NCBI GenBank assembly: GCA_022402525.1
Contig: JAKRSB010000112.1
Span: forward strand, 1-64,000
Source of the DNA: Thermosynechococcaceae cyanobacterium MS004
Lineage (GTDB): Bacteria > Cyanobacteriota > Cyanobacteriia > Thermosynechococcales > Thermosynechococcaceae
Length of the DNA stretch: 64,000 bases
Reading direction: 5' to 3'
Below the pieces are notes generated by a model. It was not told where the DNA came from. It ran no database searches and saw only the letters and a list, made by a program, of their open reading frames with translations. Shown piece by piece: positions 1 through 64,000 of the stretch (its first letter is position 1; the number at the start of each line of letters is the position of its first letter). A program made the position numbers and the translations under genes.

Positions 1-408
1 AGAAGACATACGCTTGAGGGCCGCCAAGGCCTGTTCAGCACGACTCTCTTGGAGGTAGCCCAGGATGCCATTGAGAACCACAATCAAAGAAATGGCGATC
101 GCATCCTTTGGGAATTCTCCAGTGCGTAGGTCTAGCACCGCTGAAATAATGGCCACCGCAATCAGCATTAAGAGCATGATGTTCTTAAACTGATCAATCA
201 AAATAACCCAGGCACTGCGTCCACCGGACTCAGTGAGTTCATTGGGGCCGTACTCAGCCTGTCGCTGCTGCACCTCTTGCGTTGTCAGCCCTGCGCCACA
301 GTCTGCTTTTAATCGGGATGCAGCCGCTTCAATGTCCAAGCTATGCCATTCTGAGGCCTTGGGGGAAGGATGAGAACCAGTCGCAGTCTGAGCTGGAACG
401 GTGGACAT
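1..408 (-). CDS. P-type cation-transporting ATPase, N-terminal part (cut by window edge)
   Basis: Only the first 136 codons are present; the gene continues left of the window. The start is the ATG at 408. The visible part is the cytoplasmic cation-ATPase N-terminal domain, including [15 protein letters not shown], the usual N-E-L signature before the first membrane helix. Two hydrophobic helices follow (around [16 protein letters not shown] and [17 protein letters not shown]), then [15 protein letters not shown], the conserved entry to the actuator domain. This arrangement is typical of calcium/cation P2-type ATPases (PacL/PMA1 group). The phosphorylation Asp and the ion-binding residues lie outside the window, so the transported ion cannot be read. 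Confidence 0.88.
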
Positions 409-964
409 TAAGCTTTTTCTCCAGAAAAATCAGGGTTCACGGACGGGCAATTATTGGACAGCCCCGTCAATTTTAAGGCCAACAAAACTCAGAACAACTA
501 AAGCGCCCGTCAAAGAGTCAGAAGTTAATTTTAACCAAAACGGTGTTTTGCTCGTGCTTGATGACTAATACTTGATGACTCATAATTGATGCTCTTACAC
601 TGATGTTCTTACACTGATGCTCAATGCTGTCTTAGTCTACCAACCGACATACTGGACATAATGCTCAAGGCTTTATAGGTTCAAGGCTTTATAACCTGGT
701 TTTTGACATTACTGAATTCAAGGCAGACTGCATTTTGGGTGTCATCCAGTCTTCCGGTATTTTGGGTGGGTTGGCTGCTATTGTTTTGGATGGAACACCG
801 CCAGTCAGGGCCAGTCAGGGCCAGTCAGCGCTGGGCTTAGGGGCCGAGGCGATTGCAGTCCTACATGTTTAAGATTTCAATTTTAGGCGGCACACCCGCG
901 ATCGCTTTCTCATAAGTCATTCTCATAAGTCATTCTAAAATTTCATGTCAACGGAGAAGAATTA
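409..964. other. 556-bp spacer between the ATPase gene and dedA, with short tandem repeats
   Basis: No convincing coding region is seen. It contains several partly degenerate direct repeats: TTGATGACT-like units near 558-590, CACTGATG units near 598-622, CAAGGCTTTATA twice near 666-694, CCAGTCAGGG three times at 801-828, and CTCATAAGTCATT twice near 910-936. Promoters for the two divergent genes should lie here, but no clear box pair stands out. Confidence 0.6.
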
Positions 965-1600
965 ATGGGTGAACTGCTTGCCGTCTGGGTTGTCAGCACC
1001 ATGAAAGTGATGGGCTACTTTGGGATTGGGCTATTGATGTTTTTAGAAAATCTCTTTCCGCCCATTCCTTCAGAGTTGATTATGCCGCTGGCAGGATTCG
1101 CTGTCGCAAAGGGCGAAATGAATTTTGCGCTGGTCGTTTTGGTCGGAATGGTTGGAACCATGCTAGGGGCGCTGCCCTGGTACTACGCTGGCAAGCTTTT
1201 AGGCGAAGAGCGGCTGAGAAAGCTCGCTGACCAATACGGGAAATGGATTGCCATGTCTGGCAAGGATATTGACAAGGCAAACCGCTGGTTTAGCCAGCAT
1301 GGCGGAAAAGCTGTGCTGCTCTGCCGCCTAGTGCCGGGCGTGCGAACCATTATTTCTTTGCCGGCTGGCATCAATCGCATGCCGATGATTCCTTTTTTGC
1401 TCTACTCCACCCTTGGAACAACGGTATGGATTTTCCTGTTAACTGGATTGGGATATTTTCTGGGTAACAACTATACGCTGGTGGATAAATACCTTGGCCC
1501 AGTCTCTAAATTTGTTTTTTTCGGTCTGGTTGGATTATTTGTATTTTGGGTGATTCGACGCAAACGAAAGCTGCGAGCGACAGGCCAGCAGAGCGAATGA
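965..1600 (+). CDS. DedA family membrane protein
   Basis: A 211-residue polytopic inner-membrane protein of the DedA/VTT family (SNARE-associated Golgi PFAM family). The family is linked to lipid scrambling and envelope homeostasis, with proton-motive-force dependence in bacteria. Family hallmarks are present: ENLFPPIPSE at residues 29-38, the re-entrant-loop motif, and RLVPGVRTIISLPAG from residue 121, with the conserved R-x3-P-G-x-R. Hydrophobic helices lie around 15-30, 53-75, 143-168 and 180-200. The ATG is preceded by a good GGAGAAGA ribosome site 5 bp upstream. It stands alone and converges on the TPR gene to its right. The family is certain; the substrate is not readable. Confidence 0.93.
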   Translation: MGELLAVWVVSTMKVMGYFGIGLLMFLENLFPPIPSELIMPLAGFAVAKGEMNFALVVLVGMVGTMLGALPWYYAGKLLGEERLRKLADQYGKWIAMSGKDIDKANRWFSQHGGKAVLLCRLVPGVRTIISLPAGINRMPMIPFLLYSTLGTTVWIFLLTGLGYFLGNNYTLVDKYLGPVSKFVFFGLVGLFVFWVIRRKRKLRATGQQSE

Positions 1601-1666
1601 TCTCTGCTCTCCCTTACTGGGGAGCTATGGTCTAAATGATCCTATTGAGTATTGAGGGATCAAGGT

Positions 1667-3880
1667 TTAGCGCTGCGGTGCGGGTGTCCCAGGGCTGGGA
1701 GGTTGGGGCTGGGGACTGGGTAAAAGCGCTTGAAATCGATCCGCTTCTTTTTGACTGCGTTCAGCCTCGGCCAGATTGCTCTGGCTCTGGTAAAGCTCCG
1801 CCGCTTTTCGATAGTCTGCGATCGCGGCTTCTCGGCTCCCCATTAGGATATGCAGCGTAGCGCGGTTATGGTAAGCCAGGGCATTATTGGGATCTAGGCT
1901 AATTGCTTGACTGTAGTCTGCTAGCGCTTCTGGGCGCTGACCATTCTGGCTGCGCAGGTTGGCACGGTTCAGGTAGGCTCCTGCATTTTTAGGGTCGAGG
2001 GCAATGGCCTGGTTATAGTCCGCGATCGCTGAGGCTTTATCGCCATTCTCGTTATGGGCCGCGCCCCGCCCAAAGTAAGCGGAGGGGGCTTTGGGACTAA
2101 GGGCGATCGCCTGGGTATAGTCCGCGATCGCCTGGGGGTAAACTTTTTGGGCAAAGTAAGCCGCCCCGCGCTGGATGTAAGCCTCTGCTAACTTTGGATT
2201 TAGCGTAATCGCCTGGGTAAAGTCCGCGATCGCGGCGGCAAAATTCTTCCGTTTGGCCTGGAGCAGGCCGCGTCGGTAGAGCGCTTCAGCAGACTTTGGA
2301 TCTAGCTGGATCGCCTGGGTGGCTTTCTGAAGCGCCACGGCATCATTGCCTGCTGCCGCTTCTACAGCAGCTAGTCCTTGGTAGGCTAAGGCCGATGGCT
2401 TCAGGGCGATCGCCCGCGTAAAGTCCTGCTGAGCCGCTGTCGTATTGCCCTGAGCGAGATAGATCTGACCCCGCTTAGTATAGGCTTCACTGGATTTGTT
2501 ATCCAGCGTGATCGCCTGATTGAGATCCACAAGGGCGGCTGGGTAACGCCCCAAACTTCCATAGACTGCCCCGCGCTGGAGATAGGACACGGCATCCTTA
2601 CTGTCTAGGGCGATCGCCTTGGTATAGTCTGCGATCGCGGCTTCGTAGTTGGCCAGCGCTGCCTGTACATTTGCCCGGTTCACGTAGGCTACAGCATATT
2701 TTGCATCCTTCTGAATCGCGGCACTATAGTCCTTGAGGGCACCCGGATAGTCCTGCTTTAGGTATTTTTGAGTGCCCTTCTCAATCAGAACATTGGCTTC
2801 GCGCCGTGCAGCCCAGTCAACTTGCTGAGCAGCATTTGGCTGAGGTTTGGGCTTTGCGACAGGCTGTGCAATGGGCTTGGTGACGGGCTTTGGAGTGGGC
2901 TTTGCTGCGGGCTTGGTGACGGGCTTAGTGACAGGTGTTGCAGTGGGCTGTGTAGCGGGCTTTGGAGTGGGCTGTGCAATGGGCTTGGTGACGGGCTTAG
3001 TGACAGGCGTTGCAGTGGGCTGTGCAGCGGGCTTAGTGACGGGTGTTGCAGTGGGTTTAGCCTGTGCTGGGTTGACAGCCGGGGTCGTTTTTGCTGGAGC
3101 AGCTTGTGCTGGAGTCGCCTTGACTGGCGTAGCCTCTGCCGGAGCTGGAGCGGCCTTTACAGGAGCTGATGGGGCTGGCTTTTTAGGGCTAGATGCAGGG
3201 CTAGATTCAGCAGCCTTCGGTTTCTCTGGTTGCTCTGGCTTCTTTTCGTTTGCAGGCTCAGTTGTTGGGGCAGTAGGTTTAGCCTCAGCAGGCACAACCG
3301 TAGGGCTTGCAATTGGCTGTGCTGCGGGTGAAGGACTGGCGGTTGGAACTGATTTTGCTGGGGCTGGCTTAGCTGGGGCTGGCTTCGTGGGGGAGTCTGT
3401 GGGGGTTGGATTTGTAGGGGTTGCAATCGACTTTGCCGGAGTGGATTTTGCTGGTGAGTCTGTAGGGGTTGCGATCGGTTTTGCTGGGGCTGGCTTCGCG
3501 GTTGGGATCGCAGCAGGCGGCTTCGTGATTCCAGTTTTAGGTTCTTCTGGAAGCGCCTTGGCTGGTGCTGAGGATGCAGGTGCCGCAGAATTAGATTTTG
3601 GTTTATTAGATTCTGGTTTGGCAGCATTGCCACTAGGGGCTGGAACTGCTTTTTTGAGTGCAGGCTCAGGCGCGCTCTGAGGTGCTTCTTGCTGAGTAGG
3701 TTGTGTGCGCGGAACTTGAGGTAGCGGAATGTCTCGGAACAGGTCGGGGGACAAGGGCTGAAGCTGAGCCACGCTGGGTCGCAGGCTGGCTTGACCCACA
3801 AATAACGGCCCCACACCTAACGCTAAAAGCCAAAGGCCAATAGAAATTCCGCGTTGCCGCAGTTGATGTCTCTCGTTCAT
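1667..3880 (-). CDS. Exported TPR-repeat protein with long Pro/Ala/Lys/Thr linker
   Basis: A protein of about 737 residues. The ATG at 3880 (MNERHQLRQRG) gives a classical signal-like N-terminus: basic residues, a hydrophobic stretch IGLWLLALGVGPLFVG, then SVAQ. A start 24 bp further upstream is possible. Residues of roughly 40-370 are low-complexity P/A/K/T sequence, with units such as ATPVTKPVTKP repeated. From about residue 375 to the end run about ten tetratricopeptide repeats of the type A-Y-x-x-R-A-x2-h-x3-x-Y-x2-A-I-x-D-Y-x2-A-I-x-L-D-P. TPRs are protein-docking scaffolds. The architecture suggests a periplasmic or surface scaffold held away from the membrane by a flexible, possibly wall-spanning linker; this role is inferred. 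It is paralogous to the TPR genes at 4111-4950 and 6041-7705 and shares their C-terminal A-A-x-L-Y-x-Q-x-N motif. Confidence 0.88.
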   Translation of the reverse strand: MNERHQLRQRGISIGLWLLALGVGPLFVGQASLRPSVAQLQPLSPDLFRDIPLPQVPRTQPTQQEAPQSAPEPALKKAVPAPSGNAAKPESNKPKSNSAAPASSAPAKALPEEPKTGITKPPAAIPTAKPAPAKPIATPTDSPAKSTPAKSIATPTNPTPTDSPTKPAPAKPAPAKSVPTASPSPAAQPIASPTVVPAEAKPTAPTTEPANEKKPEQPEKPKAAESSPASSPKKPAPSAPVKAAPAPAEATPVKATPAQAAPAKTTPAVNPAQAKPTATPVTKPAAQPTATPVTKPVTKPIAQPTPKPATQPTATPVTKPVTKPAAKPTPKPVTKPIAQPVAKPKPQPNAAQQVDWAARREANVLIEKGTQKYLKQDYPGALKDYSAAIQKDAKYAVAYVNRANVQAALANYEAAIADYTKAIALDSKDAVSYLQRGAVYGSLGRYPAALVDLNQAITLDNKSSEAYTKRGQIYLAQGNTTAAQQDFTRAIALKPSALAYQGLAAVEAAAGNDAVALQKATQAIQLDPKSAEALYRRGLLQAKRKNFAAAIADFTQAITLNPKLAEAYIQRGAAYFAQKVYPQAIADYTQAIALSPKAPSAYFGRGAAHNENGDKASAIADYNQAIALDPKNAGAYLNRANLRSQNGQRPEALADYSQAISLDPNNALAYHNRATLHILMGSREAAIADYRKAAELYQSQSNLAEAERSQKEADRFQALLPSPQPQPPSPGTPAPQR
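2850..3060. repeat. In-frame tandem repeats coding the Pro/Thr/Lys linker of the first TPR protein
   Basis: Interleaved imperfect units coding for TPVTKP, AQPTA and TPKPVTKP follow one another with near-identical codons. GTGACGGGCTTAGTGACAGG-like segments recur with little synonymous drift. The reverse strand is therefore also open over 277 codons, which is a by-product of the repeat composition and not a gene. Confidence 0.75.
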
Positions 3881-4110
3881 ACAGACTACCCTGACTTTCC
3901 ACACTGAACCGTTTTTTGCTGATCGTTTATAGGGCTGATTGTTTTATGGGGCTGATCGTTTTATGGGGCTAAATTGTTGATGGGTTTGCATTCCCAGGCA
4001 ATGCGTCCCATTCATGGGTAGAGACTCAGACTTACTCCACTTCTACCCCATATTTAGGGCAGTCTGCTGGCCTGTCAAGGGTCTAGGTAAGCGTAGGTGG
4101 CACCTATTTT

Positions 4111-4950
4111 CTAAAACTGCTTTAAAAATTCCTGAAGCCCGTTATGGTCTTCTTGGTTGCCCTGCTGTAGATATAAAGCAGCAGCCTGTTGAAAGTCCGC
4201 TCGCGCCATGGCTCGATTATTGAGGCTGAGATAGACGGTACCCCTTGCGTGGTAAGCCTGGGCATTTTTGGGGTTGAGCTGGAGGGCTCTGGTATAGTCT
4301 GCGATCGCAGCGGCGGTATTCTCTAAAGCAGCGTAGGCCAGCCCTCGGTTGACATATACATCGGCATCCTTGGGGTTGAGCGCGATTGATCGGCTATAGT
4401 CTTGGACGGCTTCTTTTTCTTCTCCCGTCAAGATATGAAGCATCGCGCGGTTGTTATAGGCCGGTGCAAAGCGCGGATTGACCTGAAGTGCTTGGTTAAA
4501 GAGGGTTTTGGCCGCTGAATAGTCGCCCTGATTCATGCGTTCAATGCCGCGATTGTTGAGCGTGGCGGCAGAGACGGTCGCCACGCGATCTGAACCGTCA
4601 ACAGCTAGCCCTAGGGCAGTTGTTTTAACGGGTTTTAAGGAATGTTGTTCTGAATTTGTCGGGGTTTGTGAACCAACGGCCCAACTTTTAGTATTCAGCG
4701 CAACATGATTTTTCTGGCTTTTGTGATCTAAGTCTGGACTAATGCTGTTTACCTGTGGTATCGCCAAAGCCTCTCCAGATAAGGCTTGCAGCAAGAGCTG
4801 AGCTAGCAGAAGGCTCGCAAAAATCAGGCGGCAGGTCGTCGTCTGATTTTTCGTTATTGTTTCTTGACCAAAATGAAAAATTGGGGCTTCAAGGGCAGGC
4901 GCTTGGTCTGTCTTTTGCTCGTGGAGGGAAGGCATCATGGAAGCTGGCAC
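4111..4950 (-). CDS. TPR-repeat protein, short paralogue with one N-terminal membrane helix
   Basis: 279 residues. After a soluble N-terminus of about 40 residues there is a single hydrophobic segment (LIFASLLLAQLLLQALSG) that could anchor the protein or act as a late signal sequence. A Ser/Thr-rich linker follows, then about four TPR units from residue 130 (for example YSAAKTLFNQALQVNPRFAP). The C-terminus AAALYLQQGNQEDHNGLQEF matches the ends of the two larger TPR proteins nearby, so the three descend from one ancestor. It lacks the long Pro/Lys-rich linker. The start is uncertain: in-frame ATGs follow at residues 5 and 6, which would shorten the part before the helix slightly. Function unknown beyond protein-protein docking. 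Confidence 0.82.
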   Translation of the reverse strand: MPASMMPSLHEQKTDQAPALEAPIFHFGQETITKNQTTTCRLIFASLLLAQLLLQALSGEALAIPQVNSISPDLDHKSQKNHVALNTKSWAVGSQTPTNSEQHSLKPVKTTALGLAVDGSDRVATVSAATLNNRGIERMNQGDYSAAKTLFNQALQVNPRFAPAYNNRAMLHILTGEEKEAVQDYSRSIALNPKDADVYVNRGLAYAALENTAAAIADYTRALQLNPKNAQAYHARGTVYLSLNNRAMARADFQQAAALYLQQGNQEDHNGLQEFLKQF

Positions 4951-5086
4951 CAGGGATAGACTAAAGAAGATATCCTTCAGTCTTCACTTCTGAGCCTTAA
5001 ATTAGGACAGGCCATCCATAAAGAAACTCCTCAAAGGTGTCGGTAGGATTTAATCTGGGCTTACGAAAAAATGTCCGCCCCAAAGC

Positions 5087-5869
5087 TTATGAACGAAAAG
5101 GAAGCAGTAACAACTGCGGAAGTTGATCCAGGGCTGCATTCTGACGTTCTGCCAGCCCCAAGGTCATGGATTTTTGTCCAGCCGAAGGCTCCCCCTGGTA
5201 GGTTCCCAGCAGCCTGTCCCACCACGGTAGGTTAAAGCTGAAATTGTGGTTGGTTTCGGATGCGATCGCAGAGTGATGGACGCGGTGCATATCGGGCGTG
5301 ACGATCACCATTCTCAAAATGCGATCTAGAGGGACAGGAATTGCGATATTACTGTGGTTAAACAGGGATGTTGCATTCAGCAAAATTTCAAAGGCGATTA
5401 CAGCCGTGGGAGGTGCCCCCAAAGCCAGCACCGCCAGCATCTTTAGGAGCATGGACAGACCAATCTCGACGGGGTGAAACCGGATGCCGCTGCTGACATC
5501 AAGATCTAGGTCAGCATGATGAACCCGATGGAACCGCCAGAACAGCGGCACAGTATGGAACACACGGTGCTGGAGATAAATGAGCAAGTCCAGCGCCACC
5601 ATAGACCCCGCGATCGCCACCCAGTCCCCCACCCGCCAATGATTGAGCAGCCCCCAGCCCTTTTCCTGAGCCATTGTCGCCACGCCAACTGCCGCCACAG
5701 GAAACAGGAGCCACAACAGCACAGTGCTGAGTAGCCCCAAACTGAAGTGATTGAGCCAGCGTGTTGTTTTGGGTGCTCTCAGGGCGCGGCGAGGGGCAAA
5801 AGCTTCTGCCCCCGCCATCGTGATCAACACACCCGCAAAGCATGTGAGGCGAAGCAGAGGTTCAGGCAT
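5087..5869 (-). CDS. Sterol desaturase / fatty acid hydroxylase superfamily membrane enzyme
   Basis: 260 residues from the ATG at 5869 (MPEPLLRLTCFAG). An upstream in-frame extension to 6028 exists but runs through a tandem-repeat leader and is unlikely to be translated. The diiron histidine clusters of the superfamily are present: HRVFH, then HRVHH in WRFHRVHHADLD, then HRVHHSAIASETNHN. Hydrophobic helices flank these. Members use a non-haem diiron centre with oxygen to hydroxylate or desaturate lipids, sterols or carotenoids; the substrate here cannot be read. It sits between two paralogous TPR genes on the same strand, with the upstream TPR gene ending 171 bp before its start, so co-transcription is possible. 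Confidence 0.9.
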   Translation of the reverse strand: MPEPLLRLTCFAGVLITMAGAEAFAPRRALRAPKTTRWLNHFSLGLLSTVLLWLLFPVAAVGVATMAQEKGWGLLNHWRVGDWVAIAGSMVALDLLIYLQHRVFHTVPLFWRFHRVHHADLDLDVSSGIRFHPVEIGLSMLLKMLAVLALGAPPTAVIAFEILLNATSLFNHSNIAIPVPLDRILRMVIVTPDMHRVHHSAIASETNHNFSFNLPWWDRLLGTYQGEPSAGQKSMTLGLAERQNAALDQLPQLLLLPFRS

Positions 5870-5891
5870 AATGGCTACGACCGCATTAACG

Positions 5892-5932
5892 GCTGATGAA
5901 CGAACGACTGATGAACGAACGACTAATGAACA
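5892..5932. repeat. Tandem repeat upstream of the hydroxylase gene
   Basis: About three consecutive copies of a 15-bp unit close to CTGATGAACGAACGA lie in the leader of the minus-strand hydroxylase gene. The reading frame stays open through them, which explains the spurious long N-terminal extension. Confidence 0.75.
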
Positions 5933-6040
5933 ACGCCTGAAAAGGAGCTGTGTTGGGCAAGACATGCTGACGCTGTTGAGCTGTCTTCTCAAGATTGTTA
6001 TGGCAAGCCAAACCCTCAAGTCAACCACGGCTGCAAGACG

Positions 6041-7705
6041 CTACTTCAGCAGAGACTGGAGGGCGTTATATTCATCCCGATTGCCCTGCTTGAGATAGAG
6101 CTGAGCGGCTTTCTGGAGGTCTGATTTTGCTTCAGCTTGCTGCCCATCTACGCCCATCTTAGCAACGCCACGACTATGGTAGGCTCTGGGGTCATTGGGA
6201 TTTAGACGAATGGCCTGATCGTAGTCCGTGATCGCCTGTGGCGTCTTGTCCTGAGCAGCATAGGCTAATCCGCGATTAATATAGATTGTCGCATCCTGGG
6301 TATTGAGTTGAATGGCTTTGTCATAGTCCTTGATTGCGGCATCTTCATTCCCTAGCCCTACATGAGCCATGGCGCGGTTGTTGTAGGCTGGCGCAAACTT
6401 TGGGTCAAGGGCGATCGCCTTAGAGCTATCGGCAAGGGCTTCTTGAAATTTCCCTGCGACCAGCAAGGTCGTGGCGCGATTATTGAAGGCCGCTGCCGAC
6501 TTGGGGTTGAGGTCCACCGCGCGGGTAAAGTCTTTGGCGGCTTCTTGGGTTTTTTTGAGGGCATCCAGGGCAATCCCGCGATGGTTATAGGCCGCAGCAA
6601 ATTTCGGATCCAGGGCGATCGCCCGATCAAAATCCTTGACGGCCACTGCGTAGCGCCCCAAGGCTAGCTGAGAATTGCCCCGAAAGGCATAGCCTGCTGC
6701 AGATTTGGCGTCTAGCGCGATCAGGCGGGTATAGTCGGCGATCGCGCCGAGGTGATCTTTTTCCTGGGCCTTTAGCAATCCGCGATGGAGATAGGGTCTA
6801 GGGGCCTTTGGATCTAGGGTAATGGCCTGGGTGTAGTCGGCGATCGCTCCTGGGCGGTCGGCGGCAGCAGCTTTAGATAAGCCCCGTAGGGTATAGACTT
6901 CCGTCCACTTTGGATCCAGCTCCAGGGCAGTCGTAAAGTCAGCAATGGCTTCTTTATGCTTTTGCTGAGCGCTGTAGGCAAGGCCACGATAGTAGTAAAT
7001 TTTCGGATTTTTGGGCGCTAACTCTAGCGCCTTCGTGAAGGTTATGGTTGCATTTACCTGCTCTCCCTTGACGTACAGCCCGATGCCTTTCTGCAAGAGT
7101 GCATTACCTTGCTGATTCTTAGGGTCAGGTTTTTGTACCGTGTCCTTGGGAGTCGTGGGCTTGGTTGTTGCCGTGGGTCTGTTAGATGGTTTATCTAAAG
7201 GCTTTGCAACCGGTTTTTCAAGGGGTTTTTCAAGGGGCTTATTAGGGGGCTTATCTGCGGGTGTCGTTGGTTTGGCGATCGCGGGATTAACGATCGCGGG
7301 ACTAACGGTTGCGGGAACAGTGGGCTTGGTGATCGCTGGTTTTGCAGTAGCCGGTTTGGCAAGGGTTGGCTTGGCAGCAGGTGACTTTTCTGGAGATGCT
7401 GCTTCAGCGGGCAAGGGGGAAGCAGTTGGCTTGATCTGCGCCGCATCAGGGGTTTTCCCAGGTTTAGCTTCAGGCTGTTGGCCTGGAACAGACTGTGGCG
7501 TTGTAGAAGTAGAAGGTGATGGGGACTTCACTGTCGACGGAACTGGAGCAGCACCAGCTTTACTGAAGCCAGCTTTGCTTAAGCCTGAGACAAAGCTCCA
7601 AGACAGCAAAATGAGCACCAGGGAACCCAGACGCTGAAAACGTAGACTAGGCGCTATTGAGAGCCGTCGAGTAGAGGCACGGAATCGGTAAAACTTCATG
7701 GTCAT
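6041..7705 (-). CDS. Exported TPR-repeat protein, third paralogue
   Basis: 554 residues. The ATG at 7705 and one two codons later are both possible. The N-terminus is basic and followed by a hydrophobic core (LGSLVLILLSWSFVSG), consistent with export. Residues of roughly 50-195 form a P/A/K/T linker (KPTLAKPATAKPAITKP type). From about residue 200 there are about ten TPR units, several with the consensus AIADYTQAITLDPKAPRPY. The last lines, AAQLYLKQGNRDEYNALQ, are nearly the same as in the 279-residue paralogue. The gene ends 171 bp before the start of the hydroxylase gene. No partner domain is visible; a scaffold role in the periplasm or at the envelope is inferred. Confidence 0.87.
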   Translation of the reverse strand: MTMKFYRFRASTRRLSIAPSLRFQRLGSLVLILLSWSFVSGLSKAGFSKAGAAPVPSTVKSPSPSTSTTPQSVPGQQPEAKPGKTPDAAQIKPTASPLPAEAASPEKSPAAKPTLAKPATAKPAITKPTVPATVSPAIVNPAIAKPTTPADKPPNKPLEKPLEKPVAKPLDKPSNRPTATTKPTTPKDTVQKPDPKNQQGNALLQKGIGLYVKGEQVNATITFTKALELAPKNPKIYYYRGLAYSAQQKHKEAIADFTTALELDPKWTEVYTLRGLSKAAAADRPGAIADYTQAITLDPKAPRPYLHRGLLKAQEKDHLGAIADYTRLIALDAKSAAGYAFRGNSQLALGRYAVAVKDFDRAIALDPKFAAAYNHRGIALDALKKTQEAAKDFTRAVDLNPKSAAAFNNRATTLLVAGKFQEALADSSKAIALDPKFAPAYNNRAMAHVGLGNEDAAIKDYDKAIQLNTQDATIYINRGLAYAAQDKTPQAITDYDQAIRLNPNDPRAYHSRGVAKMGVDGQQAEAKSDLQKAAQLYLKQGNRDEYNALQSLLK

Positions 7706-8426
7706 AAAAGTTCATAAACAGTTTTTGAGGTTGCATCAAAGGGTTACACATCAAAATAGCCTGAAGAATCAAAATAGCCTGAAGAAATTGACGAGTTTAT
7801 GTTAGCTACAGCGATAAGCAGCCTGCATTGACTGCTTTGCTGTCTTGCTACTAAAGAGATTGTAAATCAGCTCGTCGCAAAGGGCCTTGGCCATCGTTCC
7901 GTTGGCTTGCAAATAGAATCTTGTGCTAACTTTTGGCGATCATTCTGGCCTCTAGCACAAAAATCTTTTTAAGCGCTGCCTAATTTCTAGGCTGCAATGC
8001 TAAACCCTCTAACCACAAGTGATTCTCCTCACAAAAGTCAGAGCAGGTAGAGGATATGATGGGCAAAAATCAGAATTCAGAATAAACGCAATCAGATAAG
8101 GCTCTCAGGCAAGGACCTCAGGCAAGGCCCTCAGATAAACTCAATTCTCGCCAAACGGCGGTCTTTCTAGCATTGTTGCTTTTTGACTCTGTGCTGTAGA
8201 TCCGTTTTGAGCATTAATTTAAGGATATGAACTTGAGAGATATGAACTTGCTAGGGCTATTAACTTGTTAGGGATCTTAATTGGGTTGGGCAATTTATCC
8301 CCTTGAGCGTCATAGACCGATAGGTTTTGACCCTACATTCTGTAACTCTAGATTCTGCGGCCTTATTTTTAGCTTTAGGATCATTCCAGTCATACTAAAA
8401 GCGCCCCTGCGGTGACGCTACTTCAA
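7706..8426. other. Divergent 721-bp spacer before the kinase gene
   Basis: No coding region could be supported in any frame. It includes small direct repeats: AATAGCCTGAAGAA twice near 7755-7788, CTCAGGCAAGG units near 8103-8130, and GATATGAACTTG twice near 8226-8252. It must carry promoters for the divergent TPR and kinase genes, but no confident boxes were identified. Confidence 0.5.
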
Positions 8427-9803
8427 ATGAGCCTTTGCATTAACCCCAGCTGTGCCAGTCCCCAAAACTCAGACGAACAGCTTTTTTGCAGCAGCTGTGG
8501 CTCCGAAACCCTGCTAGAAGGCCGATACCGCGTTATCCGTATGCTGGGGGAAGGTGGCTTTGGCAAAACCTACGAGGTCACTGACCTTGACAGCGTTGTG
8601 AAGGTACTGAAGATCCTGACCCGCAATGAGCCGAAGTATGTTGAGCTTTTTCAGCGAGAAGCCCAGGTCTTAAGCCAACTGAATCACCCTGGTATTCCTG
8701 CGGTTGAGCCAAACGCCTACTTTACCTTCCGCCCCAAAAATGAGCCAGAACCTTTGTATTGTCTAGTCATGGAGAAAATTACCGGGCTAGACCTCCAAAA
8801 ATATTTGCGACAGCGCGGTAGCCCAATTGATCAAAACTTAGCCCTTCAATGGTTGATTCAATTGGCCAGAATCTTAAAGGCTGTGCATTCTCAAAACTTT
8901 CTGCATCGTGATATTAAGCCTTCTAACATCATGCTCAAGGCAGATGGCCATCTTTCGCTGATCGATTTTGGCACCGTGCGCTCTATTACCAATATCTATG
9001 GCGGCATTGAGGAGCCCTCTCAAGCCACGCGCATTATGTCTGCTCTTTACACCCCGATTGAGCAAATGAAAGGCAAGCCTCTTCCTCAGTCAGACTTTTT
9101 TGCCATGGGTCGAACATTTGTCTATCTGTTGACGGGTCAGGAATTAGCCGACATGTATGACCCTGACACAGACGAGCTTAATTGGCGCAGTTTGGTGCCG
9201 AACCTTTCCCCGTTACTTGCAGATTTCATAGACCAGATGATGTCTCCGTTGGCGTCTCGACGGCCTGTAAATGGAGATGTATTGCTCCACAAGCTCTTTG
9301 AAATTCAGAGGCAGCTTTTGACTTCCGCCACTACCCTGCCTCAGCAAATGGGCAATGCGCCCACCGTGTTGGCTTTTCCCCGTCAAGACTTGGGCGCAAA
9401 TCTTGGCATAAGCCCTAGAAGTGGGCCAGAGAAGGGGGTCAATGCAGCTCCCGCCAACGCCGAGATGGTACCCTCTCAATCTAATTCTTCTCAATCTAAT
9501 CCTTCTCAATCTAATCTTTCTCAATCTAATCTTTCTCAATCTAATCCTTCTCAATCTAATCCTTCTCAATTTAATGTCTCTCAGCCGTCCTCCGGTAGTG
9601 TTTCAACGCCAGCCATTCGGCCAGAATTTGCCCTCCGCTGCCAGCAGGAATTAGCGGAGTTCATTGGCCCGATCGCCTCTATTGTGTGCCAGCGTGCTCT
9701 ACGTCAAAAGCCTCCCCTCTCGGAGCGTGATTTTGTTGAAGCTCTCGCTCAGCAAATCAGTTCCTCAGAAGACGCACAAAGCTTTCGGCGGCGCATGAGC
9801 TAG
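8427..9803 (+). CDS. Eukaryotic-type Ser/Thr protein kinase with N-terminal zinc ribbon
   Basis: 458 residues from the ATG at 8427; an upstream GTG adds five residues and lacks support. A zinc-ribbon-like Cys set (C4, C9, C21, C24) precedes the kinase fold, an arrangement common in cyanobacterial Hanks-type kinases. Kinase motifs are complete: glycine loop LGEGGFGKTYEV (40-51), Lys59, HRDIKPSN with catalytic Asp162, and DFG at 180-182, then YTPIEQMKGKPLPQSDFFAMG as activation/peptide-binding region. A Ser/Gln/Asn repeat linker follows. A C-terminal helical domain (ALRCQQELAEFIGPIASIV) resembles the small effector-associated domain at the end of many such kinases. No membrane segment is seen, so it is probably cytosolic. 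Its target is unknown. Confidence 0.93.
   Translation: MSLCINPSCASPQNSDEQLFCSSCGSETLLEGRYRVIRMLGEGGFGKTYEVTDLDSVVKVLKILTRNEPKYVELFQREAQVLSQLNHPGIPAVEPNAYFTFRPKNEPEPLYCLVMEKITGLDLQKYLRQRGSPIDQNLALQWLIQLARILKAVHSQNFLHRDIKPSNIMLKADGHLSLIDFGTVRSITNIYGGIEEPSQATRIMSALYTPIEQMKGKPLPQSDFFAMGRTFVYLLTGQELADMYDPDTDELNWRSLVPNLSPLLADFIDQMMSPLASRRPVNGDVLLHKLFEIQRQLLTSATTLPQQMGNAPTVLAFPRQDLGANLGISPRSGPEKGVNAAPANAEMVPSQSNSSQSNPSQSNLSQSNLSQSNPSQSNPSQFNVSQPSSGSVSTPAIRPEFALRCQQELAEFIGPIASIVCQRALRQKPPLSERDFVEALAQQISSSEDAQSFRRRMS
9475..9575. repeat. 15-bp in-frame tandem repeat in the kinase linker
   Basis: About seven consecutive copies of a unit close to TCTCAATCTAATCCT encode repeated SQSNP/SQSNL pentapeptides between the kinase domain and the C-terminal domain. 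Copies differ by one or two bases, which implies recent expansion. Confidence 0.9.
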
Positions 9804-9849
9804 TTTGTGCCATGACGCTTTGGATAAATGCAGAGGGTCAGGCAGAAGC

Positions 9850-9883
9850 CAGCAATCCCATCAGCAATCCCATCAGCAATCCC
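9850..9883. repeat. 12-bp tandem repeat after the kinase gene
   Basis: Almost three perfect copies of CAGCAATCCCAT lie in the spacer between the kinase gene and the phosphatase gene. Confidence 0.9.
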
Positions 9884-10004
9884 AAGCTAGAGCTGAGCTG
9901 AAAGCGTTTTAGCCGAGTCATGCCTATCCGTGGCGCTTGTACTGAACGTCCCAGGTCACGGAGCCCGTTTTCCAAGATGCACCAGAGAAAAAAAGGAATC
10001 CGTC

Positions 10005-10517
10005 ATGCCGATCGCCCTTTATTTAATTCGTCACGGCATTGCCACGGAGCGAGATTCAGGGATAGATGATCGCGATCGCCCTTTGACTCCCAAAGGCCGT
10101 CAGAAAGCCCAAGCGATCGCCCAGCAGCTTAAGGCATTGGGCCTAGACTTTGACGAAATTTTGACCAGCCCGCTGCTGCGCGCCACCCAGACTGCTGAAA
10201 TTTTGCTAGGAGCAGGGCTATCGGCGCAAATGAGCATTACCCATAGCCTTGCGCCCTTGGGCTCCTTCAGCGACTGGCTGGCTTGGCTGCGAGGTTATGA
10301 TGCAGAAAGACAGAATCAAAAAACAACGATCGCCCTTGTCGGCCACGAGCCAGACTTGAGCCAGTGGGCAGAACTCCTGCTGTGGGGAGAGTCTAGGGGC
10401 GTACTCCAGCTCAAAAAAGGAGGCATCCTTGGGCTGAATATTGCTGACCCGGCCGATCCTCTGGGAAATAGCATTCTGTTTTGGTTAACACCGCCGCGAT
10501 TTCTGGTTTCGTCGTAA
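10005..10517 (+). CDS. sixA: SixA-type phosphohistidine phosphatase
   Basis: 170 residues. The start is the ATG at 10005, which has AAAAGGAAT just upstream; the open frame extends a further 25 codons upstream without a good start. It belongs to the histidine phosphatase superfamily: LIRHG at residues 7-11 gives the phospho-accepting His10, and ALVGHEPDLS gives the second catalytic His114. TSPLLRATQTAEIL carries the conserved phosphate-binding Arg. The short length and the GHEPDLS motif match SixA, which removes phosphate from phosphohistidine on phosphorelay proteins. The substrate in this organism is inferred only. Confidence 0.9.
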   Translation: MPIALYLIRHGIATERDSGIDDRDRPLTPKGRQKAQAIAQQLKALGLDFDEILTSPLLRATQTAEILLGAGLSAQMSITHSLAPLGSFSDWLAWLRGYDAERQNQKTTIALVGHEPDLSQWAELLLWGESRGVLQLKKGGILGLNIADPADPLGNSILFWLTPPRFLVSS

Positions 10518-10607
10518 TCTCTTAAATCGTAAAGAGAGAAGAACCTTAAGGCCTTTGCGAAGGCAGCATCGCGATCGCGGTTCGGCTCACGCACTTGGAG
10601 TATCACC

Positions 10608-11753
10608 ATGACCGTTTGTGACTATCAACCTGGTTTAGAAGGCATTCCAGCCGCCCAGTCCCAAATTAGCTTTGTCGATGGACAAGCAGGGCTGCTGGCC
10701 TATCGCGGGATACCCATTCATGACCTAGCCCAGCACAGCAGCTTTTTAGAAACCGCCTATCTTCTGATTTGGGGGCAACTACCCACCCACGAAGAACTCG
10801 AAGCCTTTGAGCATGAAATCACTTTCCATCGCCGGGTTAAGTACCGCATCCGCGACATGATGAAATGCTTCCCAGAAAGCGGACACCCGATGGATGCGCT
10901 CCAGGCCTCTGCTGCGGCGCTAGGTCTATTTTATTCTCAGCGCAACCTCGAAGACCCGGCCTATATTCGCGCAGCCGTCGTGCGGCTGCTGGCTAAAATT
11001 CCCACCATGGTTGCGGCATTTCGCCATATTCGGAAGGGGAATGACCCCGTAACGCCCAGGGATGACCTCGGCTATTCGGCTAATTTCCTCTACATGCTCA
11101 ACGAACAAGAAACTGACCCCTTCTTGTCCCGTATATTTGATGTCTGCCTCATCCTCCACGCTGAACATTCTATGAACGCCTCCACCTTCTCCGCCAGGGT
11201 CACGGCCTCCACCCTCACCGATCCCTACGCGATCGTCGCCTCAGCCGTGGGCACTCTAGGCGGGCCGCTCCACGGCGGTGCCAACGAAGAAGTGGTCACT
11301 ATGCTGGAAGAGATTGGCTCTGTGGAGAATGTCGCAGGCTTTGTGGAAGATCGCATTGCCCGCAAGGCAAAATTCATGGGCTTTGGCCACCGCGTCTATA
11401 AGGTCAAAGACCCCAGAGCCACGATTTTGCAGAAGCTCGTCGAAGACATGATGGCGCGCTACGGCAGCGATCGCGACTACGATATTGCCTGCGAGCTTGA
11501 ACGAGTTCTGGCCGAAAAACTGGGGCATAAAGGCATTTACCCCAATGTTGACTTTTACTCTGGCCTCATCTATCGCCGACTGGGCATTCCCACCGATTTG
11601 TTTACCCCCATTTTTGCGATCGCCCGTGTTGCTGGGTGGCTCGCCCACTGGAAAGAGCAGCTTGAAGCCAACCGCATCTATCGTCCTGCCCAAAACTACG
11701 TCGGGCTGCACCATCAGCCGTTTATTCCCATTGAAAAGCGCGGACTAGAATAG
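10608..11753 (+). CDS. gltA: Citrate synthase
   Basis: 381 residues, the length of the short type I-like bacterial enzyme and its 2-methylcitrate relatives. It condenses acetyl-CoA and oxaloacetate, the entry step of the cytosolic TCA pathway. Active-site residues are visible: His187 in LHAEHSMNAS, His222 in GPLHGGANEE, His261 in GFGHRVYKVKDPRA and Asp315 in PNVDFYSG. The ATG is preceded by GGAG about ten bases upstream. A 200-bp spacer separates it from the ndh genes. Citrate against methylcitrate specificity cannot be settled by eye, but cyanobacteria normally carry this as their single citrate synthase. Confidence 0.95.
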   Translation: MTVCDYQPGLEGIPAAQSQISFVDGQAGLLAYRGIPIHDLAQHSSFLETAYLLIWGQLPTHEELEAFEHEITFHRRVKYRIRDMMKCFPESGHPMDALQASAAALGLFYSQRNLEDPAYIRAAVVRLLAKIPTMVAAFRHIRKGNDPVTPRDDLGYSANFLYMLNEQETDPFLSRIFDVCLILHAEHSMNASTFSARVTASTLTDPYAIVASAVGTLGGPLHGGANEEVVTMLEEIGSVENVAGFVEDRIARKAKFMGFGHRVYKVKDPRATILQKLVEDMMARYGSDRDYDIACELERVLAEKLGHKGIYPNVDFYSGLIYRRLGIPTDLFTPIFAIARVAGWLAHWKEQLEANRIYRPAQNYVGLHHQPFIPIEKRGLE

Positions 11754-11954
11754 CGACACCGAATAGCGGCACTGAATAGTCTCCCAGATAGGCTCCCAAA
11801 TAGGTACCCAGATAGATTTCCAGGTAGATCTTCAAATAAATCCCAACCCAACCCCATCTACAGACGAACCCACACCGATATACTGTTAGGGAGAATTTTT
11901 ATAATGGGTTCCGTCGATCTGCTCCCATAACCTGTTAAACCAGAGTTGGAAATC

Positions 11955-13073
11955 ATGAATCCGGGTATTGACCTACAGCAACGCTTCATCGAAACCTTGA
12001 CCGACTTTGGCCTCTCTGACGGCATTTCCAAACTCATTTGGATGCCCGTCCCCATGCTGCTGATGATCTTTGGCGCAACGGTTGGCGTCTTGGTGTCGGT
12101 GTGGCTAGAGCGCAAAATTTCAGCCGCCGCCCAGCAGCGCATCGGGCCAGAATTTATCGGCCCCCTGGGCATTTTGGCACCGGTCGCCGACGGCATGAAG
12201 CTGGTCTTCAAAGAAGATGTCGTCCCTGCCAACTCAGATCCGTGGCTCTTTACCCTAGGGCCAGCCCTGGTCGTCATTCCAGTCTTTTTGTCCTACCTCA
12301 TTGTCCCCTTTGGCGAAAACCTCCTGGTGTCCAACGTTGGACTCGGTATTTTTCTCTGGATTGCCTTCTCCAGCATTGTCCCCATCGGGCTATTGATGTC
12401 TGGATATTCCTCGAACAATAAATATGCACTTCTGGGTGGGCTGCGTGCTGCGGCCCAGTCCATCAGCTACGAAATTCCGCTGGCGCTGGCTGTCTTGGCG
12501 ATCGTCATGATGTCCAATAGCCTCAGCACCGTAGAAATTGTGGAGAAACAGGCGGGTTACGGCATTCTGGGCTGGAACGTCTGGCGACAGCCCTTTGGCT
12601 TCATTTTGTTCTGGATTTCTGCCCTCGCTGAATGTGAACGCATTCCCTTTGACCTCCCCGAAGCCGAGGAGGAGTTGGTAGCGGGCTATCAGACTGAATA
12701 TTCCGGGATGAAGTTTGCGCTGTTTTACCTGGGCTCCTACGTGAACTTGGTGCTGTCTGCCTTGCTGGTTGCGGTGCTGTATTTTGGTGGCTGGGAACTG
12801 CCCATCCCCATTGAAACCCTGGCCGATCTGCTGCATATTCCCCAGGACAACGCGATCTTGCAGGTGGTGGATGCATCTCTAGGGATTACCATGACGTTGC
12901 TTAAGGCGTATTTCTTTTTATTCCTGGCAATTTTGCTGCGCTGGACTGTGCCACGGGTCAGGATTGATCAGCTTTTAGACTTAGGCTGGAAGTTTTTGCT
13001 TCCAGTGGGTTTGGCAAACCTTCTCATTACGGCAGGGCTTAAATTAACGCTTCCCTTTGCCTTTGGAGGCTAG
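11955..13073 (+). CDS. ndhA: NAD(P)H-quinone oxidoreductase subunit 1 (NdhA)
   Basis: 372 residues from the ATG at 11955. It is the NuoH-type membrane subunit that forms the quinone pocket at the interface with the peripheral arm of thylakoid NDH-1. Conserved features include [19 protein letters not shown], PDPx-like [11 protein letters not shown], and the acidic loop [20 protein letters not shown] that faces the quinone channel. About eight hydrophobic helices are visible. It is the first gene of the canonical cyanobacterial ndhA-I-G-E cluster, all four on the plus strand. Confidence 0.97.
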
Positions 13074-13179
13074 TGCGCTGGTGGCATTCATCCACGTCTA
13101 GCTTTAGTTCAGGGCTTTAGCCTTTAGAAAACCAGCTTCATCTTATCCAACTGAACCTAATGCTTGAGGGAACTCTAGG

Positions 13180-13797
13180 ATGCTGAAATTTTTAAATAAG
13201 GTGGGTGACTACGCCAAGGAAAGCGTACAGGCCGCGAAGTATATTGGCCAAGGTTTATCCGTGACCTTTGATCACATGCGCCGCCGCCCCATTACGGTGC
13301 AGTACCCTTACGAAAAACTCATTCCTTCAGAGCGCTTTAGAGGTCGGATTCATTTTGAGTTTGACAAGTGTATTTCCTGCGAAGTTTGCGTGCGTGTCTG
13401 CCCCATCAATCTGCCTGTAGTGGACTGGGAATTTAATAAGGAGCTGAAGAAGAAGCAGCTTAAGCACTACAGCATTGATTTTGGGGTCTGTATTTTCTGC
13501 GCTAACTGTGTGGAATACTGTCCCACTAACTGCCTTTCGGTCACTGAAGAATACGAGCTGGCGACCTTTGACCGCCACGAGCTGAATTTTGATAATGTGG
13601 CCATGGGCCGCCTGCCCTATAAAGTCACCGATGACCCCATGGTGACCCCCATTAGAGAGTTTGGCTATTTGCCAGCAGGCGTGATGGATGGTCACGAGCT
13701 TGCGGCCAATCAGCAAAGGGCCGGCCTTAGACCCGCAGCGATCGCCGAACAGAAAAAACTAGCCGAATCTGCTTCGGCACCCGAAGGAGGAGAATAA
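13180..13797 (+). CDS. ndhI: NAD(P)H-quinone oxidoreductase subunit I, 4Fe-4S protein
   Basis: 205 residues. Two [4Fe-4S] ligand sets are intact: Cys64, 67, 70, 74 ([12 protein letters not shown]) and Cys104, 107, 110, 114 ([12 protein letters not shown]). These carry electrons along the peripheral arm of NDH-1 toward plastoquinone. The N-terminal [20 protein letters not shown] is the usual cyanobacterial/plastid NdhI lead-in. It lies 106 bp after ndhA, and its final codons contain the AGGAGG ribosome site for ndhG. Confidence 0.97.
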
Positions 13798-13800
13798 CCC

Positions 13801-14397
13801 GTGAATCTTGCTGAAGGCGTCCAGTTTGTTTCATTTATTATTTTGGCTGTGCTTGTTATTGGCGCAGCCTTGGGGGTCGTTCTGTTTGACAAAATTGTAT
13901 ACTCGGCCTTTTTGCTGGGGGGTGTCTTTATCAGCATTGCCGGCATCTATCTTCTGCAAAATGCAGACTTTGTTGCAGCTGCTCAAATTTTGGTCTACGT
14001 GGGTGCCATCAATGTGCTGATCTTGTTTGCCATCATGCTGGTAAATAAGAAAGAAAACTATGCCCCCATTCCCAGGCGCTGGATTCGGAAAGGGTCGGCA
14101 GCAGCGGTCTCCATTGGTCTTTTTGTGCTGCTCTCCATCATGCTGACGCGGACGCACTGGAGCGTTGACCTGTCGGTGGCTTCCCCAGCCTTACCCATTG
14201 AAACTATTGGAGAGCATTTGTTTAGCGACTATCTGCTGCCCTTTGAGCTGGCCTCGGTGCTGCTGCTGATGGCGCTGATTGGTGCGGTAGTGCTGGCTCG
14301 ACGCGAAGAGATTGAGGGTGAAACGACGGCGATCGTCGGAGAACTGCCTGCCCCCGCCCTAGAGCTGCCCGAACGCCCCCGTGAGCCCGTTGCCTAG
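13801..14397 (+). CDS. ndhG: NAD(P)H-quinone oxidoreductase subunit 6 (NdhG)
   Basis: 198 residues starting at a GTG three bases after the ndhI stop, with AGGAGG at the end of ndhI well placed as its ribosome site; translational coupling is likely. It is the NuoJ-type membrane subunit, with about five hydrophobic helices and the typical AAAQILVYVGAINVLILFAI helix. The C-terminal tail after the last helix is Pro/Glu-rich and variable. Confidence 0.96.
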   Translation: MNLAEGVQFVSFIILAVLVIGAALGVVLFDKIVYSAFLLGGVFISIAGIYLLQNADFVAAAQILVYVGAINVLILFAIMLVNKKENYAPIPRRWIRKGSAAAVSIGLFVLLSIMLTRTHWSVDLSVASPALPIETIGEHLFSDYLLPFELASVLLLMALIGAVVLARREEIEGETTAIVGELPAPALELPERPREPVA

Positions 14398-14488
14398 AGG
14401 TGTTGCTGTTGCCCTTGTGGTTGGGTCAGCAGCCTCTTGTTGATTGGTAATCGTTTCTTGTGAATGAAAATGTGGTGAAGGATTTACT

Positions 14489-14794
14489 ATGCCCCTTGAG
14501 TTTTTTTTAGTCTTGGCTGCGGCTCTATTCTGTATTGGAATTTATGGGCTAGTCACGAGTCGAAATGCCGTGCGAGTGTTGATGTCGATTGAGCTGCTCT
14601 TGAATGCGGTCAACCTCAATATGATTGCGTTTTCCAATTATCTAGATCGTCAGGCCATTAACGGTCAGGTTTTTTCAATTTTTGTCATTACCGTCGCCGC
14701 TGCTGAGGCTGCTGTTGGTCTTGCGATTATCCTATCGATTTACCGAAACCGAGACACGGTGGATATGGAGCAGTTTAATCTGCTGAAGTGGTAA
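14489..14794 (+). CDS. ndhE: NAD(P)H-quinone oxidoreductase subunit 4L (NdhE)
   Basis: 101 residues, the standard size for the NuoK-type subunit. It has three hydrophobic helices; the helix-2 glutamate in [14 protein letters not shown] and the helix-3 glutamate in [13 protein letters not shown] are the conserved proton-path residues. AAGGA lies 8 bp before the ATG. It is the last gene of ndhAIGE and is followed by a strong terminator. Confidence 0.97.
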
Positions 14795-14825
14795 TATCTC
14801 ACCAAAAGAAGCGCGTTCATCGAAA

Positions 14826-14862
14826 CCACAAAAAGGGAGGCATTACGCCTCCCTTTTTGTGG
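14826..14862. terminator. Bidirectional terminator after ndhE
   Basis: A perfect 16-bp inverted repeat (CCACAAAAAGGGAGGC and its complement) with a 5-base loop. It gives a GGGAGGC stem followed by a T-run on the plus strand and, by symmetry, also on the minus strand. It closes the ndh cluster and could also stop transcripts from the opposite linker operon. Confidence 0.93.
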
Positions 14863-14899
14863 GGTTGGGTTGAACCTCAGCGGTGATGGTTGCTGATTA

Positions 14900-15054
14900 A
14901 CGTGAGTTCGATGATGCACTTGAAGCCCCTCACCCCAAACCCCTCGCCTTTGGGAGAGGGACTTAAGAGGCTTGATTGTCAATTGCCCCTCCTTCTCCCC
15001 AGGGAGAAGGAGGATGGGAGGATGAGGGGCGGTTGTTTCTGGTCGAACTCACGT
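14900..15054 (+). mobile_element. 155-bp MITE-like element, copy 1, with 7-bp target duplication
   Basis: Non-coding element with perfect 12-bp terminal inverted repeats ACGTGAGTTCGA. Inside lie a subterminal pair GCCCCTCA/TGAGGGGC, a hairpin CCCTC-(10 nt)-GAGGG, and a 12-bp hairpin CCTCCTTCTCCC-CA-GGGAGAAGGAGG. It is flanked by CTGATTA at 14893-14899 and 15055-15061. The right-hand CTGATTA contains the cpcD stop codon. It encodes no transposase, so mobilisation in trans is inferred. Related copies are at 44713 and 59650. Confidence 0.88.
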
Positions 15055-15058
15055 CTGA

Positions 15059-15355
15059 TTAGGCGTCAAAGGCAGCCGCGAGAGATTCTTCTGGCTCTTC
15101 TGACTTAGATTCTTGTGGCTGGTGGCTTCCTGCGGGGCGAATGCTGACAATAGTCCCGCCTTGACGGGTAATACGCTGCATTTCTTCATTCATGCGGCGA
15201 TAGGAAACCTGAATAAAAGTGCTGCCACTATTGCGAATTGGGAAGCTATTCTGATCTGAGAGATCGCTTTGGCGCAACCCCGTGACTTCGTACACAAACA
15301 GCCGATTTTCAGCAGCCGAAGCTGAACCCCTGACCAGTGCGGATTGTCCTAACAT
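15059..15355 (-). CDS. cpcD: Phycobilisome small rod-capping linker (CpcD)
   Basis: 98 residues. It consists of a CpcD-type linker domain: RLFVYEVTGLRQ, then SGSTFIQVSYRRMNEEMQRI, then QGGTIVSIRP. A short acidic tail follows. CpcD caps the distal end of phycocyanin rods and sets rod length. The ATG at 15355 has GAGGAG about 11 bases upstream. The TAA stop (15059-15061) is part of the target duplication of the adjacent mobile element, so the insertion left the protein end intact. It is the last gene of the linker cluster and is separated from the preceding cpcC by a large stem-loop. Confidence 0.93.
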   Translation of the reverse strand: MLGQSALVRGSASAAENRLFVYEVTGLRQSDLSDQNSFPIRNSGSTFIQVSYRRMNEEMQRITRQGGTIVSIRPAGSHQPQESKSEEPEESLAAAFDA

Positions 15356-15410
15356 ATTGTCAATTTCTCCTCAATGAGGTTCTTGAATTTTGTGCAGTTA
15401 CGAAATGAAG

Positions 15411-15493
15411 CAAAATCGCGAAAGGTAAGTTCTCTGACTTGTTAATACCTGAACAGTTATTACCTGAACAGTGGTCAACCTTTCGCGACTTTG
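15411..15493. promoter_or_regulatory. Long stem-loop between cpcC and cpcD
   Basis: CAAA-A-TCGCGAAAGGT at 15411-15426 pairs with ACCTTTCGCGA-C-TTTG at 15478-15493. This is 11 perfect pairs plus four more after one mismatch. The loop contains the direct repeat TACCTGAACAGT twice. There is no T-run, so a read-through, processing or mRNA-stability element that lowers cpcD relative to cpcC is more likely than a full terminator. Confidence 0.75.
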
Positions 15494-15528
15494 AGTCCCC
15501 CCGTAAACCTTATTTATTGAGCGATCAT

Positions 15529-16389
15529 TTATTGAGCAATTGAGACGCTGGCCACTTTGCCGCCTAGCTTATTAATGCGCTGAAGCGTCGAAGATAGGTC
15601 TTCGTAAGACACAATGTACTCTCGGCTGCTGCGGCGGATTTTGGGATAGCCTGGGTTACGAGTCCCCGAAACTTCAATGCGATAGAGGCGATCGCCAGAG
15701 CCGACCGCTGAGCGCCCAAAGGTACGATTGGGTGCAGTACCTTGCTTAGAGGCCTGGTAAGCAAACCCGTCGCTAGAAGCAGGGACAACCGCAGAGGCAC
15801 TGTTGCGCGCCAATTCAGCCGCAAGGTGAGGGCCAGACGCCACTTGAGCGCGATCGCTATTGGCATAGCCGCGATAGAGCTGAAAAATGCGCGTAAACCC
15901 GACGGTCTTTTGACCCTTTTGGGTCGAAAATCCGCGATAGTAAGGCACAATCGAGTCACCAAAGTTTTCGCTATATTCCTCAGAGTCGATGTAGGAATCC
16001 ACATCCGCATCAAAGCCCTGAGTCTCGTAGCGGTCGAGGTGCTCTACAATTTCGGACTCATCATAGGGCGCACGACCTAGGAAATGCTTAAAGTTCAGCT
16101 CAATTACCCGGCTATGAAAATTTGGGTAAAGGAACTTGCTTTTGTATAGCTCTGACTTTGCCACAGCGCGCACGAAGTCCCGCACGGTCACTTGGCCATT
16201 GGCCAGCAAAGATTCTAGCGCCGTGAGCCGCTCAGACTGCATCAGGTAGTCATTGCCAAGCACTTGGCGATAGACCGTTCTAATAATGCCCTTCGCATCG
16301 TCCGCAGACCAGTTTGCTCTTAGCTCTACTGGACTTGCATCGGTGTAGGCAGTTGTTCCCAATCGGGAAGCTGCGGTAGTAATCGCCAC
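15529..16389 (-). CDS. cpcC: Phycobilisome rod linker polypeptide, CpcC type
   Basis: 286 residues from the GTG at 16389. This start is chosen because AAGGAG lies 7 bases upstream and the resulting [11 protein letters not shown] is the usual CpcC N-terminus; an ATG 11 codons upstream lacks a ribosome site. Residues of about 20-180 are the PBS-linker domain ([54 protein letters not shown]). A C-terminal CpcD domain ([19 protein letters not shown]) follows. It joins phycocyanin hexamers in peripheral rods. It is a close paralogue of the gene upstream. Confidence 0.94.
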
Positions 16390-16422
16390 AAATTTTCTCC
16401 TTAAAGTCAATGAAAAATGCAC

Positions 16423-16482
16423 CTCAGCTTAAATTAGGCTGAGAATTAGGTAGGCGGGGGATTAGGTAGGCAGGGGATTAGG
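16423..16482. promoter_or_regulatory. Small hairpin and tandem repeat between the two cpcC genes
   Basis: CTCAGC pairs with GCTGAG around a 9-base loop (16423-16443). Next to it GATTAGGTAGGC-like units repeat about three times (16445-16482), overlapping the last codons of the upstream linker gene. A post-transcriptional role is possible but not shown. Confidence 0.45.
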
Positions 16483-17296
16483 CTGCGGAAATACTCGTCA
16501 CTCGCCCCCCCTGTTTATTGAGGCGCTGGAGTGTTGGGGAAAGCTGCTCGTAAGAGACCAGATACTCTCGCACTGTGGCTCTAATTTGAGGGGTGCGGGT
16601 ACGGCCGCTCTGGATGACTTTCACGCGGTAAAGCTGGCCACGCGTTCCGCCCGTCGTTCCGGCGAGTCCTTTCCCATGGTGAGGCGTGCGCACCGCATTC
16701 GCTAGGTTGAGCGCTAAGTCTTCCGTTAGCCAAGCTGATTTGTTCTTAGACTGCGCGCGATCGCTATTGGCATAGCCGCGATAGAGCTGAAAAATCCGGT
16801 TAAAGCCCACGGTCTTTTGACCCTTTTGGGTCGAAAATCCGCGATAGTAGGGGACAATTGAGTCGCCAAAGCTTTCTTGATATTCTGTTGAATCAATATA
16901 GGAATTAATTTCAGCGTCGTAGCCATGGTGGATGTAGCGGTTGACGTGCTCTGTAATTTCAGACTCGTCGTAGGGCGCACGGCCCAATAAATGCTTAAAG
17001 TTCAGTTCAATAAAGCGAACCTGGGGGCTACCGTAAAAAAACTTGTTGCGATAGAGCTCTGAGAGTGCAACAGTGCGGACAAAATCTCGCACTGAAATAT
17101 CGCCCTGACGCAGCAGCGACTCCGCACTGGTCAAACGCTCAGATTCCATAATGTGGTCATGACCTAAAACCTGGCGATAGGACGCCCAGATCGCAGCATT
17201 CACTTCATCTTCAGACCGATGGACTCGGAGTTCCACTGGCTTCATATTGGCGTATGGCTCAAATCCAAGCTGCTGTGCAGCAATAGAACTTGTCAT
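16478..17296 (-). CDS. cpcC: Phycobilisome rod linker polypeptide, second CpcC-type paralogue
   Basis: 272 residues from the ATG at 17296 ([20 protein letters not shown]), which has TAGGAG 8 bases upstream; the open frame reaches 17368 but without a ribosome site. Domain order is the same as its neighbour: PBS-linker domain ([54 protein letters not shown]) then a CpcD-like C-terminal domain ([19 protein letters not shown]). Two such linkers usually serve successive rod discs. It is first in the minus-strand cluster cpcC-cpcC-cpcD. The phycocyanin subunit genes cpcBA that normally precede it are not in the 800 bp upstream. Confidence 0.93.
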
Positions 17297-18092
17297 TTTT
17301 GTGCTCCTAGGGTGAGGAAAAAATAGACTCGGAGAAGTCTGTACCGGATGAGCCGAAAGGCTAATCACAACGGCAAACCCCGCTGGGCGAGCTTCACCGT
17401 CAATGAGTTGATAGCTTGATTGATGGCTTAATCGATATAAGCGTTGGCTTCTGTCTCAGCATCTTCAGATAGGTTATGGCCTTAACCTGCTGAAGGACTT
17501 TCAACATATCAGCTCAACATTTCAGCTTAGAAGTGCGGAATGAGAGGCGCTAAAAGTAGTAAAAAGATTGAGAGCTTTGTTCCGTGAATGTTTCTGGATC
17601 TAAGGCAAAGACCAAAGTGAGAAACATGGAGTCTGCAAAGCCAAGTCATTCAACATGAGGAAAAACATCATGAAAAATATGACGAACAATTTTCACCACT
17701 ACTTTGTTGGGCGCTTAATTTGAACGCTTGATTTGAGCGCTTAAGTTCCTAAAAAACGAACGTATTTTCTAGCCATCAACGACTTCGGCTGACGTTTAAC
17801 CGCCCAGTACCCACGATTAAAGCAGCGCATTTGTGCATTTTTTGTGCAAATCCAAAACATACTGAATCGCAAAAAATTAAGAAATTATAAGAAACTCCAA
17901 AACGTTTGCTGTGTATGGCGTTCAGATATTTTGAAACTGAGCAAGTCTTTACAAAAAGACATTTTGCAATACGTTTCTTTACAGAAGAATCAGCAGTATT
18001 TACGCTTCTCAGGTCGTGGCCTGTGCGAGATGGCTAAGCTCAGAAAACCTTGCAAGGGATTCAGCGCTAAAGCTACCTAAAGCCGCCGAAAG
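17297..18092. other. 796-bp spacer upstream of the linker operon
   Basis: No phycocyanin genes or other convincing coding region. A 78-codon plus-strand frame at 17844-18080 has no ribosome site and no recognisable family. The region is AT-richer than its surroundings. It should contain the promoter and a long leader of the linker operon, but I could not place boxes. Confidence 0.55.
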
Positions 18093-19523
18093 CTACTCAT
18101 TCATGTTTTTGTAGGTTGCGACTGCGGAAGGCGAAATCTGGTTTAGGTAACGAAAGATCCAATACTTAAACACCGTGTCCAGCATCACGGGGAAGGTTGC
18201 AATAAACATATTGATAAAGCTTTGATTTGCTGGAATGCCAAAGTGCTCCAGGGTTGTATCCATAATCACTTCCCAGCCGTGGGGCGAGTGGAACCCTACA
18301 AAAACATCCGTCAGCAAAATAATAATAAAGGCCTTGGCGCTATCGCTTAGGCCATAAACCACTTCATCTAAAAATGATTTGAGCGTGGCAATTTCAGATT
18401 TCCCAGTCAGAATCAGGATGCCAAAGACGATCAGGGATAGAATGTCTGCCGCAATATTTTTGACTGGTTCCCTCAGCTCGGTCTGAAAGTCTATCTTCAG
18501 CTCCTGCGCTTTTTCTCTGAGCACTAGCTGCGTTTCTTCGGGCGATCGCACCTCGTTTGAAACCAGGCTTTGAAACCTTAACTTTGACTCAAAAGCCGCC
18601 AGCTCATCTAAAAACCGAAGTTCAACCCTGGGGTTGATCCAAGCCTCATACTGATCGGCCCCTCGCAGATGGTCGACGATTGGCCCAATAAAAACCGCCT
18701 TAGAAATTTGCTGCGTCAGCAAGGGCAAAATGACGAGCAGCAGCAGAAAGCGAGTTGCCGCTCTGGTTCTGGTGCGCGAAGTGCGAAAGTCCTGCACGAC
18801 TTCCTCTTCTGTTTGGGGGTCTGAGTCTAGCTCTCGCCGGAACCGCCCCGCTGTTTTTAAGATGGATCTGGGAATAAAGCTGCTGCTTTCTGCTTCAGTT
18901 TTGGTGCGGTTTTTAGAAGGCTTATTGCCGTCGCTGTAGAAGGGGTCTTGGACGGAGCGTGAAGCGGCCGAGATAGCGTTCAGGTTTCCTGGGCTGGAGT
19001 CTCCTAATTTTGAGCCATCTGTCCCTGGGCTGCTGGCGGTCGGCGATCGCCAGGGTTCGTATCGGGTGAGGACGGCATCAATAAACTGAAGCTTTTCTAG
19101 AATTGACGGAGTGGACTCGACCGTGCTGGGAACAGCAATATACTCGCCACTCGATAGCGTATATTCCGTGGTGAATTGATCCTGCTCAACTTCCGGGAGC
19201 GTGAGGCGCTGAACTGTAGTCGAAGTCTGGGCATCCGTTTCAAGAATCGGGGTACAAAAGCGATATTCCGTGAGCCGCATCCGAATCGTTTTGAGGTGCT
19301 TGCGCAACTGCGTCTCAAAGTAGGTGGACACAGCTCCCTCACCCTGCTCCGCTAGATTGATGGACTGGTGGTTAGGATATTCGTTAACGTATTGCTGTTC
19401 GAGGCGGGTAATGGCTTGGGCAGCTTCGTAGGCTTCATTGAGGGCGCGCTCAGGCGTTTTTTTATACCATTGCTCTGCGGCAGCTAATGATTGTCTCAAA
19501 CGAGTCCACAGGGAACGATTCAT
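18093..19523 (-). CDS. pxcA: Proton extrusion protein PxcA (CemA family)
   Basis: 476 residues. The N-terminal part of about 250 residues is soluble with a poorly conserved linker. From about residue 255 the CemA-type membrane domain begins (FLLLLVILPLLTQQISKAVF), with three further helices and the family signatures DSAKAFIIILLTDVFVGFHSPHGWE and NQSFINMFIATFPVMLDTVFKYWIFRYLN-like sequence at the C-terminus. PxcA supports light-dependent sodium-coupled proton extrusion and inorganic carbon uptake. The length and the long N-terminal extension fit cyanobacterial PxcA rather than short plastid CemA. The upstream spacer to the divergent gene is only 89 bp and probably carries both promoters. Confidence 0.94.
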   Translation of the reverse strand: MNRSLWTRLRQSLAAAEQWYKKTPERALNEAYEAAQAITRLEQQYVNEYPNHQSINLAEQGEGAVSTYFETQLRKHLKTIRMRLTEYRFCTPILETDAQTSTTVQRLTLPEVEQDQFTTEYTLSSGEYIAVPSTVESTPSILEKLQFIDAVLTRYEPWRSPTASSPGTDGSKLGDSSPGNLNAISAASRSVQDPFYSDGNKPSKNRTKTEAESSSFIPRSILKTAGRFRRELDSDPQTEEEVVQDFRTSRTRTRAATRFLLLLVILPLLTQQISKAVFIGPIVDHLRGADQYEAWINPRVELRFLDELAAFESKLRFQSLVSNEVRSPEETQLVLREKAQELKIDFQTELREPVKNIAADILSLIVFGILILTGKSEIATLKSFLDEVVYGLSDSAKAFIIILLTDVFVGFHSPHGWEVIMDTTLEHFGIPANQSFINMFIATFPVMLDTVFKYWIFRYLNQISPSAVATYKNMNE

Positions 19524-19612
19524 TTTGGTTTGTCAGGATTTCTGGCGCTCAGCGCTTCGGAACGGACGCGCTAGATTAAGTATGTTGTATCCTATCAAAT
19601 CTAGGTTTTCTC

Positions 19613-21880
19613 GTGGGGTGCCCTGAATCGCTCTGGATTATCGGCTCTGCAAAGTCTGGCAAAACGGCGACGTTAATTGCTCAGCTCAAGGCATGGCGCG
19701 AGGCAGCGAAGACGCCCCGGACGGCTTTGGCTGGCCCTAACTTAAGTGGCTCTAACTTGGTTGGTTCTCATTCAGCGCCCCCCTTGCGACTAAATCCAAA
19801 AACTAACCCAGATTTATCCAGGGCAACGCTTGTGTTTGCGGCAAATGCCGACAATCGGGCTGGACTGATGCAGCGTATCGCCCAGCAGCAGGTCGGACAA
19901 GAAACGCTTCTTTCCACGACTCCCCTTGCATTTTTTGAGAGCGAGGTTTTGCTGTTTTGGCCCTTAATCATTCAGCAGCGGAACCTGCGGGGCTATTTTC
20001 CCTATCGCCTGCGTCCCGAAGCCGAGCAGTCGTTGTCCTTAAGGCTGTGGGGTAAGACCGCGATCGCAATGCTCCAGGACTTTGAGGCAGGCTCAACGGA
20101 TCAGTGGGGACGCCGAATTCTAGACCTGATTCAGCTTGCGGCCTCTAGCGGTACTCCCCTGAATAGCCTTGCCGTCAAGCTGAGGACTGGGGACGAATTT
20201 TTTCAGGTGCCAGAGTCGATTGCGCGGCTCATTCAGGAACTTGCGCTTCAGTGGCAGGACTGGTGCCTCCACCGAGGAATTTTGACCTATGGACTCATTA
20301 CGGACTTATACGCTCAAGGGCTCTTAACCCATGACACCTATCTTCAGCAGATCTCCCAGCGCTTTAGCGCGATCGCCGCTGATGATGTGGATAACTATCC
20401 GGCGATCGCACGGACGCTCTTTGAGCGGTTCCTAGACCTGAACCTCCCTGGAATCTTTACCTACAGCACCACGGGCGGCATTCGTAAAGGATTGGGCGCT
20501 GACCCAGAGGCTTTTCTGGACTTGCGTGAGCGCTGCACAGTCCTCACTCAGCCCGATGTGTTCAACCTTTACCCCCCTAGTGGGCAAAATGCCGACGGGC
20601 GCTCAGGCATCGGCATAGCTTTGCCGGAAGAAGCTCTGACGATTTATGCCCTACAGACCGCGTCGCGGACACAACTGCTTCAACGGGTCGCCCAGCATGT
20701 CACCCAGTCTATTCAGGAAGGCAGCATACAGCCCCAAGAGATTGCCCTCATTGGCCCTGGCCTCGATCCGCTGGCTCGCTACGCCCTCATCGATAGCCTT
20801 CAGCGCAGCGGAATTCCTGTAGAGCCATTACGAGAACAGCGATCGCTCCAAAGCTCGGCCTTGGTTCGCGCGTTGCTGACGCTGTTGGCGCTGGTTTACC
20901 CTGGCTTGGGGCATTGGGTAGAAGCCGAGCAGATTGCTGAAATGCTGGTGGTCTTGACCAGGAGCAGCGGCCCAGCGGCTCAGGAAGACACTGCGATCGA
21001 TCCAGTGCGAGCCGGACTGTTCGCCGACTATTGTTTTCGCCCCCACCCTGAGCAGCCGGAACTCTTGCCGATGGATGCCTACCTCCGCTGGGATCGGCTG
21101 GGATATCGTGCAGCACAGGCCTATGAACAGATTAGACAGTGGATTGCCCAGCAGCAGGGGGCGCTTCAGGGGCATTCGTCCCAGAGCCCTTTCCTTCCTG
21201 CGTCTCCGCTTACGCCACCGCTTACCTCCTATCTCACCCTGAGTCCGGTTTTTGTCCTAGATCGGGCAATTCAGACTTTTTTAATGCACCATACCCTCCC
21301 AATTGAGCAGCTTGCTGCCCTGCGCGAGCTGATGGAAACGGCTCAGCACTACTGGGATGTAGATGCTCGACTCCGCAAGAATGAGGCAGACTGGCCCACG
21401 GTTTCGGAGGCGATCGCGCATTTTATTCAGCTTTTGCGGCGGGGCGTCATTACGGCCAACCCCTATCCGGTGAGCAATCAGCAGCGGCGTGCTGCGGTTG
21501 TCTTGGCCACGAGTTTCCAATATTTGAATGCTCGGCTCCAGCATTCTTGGCAGTATTGGCTAGATGCAGGTTCCCAGCTTTGGCAGTATGGGGGCGAAGT
21601 GGAGCTGTGGGGAGCCTCTCTCTTTTTGACCAGCCCCTCTAGTCGGGAAGCCGCTCAAGTAGAGCAGCCAGACGCAAGGGACTCAGACTCAGCCGCATTA
21701 AAGACTCAGCAGCCTGCTCTTTCCCAAAGCCGGATGACCGCCACGTTGGCGGAATTGGTTAGCCGTACTCAGTCGCGTATTTACCTTTGCCATAGTGACT
21801 TGGCTGTTAATGGTCAGGCCCAGATGGGGCCGCTATTGCCCTGGGTCGAAACGGCAATCCCCGACTCGCTGAATAGCTAG
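19613..21880 (+). CDS. RecB/AddB-like P-loop protein (degenerate superfamily I helicase)
   Basis: 755 residues from a GTG. The N-terminus has a Walker A motif IIGSAKSGKTATL. The middle of the protein contains helicase-like segments: a Walker-B-like AIAADDVDNYPA, and ALIGPGLDPLARYALIDSLQ followed by GIPVEPLREQRSLQSSALVRALLTLL, the type of sequence found in domain 2 of UvrD/AddB proteins. No clear C-terminal PD-(D/E)xK nuclease signature or iron-sulfur cysteines are visible, unlike full AddB. It resembles the cyanobacterial proteins annotated as recombinase-family or helicase-like. A role in double-strand-break processing is inferred. No addA-like partner is adjacent. Confidence 0.7.
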   Translation: MGCPESLWIIGSAKSGKTATLIAQLKAWREAAKTPRTALAGPNLSGSNLVGSHSAPPLRLNPKTNPDLSRATLVFAANADNRAGLMQRIAQQQVGQETLLSTTPLAFFESEVLLFWPLIIQQRNLRGYFPYRLRPEAEQSLSLRLWGKTAIAMLQDFEAGSTDQWGRRILDLIQLAASSGTPLNSLAVKLRTGDEFFQVPESIARLIQELALQWQDWCLHRGILTYGLITDLYAQGLLTHDTYLQQISQRFSAIAADDVDNYPAIARTLFERFLDLNLPGIFTYSTTGGIRKGLGADPEAFLDLRERCTVLTQPDVFNLYPPSGQNADGRSGIGIALPEEALTIYALQTASRTQLLQRVAQHVTQSIQEGSIQPQEIALIGPGLDPLARYALIDSLQRSGIPVEPLREQRSLQSSALVRALLTLLALVYPGLGHWVEAEQIAEMLVVLTRSSGPAAQEDTAIDPVRAGLFADYCFRPHPEQPELLPMDAYLRWDRLGYRAAQAYEQIRQWIAQQQGALQGHSSQSPFLPASPLTPPLTSYLTLSPVFVLDRAIQTFLMHHTLPIEQLAALRELMETAQHYWDVDARLRKNEADWPTVSEAIAHFIQLLRRGVITANPYPVSNQQRRAAVVLATSFQYLNARLQHSWQYWLDAGSQLWQYGGEVELWGASLFLTSPSSREAAQVEQPDARDSDSAALKTQQPALSQSRMTATLAELVSRTQSRIYLCHSDLAVNGQAQMGPLLPWVETAIPDSLNS

Positions 21881-21890
21881 GTCGGGGATT
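21856..21890. terminator. Inverted repeat between convergent genes, possible bidirectional terminator
   Basis: A perfect 10-bp stem AATCCCCGAC/GTCGGGGATT with a 15-base loop that contains the stop codon of the plus-strand gene (21878-21880). There is no long T-run, so its efficiency as an intrinsic terminator is uncertain. The convergent RlpA gene ends 73 bp further on. Confidence 0.6.
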
Positions 21891-21962
21891 GATTCAGCAT
21901 CTCTGCGCTAAGCCATGCGCTTGTGCGCCACATTGATTACTTCAATGATTACTGCAATTTGA

Positions 21963-23171
21963 CTATTGCAGAATGTCTAGGCGCACTGCAGAAACGCCGC
22001 TGCTGACCGTGCCGAGAATTTGCGCTGCGCCACGGGAGAGATCCAGGACGCGATCGCCCACAAAAGGCCCTCGGTCATTGATGCGCACCACCACTGACCG
22101 ACCATTGTCTAGATTGGTCACCCGGACTCTGGTGCCAAAGGGAAGGTAACGGTGCGCTGCGGTTAAATCATATTGATTAAAGCGCTCCCCGTTGGCTGTA
22201 TAGTTGCCATGAAACCCAGGTCCATACCAAGAGGCTAGCCCCTGAACCTGAAAGCGAATAGGGCCAACCGCAACAACCTGCGGTTCTCTCACGACGGGTT
22301 TAGGCATTCCCTCAATTTCTTTCAATGGAGCCGCATTCCCTAACTGGTAGCGCAGGCGATTGGTAATCTGTAGCGCATCCTGAGCGGTATCCTTGGTCGT
22401 TTTGGGGAGGAGGGTGCTGCCTTCACTGACTTCCATCAAGTGCTGATCGTTGGCGCGCACCATGTAGCTCTTGCGCCTACCGTCCCAGACCACTTTAATA
22501 TCCTGTGCCTTCAGTCCTGACTGACTGAGCTGGTTAAGCCTTCCGGCAATCGTGGTGGCGCGCCAGATGGGGTCGCTAACATTTTGAGAAGAGGGGTTCG
22601 CGATCGCCCCTAAGTTTTGCTCAACGGTGGCCACTTTGACCCCATTGTTCAGGGCTGTATTGAGTTCCGACCCCACCAAGGTGACTACTGGAATATTTCG
22701 GACATAGATGGTCGCAGCCTGTCGTCCATTGTGCTGATGCACCTGCATGGTGGCGATCGTTGGGTCTTGAGCGGACTGGGCTGCAGGAGGCTGCACTGTA
22801 CCAACCTTAACAGCGCCGGCTTCTGTAACTTCAGAAGATTTTGCGCCAGAAGGGTTCGATCCAGAAGGCTGTGAATGGGCGCTAGAGACCCTCACCGATG
22901 ACTGAGGCTTCAGCTGCACAACCTTAACAGGCTGGCTGGTCTGAGTTGATTGAGCAATGAGCTGTTCACCGTCTTGTCGGTTGGGCAACACCCCATCCGT
23001 GCCGACTTTAGTCAGAGAACCAGCCTCTGGTTTTTCTTCAAACTCATTTAGGGATTGGGCATCAGACTCGCCAATTGAACCGGGTTCCTGACTCGCTTCA
23101 CTAGGGGAGAGTTTGCTAACGGCGGCGACGGTCAGTGCCGCAGCCAATCCCGTCAAAAGTACTTGCTTCAT
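21963..23171 (-). CDS. Septal ring lytic transglycosylase-like RlpA protein
   Basis: 402 residues with a signal-like N-terminus ([20 protein letters not shown]). A variable Ser/Gln-rich region follows, then a cyanobacteria-style middle domain, and from about residue 305 the RlpA double-psi beta-barrel: [38 protein letters not shown], and [11 protein letters not shown] with the catalytic Asp in NDRGP. RlpA enzymes cleave naked glycan strands during wall remodelling. There is no C-terminal SPOR domain; the protein ends just after the barrel. The long leader upstream may be a riboswitch. It ends convergent to the P-loop gene. Confidence 0.9.
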
Positions 23172-23224
23172 ATTTTTCTGCTGTGAAGGGCATTGAGAGT
23201 ATCGGGGATGGCAGCTAGTGCCTT

Positions 23225-23440
23225 GGCCACCGTAAGGGTAGACAACCCGAACTCATTCCGTGTTTGCACTTTGATTCAGAACTGTTTCACCCTATCATGA
23301 CTTTTTATGAACTCAAATCCGCACATTCCCGCAGGGATCCCTTGCGATCCCCAAAGCTCAATGGGTTCACCTCTCGAAAAGAGGGGTCTCAAATTTGGCA
23401 AACGGTTTCAGGAAAACCCTTCTCACGGATTGAGTCATTC
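23225..23440 (-). promoter_or_regulatory. Structured mRNA leader of the RlpA gene, candidate c-di-AMP-type riboswitch
   Basis: Read on the minus strand, the leader has a possible closing helix ACCGU (near 23406) with ACGGU (near 23232). It also has a CCUCU-UUUCG-AGAGG hairpin followed by GUGAACCC, and a GGGAUC-GCAAGG-GAUCCC hairpin. The G-rich conserved-looking segments between them resemble the GGUGAA and GGGAU blocks of ydaO/yuaA RNAs. The usual 3' block ACAGCUAAC is not recognisable, so the class assignment is weak; that the leader is structured is better supported. Confidence 0.35.
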
Positions 23441-23856
23441 TCTATACACATTTGATTTTGTTATGTAAGGTGATAGCCTCTATTTGATTTTTCGAAGTAT
23501 TGTTTGCCCCTAAGTCTCTTGCACAAGGCCTGTTTTCTGATGTAGGCTATCATGCTCGTTTCATATTCTCCATACATTCCGTAAAATTACAGAGGCAATC
23601 CGTTGGGATAATCTTGAGATGCCTTTGAGATGCCTTTGAGATGCCCCCTTGAGATCGGCCTACAGGCCTAGGTTTTTTTAATGTCCCCAGTTTTGGAAAC
23701 AGCTTTTTTGAGTCTTGGTTGCGTAGAGGCTGTTTACTTGCTCCAAAGCTTGCTCCAACATCCTTTCCGTTAAAGGAATCATTAGATTCCTTAATAATGA
23801 CCAGCTTTAATGACTTGCTCAATTATTTACTCCTATTTACTCCAAGTACCTAACCT
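23441..23856. other. Spacer between the RlpA leader and purM
   Basis: About 416 bp without a supported gene. A 90-codon minus-strand frame (23550-23822) has no recognised family and contains a slippage repeat GAGATGCCTTT near 23617-23643. Promoters for the divergent RlpA leader and purM are expected here. Several 6-10 bp A/T tracts are present. Confidence 0.5.
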
Positions 23857-24882
23857 ATGGATTATCGAGACGCTGGTGTAGATGTTGAGGCAGGGAGAGC
23901 CTTTGTCCGACAAATTAAGGACATGGTAGACCGCACCGCTCGCCCAGAGGTTTTGGGTGGATTGGGTGGATTTAATGGTTTATTTCGTCTGCCAAAGGGC
24001 TATGATGAGCCTGTCCTGGTGTCTGGCACGGATGGGGTGGGTACAAAGCTAAAGCTTGCCCACGAGCTGGACTGCCACAACACGGTGGGCATTGACCTGG
24101 TAGCAATGTGCGTGAATGATGTGCTGACCTGTGGCGCTGAGCCGCTGTTTTTTCTGGATTATGTTGCAACCGGTAAGCTAGAGCCATCTCAACTCGTGCA
24201 GGTCGTAGAGGGCATTGCTAAGGGATGTGAGGCGTCGGGCTGCGCGCTTTTAGGCGGTGAAACGGCGGAGATGCCAGGGTTCTATCAGCCCAAGGAGTAT
24301 GACCTAGCGGGCTTCTGCGTAGGAATTGTAGAGCACAGCCAGTTGCTGAATGGCACTCAGATTCAGGTGGGTGATGTGGTGGTGGGGTTGGGCAGTCGCG
24401 GGGTGCACAGTAATGGCTACAGCCTAGTGCGGAAGGTGGTAGCTGAGGGTGGGTTTAGCTGGACTGACCGACCTTCTCTCCTGGCTGGCAAATCCCTGGG
24501 CGAAGTGTTTTTAACGCCCACTCAAATTTACGTCTCGTCTATTTTGGCGGCGCGGAAAGCGGGGCTTAAAATTCACGGTATGGCTCACATCACAGGCGGG
24601 GGGCTGCCCGAAAATTTGCCGCGTGCTCTCAGTCCTGAGCAATCGGTGGAAATTGCCCCGCAAAGCTGGTCGATGCCTCCGGTCTTTGACTGGCTTGCTG
24701 AGGCAGGCAGTGTGTCGCCTCATGCCATGTTTCAGACCTTTAATATGGGCATCGGTTTTGTGGTGATTGTGCCGGAGTCCGAGGTGAAGGATGCGATCGC
24801 CCACTTTGAGCAACATCAAATTCCAGCCTATGCCATTGGAAAGGTTATCCCTGGTAGCCAGACCCTTTTAGGGCTGCCTTAG
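23857..24882 (+). CDS. purM: Phosphoribosylformylglycinamidine cyclo-ligase (AIR synthetase)
   Basis: 341 residues, the normal PurM length. It converts FGAM to AIR with ATP, step five of purine synthesis. Signatures include [15 protein letters not shown] (the glycine-rich nucleotide loop), [34 protein letters not shown] and [13 protein letters not shown]. The N-terminal [13 protein letters not shown] is the standard start. It stands alone, with no other pur genes in the window. Confidence 0.97.
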
Positions 24883-24981
24883 GACAATCTGCTCAGGACA
24901 ATCTGCTCAGCACAAGCAACGGCTCTAAAAGCGTTAAGACTTGAAAGCATTAAGACTTAAAAGCATTTAAGACTAAGCCTG

Positions 24982-25350
24982 TTAGGGTTCTTCTTCTGTC
25001 CAGACAGATTGCCAGTCGGGGCAGGTTTTCTCTTGTGTGCCGTAGGGATACATTGCACAGACCAGAAGATGCTCCCCGTAGACCTCTCCGTGGTAGTGGG
25101 CGCAGCCTACACAGGCAGGATGATCTTGCAGCACGGGAGAGACAGTCTGCACAAAGGGACGGCTACTGTCACTAATGAGCTCCTCTACTTCATCCAGCCA
25201 GCCATAGAAGGGAGTCAGTAGCTCATCGGCTGCTATCTCAACTTCTTGGGCAACATCCTCCATTTCCTGCATAAGGCCTTCGCAGCCTTCGTACAGCAGC
25301 GTTCCAAGCCAGTTGAGAGCTTCATCGATGGCCTTATTGAAGTCGTTCAC
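24982..25350 (-). CDS. Conserved cyanobacterial-type small protein with C-terminal Cys motif
   Basis: 122 residues starting at a GTG. The N-terminal two-thirds is acidic and helical. The C-terminus holds four Cys and two His in HPACVGCAHYHGEVYGEHLL, then VCAMYPYGTQEKTCPDW, a pattern that could bind a metal ion or iron-sulfur cluster. I recognise the architecture as cyanobacterial but know of no function. It lies downstream of another small gene on the same strand (146 bp gap), so they may share a transcript. Confidence 0.75.
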   Translation of the reverse strand: MNDFNKAIDEALNWLGTLLYEGCEGLMQEMEDVAQEVEIAADELLTPFYGWLDEVEELISDSSRPFVQTVSPVLQDHPACVGCAHYHGEVYGEHLLVCAMYPYGTQEKTCPDWQSVWTEEEP

Positions 25351-25495
25351 GGCAACAGATTGAGTGCAATAGTGAAAGAGATAGTTTTGAAAGAGATAGC
25401 GTTGAAAGAAATAATATTGGTTGAAAAAGCGTTTTAGAAGAGAAGGTCAGAGGCTGAGTCTGCCCTGAACTGAATGTAATATCCCAGAAGAGAAG

Positions 25496-25771
25496 CTAGG
25501 CGTCAGGCGAGTCTGAGTCTACGTCTTCTACAGACAAAATTTCAATTTTTTGAGGCCGACCCGATTCGGCATCATTTCCCGCTGCATTCTGAGGTGTCCA
25601 AGTGTTGATCAGGCGAGTTGCTTCTTCAGCAGTTGTTTCGCCCCGACGAATGAGGTCTTCAGCGGCCTCTTGAGCTTTAACTTGAATATCTCCGACCTGC
25701 TCTGCGGCATAGGAGGCTAAGCCAACGCCCAGATAAAATGCTTTTTTGAGACTATCTGTGAAATTATCCAT
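25496..25771 (-). CDS. Small amphipathic helical protein, phasin-like
   Basis: 91 residues. The first 55 residues are a helical stretch (FTDSLKKAFYLGVGLASYAAEQV, then KAQEAAEDLIRRGETTAEEA) resembling the short phasin-like proteins with a G-E-x-T-x-E-E-A turn. The tail is acidic. Whether it binds PHA granules or is simply a conserved cyanobacterial helical protein cannot be decided. The SRP RNA gene lies upstream on the same strand. Confidence 0.7.
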   Translation of the reverse strand: MDNFTDSLKKAFYLGVGLASYAAEQVGDIQVKAQEAAEDLIRRGETTAEEATRLINTWTPQNAAGNDAESGRPQKIEILSVEDVDSDSPDA

Positions 25772-25800
25772 GCTTAGCTGATTTCCGCCCTGTTCGCTTG

Positions 25801-25885
25801 TGGAAACTTTAGCTCTAGGATTTCTGGCTTTAGAACTTCTGGCCTTAAAACTTCTGGCTTTAGAACTTCTAGACCTAGAACCTTA
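25801..25885. repeat. Degenerate tandem repeat between the phasin-like gene and SRP RNA
   Basis: Four to five imperfect copies of a unit close to ACTTCTGGCTTTAGA, with substitutions between copies. Confidence 0.8.
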
Positions 25886-25987
25886 GCTTAAGAAATTCTA
25901 GCCCTAGCGCAAGAGAAACGCATCGATAAAATGATTTTAAGGAAGATTTTTGTAGCCCGGAATCTGTAGCGCTAAACCGGATGAAGG

Positions 25988-26079
25988 GGACCCGGAGTCC
26001 ACGCCTGTTTCAAGCATCCCGTATTGCTGCTACCTTCCGATCCTGACAAGATTAAGGCGTTGCAACCGCATGGGTCCGA
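25988..26079 (-). ncRNA. ffs: Signal recognition particle RNA (bacterial small type, 4.5S)
   Basis: On the minus strand the universally conserved SRP domain IV is exact: GUCAGG-AUC-GGAAGG-UAGCAGC with the GGAAG tetraloop region and the asymmetric loop. Flanking arms GGACCC and GGGUCC close the helix. The RNA pairs with Ffh to target nascent membrane proteins. The ends are estimated from the closing helix and could be off by several bases. Confidence 0.92.
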
Positions 26080-26143
26080 GTCTTGAACCTAGTTTAACAT
26101 CTCTCTGGGGCGATCGCGCAGTGCTCAAGCGACTTTACAGGTG

Positions 26144-28156
26144 CTACCTCACCCGCCGCAGGCTGGAGTTGGAGGAGGCCGTTCTAGCAGATGCGCTGGG
26201 TAGCGTGAAGTGGAAGGCACTCCCCTGGTCTTTACCAGAAGAATCTGCCCAGATTTTACCGCCCAGGTTACGAATGATTTGGCGACAGATGGCGAGCCCT
26301 AAGCCCGTCCCGCCTGTGGTGCGGCGCAGGGCACCTTCTTCTTGGTAGAAGCGCTCAAAGACTGTCTCTAGGCGATCGGGTTCAATTCCGCGCCCGGTAT
26401 CCGAGACGACAACCTCAATGGTTTGAGGGGGAACCTCTAGGGCCTGAATCAAAATTTTGCCAGGAGACTCGGTAAATTTGCAGGCGTTATCTAGGAGCTT
26501 CGCTAAAACCTCCACCAGCCATTCCCCATCGGCCTGAATCATGGGTAAATCTGGCGGTAGCTTGACCTGGATTTCTGGAATGTTTCCGGTCTGGGTGCGG
26601 GCGCGGGTGCTGCTGAGGGCGAGTTCTATACATTCTGCTAGGGACAGGGCTTCGGTATGCCACTGCACCCGACCGCTTTCCAGTCGGGATAGGGTCAGAA
26701 AGTCCTGCACCAGTTTCCGGAGGCGCTCGGCATCGGTGAGGGCGGTACTCAGCATCACCTGCTGGATTTCGAGGGGCATATCCGGCTCGTTGGACAGGCT
26801 CTCTAGACAGACCTGGATGGTTGAGAGTGGTGTGCGTAGTTCGTGTCCTGTAATAGCAATGAGATTGCTGCGGGCGCGCTCTAGGGCCTCAAGTTGCTGA
26901 TTGAGGACTTCAAGCTCGGCGTAGGACTGAGACTGAATCAGCGCGACACCCACTTGGGTCGCGATCGCCTCTACTAAACCAATTTCTGCTTCGTTCCATC
27001 GGTAGGGTTCAGTGGGATCGGTATGGTGTAGCTCAACCATCCCCAGCAGCTTGCCCTGGTAAAAGACGGGCACCATCAGCAGGGAGTGAATCTGGGCCTG
27101 ACTGATTTTCGTTTTAAAGGCCTTGAGCTTTTTGATCCGTAGATCTAAGGTGGCTTCTTCAATGGACACCCACTCTTGCTGGTCAACGGCCTGGTTAAAC
27201 CAGGGGTTATGCTCTAGGGGCCAATGCTGGGAAAGCAGAGAGGCTTGCTCTGGCTGCACAAACTCATACTCAATGGTGGCGAATTCATCTGTGGCTTGGC
27301 ACTGATAGATAATGCAGCGATCGCAGGACAACACCTGACCCAGTTCGTTGACCGCTACACTCAAGACCTGCTCTACATTGAGCGATCGCCGAATGGCTGA
27401 GGTCATGGAGTTGACTAGCCGCTCTTTGCGCTCCTGTACCTCAATCTGGCGGTAGGCCTTAAGCTGCCGATACTGGCTGGCCTGGAGGTAGGTCACGAGG
27501 CGATCGGTAAAGGGTGAAGGATGCACCAAGGGTGATCCGGTCTTGGCTGGAGAAACCAGGGCTTCTAGTAGGTGAGCCGTCTTGGAAAGGAGCTCTGGTC
27601 GATACCGACTGATGCGATGCAGCAATAGCTCCGCCGCCGTACAGCTCACTTCGCGGTCAAAAGTCCAGACCCCCTCAAACCGTCGAGACTGATCCATCGG
27701 CAGCAGCAGCCTTTGAGGCGCAGAAGTCTGAGCGATCTTGCCCTTGCGACTTCCCCCATCGCGGCTATTGGCTGATACCCCATGCTCCCGACAGATGAGA
27801 CAAACCGTATAGTGGGGGCTGATCACCACAAGGTGCCACTCTTGACTGAGCCCATCCTCCGGGTCAAAGGCGATCGATTCATAAACTCCTGAATCATTGC
27901 GAAAGTCGGTTTCAGGAGCCGCCAATACAAAGACCGAAGGCGTGAGATCGGCAATGCGGAGATAGCGATGGGACTCTTGGCGATAAAACCGCTCCCGTTG
28001 AAAGCAGGCGATGACGAGGGGCTGGTCATTACCCGCGAGCACCTGGTCTTCGATCGCATGGGAGAGTGCCGTCAGGGAGGACTTAAAATACATCTGGGCC
28101 CGAAGGTGCGGCAGGGCTTCGTGCAGTTCTTGCAGCAGGGAGCTTTGAATGATCAT
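26144..28156 (-). CDS. Sensor histidine kinase: DICT domain, GAF domain, HisKA, HATPase
   Basis: 670 residues from the ATG at 28156; a TTG two codons upstream is a weaker alternative. Residues of about 1-230 match the DICT sensory domain, which is associated with light-related signalling (SLTALSHAIEDQVL, PLVIACFQRERFYRQE, WHLVVISPHYTVCLICRE). Residues of about 250-410 are a GAF domain with a CDRCIIYQ segment; a bilin-binding Cys is not obvious. The H-box ITGHELRTPLSTI lies around residue 435. N box LLDNACKFTES, G1 VSDTGRGIEPD and G2 TGGTGLGLAI are intact. No membrane helix, so cytosolic. No response regulator is adjacent, so the partner is unknown. Confidence 0.92.
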   Translation of the reverse strand: MIIQSSLLQELHEALPHLRAQMYFKSSLTALSHAIEDQVLAGNDQPLVIACFQRERFYRQESHRYLRIADLTPSVFVLAAPETDFRNDSGVYESIAFDPEDGLSQEWHLVVISPHYTVCLICREHGVSANSRDGGSRKGKIAQTSAPQRLLLPMDQSRRFEGVWTFDREVSCTAAELLLHRISRYRPELLSKTAHLLEALVSPAKTGSPLVHPSPFTDRLVTYLQASQYRQLKAYRQIEVQERKERLVNSMTSAIRRSLNVEQVLSVAVNELGQVLSCDRCIIYQCQATDEFATIEYEFVQPEQASLLSQHWPLEHNPWFNQAVDQQEWVSIEEATLDLRIKKLKAFKTKISQAQIHSLLMVPVFYQGKLLGMVELHHTDPTEPYRWNEAEIGLVEAIATQVGVALIQSQSYAELEVLNQQLEALERARSNLIAITGHELRTPLSTIQVCLESLSNEPDMPLEIQQVMLSTALTDAERLRKLVQDFLTLSRLESGRVQWHTEALSLAECIELALSSTRARTQTGNIPEIQVKLPPDLPMIQADGEWLVEVLAKLLDNACKFTESPGKILIQALEVPPQTIEVVVSDTGRGIEPDRLETVFERFYQEEGALRRTTGGTGLGLAICRQIIRNLGGKIWADSSGKDQGSAFHFTLPSASARTASSNSSLRRVR

Positions 28157-28348
28157 CGACAAGCTATGTGGGGCGTGATGAGGTCTAAACAGAACCGCAA
28201 AAGTCTAATGGGTTTCTAATAGATAAAACGGATGTACTAAGATCCTAACTCTCTCACACTACTCGGCTGTAGCCGTTCATCTTGTGAAGACCTGTAATAA
28301 TTACGGCGTGCATGTACGGCGCGTATGAAAAAACTGGAGAAAGTCGTA

Positions 28349-28876
28349 ATGGAGCATCCTTGGCAGAGCCCTTCCGCGATCGCCCATGTACAGCTTTTGC
28401 AGGACAGTTTTCGCCACTGGTTTGGCCAAGAGCTTCTCTCTCTTGGCTTGAATCATGCAGGCTGTGCTGATTCAGTAAAGTTTGATTCAGCGCCGTCTGA
28501 TTCAGTGCTGGCTGATCCCGTGCAGGCCGCAACGGCACTTTACTATGCTCCTTTTGCCCTGCTTTCCCACGGCGCCCAAGCGGATCCCATTTTGAACTAC
28601 GGTAACCAAACCGCCCTCGTTCTCTGGGACAGGTCTTGGGATGACTTTACCACCATGCCCTCGCGCCTTACCGCCGAACCTGAAGTCAGAGAAGGGCGAT
28701 CGCAGCTTCTGGCGCAAGCCAAACAGCAGGGCTACCTGACAGACTATGAAGGCGTCAGAATTTCTAAGACAGGGCAGCGCTTCCTGATTCGTAAGGCCAT
28801 GATTTGGCGAGTCTTTGACGCCGCTGGCCAGGTCCAGGGACAGGCTGCTGCATTCCAGGATTGGCAAAGGCTATAG
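28349..28876 (+). CDS. MEKHLA-domain (PAS-like) protein
   Basis: 175 residues from the ATG at 28349, chosen because GGAGAAAG lies just upstream; another ATG 24 bp earlier has no ribosome site. Most of the protein matches the MEKHLA domain, a PAS-related fold found alone in cyanobacteria and in plant HD-ZIP III proteins: HVQLLQDSFRHWFGQEL, ALYYAPFALLSHGAQADPIL, NYGNQTALVLWDRSWDDF. A short insert (DSVKFDSAPSDSVLADPVQ) looks like a duplicated segment. It is divergently transcribed from the DICT kinase, which suggests shared control; a sensory role is inferred. Confidence 0.85.
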   Translation: MEHPWQSPSAIAHVQLLQDSFRHWFGQELLSLGLNHAGCADSVKFDSAPSDSVLADPVQAATALYYAPFALLSHGAQADPILNYGNQTALVLWDRSWDDFTTMPSRLTAEPEVREGRSQLLAQAKQQGYLTDYEGVRISKTGQRFLIRKAMIWRVFDAAGQVQGQAAAFQDWQRL

Positions 28877-28979
28877 ATCATCCATAGAACATCCATGAGT
28901 TCACGTACACTAAGAATCTAGCAATTGCGTATCCCTTCCAATTACATCCTTTTCAGCATTTCTACGCATCACCGAAACT

Positions 28980-29990
28980 ATGTCAAAACAGCGGGTTCTT
29001 TCTGGCGTCCAGCCTACAGGTAGCCTTCACCTGGGCAACTATCTGGGTGCCATCCGCACCTGGGTCAGCGAACAGTATGAGTATGAGAACTATTTCTTTA
29101 TTGCCGACCTGCACGCCATCACTGTTCCCCACGACCCCAAAACCCTTGCGAAAAATACCTACACCCTCGCTGCGCTATACCTTGCCTGCGGATTAGACCC
29201 TGCCCATACCACCATTTTTGTTCAGTCACACATTCCCGCCCATGCTGAACTGGCCTGGTTATTTAACTGCATTACGCCGCTCAACTGGCTAGAGCGCATG
29301 ATTCAGTTCAAGGAAAAAGCCCTCAAGCAGGGCGAAAACGTCAGCATTGGCCTCCTGGACTATCCGGTTCTCCAGGCCGCAGATATTTTGCTCTATCGGC
29401 CTCAGTACGTGCCGGTAGGGGAAGACCAAAAGCAGCATCTAGAGCTGACGCGAGATATTGCAGCCAGGTTTAACTTTCAGTACGGCACGCCAGATGCGCC
29501 CATTCTGAGCGTTCCAGAGCCGCTCATTCGTGCAGAAGGTGCCAGGGTAATGAGTTTGACCGACGGCACTAAAAAAATGTCGAAATCCGATCCCTCTGAG
29601 CAAAGCCGAATTAACTTACTGGATTCTCCTGATGAGATTCGCCAAAAGGTTAAGCGCTGCAAAACTGATCCGGTACGTGGCCTAAGCTTTGACGATCCAG
29701 AGCGTCCTGAATGCCATAATCTTCTGACGCTGTACATGCTGTCGTCTGGCCAGACTAAAGCCGACGTTACAGCGGAATGTGCCGATATGGGTTGGGGACA
29801 GTTTAAACCCTTGCTCACCGAATCCTTAATTTCGGCCCTCCAGCCTATCCAGGCACGGTATGCAGCGTTGATTCAGGATCGAAGCCAGATTGAGACTGTT
29901 TTGCGGCAGGGGCGTGAAACAGCTGAGCAGGCCGCACAGGAAACGCTGGCTGCGGTTAAAAATGCTTTGGGATATTCAACACCTCTCTAG
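28980..29990 (+). CDS. trpS: Tryptophanyl-tRNA synthetase
   Basis: 336 residues, the standard size for the compact bacterial class I enzyme. HIGH-type signature PTGSLHLGNYLGA lies at residues 12-24 and KMSKS near residue 198 (TKKMSKSDPSEQ). It charges tRNA-Trp in the cytosol. The ATG has no clear Shine-Dalgarno sequence. Stand-alone gene. Confidence 0.97.
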   Translation: MSKQRVLSGVQPTGSLHLGNYLGAIRTWVSEQYEYENYFFIADLHAITVPHDPKTLAKNTYTLAALYLACGLDPAHTTIFVQSHIPAHAELAWLFNCITPLNWLERMIQFKEKALKQGENVSIGLLDYPVLQAADILLYRPQYVPVGEDQKQHLELTRDIAARFNFQYGTPDAPILSVPEPLIRAEGARVMSLTDGTKKMSKSDPSEQSRINLLDSPDEIRQKVKRCKTDPVRGLSFDDPERPECHNLLTLYMLSSGQTKADVTAECADMGWGQFKPLLTESLISALQPIQARYAALIQDRSQIETVLRQGRETAEQAAQETLAAVKNALGYSTPL

Positions 29991-30103
29991 TCCCTTTCGC
30001 AAGATTGTGCCCACAAACCTGCGTACCTCGCTATGATGATTCATAATTTTGTGGACTGGAGAATTGCGGATCTGTGCTGGCGGGACAATCCGCCTAGGTG
30101 AAT

Positions 30104-30159
30104 CCAGAGCACTGAGTCTAGAGCACTAAGTCCAGAGCACTGAATTCAGAGCACTGCAT
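30104..30159. repeat. 14-bp tandem repeat upstream of the metF-type gene
   Basis: Four consecutive units close to CCAGAGCACTGAGT, each differing from the next at one to three positions. Confidence 0.9.
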
Positions 30160-30160
30160 C

Positions 30161-30196
30161 AAAAAACTGTCTGAACATAAAAAACTGTCTGAACAT
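30161..30196. repeat. Perfect 18-bp tandem duplication ending one base before the metF-type start codon
   Basis: AAAAAACTGTCTGAACAT occurs twice head to tail, and the ATG follows after one base. The duplication forms the entire ribosome-binding region, and neither copy contains a purine-rich Shine-Dalgarno sequence. Confidence 0.95.
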
Positions 30197-30197
30197 A

Positions 30198-31157
30198 ATG
30201 TCAACTTCCCTTCCCGCTTCAGAATCGGTAGCTGAAGGTACCCGCCTACAGCAAGCAATCCAAAAGGGCGAGTTTTTGGTCACTGCGGAGGCGACGCCCC
30301 CAAAGGGTGGCAGCATTCAGCACATGATTGACCAGACTCTGCTCCTGAAGGGACGGGTACACGGGGTGAATATTACAGATGGGAGTCGCGCCGTGATGCG
30401 CATGTCTTCTCTCGCCTCGGCGGTGTTGCTCCAGCAGCAGGGAATTGAGCCGATTTGTCAGGTGGCCTGCCGCGATCGCAATCGGATTGCACTTCAAGCC
30501 GACCTCATCGGTGCCCATGCGCTGGGCATCCGGAATATTTTGGCGCTGACGGGCGACCCCATGAAGTCTGGTGATTACCCAGACGCAAAAGGCGTATTTG
30601 ACCTAGAGTCTGTGCGGTTGCTCCAGACGATTCAAAAGCTAAATACAGGTCTGGATGGGAACAATAAACCCCTCCCCGACGGCGCAACGGATCTGATTGC
30701 TGGCGCTGCGGTTGACCCACAGCTTGCGAGCTGGTCGGGGCTGCAAAGTCGCTTTGAGCGCAAAGTGGAGGCGGGGGCGCAGTTTTTTCAGAGTCAGCTC
30801 ATTGTGGACTTTGAGCGCTTGGAAAAGTTTATGACCCAAATTGCAGCCCAGTACGGCAAGCCCGTTTTGGCCGGTATTTTTTTGCTGAAGTCGGCCAAAA
30901 ATGCCCAGTTTATTAACCGGAATGTGCCAGGCGTCAAGATTCCAGATGCCATCATTGATCGCTTAGCGCGCGCTACTGAGCCGCTCCAGGAGGGAATTGC
31001 GATCGCGGCTGAGCAGGTTCGCCTAGCGCGAGACCTGTGTCAGGGTGTCCATGTGATGGCGGTTAAACGCGAAGACTTGATCCCTGCCATCCTAGACCAA
31101 GCAGGCATCGCACCCCTCAGCGGCACTGCTGAGGAGGAGGCAGGTGATGTCAGATGA
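30198..31157 (+). CDS. metF: Methylenetetrahydrofolate reductase family protein
   Basis: 319 residues. It has the MTHFR TIM-barrel signatures: FLVTAEATPPKGGS at the N-terminus with the conserved Glu, VHGVNITDGSRAVMRMSS, CQVACRDRNRIALQADLIGA, and NILALTGDPMKSGDYP for FAD/folate binding. The enzyme makes 5-methyl-THF for methionine synthesis. The sequence is of the cyanobacterial type that differs from E. coli MetF, so the electron donor is not obvious. The start lies directly after a tandem duplication. It converges on the RRM gene. Confidence 0.88.
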   Translation: MSTSLPASESVAEGTRLQQAIQKGEFLVTAEATPPKGGSIQHMIDQTLLLKGRVHGVNITDGSRAVMRMSSLASAVLLQQQGIEPICQVACRDRNRIALQADLIGAHALGIRNILALTGDPMKSGDYPDAKGVFDLESVRLLQTIQKLNTGLDGNNKPLPDGATDLIAGAAVDPQLASWSGLQSRFERKVEAGAQFFQSQLIVDFERLEKFMTQIAAQYGKPVLAGIFLLKSAKNAQFINRNVPGVKIPDAIIDRLARATEPLQEGIAIAAEQVRLARDLCQGVHVMAVKREDLIPAILDQAGIAPLSGTAEEEAGDVR

Positions 31158-31223
31158 TGTCAGGAAAAAAGCGATCGCTAGCCGAAAAAGCTGGCCTTTA
31201 GAACGTGAACCTTCAGAATAAAA

Positions 31224-31269
31224 CCGCACTGAGAAGCTTATTTTTAACCCAACAGTTTTCTCAGTGCGG
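31224..31269. terminator. 12-bp inverted repeat between convergent metF-type and RRM genes
   Basis: CCGCACTGAGAA at 31224-31235 pairs perfectly with TTCTCAGTGCGG at 31258-31269 across a 22-base loop. It sits between two convergent genes. The lack of a T-run right after the stem makes it an atypical terminator; transcript protection is an alternative. Confidence 0.6.
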
Positions 31270-31386
31270 CTGGCGCTTGTGGCTGAGAGATAGGCTGCCA
31301 ATTACAAGCACAGTTCATACCCGTAAAACCCATATAAGCACGACTCAAGATGGTAAGGGAGAGTCGTATAGGTCTTCAGGGTCTTC

Positions 31387-31653
31387 CTAAAAGGAACGAC
31401 GGGGGGCGGTCTCTTTGGGTTTTGCCTTGTTCACCTTGAGCTGCCGCCCCATCCACTCTGCCCCATCTAGGTCAGTAATGGCTTTTTCCTCTTCTCCATC
31501 ACCTGCCATTTCAACGAATGCAAAGCCGCGCATTCGGCCTGTCTCTCGATCAATGGGCAGCACAACCCGCTGAACCGTCCCGTACTCTGTAAACACCTCG
31601 CGAATATCTTCTTCTGTAGCCTGGTAAGACAAATTGCCAATGTAAATGGTCAT
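31387..31653 (-). CDS. Single-RRM RNA-binding protein (cyanobacterial Rbp type)
   Basis: 88 residues forming one RNA recognition motif: RNP2 IYIGNLS at residues 3-9 and RNP1 RGFAFVEM at about residues 43-50. It lacks the glycine-rich tail of the cold-induced Rbp subfamily and ends in RRSF. Such proteins bind RNA, are often cold-regulated, and some act in thylakoid-associated mRNA localisation; the precise subfamily is not readable. Confidence 0.92.
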   Translation of the reverse strand: MTIYIGNLSYQATEEDIREVFTEYGTVQRVVLPIDRETGRMRGFAFVEMAGDGEEEKAITDLDGAEWMGRQLKVNKAKPKETAPRRSF

Positions 31654-31938
31654 GATCGAACAAAGTAAATGAGCGTTACACCTAATGTTCAGGAGTTAGG
31701 GTACGAGTCTATAAAGGGCAGCCTCTCCCTCCCTGATTGGATTGGGGATGGCTGACCTTGGTCGCCCTCTGGTCTGGGGCTAGGGGAAACAGCAAAAGAC
31801 TGTAAAATCTTAGTCTTTAAAAACTTAGTGAAAATTTGGTTTTTAAGCTGGAAACACCCTATCCGACTGACGTCCAGAACATTCTTATCATCTCATCATA
31901 GCGAGTTTTGATCCTGTGTTCTGCGGCACGATCTGCAG

Positions 31939-33348
31939 TTACTGTGGCGTGATTTTGGACGCAATAGGCTGCTCTGGGAGGCCCAGTACCTGGTGATATA
32001 GGTTGCTGTAGGCAAGGGCTGATTTGTCCCAGCTAAAGTCTTGCGCCATGCCGCGCTGCTGGAGTGCTTTCCACGCATCCCGATACTGAAATCCTTCCCA
32101 GGCTCGTACTAGGCAGGTAAACAAATCGAGCGGTTCGTAGCGGTCAAAACAATAGCCAGTTCCGGTGCTCTCGCTGGGGTTATGATGCACTACTGTATCT
32201 ACCAGCCCTCCCGTTCGCCGCACCACCGGCACGCACCCATACCGAAGGGCAATCATCTGACTGATGCCGCAGGGTTCAAACCGGCTGGGCATCAAAAAGG
32301 CATCGGCTCCCGCATAGATCCGTCGAGACTGGGCTTCGCTGTAGAGCAGTTGGGTAGAGACTCGGCCCGGAAAGCGTGATGCCATCTGCCAAAGCTGTGT
32401 TTCATAGTTGCGATCGCCCGTCCCCAGCACCACAAACTGCGAATTGCTGTAAGACAAAAAGCGATCCATCATCTGCAAAATTAAATCTAGCCCCTTTTGC
32501 TCCACCAGTCGGGACACCATCCCAATCAAAAACGCCTTGGAATTGACCTCTAGCCCCAGCTCTTCCTGAAGCGCAATTTTATTGGGTAGTCTGTTCTCTA
32601 GAGTGTCGATTCCGTAGTTTTGCGTAATGTACTTATCCGTCTCTGGATCGTAAACCTCAGTATCAATTCCGTTGAGAATCCCAACGCTCTTGTCACTAAT
32701 AAAGGAGAGAAGACCCTCCAGCGTCTCGCCGTACTCCAGGGTCTTAATCTGTTCCGCATAGGTTGGCGAGACCGTATTGACTCGATCTGCAAACTGTACG
32801 GCCGCCGCCATCACGTTATGCCCCTGCATGTACCAGGGACACCAGGTAATTTGCTCTAGTCGCCAACGCCACGGCCCCTGATAGGCCAAATTATGAATGG
32901 TGAACACCGTGCTAATATCCGGCGACTGGTGTAGCCAGACCGGAAGCATCCCGGTATGCCAGTCATGGCAGTGGACAATTTGTGGCTTCCAGTAATTCCA
33001 GCAAAACTCGGCCGCCCCATTGGAAAAAAAGGTAAACCGCCAGTCCTCGTCTTCTCCAAAGTAGATGCGGCGTGGCGCAAACGTCGGATGCCCCATTAAG
33101 TAAAGCGGCACGTCCGTACCGGGCAACAATGTTTCGTACACCGCAAAGTGCTGAAACATTGCGCTGCCGTACCAAATAGGATCCTCTGGGACTTCCATTT
33201 TGTCCGACAGAAAGCCGTAGTAGGGAAGAAAAATACGCACATCATGTCCCAATCGGCGCAAAAACTTGGGCAATGAACCAACGACGTCTCCCAATCCACC
33301 GATCTTGGCAATGGGCGAAGCTTCTGTCGCAACAAACAGAATTCTCAT
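31939..33348 (-). CDS. glgA: Glycogen synthase (ADP-glucose type)
   Basis: 469 residues. The N-terminal [13 protein letters not shown] (residues 15-27) is the ADP-glucose-binding KxGGL motif, and the C-terminal half contains [19 protein letters not shown] with the GT5 E-x7-E active-site pattern, followed by [11 protein letters not shown]. The enzyme extends alpha-1,4-glucan for carbon storage. The length is typical of cyanobacterial GlgA. It follows the Wza-like gene on the same strand but is separated from it by a terminator. Confidence 0.96.
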
Positions 33349-33486
33349 ACTTTATGTATTTACCTTGTGCAGTCCTGCATAGGGCTAACCTTGCCGCGCA
33401 TCTCGCGTCAAAAAGCCCTTTCGTTAGTCTAGTCGCCTCCTGCCCAGAATCCAACCAGCTCACTTGTCCAGAATAAAATCCGACAT

Positions 33487-33514
33487 AAAAAACGAGCCAG
33501 TGTGGACTAGCTCG
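33487..33514 (-). terminator. Intrinsic terminator of the polysaccharide export gene
   Basis: On the minus strand CGAGCTAGT pairs with ACTGGCTCG (nine pairs including one G-U) around a 4-base loop CCAC, followed by TTTTTT. It is placed 58 bp after the stop codon of the export gene. Confidence 0.9.
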
Positions 33515-33571
33515 AATTGGGTCGAATTGTCTTGAATTGGGTCGAATTAACCTGTGTAAGGCTGATCCAGA

Positions 33572-35038
33572 CTAAATTCCAAAAATACTCAGAATCGACA
33601 ACGGCCCCGTGATCGTGCCGAGGAGACCACCAGCGGAGTCTGAAAAAGCCGCCAATCCAGACCGACCGACCATTACGACGTCATTATTGCGGAGCGGGGG
33701 ATTTGTATCCTCATTCACAGGCGTATCGAAAGCCAGCTTGATTTTACGATCCGTAACGGTTCCGTCGGGGTTCAGGCGAATCAAGCGCACCTCCCTCTTA
33801 TTAGCGCGCCGATTATCTAGACCACCAGCGGCCAAAACTGCTGTATTGAGGGGCGTATTGGGCTTAATCTTAACGGTCCCTGGTCTTGTGACCTCACCCA
33901 CTACGTTTACGTCAATGGTAGAGGGAGAAAGGGTTGCGTTGGACAAGAACTGCTGTTCTTCGGCTGTGAGGGGAATCGTGGACTTAGAGATGATGACGGT
34001 ATCGCCTTGTTGCAGCGGGATGTCCTGGCGGATATCGCCTTCTACCAAGAGCTTCCATAGGTCAACGGAAAGCAGTTGCTCTGTGCCCGTGCGCGTGACC
34101 CGACGCACCTGAATCCTTCGTACATCAGCCTCTGGCTTGATGCCGCCTGCGAGCTGCACGGCCTGCGAAACGGTCGGGAGGTTATTGCTGCTGGCCCCAG
34201 TTGGTGTCCCTTGAGCCCCCGCTTCTCTAACCACGGCATTGCTGGCCTGGACGGTATAGGGGCCAGGTCGAAAGACCTCCCCAATGACGGCAATATTTAA
34301 GGGGTCGGTGTTGGTTGCCGCAAAGCTAGAGTCGGTGGCGGCGGCAAAGTCAGCCAAGGAAGGGCGCTCGGCTACAGGAATGAAAACAATGTCGCCGTCC
34401 CGCATGCGGATATCTTGGCTAATATCTCCCTCCTGAATGAGCTTCATTAGGTTGACGGAGATTTTTTCGTAGACGCCAGGGGCCCCAAACTTGGAGCGGC
34501 GGATCTGTACGTTGCGCAGGTCAGCAGAAGGGGTGACGCCACCAGAAAGTTTTAGGAGCTGGGAAACGGTGGGAATTTGCTCGGTGCCGGTAAAGGGGTA
34601 GGTCCCCGGCCTTGCAATTTCGCCAGAGACGGCTAGGGTAAGCTGGCGGGGTCTAGCTAGAACGACAGTGATATAGGGGCGCTTAAAATACTTTTTATAG
34701 AGCTGCGAGACGATAACTTCAACTTCTTTGACTGTTTTTCCCGCCACGGGCACGCGGCCGATGAAGGGCAGGCTAATGCTGCCATCTACCAGAACGGTGG
34801 AGGGGCCAGAAAACAAATCGTTTTGGCCAAACATGTTGAGCTGAAGCTGATCCCCTGGTCCCAGGACGTAATCGGCCTTGTTGATGTTGCTGAGGTTAGG
34901 ATCAACCTGAATGTTGAGGGTGGGAAAGGGCGTGAAGGAGCTGTTTACCCCATTGGGTGAGGACTGCGCAGCAACATAGGTTGAGGTCACTAAGGTGGTG
35001 AAGGCAGCAAGCGCAAGGGATTGAGCGGGACGAGTCAT
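33572..35038 (-). CDS. Wza-like polysaccharide export protein with SLBB domains
   Basis: 488 residues from the ATG at 35038, which gives a standard signal peptide (MTRPAQSLALAAFTTLV...VAAQ); an ATG nine codons upstream also exists. The poly_export domain follows (YVLGPGDQLQLNMFGQNDL, VLVDGSISLPFIGRVPVAGKT). Two or three SLBB beta-grasp repeats come next, each beginning with a xVSGEIxRPGTY-like strand (LAVSGEIARPGTYPF, IAVIGEVFRPGPYTV, VNVVGEVTRPGTVKI). The C-terminus is hydrophobic. Such proteins form the outer-membrane exit for capsule, EPS or sheath polysaccharide. No Wzc or glycosyltransferase genes are adjacent. Confidence 0.93.
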   Translation of the reverse strand: MTRPAQSLALAAFTTLVTSTYVAAQSSPNGVNSSFTPFPTLNIQVDPNLSNINKADYVLGPGDQLQLNMFGQNDLFSGPSTVLVDGSISLPFIGRVPVAGKTVKEVEVIVSQLYKKYFKRPYITVVLARPRQLTLAVSGEIARPGTYPFTGTEQIPTVSQLLKLSGGVTPSADLRNVQIRRSKFGAPGVYEKISVNLMKLIQEGDISQDIRMRDGDIVFIPVAERPSLADFAAATDSSFAATNTDPLNIAVIGEVFRPGPYTVQASNAVVREAGAQGTPTGASSNNLPTVSQAVQLAGGIKPEADVRRIQVRRVTRTGTEQLLSVDLWKLLVEGDIRQDIPLQQGDTVIISKSTIPLTAEEQQFLSNATLSPSTIDVNVVGEVTRPGTVKIKPNTPLNTAVLAAGGLDNRRANKREVRLIRLNPDGTVTDRKIKLAFDTPVNEDTNPPLRNNDVVMVGRSGLAAFSDSAGGLLGTITGPLSILSIFGI

Positions 35039-35065
35039 CGTTTTATCCAAGCCAGGAACCAACAT

Positions 35066-35702
35066 ATACTGAATTGCTGATTAGATTATCGTTAATTTGG
35101 GTAATGCCCAAGAGTTTAAGCAGTGAAGTGTCTAAATCTGATTCGGTAGCCGACCTGATGGGTATCTTATCTGGCAGGTAGTTCTAGACGCACTTCCTTG
35201 CGCAGATGTTTCTATCCCTGGCTTTCAATGCGGCTGTTCTGCAATATTGCTCTAACGCTGCTCTAACTCTTGTTCTCAGCGCTCCCAATCTGGCACAAGC
35301 TTCTTGGGTTTGGCAATACTAGCCTATACACAATGTAAAGTCAAAAATAAATAGGCGTTGCTGCAATATTTTAAGAGCTGTTTTTCTGGTTTTAAAATGG
35401 CTATTTGAGCACTACCTTTTTTCTGTTGGTCATATTCTTCTGTTTTGCTGATGGACTGGAAAAATGCTCTGATATCGTCGTCTATCCTTGGCTGAAAGCA
35501 TTTATCCTATAGCTTTATGAGGTGGAATAATTCATACTGACCTATACTAATTCTGTGGACTTTGACTCAGATGGGTGAATGCTCTTAACGTTTCATTGAT
35601 AGTCCTATCGATAGCTCTAGCATTTGAATCTAGCATTTGAATCTAATTCTTGAATCTAGCACTTGAATTTATTCCTTATCAGTGGGCAAGCTTTAGAGAT
35701 CC
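35066..35702. other. Spacer of about 640 bp between the export gene and asnS
   Basis: No supported gene. A 38-codon hydrophobic plus-strand frame begins near 35207 but has no ribosome site and matches no small photosystem subunit that I know. Near 35620-35670 there are about four degenerate copies of CTAGCATTTGAAT. Confidence 0.5.
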
Positions 35703-37094
35703 ATGACCAGCCGAAGAATGATTGAATGGTTGCGCCACGGCCAGCCTGGGGATGCGATCGCCATCAATGCCTGGGTGCGCACAAAGCGGGAACTGAAGGA
35801 TTTTGCCTTTGTGGAGGTAAATGATGGGTCATCGCTTCAGGGGCTTCAGGTGGTGGTGCCTTCGACCCTCCCAGACTATGAAGCAGTCCTGCGATCGCTG
35901 ACAACGGGAGCTTCTGTCTCGGTTGAGGGGGTGCTGGTGGCCTCCCAGGGCAAAAATCAGCGCATTGAACTGAAGGCTGAGAGTATTCAGATCTGGGGAA
36001 CGGCTGATCCCGAAACCTATCCGCTCCAAAAGAAACGCCACTCCTTTGAGTTTCTGCGCACCATTGCCCACCTGCGATCGCGCACCAATACCTTGGGGGC
36101 GGTTTTTCGGGTACGGAATGCCTGTTCTGCGGCGATTCATGAATTTTTCCAGACGCGGGGCTTTTTGTGGGCCCACACCCCTATCATCACAACGGGGGAC
36201 TGTGAGGGCGCTGGAGAGCAGTTCTCGGTGACGAGCCTAAACCTCAATCAGCTTCCCAAAACCCCTGAGCAAGCCGTGGACTTTAGCCAAGACTTTTTTG
36301 GCCGACCCACCTACCTCACCGTCAGCGGTCAGCTTGAGGCCGAAATTATGGCGATGGCCTTCAGCAATGTCTATACCTTTGGCCCAACCTTTCGGGCAGA
36401 AAATTCCAATACCTCCCGTCACTTGGCCGAATTTTGGATGGTGGAGCCTGAGATGGCCTTCTGCGACCTAGGCGGCGACATGGACTTGGCCGAAGCCTTC
36501 TTGAAGCATGTGTTTCAGTCTGTGCTGGAAAAATGTCCAGAAGATATGGCTTTTTTTAATGAACGGATTGACCCATCGGTTTTGTCCACCGCCGAGACGA
36601 TCATTAACCAGGAGTTTGCGCGGATTACCTATACAGAAGCGATCGCCCTACTGGAAAAAGCAGAGCGAACCTTTGAGTATCCTGTAGAGTGGGGACTCGA
36701 CCTCCAGTCGGAGCATGAACGCTACCTAGCAGAAGATCTCTTTAAGCGTCCGGTTATTGTCACAGACTACCCCACGGGCATTAAGGCTTTTTACATGCGC
36801 CTTAATGACGATGAGCGCACGGTGGCCGCCATGGATATTTTGGCTCCCAACATTGGCGAAATTATTGGTGGCTCCCAGCGCGAAGAGCGGCTGGATGTTT
36901 TAGAGCGGCGGATGCTGGCGCAGCATCTCAACCTGGAGGACTATGGCTGGTATCTTGACCTACGCCGCTACGGGACGGTTCCCCATGCGGGCTTTGGGCT
37001 AGGGTTTGAGCGATTGGTGCAGTTTATCACCGGTATGACCAATATCCGCGACGTCATTCCATTCCCTCGAACTCCTCTGAGCGCCGAGTTCTAG
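35703..37094 (+). CDS. asnS: Asparaginyl-tRNA synthetase
   Basis: 463 residues. It has an N-terminal OB-fold anticodon-binding domain ([23 protein letters not shown]) and a class II catalytic core: motif 2 [22 protein letters not shown] and motif 3 [16 protein letters not shown]. TSxL-type and absence of aspartate-specific features place it with AsnRS rather than AspRS. It charges tRNA-Asn directly. The EVE-domain gene starts 8 bp after its stop, so the two are probably co-transcribed. Confidence 0.97.
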
Positions 37095-37102
37095 ATAAGA
37101 TT

Positions 37103-37564
37103 ATGAACTACTGGCTCATGAAGACCGAACCCAGTGTCTTTTCCTGGGATGATCTGCGATCGCATCCTCAGCAAACCACCCACTGGGAGGGAGTCCGCAA
37201 CTATCAGGCCAGAAACTTCATGCGCGACCAGATGAAACTCGGTGATCGCGTTTTGTTCTATCACAGCGTCGTGAAGCCTCAGGTCATTATGGGCATTGCC
37301 CAAGTGGTGCGTGAAGCCTACCCAGATTCCTTTGCCTTTGACCCAGCTAGCCCCTACTATGACCCAAAAAGTTCCATCGACTCCCCCCGCTGGGTGATGG
37401 TGGATATTCAGTATGTATCTGAATTCACGTCGCCGATTTCTCTGGACGAACTGAAACAGATTGAGGGGTTAGACTCCATGATGCTTCTGCAAAAAGGCTG
37501 TCGATTGTCCATTCAGCCAGTGACGCCTGAAGAGTGGCAGATCGTTTGCAACCTTCGCCCTTAA
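37103..37564 (+). CDS. EVE-domain protein (PUA-like fold)
   Basis: 153 residues, a complete EVE domain: MNYWLMKTEPSVFSWDDL at the start, then WEGVRNYQARNFMRDQMK, GDRVLFYHS and GIAQVVREAYPD. EVE domains form an aromatic cage that reads modified bases in DNA or RNA. The tight 8-bp spacing after asnS suggests an operon, which hints at a tRNA or RNA modification context, though the pairing may be incidental. Confidence 0.92.
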   Translation: MNYWLMKTEPSVFSWDDLRSHPQQTTHWEGVRNYQARNFMRDQMKLGDRVLFYHSVVKPQVIMGIAQVVREAYPDSFAFDPASPYYDPKSSIDSPRWVMVDIQYVSEFTSPISLDELKQIEGLDSMMLLQKGCRLSIQPVTPEEWQIVCNLRP

Positions 37565-37628
37565 AGCTTCGTCTCAGGGGTCTATTAGGGCCTGCATAGG
37601 CTAGGGCACTACACTTCTGGAGAACGCA

Positions 37629-38279
37629 ATGGTTTCTACCGACAGCTTGCGATCGCAAAAGGTCTTTTATCGACCACCCCAAAAGTCAATGCTTAGAGTT
37701 GCCTTTACTACGGGATTTTGCAGTCTGCTGATCGGGATGACTTCTTCATCGGTCTTTGCTCAAGTTCCCATCCCCATTGAAGAAGCGCCCCTAAAAGTGG
37801 TTGAGCTGCTAGAGATGCCGCTCACTGTCCCTGAAGTCACGGCGCAAACGCCCTCGCAGCGGAGCCTCACCCTGCCTAGCCTATGGTGGGCAAACAAACA
37901 GTTTGGCGAAAAAATGGTGCTTAACTGGTTTACCTATCCGCAAGCCAACGCGAGCCAGAGTCAAGTGCGGCTGCTCATTCGCCCAGACCTGTGGAGTCGC
38001 TATACATACCTAGAGCGCTATGCTTTCCTGAGCAGGTTTGGTGCTTCAACGAGCGCGGCGGGCTACAATCTCCTGCTGCTAGATCGCCAAAATTATCCCC
38101 TAGGGGCCTATACTTGTGAATTTTCGGCGCAGATTAAGCCCGCGCCGCTGTTCCCTTGGCAACAGTCTCTTGGGCAACAGGCTCCTCGACAACAGGCGCG
38201 ATCGCCCGTCTTTCCGGTGAACTCAGGGGTACGGTGTGATGCGTGGATTAGTCCCGTCTATGATGCCCAAACGCTTTAG
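37629..38279 (+). CDS. Exported protein of unknown function
   Basis: 216 residues with GGAGAA 6 bases before the ATG. A basic leader precedes a hydrophobic signal core (VAFTTGFCSLLIGMTSSSVFAQ), so it is probably exported. The mature part has a compact domain (QVRLLIRPDLWSRYTYLERYAFLSRFG, then LLLLDRQNYPLGAYTCEF) and a Gln/Pro-rich C-terminal segment (QQSLGQQAPRQQARSP). I recognise no functional family. It converges with dnaB. Confidence 0.75.
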   Translation: MVSTDSLRSQKVFYRPPQKSMLRVAFTTGFCSLLIGMTSSSVFAQVPIPIEEAPLKVVELLEMPLTVPEVTAQTPSQRSLTLPSLWWANKQFGEKMVLNWFTYPQANASQSQVRLLIRPDLWSRYTYLERYAFLSRFGASTSAAGYNLLLLDRQNYPLGAYTCEFSAQIKPAPLFPWQQSLGQQAPRQQARSPVFPVNSGVRCDAWISPVYDAQTL

Positions 38280-38350
38280 AGTGCAGCAGTTCTCGTTGTC
38301 AGGGTGTAAGCGGCCCTAGACCGTGGAGATGATTCGCTCAAAAAACAACC

Positions 38351-39703
38351 TTATCCTTGCCGCGCCAAGTTAAAAAACTTGGTTTGGCTAGGCTGAAACA
38401 ATAGCTTCACGGTGCCGACTGGGCCATTCCGGTGCTTGGCCAAAATCAGCTCGCAGACCCCTTTCTCTGGGGTATCTGGGTTGTAGTAGTCATCCCGATA
38501 CAGGAGCACAATCAGATCCGCATCCTGCTCGATTGCGCCCGATTCCCGGAGGTCAGACATGAGGGGTCGCTTATTGGTGCGGGCCTCTACCCCACGACTG
38601 AGCTGGGAGAGGGCAATAATCGGGACATGCAGTTCCCTCGCCAGCGCCTTGAGCGATCGCGTGATGCGAGATAGCTCCTGCACCCGTCCGTCCGTTGCGT
38701 CGCCGCCGCCCATGAGCTGAAGGTAGTCCAGCAGAATCAGTCCCAATCCTTCAGGGCGCTCTGCCTGCAGTCTTCTAGCGCTGGAGCGCAGTTCGTTAAT
38801 AGAGGGGTTGGGCGTATCGTCAATGTAAATGGGAAGCTGAGAGAGGGAGCCGATTGCGCGACTGAGAGGCTCCCACTGGCTTTCGTGGATGCGTCCTGCT
38901 CGTAGATAGTTGCTGTCAATGCCCGACTCGCTGGCAAGCAGTCGCTGAACGAGCTGTTCTTTAGACATTTCTAAACTAAAGATCGCCACGCCCGTCTTGT
39001 GAATTTCAGCAATTTGCCGCGCAATCTGCACCGACAGGGCCGTCTTCCCCATGGAAGGCCGTCCCGCAATAATAATGAGGTCAGAGCGCTGAAAGCCCTG
39101 GGTCATAGCGTCCAGGTCATAAAAGTTGCAGGACAATCCAGGCAGAACCTCGCCGAGCGATCGCTGCTCTAGCTCTGCAAAGGTGCTTGCCAAAATTTCT
39201 TCTGTGGCCGTCAGTCCTTGACGGACACGGTCTTGGGTGACGGCAAAAATCTTTTGCTCAGCTTGGTCAAGCACCACCTCTAGCTTTTTCGCCGTGTCGT
39301 AGGCAGACTGCGCCACCTCATTGGAGGCTTTAATGAGCTGACGACGCAGGAATTTATCCTTAATGAGCGCCGCATACTGATCGACATTGACTGCGCTTAC
39401 GGTTCGGTCTACAAGCTGGCCGAGCTTACTGTGTCCGCCCACCTTTTCCAGAAGGCTGTGATCCTGAAGCCAAGCCGTGATGCACATTAAATCTGTGGGG
39501 CTACCCTGGGCATGCAGCCCCAGCGCCGCCCGATAAATTTCTTGATGGGCGCTGAGGTAAAACGCTTCAGGGCTCAATAAATCTGTCACCCGACCAATGG
39601 CTTCGGGATCTAGCAAAATACCCCCAAGAATTAGCTCTTCAGCTTCAACATTCTGCGGGGGTAAATGGGCGGCTTCGGGTTGAAAATTTAGCTCATACAC
39701 CAT
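38351..39703 (-). CDS. dnaB: Replicative DNA helicase DnaB
   Basis: 450 residues. The N-terminal primase-interacting domain (PPQNVEAEELILGGILLD) is followed by the RecA-like helicase core with Walker A GRPSMGKTALS near residues 211-221, Walker B LGLILLDYLQLM, and QLSRGVEARTNKRPLMSDLR containing the arginine finger region. GAGAGGA precedes the start. Many cyanobacterial dnaB genes carry an intein at the Walker A or nearby sites; here the sequence is uninterrupted. It is followed upstream by rplI on the same strand (167-bp gap), a common pairing. Confidence 0.97.
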   Translation of the reverse strand: MVYELNFQPEAAHLPPQNVEAEELILGGILLDPEAIGRVTDLLSPEAFYLSAHQEIYRAALGLHAQGSPTDLMCITAWLQDHSLLEKVGGHSKLGQLVDRTVSAVNVDQYAALIKDKFLRRQLIKASNEVAQSAYDTAKKLEVVLDQAEQKIFAVTQDRVRQGLTATEEILASTFAELEQRSLGEVLPGLSCNFYDLDAMTQGFQRSDLIIIAGRPSMGKTALSVQIARQIAEIHKTGVAIFSLEMSKEQLVQRLLASESGIDSNYLRAGRIHESQWEPLSRAIGSLSQLPIYIDDTPNPSINELRSSARRLQAERPEGLGLILLDYLQLMGGGDATDGRVQELSRITRSLKALARELHVPIIALSQLSRGVEARTNKRPLMSDLRESGAIEQDADLIVLLYRDDYYNPDTPEKGVCELILAKHRNGPVGTVKLLFQPSQTKFFNLARQG

Positions 39704-39870
39704 GAACCGAAAATCCTCTCAACCCTAAAATAAACAACGTCGCTGTGACTCAGTATGCTAAAGCGTATGCCAAAGCGCCTGCCAAAGTGTTATTTCAAAG
39801 CGTTATATCAAGTTTGGGCAGCTCAGTTTAAGGCCGATGCTGCACAATAGAACACTTCAGCAGACATCCT

Positions 39871-40332
39871 CTAAGCTTCGGCTTCAACTTCAACCGTAAC
39901 AGTGGTGGTCACTTCTGCATGGAGCTTCAGTTCAGCGGTGTAGGTGCCTAGTTTGCGAATTTCGGGCACCGTCAGCGCCCGACGATCAATCTCAAGCCCT
40001 GTGGCCGCTTGAATGAGATCCGCAATATTGGCAGCGGTCACGCTACCAAATAGGGCATCCCCTTCTCCTGCCTTTTGCTGAATGGTCAATGTCGCCAACT
40101 TATCAATGACGGCTTTCTGCTTCTCCGCTTCAACCTTTAGTTCTGCAAGGCGCTTCAATTCTTCAGCGCGACGGCGCTCAAACTGCTTCAGGACGCCCGG
40201 TGTAGCCTTAAAGGCCAACCCTTTGGGCAATAGATAGTTCCGAGCGTAGCCGGGCGCAACATCTACAAGCTGCCCCGTATGCCCCAATTTATAAATGTCT
40301 TGACCTAATACTAGCTGTACTCGCTTTGCCAT
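39871..40332 (-). CDS. rplI: 50S ribosomal protein L9
   Basis: 153 residues. The N-terminal domain [26 protein letters not shown] is the L9 rRNA-binding signature, followed by the long connecting helix and a C-terminal domain. AAAGG lies 4 bases before the ATG. It precedes dnaB in the same orientation, as in many bacteria. Confidence 0.97.
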
Positions 40333-40852
40333 AACCTTTCTCTGCGCTCATCCGTACCGCGAAACACCTGATCATACCCGTAGATTGGTTCTGATTGCAA
40401 GGAAAAAATAAAGCAGCCTGGAGGATCCCGCCTGTGAAGTGGGGTCAATTTGCGAAGCGATGGGGACTTTTAAGAGGGATTTGCAGGGAGAACTTTATTG
40501 AGCGATCGCCTTAACTGGATCGCTCAATACGGGTCAATGCTGCTAGGTGCGCCACTCAGGGCGCCCTGAGTGAGTGCTCCGAGTGAGTGCAAACCCCCTC
40601 GTTTTAGAAGCGACAGAATTTTTTTGAAAAAGTAATATCGCCGAAATCTTCGGGGCAACCTTGATATAGGACAAGCTTAAGCAGCAGAAAATAAGCGTTA
40701 AGCCTTTAGATTTTTAGCAGAACAATGCAAAAGCAATAAATTGTCTTTTTAAAGGCATATCTCCTCATTTTTTGCATTATTTAGAATAATTTTCCTGATT
40801 TGTTCATGCTCTCACTCCTTACTCCTAGCTCCTCAATCTCGGCATAGCAACT
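40333..40852. other. Divergent 520-bp spacer with two strong palindromes
   Basis: No gene is supported. It holds a 10-bp inverted repeat TTGAGCGATC/GATCGCTCAA at 40498-40527 (which contains a HIP1-like core) and a perfect 20-bp palindrome CACTCAGGGCGCCCTGAGTG at 40553-40572, followed by GAGTGAGTGC direct repeats. The downstream half is AT-rich and likely carries the promoter of the beta-helix gene. Confidence 0.65.
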
Positions 40853-42139
40853 ATGGTTTCTCTTTTTCTCCATCCGCTCTCATCCGTCCTCAAGGCTGTC
40901 GCTCCCGTGGGTTTTGCGATCGCCTGGGGAATGGGATCTTCCCCTGCGCTCGTCCATGCCCAAGAGATGGGTGTTAATGCGATCGCCGCGAATGTCTCCA
41001 CCGCTCCCCAGGCCAAAGTCTTGCTGTATGTGAACGTCAATACGGGCCAAGATGACCTTAGTGCAGGCCGCAGCGAGTCTACTCCCTTCAAAACCATTTC
41101 CTACGCCCTCACTCAGGCGCAGCCTGGTACAGTTGTGCAGGTTGCCTCAGGGCTCTACACCCAACAGAGCGGTGAAACCTTTCCGCTGGTGGTGCCCAAA
41201 GGCGTGACGGTGCAGGGGAGTGAATTTAATCAAGGCAGCACCGTTACGGTTGTGGGCGGTGGGCGCTTTGCCAGCTCCTGGTGGGGCTCACAGGACGTGA
41301 CGTTTTTAGCAAAAGCGGATAGCCAGATTGTGGGGTTCACCGTCACAAATCCCAATTCTCGCGGGACGGGGATCTGGATTGAGGCTGCAAACGTAGTGGT
41401 GCGGGGCTGCACCTTTACAAAAAGCGCACGGGAAGGGGTCTTTGCTGCCGGGAAAGCCAACCCCACCATTGAGAACAATCTATTTGTTGACAACAGTGCC
41501 AATGGACTCGCCCTGACGGGGATGTCTACAGGCATGGTGCGCAATAACGCCTTTCAAAAAACGGGGTTTGGGATTGCCGTCAGCGAAAAAGCCGCGCCCC
41601 AGCTCATTAACAATCGGATTCAGGATAACGTAGACGGAATTGTGGTCAGCCATTCTGCATCCCCGATCCTGCGCGGCAATATGGTGGAGGGAAATCGTCG
41701 GGATGGACTGGTGGCGATTTCGACGGCCAAGCCAGATCTGGGCAGTATTTCAGCGCCTGGACGCAATATTTTCCGCAACAACGGCCGCTATGCTCTCTAT
41801 AACGCCACCTCTGGCGGCACCCTGGCGATTGAGGGGAATGATGTGAGCGGCACCACGCAGATGACGGCCCTTGCCCCCACGACAGCTCCTGAGTTTGCTG
41901 CATCACCAGAGCTTCCTGAACAGACTCAGCAGGCTGCTGTCCAGTCTGCCCAGCCCGTTTCTCCATCGGTACCGCCCGCGTCAGCGACTGTCAAACTGCC
42001 CAGTTCGCCTCAAGGAAAGGGATCTAAGTCCGCGTCAAGGCCAACGCAGCTTCAAGAAAAGCTAAAGAAGGCTCCTACGGTTCAGTACAAAGGGAAGACT
42101 TATGTACTGATGGAGAGCGTTTTGCCGCTGATGAAGTAG
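40853..42139 (+). CDS. Secreted right-handed parallel beta-helix protein (DUF1565 type)
   Basis: 428 residues with a signal-like N-terminus (MVSLFLHPLSSVLKAVAPVGFAIAW...VHAQ). Residues of about 60-110 are the DUF1565 lead-in (LLYVNVNTGQDDLSAGRSES, PFKTISYALTQAQPGTVVQV). Stacked coils of 22-24 residues follow (for example NPTIENNLFVDNSANGLALT, APQLINNRIQDNVDGIVVS), the NosD/pectate-lyase-like beta-helix pattern. A Pro/Ser/Ala linker leads to a conserved C-terminal tail (VQYKGKTYVLMESVLPLMK). Carbohydrate binding or cleavage at the cell surface is possible; no catalytic residues can be assigned. Confidence 0.87.
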   Translation: MVSLFLHPLSSVLKAVAPVGFAIAWGMGSSPALVHAQEMGVNAIAANVSTAPQAKVLLYVNVNTGQDDLSAGRSESTPFKTISYALTQAQPGTVVQVASGLYTQQSGETFPLVVPKGVTVQGSEFNQGSTVTVVGGGRFASSWWGSQDVTFLAKADSQIVGFTVTNPNSRGTGIWIEAANVVVRGCTFTKSAREGVFAAGKANPTIENNLFVDNSANGLALTGMSTGMVRNNAFQKTGFGIAVSEKAAPQLINNRIQDNVDGIVVSHSASPILRGNMVEGNRRDGLVAISTAKPDLGSISAPGRNIFRNNGRYALYNATSGGTLAIEGNDVSGTTQMTALAPTTAPEFAASPELPEQTQQAAVQSAQPVSPSVPPASATVKLPSSPQGKGSKSASRPTQLQEKLKKAPTVQYKGKTYVLMESVLPLMK

Positions 42140-42231
42140 AACCCGCGCTGGAGTCAGGGGAAGGCTCAGAGCGCTTGTGTTTTGGAGTTGGTGATTTGGA
42201 GCTAGATATTCGGGCCTAGCGATTTGCAGAA

Positions 42232-44652
42232 CTAGGTTCGGCAGCGGGCAACCGTTACTCCCCTGCCGCCGTCCGTCTGCGCTGCAAAATCAAAGCTCTC
42301 TACCCTAGGGTGCCGAGATAGGTAGTCCTGAACTCCCTGCCGCAGCTTCCCTGTCCCGTGACCGTGAATAATCCAGAGTGTTTCTTGGGCGCTGGCGATC
42401 GCATTGTCCAGCAGAATCTCTGCATCCGACACCCGTTGCCCTCGGATATCAAGGGTATTTTGCGAGGTGCGAATCTCTGGCCCTTTGTTCATCCCAGCGT
42501 TCACTTCGACGGGTGGGGGGGATGATGGGCTTGGCGATGGAGTTGTCGATGGAGGCTTGGATGGGGGTCTGGTCTTGGCAACGGGCGCTGCCTTTTCTCC
42601 CGTGAGCGACTCGACTTCATCCAGCTGCACCGTGAGCTTCATGAGCCCTAGCCGCACGGTTAGTTCCCCCGTTTCGGTCGCGGGGCTAATGACCTCGGCG
42701 GTGTTGCCCAATCGCGGAATGCGAATGCGATCGCCCACTTGGGGTCGATAAGCCTGCACTTGCGGCTGCGGCTGGGGTGCGGTAACGCCCGTACCAGCGC
42801 CCAAACTGCCTAGTGCCTGAGTGGCGCGCTGGGCAGCCTGGGCTGTCTGAGGCCCTTGCTGAAGGGTGCGAATGACCTTCGCAATCTCCGCCTTTGCCGC
42901 CTGGATTTCTGCCTGAACAGACTGCTCCTGCTGTTGCCTAAGCGATCGCTCGCGCTCTTTGAGTTCGGCAGCTTTTTGCGTTAGCTCCCGATGCAGGAAT
43001 TCGGTATGTCTTAATAGGTGCTCGGCCTCTTTATTTTTCTGCTCTTGGTTGCGACGTTGGGTTTCAAGGTCAGCAATCACTGCGTTGAGGTCAGCATTGT
43101 GGTGATGAATGGCCTGCTGCGCCGCCTGAATAATTTCAGACCGCAATCCCAGCCGCTCGGCAATGACCAGCGCATTAGAACGTCCTGGAATTCCCCACAG
43201 CAGACGATAGGTGGGGGAGAGCGTCACATCATCAAATTCAACAGACGCATTTTCAAACCGAGAATCTTGATACTTGAGGGTTTTGAGTTCACCAAAGTGG
43301 GTGGTGGCAATGGTCAGCTGAGTATGCTCCGTCAGGTACTTGAGCAGAGCGATCGCCAGCGCCGTTCCTTCAGACGGATCGGTGCCCGCACCGACTTCAT
43401 CCAGCAAAACCAGCGTTCCGGGCGTCAGAATCTCAACCATGCTCTGAATTCGGCGGATGTGGCCAGAAAAAGTCGAGAGGCTCTGCTGAAGAGACTGCTC
43501 ATCGCCAATATCTGCCAGCACCTGATCAAACCAGGGAATCTCCACGGGATCTTTGGCCGGGATATATAGCCCTGCTTTTGCCATCAGCACGGCTAAGCCG
43601 AGATTTTTGAGCATCACCGTTTTGCCGCCCGTATTGGGGCCTGTGACGGCTACGGTTTTAACGTGGGGAGGAATCACCACGTCAATGGGCACCACCGCTG
43701 CGCCCTGCTCGTGTTTTTCCTGCCAGTACAGGAGCGGATGGCGAAGCTGTCGCAGATTTATGGCCTGATGGTTCCGGTCAATAAAGGTTGGAATGTTGCC
43801 GCCTAGCCAATAGCTATACCGCGCGCGCGCAACCGCCAGATCTAGCTGGGTCACAACATCCAGTAGCGACTCTAGCTCCGGCTGGACGGCGGCTACTTTT
43901 TCAGAAAGGATGCGCCGGACTCGCTCAGATTCTTCTTGCTCTTGGCGGGCAAGCTGCCGAAGCTGGTTGTTGAAGTTCACGGTTGCCTGCGGCTCAATAT
44001 AGAGCGTCACGCCACTGGCCGAGGCATCGTGGACAATCCCTGGTATCGCGTCCTTCTGAGCGGCCTTCACCGGAATCACAAAGCGATCGCCGCGCTGGGT
44101 AATTAAAAGCTCCTGGAGAGCACTGGCCTTCCGCTGCAAAATACTTTGCAAAATTCGCTGGACTTGCTGTCGATTTTGCTGCTGGCGATCGCGAATGATC
44201 CGGAGCTTCTCGCTGGCGCGGTCTGTCACCTCTCCCTGGTCATCAATGGCGTGGTGAATCTCTTGCTCTAGCTCTGGATACGTCCGCAGATCCGCCACCA
44301 GGGTATTAAGGCTCACCAGGGTCGGCGATCGGTCAATGGCGCGACGCAGTTGACGGGCCGCCGACAGCGTTGTGGCAATATGCAGCAGTTCCAGGCCGCT
44401 CAGTACCCCCTGCCGCGCGCACCGATCTAAAGATGCACTAATGTCCTGAACACCCTCAAAGCTCAAACTGCCTTGAGACGACTCTAGCTCTGCCATCTCC
44501 TGAGTCTGCTTGAGTAAATTCTGACTTTCGTCCAGGGTTGGGGGCGGCACCAGCCGCTGCGTGACTAAGCTACCTAGCTTCGTCGCGGCAAACGTCGAAA
44601 GATGCTGCGTCAGTCTTGACCATTCCAGAAGCTCTAGGGTTTTAACGGGCAT
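42232..44652 (-). CDS. mutS2: Endonuclease MutS2
   Basis: 806 residues. The N-terminal coiled core (LEWSRLTQHLSTFAATKLG) lacks the MutS mismatch-recognition domain, as expected for MutS2. The ATPase has Walker A GPNTGGKTVMLK near residue 336 and Walker B LVLLDEVGAGTDPSEG. The C-terminal Smr nuclease domain is complete (NTLDIRGQRVSDAEILLD, IIHGHGTGKLRQGVQDYL). MutS2 suppresses homologous recombination and rescues stalled or collided ribosomes. A Pro/Ser linker precedes the Smr domain. Confidence 0.96.
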   Translation of the reverse strand: MPVKTLELLEWSRLTQHLSTFAATKLGSLVTQRLVPPPTLDESQNLLKQTQEMAELESSQGSLSFEGVQDISASLDRCARQGVLSGLELLHIATTLSAARQLRRAIDRSPTLVSLNTLVADLRTYPELEQEIHHAIDDQGEVTDRASEKLRIIRDRQQQNRQQVQRILQSILQRKASALQELLITQRGDRFVIPVKAAQKDAIPGIVHDASASGVTLYIEPQATVNFNNQLRQLARQEQEESERVRRILSEKVAAVQPELESLLDVVTQLDLAVARARYSYWLGGNIPTFIDRNHQAINLRQLRHPLLYWQEKHEQGAAVVPIDVVIPPHVKTVAVTGPNTGGKTVMLKNLGLAVLMAKAGLYIPAKDPVEIPWFDQVLADIGDEQSLQQSLSTFSGHIRRIQSMVEILTPGTLVLLDEVGAGTDPSEGTALAIALLKYLTEHTQLTIATTHFGELKTLKYQDSRFENASVEFDDVTLSPTYRLLWGIPGRSNALVIAERLGLRSEIIQAAQQAIHHHNADLNAVIADLETQRRNQEQKNKEAEHLLRHTEFLHRELTQKAAELKERERSLRQQQEQSVQAEIQAAKAEIAKVIRTLQQGPQTAQAAQRATQALGSLGAGTGVTAPQPQPQVQAYRPQVGDRIRIPRLGNTAEVISPATETGELTVRLGLMKLTVQLDEVESLTGEKAAPVAKTRPPSKPPSTTPSPSPSSPPPVEVNAGMNKGPEIRTSQNTLDIRGQRVSDAEILLDNAIASAQETLWIIHGHGTGKLRQGVQDYLSRHPRVESFDFAAQTDGGRGVTVARCRT

Positions 44653-44712
44653 TCACGCGCCTAGGGATTGACGATTTAATCCTAACAAGTCAAATCCTAA
44701 CAAGCTCTCCAA

Positions 44713-44867
44713 ACGTGAGTTCGACAAAAAACAATCGCCCCTCATCCTCCCAGCTTTCTTCTCCCCAGGGAGAAGGAGGGGCAATTAAAAATCAAGATTC
44801 TCAAGCCCCTCGCCTTTGGGAGAGGGGTTTGGGGTGAGGGGCTTCAAGTGCATCATCGAACTCACGT
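44713..44867 (-). mobile_element. 155-bp MITE-like element, copy 2, inverted orientation
   Basis: Same length and terminal repeats (ACGTGAGTTCGA at both ends) as copy 1, in opposite orientation, in the divergent spacer between mutS2 and ndhD. No target duplication is evident. After reverse complementing, its flanks and spacer match copy 1, but the hairpin loops read TCCCAAAGGC instead of GCCTTTGGGA, and TG instead of CA, so each internal hairpin is flipped in place. Confidence 0.87.
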
Positions 44868-45004
44868 CATTTCAGGCACTCTGCTGGTTTCAGCATGACT
44901 TTTCTGGAAAAGTCCAAAATCTATTGAATAAATTTAGACTTGACAAAGTGCTTAACAATTCGCAATGGGGGTATATTAGGTAAATATTCCTAAATGAGTA
45001 GACT

Positions 45005-45133
45005 ATGTCTTGCTCTAAACGTCAGGATCTTCTAAGCAATAGCGGTTTTGGCAGGGCAGTCATAGCAGCGCATGTGCGTAAGGTTGAACAGCAAAAGCTG
45101 TCACAAAACGTTACGACTCGCACCTTTTTTTAA
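45005..45133 (+). CDS. Possible 42-residue basic peptide upstream of ndhD
   Basis: ATG at 45005 to TAA at 45131-45133, encoding MSCSKRQDLLSNSGFGRAV and a Lys/Arg/Gln-rich remainder ending in TTRTFF. It sits in the ndhD leader, 26 bp before the ndhD ATG. No clear ribosome site and no recognised family; it does not resemble the small NDH-1 subunits NdhP or NdhQ, which are membrane proteins. It may be chance. Confidence 0.2.
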   Translation: MSCSKRQDLLSNSGFGRAVIAAHVRKVEQQKLSQNVTTRTFF

Positions 45134-45159
45134 GCGTTTTGCCCTAGTGGGTTTTGATA

Positions 45160-46836
45160 ATGACTGATCACTTTCCCTGGTTAACCACCCTAATCGCCCT
45201 TCCGGCGATCGCCGCTTTACTGGTTCCGTTAATTCCCGATCAAAATGGAAAAACGCTGCGGTGGTACGCCTTAGGCGTGGGTTTCTTAGATTTTGCCCTC
45301 ACCGTCTGGACGTTTTGGACGCACTACGATATTTCTAGCTCCGCACTACAGCTGACTGAGCAGTATGCCTGGGTGCCCCAGCTCGGCCTCAACTGGTCAG
45401 TTGGTGTGGATGGGCTGTCCATGCCGCTGATTGTGCTGACGGGCTTTGTGAATACGATGGCCATTTTTGCAGCCTGGAACGTCACCCAAAAGCCGAAACT
45501 TTTTTATGGACTAATGCTGCTGCTCTACAGCGCCCAGCTTGGGGTCTTTGCAGCGCAGGATATGCTTTTGTTTTTTATTATTTGGGAGCTGGAGCTGGTT
45601 CCGGTTTACCTGCTGATTTCGATCTGGGGCGGCCCTCAGCGATTTTATGCTGCGACCAAATTTATTTTATATACGGCCTTTGCCTCTATCTTCATTTTGC
45701 TGGCTGGATTGGCGATGGCCTTCTATGGAGACACCTTCTCCTTTGATATGGCGACTCTCGCTCAGAAGCACTATTCTCTGACCTTTGAGCTACTGACCTA
45801 TGCGGCCTTTCTGATAGCTTTTGGTGTCAAACTGCCGATTTTTCCCTTTCACACCTGGCTTCCGGATGCCCACGGCGAAGCCTCTGCCCCTGTCTCCATG
45901 ATTTTGGCTGGAGTGCTCCTCAAGATGGGGGGGTATGGGCTCATGCGCATGAACATTGAAATGCTGCCCAATGCCCATGTTTACCTCGCGCCTGTACTGG
46001 CTGTCTTAGGGGTGGTGAATATTGTCTACGGCGCGCTGAATGCCTTCAGCCAACAAAACCTGAAGCGCTGTTTGGCCTGCTCGTCGATTTCCCACATGGG
46101 CTTTGTGCTCATTGGGATTGCCGCCTTAACAGAAGTGGGCTTCAACGGTGCGGTCTTGCAAATGATTTCCCACGGGCTGATAGCCTCAGCGCTGTTCTTT
46201 TTGGCTGGCGTCACCTACGAGCGCACCCACACGCTCATTATTGCCAAGATGGGTGGGGTCGCAAAGGCAATGCCTATCGTCTTTGCCCTCTTTACCGTCG
46301 GGACAATGGCCTCACTGGCACTCCCTGGCATGAGCGGTTTTGTGAGTGAGCTGACCATTTTCCTGAGCGTGGCGACCAGCCCTGTCTACAGTGTTGCCTT
46401 TAAGGTGCTCATTACGTTGCTGGCTGCGGTGGGCTTGATTTTAACGCCCGTCTACCTGCTGTCCATGCTGCGCCGTGTTTTCTACGGTCAGTCTTCCCTG
46501 CCGGAACAGGCGATCGCCCCCTGGATGGATGCGAATCCCCGCGAGGTCTTTATTGCAGTCAGCATGATTGTCCCCATTATTGCGGTGGGTCTATACCCTA
46601 AGTTTGTAACGCAAACCTACGATGTAAAGACCGTAGCCGTGGCCGCTGAGGTTCAGGAGTCCATTACGCGAGTGGCGCAGGCAAAGTCCCTAGAGGCGAT
46701 CGCCCAGCAGCCCCTTGAACCGCATCAGCTTCAGGCCCAAGGTGTGCTTTCTGCCTATAGCCCCACATTTTCTAGCGCAGGGTTCTCTAGCGCAGGACTT
46801 TCTAGCGCACTAATTGCGCCAGCTATCCCCCGATAG
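45160..46836 (+). CDS. ndhD: NAD(P)H-quinone oxidoreductase subunit 4 (NdhD)
   Basis: 558 residues from the ATG at 45160; a TTG two codons upstream is also open. It is an antiporter-like, proton-pumping NDH-1 subunit with about 14 helices. Conserved features include [30 protein letters not shown] (the key helix-5 Glu), [18 protein letters not shown] and [18 protein letters not shown] (helix-8 Lys region). It resembles the D1/D2 respiratory-type rather than the CO2-uptake D3/D4 subunits, by overall similarity only. The C-terminal tail ends in small repeats ([14 protein letters not shown]). It is far from ndhAIGE, as is usual. Confidence 0.93.
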
Positions 46837-46858
46837 TCCGGTTTCCACTCATAATGAG

Positions 46859-46891
46859 ACGAGAGGTGTCTTTGAGCGCCTCTCGTTTTTT
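46859..46891 (+). terminator. Intrinsic terminator after ndhD
   Basis: ACGAGAGG pairs with CCTCTCGT around a 12-base loop, and TTTTTT follows immediately. It lies 23 bp after the ndhD stop. Confidence 0.92.
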
Positions 46892-46968
46892 ACTGCTTTT
46901 TTGTTAATTTTTTTTGATTTTTTTTGATTTTTCTGTTTGACGTTATTGAGTAATGCACTCTCACCTCC

Positions 46969-47919
46969 ATGACAGAAGTTGTAGCGGTTTCAGATTCTTC
47001 CCCAGCCCCTTGCCAAGCGCCTTTGCATCCCCCTGTGCCCCAAGGCTTACCCCGATTGTTCTGGCAGTGGCGGGGCTTTGATATTTGCTATACGGTGAAC
47101 GGCGTCGGGAAGCCTCTTTTCTTGATCCACGGATTTGGAGCCACCCATGCCCACTGGCGCAACAATATTCCAGTTTTAGCCGCCCAAGGCTATCGCGTCT
47201 TTGCGATCGACTTACTCGGCTTTGGTGCCTCGGAGAAGCCGGCCCTGGACTATTCCCTGGAGCTATGGCAGGAACTCATTCATGACTTTTGGCAGGCTCA
47301 TATCAAACAGCCCATGGTGGTGGTCGGCAATTCCATTGGAGCGCTCTTGAGTCTGATGGTGTTGGCCTATCACCCTGATATTGTGGCGGGCGGCATTGTG
47401 CTGAATGTGGCAGGGGGACTCAACCACCGTCCTGAAGAACTGAATGCTCCCCTCCGCGCCGTGATGGGTCTTTTTGCCGCCCTGGTTCAAAACCCAATCA
47501 CAGGAAGGTTCCTATTTTCGCAGGTTCGTAAAAAGCACCGCATCCGCAATACGCTCCGGCAGGTCTACGGCAATAAAGCCGCCATCACGGACGAACTGGT
47601 GGAGCTAATCTATGAGCCAACCTGCGATCGCAAAGCCCAAAAGGTGTTTGCCTCCATTCTGGGTGCCCCTCCTGGGCCTCGAATTTCCGAGCTACTCCCT
47701 AAGATTCATCATCCCCTCCTGGTCCTTTGGGGGGAGGCTGACCCGTGGACTCCCATTCAGGGCAGTCATATCTTTCAGGAATGGAGTACCTCTGCCGAGG
47801 GAAAGGCGGTGCAGATTATTCCCATTCCTGAAACCGGACATTGTCCCCACGATGAGCGTCCTGATGTTGTCAATGCATTCATGATTGACTGGTTGAATCA
47901 TTTAGATAATTGGGTCTAG
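46969..47919 (+). CDS. Alpha/beta fold hydrolase
   Basis: 316 residues. HGFGATHAHWR supplies the oxyanion region. The nucleophile elbow VVGNSIGALLSL holds the catalytic Ser. VLWGEADPWTP carries the acid and ETGHCPHDERP the catalytic His, so the triad is complete. The length and GNSIG elbow fit the plant/cyanobacterial group that includes pheophytinase-like enzymes, but the substrate cannot be decided. The first 30 residues are a Pro-rich, poorly conserved leader. A tandem duplicated ATGATTGGGTTTAG follows its stop. Confidence 0.88.
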   Translation: MTEVVAVSDSSPAPCQAPLHPPVPQGLPRLFWQWRGFDICYTVNGVGKPLFLIHGFGATHAHWRNNIPVLAAQGYRVFAIDLLGFGASEKPALDYSLELWQELIHDFWQAHIKQPMVVVGNSIGALLSLMVLAYHPDIVAGGIVLNVAGGLNHRPEELNAPLRAVMGLFAALVQNPITGRFLFSQVRKKHRIRNTLRQVYGNKAAITDELVELIYEPTCDRKAQKVFASILGAPPGPRISELLPKIHHPLLVLWGEADPWTPIQGSHIFQEWSTSAEGKAVQIIPIPETGHCPHDERPDVVNAFMIDWLNHLDNWV

Positions 47920-47948
47920 ATGATTGGGTTTAGATGATTGGGTTTAGC
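47906..47948. repeat. 14-bp tandem repeat overlapping the hydrolase stop codon
   Basis: Three near-identical copies of GATTGGGTTTAGAT (first copy GATTGGGTCTAGAT, which contains the stop). The duplication extends from the last codons into the spacer. Confidence 0.85.
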
Positions 47949-47980
47949 AACGCTTCGCTCTCAGCAGGAAGAAAGGCAGC

Positions 47981-48934
47981 ATGACACAGGACAGCACCGA
48001 CAGCACCATCCCTAAAATTGTTTCTAAAATTGCCCCTAAAATTGCTCTCATTGGCGCAGATGGGCAGGTTGGCCAAGAGCTTCAGCACCGTCTTCAATCG
48101 CTTGGTGAAGTGTACCCCTTCAACCGCCAGTCTCTGGATCTTAGCCAGCCAGAAACCCTCGCCGAAAAACTCCTGCCCCTGGCACCCACTGTCATTGTCA
48201 ACGCCGCTGCCTATACCGCCGTTGACAAAGCCGAGTCTGAGCCAGAACTTGCCCACACTATCAACGCGATCGCCCCTGAAGCCCTCGCTAAAATTGCCCA
48301 CACCCTAGACGCCCAGCTCATTCATATCTCAACGGACTACGTCTTTGACGGCACGAGCGGTGCCCCCTATCAACCCACCGACCCCACCTCTCCCGTGAGT
48401 GTCTATGGGTGTTCCAAGCTGGCTGGAGAGCAGGCCATCCAGTCCCACTGCGGTCGCTACTGGATTTTGCGAACCGCCTGGGTTTACGGAGTGTACGGAA
48501 AAGGAAGCTTTGTCAAAACCATGCTGCGCCTTGGGGCAGATCGCCCCGTGCTGAAGGTCGTCGCGGATCAAATTGGGACGCCCACCTGGGCACAGTCCAT
48601 TGCCGAAGCCATTTCCGATTTGATTGATACCCTATCCCCGGAAGCAAAAGCCGCCCCCACCGGAATCTATCACTTCACCAATAGTGGTGCGGCAAGCTGG
48701 TACGACTTTGCGATCGCCATTTTTGAAGAAGCCCAAGCCCTAGGGATTCCGCTCCAGGTTGAGCACGTGCTGCCCATCACCACAGCGGACTATCCCACGC
48801 CCGCCCAGCGGCCCCACTACTCAGTCCTTTCCTCTCAAACTCTGGTTCCCTTCTTGGCCGCGCCGCCTCTCCATTGGCGCGCCGCTCTACGACTCATGCT
48901 GAAGGATTTGTTCCACAAAAAATCGGCTCTTTAG
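47981..48934 (+). CDS. rfbD: dTDP-4-dehydrorhamnose reductase
   Basis: 317 residues. The Rossmann motif GADGQVGQEL and the SDR active site with Tyr and Lys in SVYGCSKLAGE are intact, and ISTDYVFDGTSGAPY is the family signature. It makes dTDP-L-rhamnose, a sugar donor for surface polysaccharides. The first ten residues contain a duplicated K-I-x-x-K-I-A-P-K-I stretch encoded by a small tandem repeat. A ribosome site AGGAAGAAAGG precedes the ATG. No other rhamnose genes are next to it. Confidence 0.94.
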   Translation: MTQDSTDSTIPKIVSKIAPKIALIGADGQVGQELQHRLQSLGEVYPFNRQSLDLSQPETLAEKLLPLAPTVIVNAAAYTAVDKAESEPELAHTINAIAPEALAKIAHTLDAQLIHISTDYVFDGTSGAPYQPTDPTSPVSVYGCSKLAGEQAIQSHCGRYWILRTAWVYGVYGKGSFVKTMLRLGADRPVLKVVADQIGTPTWAQSIAEAISDLIDTLSPEAKAAPTGIYHFTNSGAASWYDFAIAIFEEAQALGIPLQVEHVLPITTADYPTPAQRPHYSVLSSQTLVPFLAAPPLHWRAALRLMLKDLFHKKSAL

Positions 48935-48968
48935 ATATAAAGAACCGATTTATCCAGATCTATCAAAA

Positions 48969-49051
48969 TGGGGGCGAAGGGACTTGAACCCATACGACCT
49001 TACGGTCAACGGATTTTAAGTCCGTAGCGTCTACCATTCCGCCACGCCCCC
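48969..49051 (-). tRNA. trnL-UAA: tRNA-Leu (anticodon UAA), no intron
   Basis: 83 nt on the minus strand. The acceptor stem GGGGGCG/CGCCCCC is perfect, with discriminator A. The anticodon stem ACGGA/UCCGU encloses the loop CUUAAAA, so the anticodon is UAA. A long variable arm and T-arm GGGUUCAAGUCCC follow, as expected for leucine. The CCA end is not encoded. The anticodon loop is continuous; the group I intron that many cyanobacteria carry in this tRNA is absent. Confidence 0.97.
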
Positions 49052-49120
49052 TAGCGCCTATCTACAATATCACAGGAAAACCGTCTGAAAAATACTGCTC
49101 CGCAGATGCGATCGCTTGGC

Positions 49121-49175
49121 CTTGGGAATCACTTGGGAATCACTTGGGAATCACTTGGAAACCACTTGGAAATCA
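49121..49175. repeat. 11-bp tandem repeat, five copies
   Basis: Three perfect copies of CTTGGGAATCA followed by two diverged ones (CTTGGAAACCA, CTTGGAAATCA), in the spacer between the tRNA and the hypothetical gene. Confidence 0.93.
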
Positions 49176-49227
49176 CGATTGCTGCCTCACGGCCTTGCCT
49201 CCTCCCTTGCGATAGACAAGACAGGGA

Positions 49228-49833
49228 CTAAGACACCTCGCCTTGAAAGAGCAAACCTTCCAGACGAGCGGCGATCGCGGTCTTTTGCTCCGCATCGTAA
49301 CCCCATTTTTCCAGAAACTCTTTATAGGGCTCGGTCGAGTCTGTCGCACCCTGCCAAGTCGCGCTCTGCCAAGTCGCACCCTGCCGAGTTGCACCCTGCC
49401 GAGTTGCACTCTGCCAAAGTGAATGAGCCTCCTGGCGCAGGCGATCGCCTCCCACCTTCTGAATCAGCTCAGCGCTACGACGGCTCACCTGAAGCGACTG
49501 CTGGGCTTGGTCAGCCTGGTCATTGCGCTGGTGGGTAAGCGCCATCGCCGTAGACATGGCTAGATTTTTGACAAGCAGTTCCGAAACGGTACTTGGCGAA
49601 GACTTGAGGGCATCAATGAGTTCAGGCTCCGGTTGGTCAGCGAGGGGACGACGATCGGTGAGATAGGCCACAAAAAAGCCGCGCGCCCCATTGGGCGTTG
49701 CCAGTAGTTTAGAAACCGTCTCGCCAAGGGGCTGCCCTAGCCGCCCCTGCTCTACCTGATCTAGAAGTGATTGGGTGAGGGCGATCGCTCCCTCAAACGT
49801 AATATTCTCTGGCACCTGGAGAAGATCGCTCAT
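49228..49833 (-). CDS. Hypothetical protein with a repeat-expanded C-terminal segment
   Basis: 201 residues. A compact helical N-terminal part (ITFEGAIALTQSLLDQVEQG, GARGFFVAYLTDRRPLADQP) looks like a conserved cyanobacterial protein; no function is known to me. Residues of about 144-165 are a repeated QSATRQGAT/QGATWQSAT segment from a 15-bp DNA repeat. The ending YKEFLEKWGYDAEQKTAIAA resumes ordinary composition, so the repeat appears inserted into an existing linker. Confidence 0.72.
   Translation of the reverse strand: MSDLLQVPENITFEGAIALTQSLLDQVEQGRLGQPLGETVSKLLATPNGARGFFVAYLTDRRPLADQPEPELIDALKSSPSTVSELLVKNLAMSTAMALTHQRNDQADQAQQSLQVSRRSAELIQKVGGDRLRQEAHSLWQSATRQGATRQGATWQSATWQGATDSTEPYKEFLEKWGYDAEQKTAIAARLEGLLFQGEVS
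49348..49424. repeat. 15-bp in-frame tandem repeat in the hypothetical gene
   Basis: Five copies of a unit close to CTGCCAAGTCGCACC. Copies differ at one to three positions, and length multiples of three keep the frame open. Confidence 0.88.
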
Positions 49834-50181
49834 GATATATCCCTAAACATATAGCCTCGGAAGCTTGGCGTATCTATGACACGACGCAGAAAGACAGGAT
49901 GCAACAAGACAAAATGCAAGTCTAGCAAGACCCATTTAACAAAACCCATTCAACAAAACCCATTGAAGTCGCAACCTCAGCCTCGAAAAGGGCATCCTGA
50001 CAAAAGCCGTGTTATTTTTGCCTGCTTGGATACAGTTTACAAACTTTACAACTTATATGATGAGCCTTGAGGTAGGTAGGTGCAGCTCCAACAGCCCTTT
50101 GACAGACAGACTTTCGACCCTTCCCGAACTCCTCCATCAGACTTTTAGGGATGATGCGTGGGGACGATGAACTAGGAACTC
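49834..50181. other. 348-bp divergent spacer with a 14-bp repeat
   Basis: No gene is supported; a 64-codon plus-strand frame is Lys/Thr/Pro-rich and repeat-derived. Two and a half copies of CCATTCAACAAAAC lie at 49932-49968. Promoters of the two divergent genes should be here. Confidence 0.55.
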
Positions 50182-51174
50182 ATGTTGACCCAAGTATCCT
50201 TTCCCGTTTCCTATTCCACCCTAGACTGTGCGGCACTGCGGCGACAGCTCCTTCCCATGTTTCGCATTGGCCCAGTGGTGCGCTGTGAGTTCTGGAATCG
50301 TGGGCTAAGCGATATTTACCTTGTCGAGACGCTCTCTGCTAAGTACGTCCTGCGGATTTCCCATGCACACTGGCGTAGTAAAGCGGATATTGATTTTGAA
50401 GTAGAGCTGCTGGACTACCTCAGACAGCGCGGGATGCCCGTTGCGGTTCCCCTGAGAACCAGAAACGGTGAGCTATCCGTTGAAATTTTTGCGCCAGAAG
50501 GCCTACGCTACGCCTCGCTGTTTACCTACGCCCAAGGCCGGGTACCCGTTGGGGATCTGAGTCTTGAGCAAAGCAAAAAGCTAGGCGAGACGATCGCCAA
50601 GATGCATCGCACCGCCAAAGACTTTCAGTGTGCTGCCCAGCGTCAGCCCCTGTCCTTGGAGTATTTGCTGGACGAATCTTTGGGCGTCATTGAACCGCAC
50701 CTGCGCTTCCGTTCTGAGGACTTAGCCTATCTGAGACGGCTGGTCGCTGACATTAAAGATAGCTTGGCAGACTTGCCCAAAACCTTTCCCCACTGGGTGA
50801 TCTGTTGGGGAGACCCCCACAGCGGGAACGTCCACTTTACAGAAGACGATCAGCTCACGCTCTTTGACTTTGATCAATGTGGCTATGGATGGCGCGCTTT
50901 TGAAGTCGCTAAGTTTTTGCAAATTTCAATGCGTACCGGCATTGCGCGGAAGGTTCGGGATGCCTTTTTAGATGCCTATCAGTCGATTTTGCCCTTAACT
51001 CAGCAGGAAATAGAATCTCTCCAGCCCTTCACCCAGACGGCCCACATCTGGAGCTGGAGTATTAGCCTAGAAGCGGCAAAGGTTCACAGCGGTAGCCGCC
51101 TGGACGAGAAGTTTTTTATCAGCCGTCTACAGCAGCTAAAAATGTTTCAGACGGCTCAGTGGCAGCTGTTTTAG
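50182..51174 (+). CDS. APH-family phosphotransferase (choline/homoserine/aminoglycoside kinase-like)
   Basis: 330 residues with the APH fold. An N-terminal nucleotide-binding lobe (YLVETLSAKYVLRIS, with Lys) precedes the Brenner-type motif WGDPHSGNVHF at about 208-218, where Asp210 is the catalytic base, and LFDFDQCGYGWRAFEVAKFL gives the metal-binding DFD. The usual His before G-D is a Trp here. Small hydroxylated molecules are typical substrates. Homoserine kinase type II and aminoglycoside resistance cannot be separated by eye, and nothing nearby suggests resistance. Confidence 0.88.
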   Translation: MLTQVSFPVSYSTLDCAALRRQLLPMFRIGPVVRCEFWNRGLSDIYLVETLSAKYVLRISHAHWRSKADIDFEVELLDYLRQRGMPVAVPLRTRNGELSVEIFAPEGLRYASLFTYAQGRVPVGDLSLEQSKKLGETIAKMHRTAKDFQCAAQRQPLSLEYLLDESLGVIEPHLRFRSEDLAYLRRLVADIKDSLADLPKTFPHWVICWGDPHSGNVHFTEDDQLTLFDFDQCGYGWRAFEVAKFLQISMRTGIARKVRDAFLDAYQSILPLTQQEIESLQPFTQTAHIWSWSISLEAAKVHSGSRLDEKFFISRLQQLKMFQTAQWQLF

Positions 51175-51194
51175 CAGAATTAATTCTGAATAAG

Positions 51195-51227
51195 ATCACC
51201 ACAACATCACCACAACATCACCACAAT
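51195..51227. repeat. 11-bp tandem repeat between convergent genes
   Basis: Three copies of ATCACCACAAC (last base of the third differs) fill the spacer between the phosphotransferase stop and the end of the minus-strand hypothetical gene. Confidence 0.9.
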
Positions 51228-51637
51228 CAATTCATCTGATTCAGAGGCACCTCAATCAGTGATACTTCAGTGTTCTGCGCCTCAGTCAACCGCTGGCGAC
51301 TGTACCACCAGCTCTGCTGCTCTGGTGTCAGACGAGTCATGTAAAGCGTCAAAATAGTTGGCTCAGGGGCTGTACCGTAACCCATCAGCTCAACGCTATA
51401 GGACGGGCAGCGCTTGGCTGACATATCTGGAATAAACCTGGCTCCAATGCGCCGCCAGCTTGGTTCTTTGCTGCGCCACTGGAGACGACAGCAGGGCCAA
51501 GGCAGTTGTTCTCTGTCAAATAGTCTGCAGCATGGGCCAATAATACGATACCGAAACTGGCTCCCTGGACTCTGCAAAATCGAGCCACTCGGCAAGGGAT
51601 GGTGGGTAGAATGGGATGCGTGGGAAGGGGTAGACAA
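51227..51637 (-). CDS. Hypothetical protein
   Basis: 136 residues. After a Ser/His-rich leader, the body (FRYRIIGPCCRLFDREQLPW, PSWRRIGARFIPDMSAKRCP, TILTLYMTRLTPEQQSWWYS) has ordinary globular composition with conserved-looking Trp, Cys and Arg. No family is recognised. An overlapping minus-strand frame at 51385-51723 has poorer composition and was rejected in its favour. The start is uncertain; the leader may be shorter. Confidence 0.6.
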   Translation of the reverse strand: MSTPSHASHSTHHPLPSGSILQSPGSQFRYRIIGPCCRLFDREQLPWPCCRLQWRSKEPSWRRIGARFIPDMSAKRCPSYSVELMGYGTAPEPTILTLYMTRLTPEQQSWWYSRQRLTEAQNTEVSLIEVPLNQMN

Positions 51638-51851
51638 GCGTTGGAGGGTGTTGGATGGGCTGACGTTGAATGAGGCTGCTCTATAGGTGTGGTCAGTGCG
51701 TCAATAAGCTTAACAGATCCCATTAAACTGGCTAAAGCCGTGATGATTGCTCTCGTAGGTTTGCCGTTTGATTTGCCGTTTGATTTGCCCTTTGAATGGT
51801 CAGCTGCATGGCTATCTGAACTAAGCTAGCTACAGTTGAGGAGAGAAGTCA

Positions 51852-53639
51852 ATGCCCAAAGCTCTCGTTGCGCATTTTCGCCGCTGGCTGGTCTGGATTG
51901 TGGTGAGCTGTTTTGCGCTGGGCACTCTGAGCGGTTGCCAAGTCTTTCAGCTTAAGGTTGCCAGCGCCCAGGTGCCGCAGCTTGTGCTGAGCAGCTTGAG
52001 TGACCCCAAAACCTTTAATGCGGTGCTGAGCCAAGAAAGTAATGACGTGCTGCCCCTGATTGGGGAGGGGCTGATTACGGAAAATGGCCTGACGGGGGAG
52101 GTGGAGCCAGCCCTGGCAAAGTCTTGGGAGATTTCGCCCGATGGCAAACGCATTACCTATACCCTCAAAGACAACCTGAAATGGTCGGATGGTCAGCCGC
52201 TGACGGTGGATGATGTGCTGTTTACCTACAACGACATCTACCTGAATAAAGCCATTCCCACGGACTTCAGAGATGTGCTGCGCATTGGCGAGTCTGGGGC
52301 GCTGCCGACTGTCCGCAAGCTGGACGATCGCCGAGTTGAGTTTTCGATTCCAGAGCCCTTTGCCCCGTTTTTGCGGGTGACCGGAGCCGGTATTTTGCCG
52401 AAGCATATTCTAGAAGAGTCTATTAAAACCAAGGACTCCCAAGGTCAGCCTAATTTTCTCTCCGTGTGGGGCACCAATACCCAGCCCCTGTCTAACATTG
52501 TGGTGCCGGGGCCTTACACGATTGAGAGCTACCGGATTGGGGAGCGGGTGATTCTACGGCGCAATCCTTACTACTGGCGCAAAGGCTCCCAGGGAGAACC
52601 CCAGCCCTATATTGAGCGTATTGTGATTCAGGTGGTGGAGTCTACGGATACCAATTTGCTACAGTTTCGCTCTGGCGGGATTGACGTAACGGCGGTGACA
52701 CCGGATTATTTTTCACTGCTGAAGCGCGAGGAAGAGGCGCGAGGGTTCAAAATCTACAGCGGTGGCCCTTCCCTCACCACGTCCTATATTTCCTTTAATC
52801 TGAATCAGGGCAAACGTAAGGATGGAAAACCCTTTGTAGACCCCATTAAGTCAAAGTGGTTTAATACCCTGGAATTTCGACGGGCGATCGCCCACAGTAT
52901 AAATCGCCAGCAGATGCTTAATAACATCTATCAAGGGCTGGGGGACTTTCAGCATTCCATTATTCCAGTCCAAAGTCCCTATTACTATTCTCCCAAGGAT
53001 GGACTTCCCACCTTCGACTACAGCCCCGAAAAAGCGAAGGAACTTTTGCTCAGCGCTGGTTTTAAGTACAGCCCCAGCGGAGAACTCCAGGATGCTGAGG
53101 GCAACCGCGTCCGATTTTCGTTGATTACCAATGCGGGGAATAAAATTCGAGAGGCGATGGGGTCTCAGCTCAAGCAAGACTTTGGAGCCATTGGCATTCA
53201 GCTAGACTTTAATCCGATGGCCTTTAATGCCCTGGTTGATAAGCTGGATAATTCTAAAGAGTGGGACTGTCTGCTCCTAGGCTTTGGTGGCTCTGGGGTA
53301 GAGCCCAACAATAGCTTTAATATTTGGGCGGTGGATGGGGGGTTACATGTCTTTAACCAAGGGCCCAAGCCGGGCCAGCCTCCCATTGAAGGATGGCAGG
53401 TTGCAGACTGGGAGCGCCAGATCAGCAGCCTCTATATTAAGGGCGCTCAGGAGCTAGATGAAACCAAGCGGAAGGCAATCTATGTCGAGGCACAAACCCT
53501 CGTCCAAGAATATTTGCCCTTTATCTATATGATTCAGCCCTTATCTTTTTCGGCTGTGCGCGATCGCGTGCAGAATGTAAAATACTCGGCGTTGGGCGGC
53601 TCACTCTGGAATCTCCATGAATTAAAAATCCAAGAGTAG
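51852..53639 (+). CDS. ABC transporter substrate-binding lipoprotein, peptide/nickel family 5
   Basis: 595 residues. The signal ends in a lipobox LSGC with Cys29 as the lipidated residue. The SBP_bac_5 pattern follows: LVLSSLSDPKTFNAVLSQES, then GLTGEVEPALAKSWEISPDGKRITYTL, LKWSDGQPLTVDDVLFTYND, and REFRRAIAHSINRQ-like sequence LEFRRAIAHSINRQQML. It delivers oligopeptides or similar ligands to an inner-membrane permease. No permease or ATPase genes are adjacent, so the transporter is split in the genome. GAGGAG precedes the start. Confidence 0.94.
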   Translation: MPKALVAHFRRWLVWIVVSCFALGTLSGCQVFQLKVASAQVPQLVLSSLSDPKTFNAVLSQESNDVLPLIGEGLITENGLTGEVEPALAKSWEISPDGKRITYTLKDNLKWSDGQPLTVDDVLFTYNDIYLNKAIPTDFRDVLRIGESGALPTVRKLDDRRVEFSIPEPFAPFLRVTGAGILPKHILEESIKTKDSQGQPNFLSVWGTNTQPLSNIVVPGPYTIESYRIGERVILRRNPYYWRKGSQGEPQPYIERIVIQVVESTDTNLLQFRSGGIDVTAVTPDYFSLLKREEEARGFKIYSGGPSLTTSYISFNLNQGKRKDGKPFVDPIKSKWFNTLEFRRAIAHSINRQQMLNNIYQGLGDFQHSIIPVQSPYYYSPKDGLPTFDYSPEKAKELLLSAGFKYSPSGELQDAEGNRVRFSLITNAGNKIREAMGSQLKQDFGAIGIQLDFNPMAFNALVDKLDNSKEWDCLLLGFGGSGVEPNNSFNIWAVDGGLHVFNQGPKPGQPPIEGWQVADWERQISSLYIKGAQELDETKRKAIYVEAQTLVQEYLPFIYMIQPLSFSAVRDRVQNVKYSALGGSLWNLHELKIQE

Positions 53640-53657
53640 GCTCTAGCCCCAGCCGTG

Positions 53658-53705
53658 ATACCCAATCTTGATACCCAATCTTTACACTCAACCTCTACAC
53701 TCAAC
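53658..53705. repeat. Two adjacent tandem duplications upstream of ispH
   Basis: TGATACCCAATCT twice, then CTACACTCAAC-like units twice, between the binding-protein stop and the ispH start. Confidence 0.85.
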
Positions 53706-53730
53706 TAAACTGGCACGCAACCCAATACCT

Positions 53731-54960
53731 ATGGATACCAAAACCTTCAAGCGCTCCCTGAATCAATCAGAACAGTATCATCGCAAGGGCTTTGGTCATG
53801 AGGAGATCGTCTCTCCGCTGCTGGATTCTGAGTACAAAAGCAGCCTGATTCAGAAAATTCGAGACAATGGCTACACCTGGACTGAGGGCAAGGTCACTAT
53901 TCGGTTGGCGGAGTCTTTTGGGTTTTGCTGGGGGGTAGAGCGGGCGATCGCCCTGGCCTACGAAACCCGACAGCAGTACCCCAACGAGCGCATCTGGATT
54001 ACCAACGAAATTATCCATAACCCCTCTGTAAACGCCAACCTCAAGGAAATGGATGTTCAGTTTATTGGGGTCAATGGGCAGGGCGAGAAAGATTTTTCAG
54101 TGGTGGAAGGCAGTGACGTGGTGATTCTGCCTGCCTTTGGTGCTAGCGTCCAGGAAATGCAGCTCCTCACCCAGAAAGGCTGCACGATTATGGATACGAC
54201 CTGTCCTTGGGTTTCTAAGGTCTGGAATAGCGTTGAAAAGCATAAAAAAAGCGCCTATACCTCCATTATTCATGGCAAGTATCAGCACGAAGAAACCATC
54301 GCCACTAGCTCCTTTGCCGGAATTTATCTCGTGGTGCTCAACCTTGAAGAAGCTGAATATGTCTGCCGCTATATCCTAGACCCCGGTGAAACAGAGGGCG
54401 ATCGCCAAGTGCGCAAAGCTGAATTTCTAGAAAAGTTCAAGCACGCCCACTCAGAAGGGTTTGACCCAGAACTCCACCTCACCAGCATTGGCGTTGCCAA
54501 CCAAACCACCATGCTGAAGGGCGAAACCGAGCAGATTGGCAAACTGTTTGAGCGCACCATGATGCGTAAGTATGGCCCCGCCGCCCTCAATAACCACTTC
54601 ATGAGCTTTAATACCATTTGCGACGCCACCCAAGAGCGCCAGGATGCCATGTTTGACCTGGTTGAAGAACCTTTAGATCTAATGGTGGTCATTGGTGGCT
54701 ATAACTCTTCTAATACCACCCACCTGCAAGAGATCTCCGTTGAGCGCAGTATTCCGTCTTACCACATCGATAGTGCCGACCGAATCGGCCCTGGCAACCA
54801 GGTTGAACATAAACCCCTGAATCAACCGCTCACGACGGTTGCACCGTGGCTTCCTGAGGGGATGCTGACCATTGGAATTACCTCTGGGGCTTCAACACCA
54901 GATCGGGTGGTTTCTGATGTGCTGCAAAAGATTTTTGCGCTCAAGGCTTCAGACACTTAA
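53731..54960 (+). CDS. ispH: 4-hydroxy-3-methylbut-2-enyl diphosphate reductase
   Basis: 409 residues from the ATG at 53731 ([20 protein letters not shown]); the frame runs 21 codons upstream through a repeat. This is the long plant/cyanobacterial form. The three iron-sulfur Cys are Cys66 ([10 protein letters not shown]), Cys158 (TTCPWVSK) and Cys297 ([10 protein letters not shown]). It makes IPP and DMAPP in the last step of the MEP pathway, reducing HMBPP with ferredoxin. Confidence 0.97.
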
Positions 54961-55151
54961 GGTTACTGAATCGATAGAGTTGGTTAAACCAAAGGCTTGA
55001 TACGCTTCCCCAAGCGCACGGAAATCAAGGGAATCTCATGCAGGGTGTTAGAAACCTTGGCGTTAGAAACCTTTAAGTTAATTGGTAAAACAATAAACTT
55101 GCCTTACCAATTAAATAATTTTCCAGATGCCAGCAACGAGAGGATCCTGAA

Positions 55152-57209
55152 GTGTCTATCGAAAGCCCTATCGTCGCCTTTACGATTCTCATTGCAACTA
55201 TCCTGATCGTCCCGCCTGTTTTTGAAAAGCTGCGATTACCAGGCTTAATTGGCTTAATTATTGCAGGGGTGCTACTGGGGCAAAGCGGCCTCAAGCTCCT
55301 CGACCACGATTCTGAGACGGTCAAGCTGCTGTCAGAGGTTGGCAAAATCTACCTTATGTTTGTGGCGGGGTTAGAAATTGACCTAGCGCAGTTTCGTAAA
55401 ACGAAAAATCGCTCCATTGGGTTTGGGCTACTGACGTTTATTGTTCCTCTTGTCACGGGGATTGCCATTGGACAGGTTTTTGGCTTTAGCTGGAATGCTT
55501 CTTTACTGATTGGCTCACTACTGGCCTCCCATACGCTGCTGGCCTACCCCATTGTGAGCCGATTGGGTGTTGTGAACAACGAAGCCGTGACGGTGACCAT
55601 TGGCGCAACAATTTTTACCGACACTGGGGCACTTTTGGTGTTGGCAGTCTGTGTTGGTATTCATCAGGGCGAGTTTACACTTTTGAGCCTCGCCTCATTG
55701 CTGCTGGGGTTAATGCTCTATTCGGCTACGGTGCTGTTTGGCTTTGACTGGGCAGGCAAAGCGTTTTTCCGACGCTCTGGCGAACAAGAGGGAAAACAGT
55801 TTTTGTTCATTTTGCTGGCGCTCTTTGTGGCATCGGTGGGGGCGCAGGTGGTGGGGGTTGAAAAAATTGTGGGAGCCTTTTTGGCAGGGTTAGCAGTCAA
55901 TGATGTCTTGGGCCGCAGCCCCAGTCGTGAAAAGGTGGAGTTTGTCGGCAGTGTGCTGTTTATTCCCTGCTTTTTTATTGATATGGGGCTTTTGATTGAT
56001 CTGCCTGCATTTATCAAAACCCTCAGTTCCATTGGCCTCACGATCGCCATTGTGGCTGGGCTCATTGGCAGTAAGTTTGTGGCGGCGCTATTGGCCAAGC
56101 TCTTGTATCGCTATTCCCGCAATGAGCTATTAACGATGTGGTCGCTGTCTTTGCCCCAGGTGGCGGCAACCCTAGCGGCCACGCTGGTGGCCTACCAAGC
56201 GCTAAATCCTGCTGGGGAACGACTGGTGAATGAAGATGTGCTGAACAGCGTCATTGTGCTGATGGTGGTGACATCGGTGGCGGGGCCGCTGATTACGGCG
56301 CGGGTTGCTAGTTTACTGCCGTTGGCACAAACCGCGACGGAAGAAGAGTCGCTTCTGAAACAGTGGGAAGGTCAAGCCCATGATTCAACCCCGCGATCGC
56401 AGCTTCCCTTTACGGTCGTGGTGCCGCTCTATAACCCTCAGACTCAGCGCTACATGATTGAGCTGGCGGCATTAATTGCTAAACATAGCGCGGGACAAGT
56501 CATTCCCTTGGCGATCGCGCGCTCCCATATCCACATGGACGATCCACAGATCGAAGAAGTTCTGGGTCAAAGCCAGCAGCTCCTCCAGGGGGCATCCACC
56601 ATCGCTCAAGAATTTGGCGTACCCACTTGGGCTAAAGTGCGCATTGATGATGATGTTGCCCTGGGCATTAGTCGTGCCAGCCGAGAAGAGAATGCAAATC
56701 TCATTGTGATGGGCTGGAGCCGGACTTTTGGCCTCCGAGCCAGATTGTTTGGCAACGTGATTGATAGCGTTTTTTGGTCATCTCACTGCCCTGTGGCCGT
56801 CACCCGCCTCTTGAGTAGCCCCACGACCATCGAGCGGATTTTAGTGCCTGTGGACAGCCTTACCCAGCAGACCCTCCACACCATACAGTTTGCTCAGATT
56901 TTAGCGACCACCCGTCAAGCAAGCGTTACGCTTCTGTATGTTTGTACTCGCAGGGTTCCGGCTGCCCAGATTGCCCAGGTTGAAGCCCAGCTTTATGAAA
57001 TAACCGCCAACTCGGCTGTTAAGGTGCAAACCATCGTTCAAGACGATATTGTGAAGGCGATCGTCCAAGAGTCCAACAACTTTGATTTGGTTATTTTGCA
57101 CGCTGTTCGGCAGCGCACAACCGCTGGCTTCGCCGTCAGCGACGTGACCACTCAGGCCATCAAGGAGCTGACTGGCTCCATGATTATTCTGGGAGAACCT
57201 CAGAACTAG
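55152..57209 (+). CDS. Cation:proton antiporter (CPA2, KefB/NapA type) with C-terminal UspA domains
   Basis: 685 residues from a GTG with GAGAGG upstream. Residues of about 1-390 form a 12- to 13-helix CPA2 antiporter (LGQSGLKLLDHDSETVKLLS, LMFVAGLEIDLAQFRKTKN, HTLLAYPIVSRLGV, GATIFTDTGALLVLAV). The paired acidic/polar motif TDTGA suggests Na+/H+ exchange. The C-terminal part has one or two universal-stress-protein-like domains (ANLIVMGWSR, and RILVPVDSLTQQTLHTIQFA), which may bind nucleotide and regulate transport. No TrkA-N domain is present. Confidence 0.91.
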   Translation: MSIESPIVAFTILIATILIVPPVFEKLRLPGLIGLIIAGVLLGQSGLKLLDHDSETVKLLSEVGKIYLMFVAGLEIDLAQFRKTKNRSIGFGLLTFIVPLVTGIAIGQVFGFSWNASLLIGSLLASHTLLAYPIVSRLGVVNNEAVTVTIGATIFTDTGALLVLAVCVGIHQGEFTLLSLASLLLGLMLYSATVLFGFDWAGKAFFRRSGEQEGKQFLFILLALFVASVGAQVVGVEKIVGAFLAGLAVNDVLGRSPSREKVEFVGSVLFIPCFFIDMGLLIDLPAFIKTLSSIGLTIAIVAGLIGSKFVAALLAKLLYRYSRNELLTMWSLSLPQVAATLAATLVAYQALNPAGERLVNEDVLNSVIVLMVVTSVAGPLITARVASLLPLAQTATEEESLLKQWEGQAHDSTPRSQLPFTVVVPLYNPQTQRYMIELAALIAKHSAGQVIPLAIARSHIHMDDPQIEEVLGQSQQLLQGASTIAQEFGVPTWAKVRIDDDVALGISRASREENANLIVMGWSRTFGLRARLFGNVIDSVFWSSHCPVAVTRLLSSPTTIERILVPVDSLTQQTLHTIQFAQILATTRQASVTLLYVCTRRVPAAQIAQVEAQLYEITANSAVKVQTIVQDDIVKAIVQESNNFDLVILHAVRQRTTAGFAVSDVTTQAIKELTGSMIILGEPQN

Positions 57210-57659
57210 ACCATCATTTTCTAAAAGTTGATTGTGCGCAATAACTCACTCGACTTTAACCATTTACCCTGGAGGGGATCAATAGAGTACCGGCATTACA
57301 GTCTCTATAAAGCTTTTAGGAATATCGGTCACAGTAATCGACATTCAAAAAGTCAGCGATAGGAATCTGAGCGCCTAAAACGACCGCTCTCAGGGGTCTC
57401 TAGAAAGAGATAAGGTCGAGATCCGAACGGACAACTCCAGCACTCCCCCTCTAATTTCCTTGCTTAAACGCGAGGGGAGCTTGGGCTGAACTTTCATCTA
57501 GCAAATGAATAGAGATAGTGGCGCAAAAGAGCTGGACAAAAGAGCTGGAAAAAGAACTGAATCGAATATTCTCCGTTTACAAAATATTTCTAAAATAAAG
57601 ACGTATTGCTTATTTCCAAGGGCACGCTAAAAGGTGGGACATTAGCGAGTAAAAGGTCT
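57210..57659. other. 450-bp spacer before the minor pilin genes
   Basis: No gene is supported. Direct repeats near 57526-57562 (AAAAGAGCTGGA twice) lie just upstream of the pilin gene. Near 57398-57420 there is GGGGTCTCTAGAAAGAGA. No terminator with a T-run was found after the antiporter gene. Confidence 0.5.
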
Positions 57660-58517
57660 GTGGCATTTTGGAAGCGCAAAAATCGCAGAAGCATCAAACC
57701 TTTGAGGCAGCGGCTAGGACAAAGACTAGGGCCGCAAAGACTAGGGCCGCAAGGACTAAGACCGCTTGGCTTTACCCTCATTGAAACATTGGTCATCATC
57801 CTAGTGGTGGGCGTGTTGTCGGCGATAACTGCACCCAGTGTGATGTCGATGATGGACGGTGTGAAAGTTGACCGCACCATTGTGGAGGTACGCACGGCGC
57901 TTCAGTCCACCCAGAGACAGGCCATTCGGGGCACTCAGGTCTGTACCGTCACGCTCCAGCTCGCTTCAACCTCAGGCAATAATTCTGGATCATCTAGCGG
58001 CTCCCAGAGTGGACTTAACATTGACGCTAATACGGGAATTGTGGATGTGGGCGTGAATTCTGGGAAGGGCAACGGCAATGCATACGGTCACAGTAAAAAT
58101 AATGACACCAGTACTCCTGGCAGTAATACTACGAGCCCATCGGCAACTCCCGCTATCACCAAAAACACGGTTACGGGCACCTGTCTAGCCTCTGGAGAGC
58201 CGGATTTACCAGAGAAGGTGGCCATGGCGACGAATATTGCCAGTACCAGTGGGAATCCAGCAGATGGTATTGACATTCGGTATGGCGTCCTGGGCGGCGC
58301 TGAATTCACGGTGCAGGGACTAGCGACCAGCACCAGTCGGGATGCAAGCGGCAAAATTGTTGCGTTTATTCAAGAGCGGAACAACCTTAAGAAAAAGTGC
58401 ATTGCAATTTCGAGCACCTTGGGGTTAACTCGCGTCGGAAACTATGTGGGGGACACTGACCCTGAGTCAATCACAAAGACAGGCGTTTGCACCGCACTGG
58501 AGTGGAATAAACAATGA
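57660..58517 (+). CDS. Type IV minor pilin, GspH/FimT-like
   Basis: 285 residues from the GTG at 57660, which has AAAAGG just upstream; a TTG at 57606 gives a longer leader and is less likely. A basic leader with tandem RLGPQ units precedes the prepilin cleavage site G37/F38-TLIE, where Glu42 is the conserved +5 residue, then a hydrophobic helix ETLVIILVVGVLSAITAPSV. The exposed part has Ser/Asn-rich repeats and ends in two Cys (KCIAI, GVCTALEW). It overlaps the next gene by ATGA, so translation is coupled. Confidence 0.9.
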   Translation: MAFWKRKNRRSIKPLRQRLGQRLGPQRLGPQGLRPLGFTLIETLVIILVVGVLSAITAPSVMSMMDGVKVDRTIVEVRTALQSTQRQAIRGTQVCTVTLQLASTSGNNSGSSSGSQSGLNIDANTGIVDVGVNSGKGNGNAYGHSKNNDTSTPGSNTTSPSATPAITKNTVTGTCLASGEPDLPEKVAMATNIASTSGNPADGIDIRYGVLGGAEFTVQGLATSTSRDASGKIVAFIQERNNLKKKCIAISSTLGLTRVGNYVGDTDPESITKTGVCTALEWNKQ

Positions 58518-59649
58518 TGCTTAGGCTGTCTCAGTTTCTTCAGCGTTTAGGGTGGCGATCGCGATTGCCCAGGACAGTGCGATATCCAGCGCGCTCAGGG
58601 AAATGGCGTCCAGGACTCTCCTCACGACCGCGCTTGCACCCTTCGTCAACAGCGGGGTTGTCGCTGATTGAGCTACTCACTTCAACCGTGATTACAACCA
58701 TCGTCATTTTGATTGTGGGAAATGGCTTGATGTCTGCGCTCAACGCAACCAAGACTGCTGAAGCTAGAACTGCCCGACGCACAGAACTGAATCGAGCCTT
58801 TGATTTTGTAACCAACGAAATTCGGATGGCAGAGTCTATTAATCGCACCAACAGCCTATCCGCCAGCGCCACCACCAGCCTAGCAGCCGTCGTCCAGAAT
58901 GCTGGTCTGGGTTCTGCTCAACTGGGGAACTTCGGCGCGATCGCCCTCTACCTAGAAATCCCCATTGAGGTTCAGGCCCCTGGGATCTGTCCTGCAGGTG
59001 GCCCCAACGCAGGACAAGCGCCCCCGACTCCCACCGATTACGATCAGGTCGTTTACGACGTCCGCCCTAGCATCCAAGGCTGGCTTGGGCCAAGGTCAGT
59101 GACGCGATATGGCCGTATTCCCCAAAGCAACGGTGTGATTAATCCATGCAGTAGCCCCGTGAGTAGCGATACCCTCATTGACGCCATCTCAACCACCATG
59201 CCGACAGCTCCCAAAACTGTCCCTCACCCGCCGTCTTGACCGGTGCAGAGGGTTTTAGAGCCTGTGTGGATGGCGCGCAGGTTGATTTGTTGTTTCAGAG
59301 CAATGTGGTGGGTTCCCAAGTCCGTCGATTAAGTAGTTCAGCCTTGTCGCGGCCAATGACCGCACGTCCCGCACTCCAGCTCTCACTAGTGCGCCCGTCT
59401 ACCAAAGTGAACGCTCCTGATACGGTTGACCTAGCTTGGTCATGGACTGGGTACAGCAGCGGCACTAACTTTAAGGTGTATCGAGCGATTGAAGGAGATG
59501 CAAATTCACAGCAACAAATTTATGACGGCAATAATCTTGGAGCCTTTGCAATCCTGACTGGAAGTCAGGGGACAAATAACTGCTTTGTCGTTGAAGCCAG
59601 AAATGGAGTAGCGTTGTCAAAAAGCGACACGGAATACGTCATAAAGTAG
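58514..59649 (+). pseudogene. PilW-like minor pilin, apparently split by a -1 frameshift
   Basis: The first frame (58514-59239) encodes 241 residues: a basic leader, prepilin site G48/L49-SLIE with Glu53, the hydrophobic N-terminal helix, and a PilW-type body ending in PKTVPHPPS. The second frame overlaps by TTGA and runs 59236-59649, ending IK. In it the sequence before 59236 is already open from 59182 and reads SSQNCPSPAVLTGAEGFRAC, which looks like the natural continuation. A single -1 shift between about 59182 and 59239 would restore one protein of about 378 residues with a fibronectin-like C-terminus. Natural disruption, sequencing error or programmed shift cannot be told apart. Confidence 0.75.
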
Positions 59650-59804
59650 GCGTGAATTCGATGGAGCTTCTTAAGCCCCTCACCCCAAACCCCTCGCCTT
59701 TGGGAGAGGGGCTTAAGAAGCTCCATTTTGAATTGCCCCTTCTTCTCCCTAGAGAGCAGGAGGGTGGGAAGATGAGGGGCGATTGTTTTTTGTCGAACTC
59801 ACGT
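59650..59804 (+). mobile_element. 155-bp MITE-like element, copy 3
   Basis: Same length as the other two copies. The right end is TCGAACTCACGT; the left end has diverged (GCGTGAATTCGA, two mismatches). It abuts the stop codon TAG (59647-59649) of the pilin fragment exactly. Flanking TAAAGTAG and TAAATTAG are a near-perfect 8-bp target duplication (one mismatch). The second internal hairpin is degraded, so this is likely the oldest copy. Confidence 0.85.
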
Positions 59805-59932
59805 TAAATTAGTGTTCTCAACGCTATGCCGAAGCAGGATTTCCTGTAGCTTTCTCCAGCGCCTAACCCTAAATCCACCAAACTTTAGCGATTCTATAAG
59901 TTTTCTAGATTAAATTTTCTAGATTAAATTTT

Positions 59933-60973
59933 CTAGATCGTTTCATCTTTCGGTGGCCAGTCTTCTTCTTCGCCTTGATCTACTTTATGGTCTGAATGCT
60001 CTGAGGGGTGTGGGCTATGCTCTGTACTAGACTCTACTATCGTGTCCGGCTCTGATGATGATGGCGCGATCGCTTCTTCAGGGATGGATGGGGCATCAGG
60101 ACTCTCCGGAGGGATTGTCTCACTGACAACATCAGAAACGAGTGTTTCTCCGACTTCAGAGCCGCTTTCTACGGGTTCTGGTGCGCGATCGCTCAGTGAC
60201 TCAGCTTCTTCTGGTTGCTCAGCCTCTGATAACTCTGCCTCTGGTAGCTCAGCCTCTGATAACTCCGCCTCTGGTAGCTCAGCCTCTGGCAGATCAGTAG
60301 ATTCAGGCGTTGAAGGGTGAGGTTCGACGGCAGAATCAGCCGGTATTTCTGGAGAGACACTCGGTAAATCCTCTCCCCACGCATCATCCTCATCTGGATT
60401 AGAGTCAGCCGTTATTGCAGGCACTAAATCTACAGGCGCTGAATCCACACTGACCTGAGTCGTCTCTGCAGTCGTCTCCACATTAAAACGGTCAGGCAGA
60501 TCTATTTCAGCACCTGATGATGTTCCATCACTACCCAGCGCGGCCAAGAGTGCTTTGACGCCAATGGCCAAGATATCCTCACTGTCTGGATTGGAGCCCA
60601 GATCAGAGCCAGATTCCGATCTAGGCTCCGAGGATGAGTAGGTTTTAACCAGCCTTCCCCAACCTTGTTTTAGAAACGGAAAAACATCCTGGACGCTATT
60701 TGGAATCGTCGTTAGGGGGGCATCGGAAGTCAGCGCTCGACGTTGCTGAAGAATCTGCCAACCAAACCAGCCAATGAGGGTTGCGCTGGCGATTTGTCCT
60801 AATAATAGCCCCGCAGTGGCATCGCCATTGGTCAACAGCGTGAGGGCATAGAGTATGCCGATACCGCTCCAAATCGCATCATTTTTGCGCCGCACCTCTG
60901 GAAGTAAAAAGCCCGCCAGGTAAAACCCTAGACTGCCAAAGCCAACTATCCAACCCAGAAGAGCGTTCAACAT
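59933..60973 (-). CDS. ycf66: Ycf66 family protein
   Basis: 346 residues from the ATG at 60973 (MLNALLGWIVGFGSLGFYLA); the frame extends 13 codons upstream without support. Residues of about 1-90 form the Ycf66 domain with three hydrophobic helices. The rest is acidic and low in complexity, including the tandem AELPEAELSEAELPEAE stretch. Ycf66 is a chloroplast and cyanobacterial protein of unknown function. The acidic tail is variable in the family. Confidence 0.88.
   Translation of the reverse strand: MLNALLGWIVGFGSLGFYLAGFLLPEVRRKNDAIWSGIGILYALTLLTNGDATAGLLLGQIASATLIGWFGWQILQQRRALTSDAPLTTIPNSVQDVFPFLKQGWGRLVKTYSSSEPRSESGSDLGSNPDSEDILAIGVKALLAALGSDGTSSGAEIDLPDRFNVETTAETTQVSVDSAPVDLVPAITADSNPDEDDAWGEDLPSVSPEIPADSAVEPHPSTPESTDLPEAELPEAELSEAELPEAELSEAEQPEEAESLSDRAPEPVESGSEVGETLVSDVVSETIPPESPDAPSIPEEAIAPSSSEPDTIVESSTEHSPHPSEHSDHKVDQGEEEDWPPKDETI
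60205..60295. repeat. In-frame repeat coding the acidic AELPEAELS tail of Ycf66
   Basis: Alternating 15-bp units close to CTCAGCCTCTGATAA and CTCTGCCTCTGGTAG, about five in all, giving a 30-bp higher-order period. The spacing is a multiple of three. Confidence 0.85.
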
Positions 60974-61134
60974 TGTCAGAATCTCCCAGTACGGTGCTAA
61001 AGAAATGCACAAGGAATATACGCTAACAACACTTTACTGGGTCTTGTTCCGTGACTGATCAGCCATCGGTTCACTGTTACAAGCCGCAACCTTCTGTCTA
61101 AATCACTGCACTATTGGTCACGTTATTGGCCACG

Positions 61135-63717
61135 CTATTGGCCAAGTAGCTCTAAAAGCTGCGCTTCAGTTAGTTGAGGGATGCCGTACTTTTCAGCCTT
61201 TTGCAGCTTGTTTCCCGGATTTTTCCCCACTACAAAATAGCTGGTTTTAGCGCTTGGTTTTTCATTGATGCGTCCCCCAGCCGCTGCGATCAGTTCTTTG
61301 ACGCGATCGTAGCTGAGGCTTTCTAGCTTGCCCGTGATGACAAAGGTTTTCCCTTCTAGGCTAGAAGCTGCTACGGGAGTAGGCTGGCTAGGGGCAGAGA
61401 CTTCCTGGCCTGAAGGAGATTCTAGGGGCGTTCCTTTGTTTGACGGGGGGGGTGTTAGAGGGTGTATCGAGGATTCTGCGTGGGAGTCTGGCTGGATTTC
61501 GGAAGGAGTTTTTGCGGAAGTTGGTGGGGCAGGAGACGGTGAGGGGGATGCGGACGGCTGTTGGGTCGTTAAGTCCTGCACCTGCTGCTGTAAAAATGAC
61601 ACCACACCTTTTGCCATTTTCATGGCCTCGGTGAGCTGAGCTTTTTCTTGCTGGAGTTGGGTAATATCCTGCTCCAGTCCAGTGACAACTTGGCTGGCAA
61701 CCTCTAGCTCTTGCTGCATTTGGTCGCGCTCTTGCTGAAGCGTTTCAAAGTTTTGCAACCATTCTGGATCAGGTTCGGAGTTGACGATGGGCTCTGAATT
61801 GGGGACTGGTTCGGCTTCTCGCTGGTCGAGTGCGGTTTGAAGTGTGGTGACTGTACTTTGAGCGTCCTTGAGGGACTGAGTAAGACGATCGCGCTCTTGG
61901 GCTAGTGTATCTAGCTGCTGCTGAAGGCGATCGCGCTGCTGTTGGGCAGCATCTAACTCTACCTGGGCCGTTGCTAGGGTCTGGGTGAGCTGTTCTTTTT
62001 CTTGGGTGAGGCTGCTGTAGGCTTGCTGAAGCCGTTCTTGCTCTGGCACAGCGGCCGCTAAACTTGCTTCCAGGGTTTGTACTTGCTTGCGGAGGGCGTC
62101 TAGCTCTGCTGCGGCCTGCTCTTGGCGCTGGGTTTGAGCCTGGGCGGTGGACGCGATCGTTTCTTGCGCCTCTTGTAGCGCTTCTTTTAGTGCCAGTTCT
62201 AGCGCCGTTTTTTGCTGGGCGGTAGCCTGAAGCTGTTGCTGAAGATCGTTGAGGGACTGTTTGGTTTGCTGGGCGCTTTGCTGGAGGCGATCGCGCTCTT
62301 GGGTTAGAGTTTCGACCTGTTTTTGAACCGTGGCGCGCTCTTGTTGGCTGGTCTTGAGCAGTTTGTTCAGAGATTCGAGCTGCTGCTTTTGCTGCTCAAA
62401 AGCAAGAGACTGCTGTTCGTCAAGGGTAAGGTGCTCCTGCTGCGCCGCTTCAAGTGCCTGCTTCGCTTGGGTGAGCGCTTGAAGCTGGGTTTGCAGCGCT
62501 TCAATCTGCCGCTGCTGTTCTTCAAATTGCTGCTGTTGCTCCTCAAACTCCGCAATGCTTTTTGCCTGTACAGTCTCGAACGCCTTTCTTTGGGTTTCTA
62601 GCTGAGTGGCTAACTGAGTGGCTAACTGAGCCTCTAAATCAGCTTCAAATTTAGCCTCAAATTTAGCCTTAAATTTAGTCTCCAACTCCGCTTCCAATTC
62701 CGCCTCTAGCTGACTTCTGAGCTGGGCGATCGCTTCCCTGGACTTTTGCTCAGCCTCAGCCAGATCTGCGCTGGCCTGCTGTTGCTGAAGGGTCAGTGTT
62801 TCGGTGAATGCTTGAAGATCGGCACTGAGTTTAGCTTCCTGAGCTGCTTCCCTGGCTTCCTGTTCTTTTAATGCTTCCGCTAGGCTAGATTTTTCGGCTG
62901 TAAGTTGCTGCACCTGCCCAAGGTAGGCCGCAATTTCTGCCTTAGCCTGTTCCTTGTTTTGTTCTAAGGCTAGCTTGGTTTTCTCCAGCTCCACTTGTAC
63001 TACGGCGATCGCATTTTGCTGAAGGGCTACCGCTTCCTGCTGTCGTTGCTGTTCCTGCTGCCGCTCTTGCTCTAGTGCCTGTCTCTGTTGTACCTGAGCG
63101 GCCAGATCTTGCTCTAAGGCGGCTAGTTTTGTCTGTCCCTCTGCCAGAGCCTCTGCCAGAGCGGTCTTTACGTTGTTTAAATCTTGCTCAGAAGTTTGCA
63201 GTTGCGCCCGTAGCGCTTCGACGGCATGCTGTGCATCTTGGGACTGCGTTTCTAGCTGGGTTTTAGCCTGAGTTAGCGTTTCGACGAAGGATTTGAGCTG
63301 ATGCTGCTCGTGGGTGTGGGCTTGCGCGGCCTGCTCTAGCTCTGCCGTTGTTTTTTGAGCCTGCTCCAGCGACTTTTGGAGATGACTATTGCGATGGGTT
63401 AAGTCGCCAAGCTTAAGCTGTAGGGCATTTAGGCTGCTCTGCCCCTGCTGCTGACCCTTGGTCAGGTCTTGATTTTGCTGCTCTAGGGAGGAAACAACCT
63501 GCTTTGCCAAGTCTAGGGCTTCTATTAGCTTTTGCTGCTCTGCGGTCAGGGACTGAACTTTCTGCTCCAGGGTCGCCTTTGCGTCAGCAGCCAGCCGCGC
63601 CTTTGCAACCTGTGCAGACTGTACCTCTTGTTGCTGGCGATTGCGCAGCCAAAGGCCAGCGCCCCCTGCAGTTAATAGAAACAGGCTGGGTAGGAGTGAA
63701 GCGAGGTCAAAGTCCAC
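61135..63717 (-). CDS. Membrane-anchored coiled-coil protein with C-terminal BRCT domain
   Basis: 860 residues. The N-terminus (MDFDLASLLPSLFLLTAGGA...WLRNRQQQ) has one hydrophobic helix, then about 670 residues of Gln/Glu/Ala-rich coiled coil with heptad spacing (repeated QERDRLQQ, LEQAQK and TQEKEQLTQ). A Pro/Ser linker of about 60 residues leads to a complete BRCT domain (LEGKTFVITGKLESLSYDRV, then YFVVGKNPGNKLQKAEKYG, then LTEAQLLELL), closest to the BRCT of NAD-dependent DNA ligase. A BRCT held at the membrane by a long coil is unusual; anchoring of DNA or of a phosphoprotein partner is inferred. Confidence 0.88.
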   Translation of the reverse strand: MDFDLASLLPSLFLLTAGGAGLWLRNRQQQEVQSAQVAKARLAADAKATLEQKVQSLTAEQQKLIEALDLAKQVVSSLEQQNQDLTKGQQQGQSSLNALQLKLGDLTHRNSHLQKSLEQAQKTTAELEQAAQAHTHEQHQLKSFVETLTQAKTQLETQSQDAQHAVEALRAQLQTSEQDLNNVKTALAEALAEGQTKLAALEQDLAAQVQQRQALEQERQQEQQRQQEAVALQQNAIAVVQVELEKTKLALEQNKEQAKAEIAAYLGQVQQLTAEKSSLAEALKEQEAREAAQEAKLSADLQAFTETLTLQQQQASADLAEAEQKSREAIAQLRSQLEAELEAELETKFKAKFEAKFEADLEAQLATQLATQLETQRKAFETVQAKSIAEFEEQQQQFEEQQRQIEALQTQLQALTQAKQALEAAQQEHLTLDEQQSLAFEQQKQQLESLNKLLKTSQQERATVQKQVETLTQERDRLQQSAQQTKQSLNDLQQQLQATAQQKTALELALKEALQEAQETIASTAQAQTQRQEQAAAELDALRKQVQTLEASLAAAVPEQERLQQAYSSLTQEKEQLTQTLATAQVELDAAQQQRDRLQQQLDTLAQERDRLTQSLKDAQSTVTTLQTALDQREAEPVPNSEPIVNSEPDPEWLQNFETLQQERDQMQQELEVASQVVTGLEQDITQLQQEKAQLTEAMKMAKGVVSFLQQQVQDLTTQQPSASPSPSPAPPTSAKTPSEIQPDSHAESSIHPLTPPPSNKGTPLESPSGQEVSAPSQPTPVAASSLEGKTFVITGKLESLSYDRVKELIAAAGGRINEKPSAKTSYFVVGKNPGNKLQKAEKYGIPQLTEAQLLELLGQ

Positions 63718-63787
63718 GGGCGATAATCCCCATTTGCAGTAAGTTCATGGTTCAAGTCTATCCAAAGCCTGCATTAGTATTCCAGCT

Positions 63788-64000
63788 TTAACCCCTAAAT
63801 TCCACTGAGCGAGGGACTTTTTGATCCAGACGGGTTGCCTGCTCCAAAGCCGCAAGTTCCTTTGCTCTGGCTGCATAAGGCCGTAAACAGTCGAGCGTCA
63901 AGCCTGACAAAATACTTAGGTTTTCTAAGCTGATGCCCCGCAGCAGCATATCGATATACCAGGTTTGCTGTGCTTGGGCGATCGCCCAGTTTCTCGTGTT
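63788..64000 (-). CDS. C-terminal end of an unidentified gene (cut by window edge)
   Basis: The last 70 codons and the stop (63788-63790) of a minus-strand gene that begins right of the window. The visible sequence NTRNWAIAQAQQTWYIDML continues through ISLENLSILSGLTLDCLRPY and ends QKVPRSVEFRG. It is helical and looks like a real protein with ordinary codon use, but I do not recognise the family. It lies 70 bp upstream of the coiled-coil BRCT gene on the same strand and may be co-transcribed with it. Confidence 0.7.
   Translation of the reverse strand, partial: NTRNWAIAQAQQTWYIDMLLRGISLENLSILSGLTLDCLRPYAARAKELAALEQATRLDQKVPRSVEFRG

Follow-up and report, generated by a model that had tools for sequence, protein, structure and literature searches.

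The 10-nt loop of an internal hairpin in a ~155-bp repeat element has been flipped in place recurrently, on at least several separate occasions. The inversion is exact, it recurs over unrelated copies of the element, several different loops are found in both orientations and no intermediates occur. Inter-strand template switching probably inverts the loop, repeatedly and independently, both in this element and in cousin hairpins found in other cyanobacterial genomes. That template switching can invert loops is already known, usually from rare single events, and our data clearly add a new case of this mutational process in a bacterial MITE and in several cyanobacteria. A high-copy bacterial repeat offers dozens of parallel trials per genome and can serve as a natural assay of template switching.

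An internal hairpin loop occurs in two exactly inverted orientations

The window (the whole 64,000-nt stretch of DNA that was analyzed) contains three full copies of the element:

14900–15054, + strand: copy 1, full element, loop 1 flipped; flanked on each side by the 7-bp target duplication CTGATTA
44713–44867, − strand: copy 2, full MITE-like element, loop 1 unflipped (majority state); 12-bp inverted ends ACGTGAGTTCGA, aligned with the family
59650–59804, + strand: copy 3, full element, loop 1 flipped; 12-bp ends

In element orientation, hairpin 1 reads CCCCTC-loop-GAGGGG, with a 10-nt asymmetric loop held between 6-bp GC-rich arms; copy 1 carries a single changed arm base (GAGGGA). Copy 2 has TCCCAAAGGC as its loop and both copy 1 and copy 3 have GCCTTTGGGA; these two sequences are reverse complements at 10 of 10 positions. 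The ends and the spacer of all three copies lie in the same orientation despite these opposite loop states, so that only the loop itself is turned around:

44806–44827, − strand: inner hairpin 1 of copy 2, with 6-bp arms CCCCTC/GAGGGG and a 10-nt loop
44812–44821, − strand: loop 1 of copy 2, TCCCAAAGGC in element orientation (GCCTTTGGGA on the + strand)
14946–14955, + strand: loop 1 of copy 1, flipped, GCCTTTGGGA
59696–59705, + strand: loop 1 of copy 3, flipped, GCCTTTGGGA

The loop 10-mer occurs four times in the window, against 0.31 occurrences expected; its match at 10088 is unrelated to the element.

We scored loop orientation over all genomic copies, a check that the initial annotation had proposed. 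A pattern count that tolerated 3 or fewer mismatches in 32 bases found the standard loop in 83 copies and the flipped loop in 7, and an eighth flipped copy, L136, has an 11-nt loop. Genome-wide, loop 1 is therefore TCCCAAAGGC in ~83 copies and its reverse complement in 8, with no intermediates. The inverted segment is directly flanked by short inverted arms, which measure 6 bp in 58 of 89 measured copies and are mutated or extended in the minority; in the 8 flipped copies the spacer is the exact reverse complement of the family's (10/10 bases in copies 1 and 3), between arms that the inversion leaves unchanged. Six substitutions separate the two loop states, and no copy has as many as two of them. 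With ~80 sister copies in the other state, this rules out chance and leaves stepwise mutation without credibility.

The initial annotation, which compared copies 1 and 2, had described their first loops as exact reverse complements and had argued that point mutation would not do this to a 10-base loop. Both statements hold: the flanks and spacer are co-oriented, and a mutational route would require six specified substitutions. It had also described copy 2 as flipped relative to copy 1. The two loops are indeed in opposite orientations, but the genome-wide ratio shows that copy 2 has the usual loop and that the flip is in copies 1 and 3.

The second hairpin, said to be flipped in place as well, proved to be different. 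Its center does have the letters reported:

15000–15001, + strand: hairpin 2 center of copy 1, CA, one transition from the consensus TA
44766–44767, − strand: hairpin 2 center of copy 2, read as TG in element orientation and differing from the consensus TA by one transition

The consensus hairpin 2 is a perfect palindrome, CCCTAGGG, with TA at its center. Among 83 copies, 67 have TA, 5 have TG and 5 have CA. Because CA and TG are each a single transition away from palindromic TA, no inversion is needed to explain them, and we reject the reading of hairpin 2 as a flip. A flip of the consensus center would be invisible.

Several further observations concern loops within the family. The idea that the flipped loop is a copy of the upstream CCCCAAACCCCTC block was rejected, as the 10/10 match is to the reverse complement of the loop and not to that of the upstream block. 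The flipped loop is predicted to pair with the upstream CCCCAAA block in a foldback that is more stable than that of the standard form (−14.7 versus −9.1 kcal/mol). Two related copies on contig C135, L124 and L125, have the loop TCCCGAAGGA, with its closing mismatch repaired to a base pair; this is possibly another template-switch correction. When the 93-row alignment was inspected by eye, neither the outer hairpin, with its 24-nt spacer, nor the spacer that separates the hairpins showed any flips.

The host repeat is a young, MITE-like element

The ~155-bp element is a young, non-coding, MITE-like repeat. A gene does not fit it, and it is bounded by 12-bp terminal inverted repeats, ACGTGAGTTCGA/TCGAACTCACGT. 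Target-site duplications of 7 bp accompany many copies, such as the CTGATTA that flanks copy 1, which argues that the element moves, or has moved, in the manner of a MITE; no clear 7-bp target duplication was found at copy 2. The element thus resembles bacterial MITEs in its length of ~155 bp, non-coding nature, terminal inverted repeats and target-site duplication. It differs from them in that its internal hairpin core is common to repeats of distant cyanobacteria that lack these terminal inverted repeats. No known RNA family scored near its gathering threshold against the element.

We recognized ~90 copies genome-wide. The host genome is a 150-contig draft in which several copies lie at contig ends, and C51, C55, C77, C95, C114, C145 and other contigs terminate inside copies of the element, so the real copy number is probably higher. 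Eleven sites with a lone terminal inverted repeat were checked for repeat positions and open frames, and several of them resemble further or degraded small copies. The contig of the window, C17, carries a fourth copy at contig position 103762. Three of its four copies are flipped, compared with ~5 of 87 elsewhere (hypergeometric ~0.002, calculated by hand and uncorrected for the choice of contig); this excess may be chance.

Outside the host genome, we found no match to the element among 291 genomes of the class with at most one mismatch allowed in the hairpin. An exact-pattern search of wider genome contigs, a collection that may omit near records, did not locate it elsewhere either. The related two-hairpin core, without these terminal inverted repeats, is widespread among cyanobacteria.

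Cousin hairpins in other cyanobacteria are found in both orientations

We read the loops of these cousin hairpins in eleven cyanobacteria, anchoring one side of each on the fixed sequence CCCTCACCCC. Five genomes other than that of the window carry cousin loops in both orientations:

G045: AAAAG 13 versus CTTTT 3; AGAAG 13 versus CTTCT 1; AGCAG 4 versus CTGCT 2
G031: AAAAT 6 versus ATTTT 4
G034: AGAGC 9 versus GCTCT 1
G002 (same genus): AGAAC 3 versus GTTCT 1
G010: AATGTT 7 versus AACATT 1, among the rows listed

In G045, three different loop sequences are each present in both orientations. Over the six genomes, the window's included, loops of at least 4 nt form 10 distinct reverse-complement pairs, 0 plain reversed pairs and 0 plain complemented pairs; the loops were taken by hand from printed rows, which are cut short for G010, so the counts of individual loops may be off by about one. 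Shuffling the letters within loops gave a mean of 0.86 reverse-complement pairs and a maximum of 6 in 5000 shuffles. Some of the inverted pairs in other genomes rest on single copies.

The surroundings of the inverted loops in G045 were compared with those of their counterparts. For two of the three CTTTT copies, all nearest relatives outside the loop are AAAAG copies. The third also has AAAAG copies nearest to it, yet its spacer letters are those of the other background. The nearest-relative background of the CTGCT and CTTCT copies is less clear than that of CTTTT. In G010, cousin hairpins stand head to head in pairs, ~70 bp apart (for example, C5:53234–53339), with the partner loops AACATT and AATGTT.

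Template switching at the locus itself is the preferred mechanism

We infer that the loops are inverted by inter-strand template switching, with the locus of each copy serving as its own template. During replication, a nascent strand that has copied one arm would anneal to the opposite strand, where the arm sequence is identical. It would then copy the loop backwards from that strand and, at the second arm, would go back to its own template, leaving the loop inverted and the flanks unmoved.

Copy 3 bears a mark of this kind of event in its outer hairpin arms:

59661–59681, + strand: outer left arm of copy 3, 21 bp that have been rewritten to match the right arm exactly in reverse complement (the family standard is 9 bp)
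59706–59726, + strand: outer right arm of copy 3, partner in the 21-bp perfect inverted repeat

Perfect complementarity of the outer arms extends over 21 bp in copy 3 and over at most 11 bp in every other measured copy, so that arm homogenization is seen in copy 3 only. Such rewritten arms are a typical footprint of template switching. We do not attribute the flipped loop and the rewritten arms of copy 3 to a single event, as two switches would be required; the rewriting supports template switching at hairpin 1 without proving a joint event. The inner arms count against template switching, in that their 6 bp fall short of the >9 bp of the spacer inversions described in yeast (PMC8604942).

A variant of this route would use another locus as template, with the 22-bp arm-loop-arm segment copied backwards from an oppositely oriented paralog by gene conversion or template switching. 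The ~90 paralogs, which lie in both orientations, supply identical 22-bp segments, and for the commonest loop the outcome would be the same as that of the in-place route. The rarer loops are more telling. The flipped loop of L136, GCCCTTTGGGA, is the reverse complement of an 11-nt loop, TCCCAAAGGGC, that we find in the unflipped copy L023, and L136 and L023 have two further variants in common; flipping of so rare a loop would be expected from its own sequence or that of a near sister. Likewise, the CTTTT copies of G045 sit mostly on an AAAAG background. We therefore consider a paralogous template unlikely and retain template switching at the copy's own locus.

Flipped copies are scattered across the family

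A single ancestral flip might have given rise to a master copy, from which a flipped subfamily spread by transposition while mutation and recombination scrambled its other differences. The initial annotation had named two old subfamilies with linked differences as the result that would make the flips ancestral. We looked for such subfamilies with the loop columns removed, on 83 scored copies, 8 of them flipped, and found neither strong linkage nor clustering.

None of the flipped copies has a flipped nearest neighbor (0 versus 0.71 expected), and the mean distance among flipped copies is not below random (p = 0.87, or 0.62 once the divergent L052 is left out). The divergence of flipped copies equals the family mean. 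On the maximum-likelihood tree, the 8 flipped tips require 8 changes, with a 5–95% bootstrap range of 8–8, and without divergent rows 7 flipped tips require 7 changes. Individual cases agree: L136 and L047 are each nearest to unflipped copies (L029 in the case of L047), and G045 alone has three different loops flipped. No variant is strongly linked to the flipped loop among the 8 flipped copies in the family alignment.

Two results lean the other way. An approximately unbiased (AU) test does not reject a single flipped clade (p = 0.225; 0.097 without divergent rows), and the CA center of hairpin 2 is mildly enriched in flipped copies (3/8 versus 2/75, uncorrected p = 0.0055). The tree strongly prefers scattered flipped copies, but it is built on few columns and consists mostly of open forks. 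Given these few columns and the AU result, the case for recurrence rests on the lack of any positive signal of a subfamily. On balance, one ancestral flip appears quite unlikely, and recurrent flipping remains our reading.

Cruciform cleavage, artefact and programmed inversion

The initial annotation had offered cruciform cleavage or template switching as routes to loop inversion. For hairpin 1 the proposal of inversion stands and for hairpin 2 it falls. Between the two routes, a cruciform that is extruded, cut across its loop bases and religated the other way round would yield an identical end product, and the palindromic arms and the foldback would allow extrusion. Arms of 6 bp, however, are very short for cruciform extrusion from duplex DNA, and the homogenized arms of copy 3 would be left unexplained. 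Template switching fits these 21-bp rewritten arms better, and there is only a slight chance that cruciform cleavage accounts for the flips.

An assembly or amplification artefact at hairpins of draft genomes is highly improbable. Polymerases are able to switch template in vitro, and the genome is a draft of 150 contigs with several copies at contig ends. Against this, the pattern recurs in six genomes that were assembled independently, the flipped copies are embedded in long contigs between unique flanking sequences, and flips involve several of the cousin variants. A programmed switch, in which a site-specific recombinase inverts the loop, is scarcely credible: the short inverted arms around a flipping segment are superficially inverton-like, but the 10-nt spacer (5-nt in cousins) is far below known invertible segments, the arms measure 6–10 bp, the loop sequence varies among genomes, and copies in the minority state are few and dispersed.

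Relation to known loop inversions

Template switching between molecules, with arm homogenization, was described as the source of inverted-repeat spacer inversions in Saccharomyces by Abraham and Hazkani-Covo in 2021 (PMC8604942). The flips reported here have in common with that system an exact in-place inversion, perfect short arms and occasional arm homogenization, and the likeness extends to recurrence and reversibility across lineages. The yeast cases have arms of >9 bp and spacers of 3–5 bp, lie in coding genes and were compared at orthologous loci (PMC8604942), whereas the element is a multicopy bacterial repeat whose inner arms measure 6 bp and whose loop is 10 nt long. Our evidence on flips comes from the comparison of paralogous copies.

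Loops of rRNA hairpins are also inverted by template switching, in bacteria among others (PMC8794818). There, too, only the loop is inverted and the stems stay intact, with loops of 7–8 nt in the bacterial examples. Such inversions are very rare in functional RNA (PMC8794818), in contrast to ~9% of copies in our family. In plastid DNA, small palindrome-flanked inversions have long been known to recur, for example in trnH-psbA (PMC2903610), and hairpin-associated small inversions are credited there to Kelchner and Wendel (1996). As in the element, a palindrome loop flips repeatedly and produces homoplasy. The plastid inversions occupy single-copy spacers and have arms of at least 18 bp (PMC2903610); here the setting is a mobile repeat of a free-living cyanobacterium.

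Flip rate and contrast with a near-identical E. coli hairpin

Flips affect 8 of ~91 copies, or 0.09 per hairpin. Copies differ from the consensus by a median of ~9 substitutions in 143 bases, or ~0.06 per site. A loop thus flips about as often as any one base is substituted, a rough ratio that ignores back-flips and inherited states. Ordinary alignment counts one flip as about six substitutions and thereby distorts the subfamily trees of repeats.

The E. coli motif TMECO/PIT, which overlaps boxC and forms an intrastrand triplex, follows the strict pattern CCCTCNCCCN3-6GGGNGAGGGN3GGGNGAGGG (PMC4666352). On its opposite strand, hairpin 1 reads CCCTCGCC-TTT-GGGAGAGGG-GTTTG-GGGTGAGGG. The two have the three-block layout in common, together with a G/A arm mismatch as in E. 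coli type A mm. The hairpin 1 region at 44806–44840 resembles TMECO/PIT closely though the phyla are distant. In the element, by comparison, the C-rich block is shorter and the second linker is 5 nt instead of 3; the element consensus does not match the strict pattern, because of that linker and of a different last base in the C block. The E. coli motif is not described as belonging to an element with terminal inverted repeats.

The unflipped forms with TTT and TCT were found at 21,401 and 15,541 places, respectively, across 5,426 E. coli genomes; these places overlap and are not independent. Flipped forms of this near-identical hairpin had 0 matches in the same genomes for the two loops tested, which indicates that such hairpins do not flip detectably everywhere. 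The contrast suggests a difference between lineages without establishing it, as the places in different strains are non-independent and E. coli K-12 has only about two dozen loci of the motif. Selection on loop orientation in E. coli is an equally possible account. The near identity of the hairpins makes a lineage difference testable. That cyanobacteria, like plastids, flip hairpin loops unusually often relative to E. coli, at about the rate of single-base substitution, is a generalization we regard as rather doubtful; if true, a high flip rate would be a trait of replication-fork repair common to plastids and their ancestors.

Other features of the window

Two regions of the − strand stand apart from the element. 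At 15529–17368, adjoining open reading frames of 297 and 296 amino acids, 82% identical over a 260-bp stretch, are a tandem paralog pair. At 1667–7705, coding repeats with a period of 102 nt (34 amino acids), which are rich in GCGATCGC, suggest TPR-like repeat proteins.
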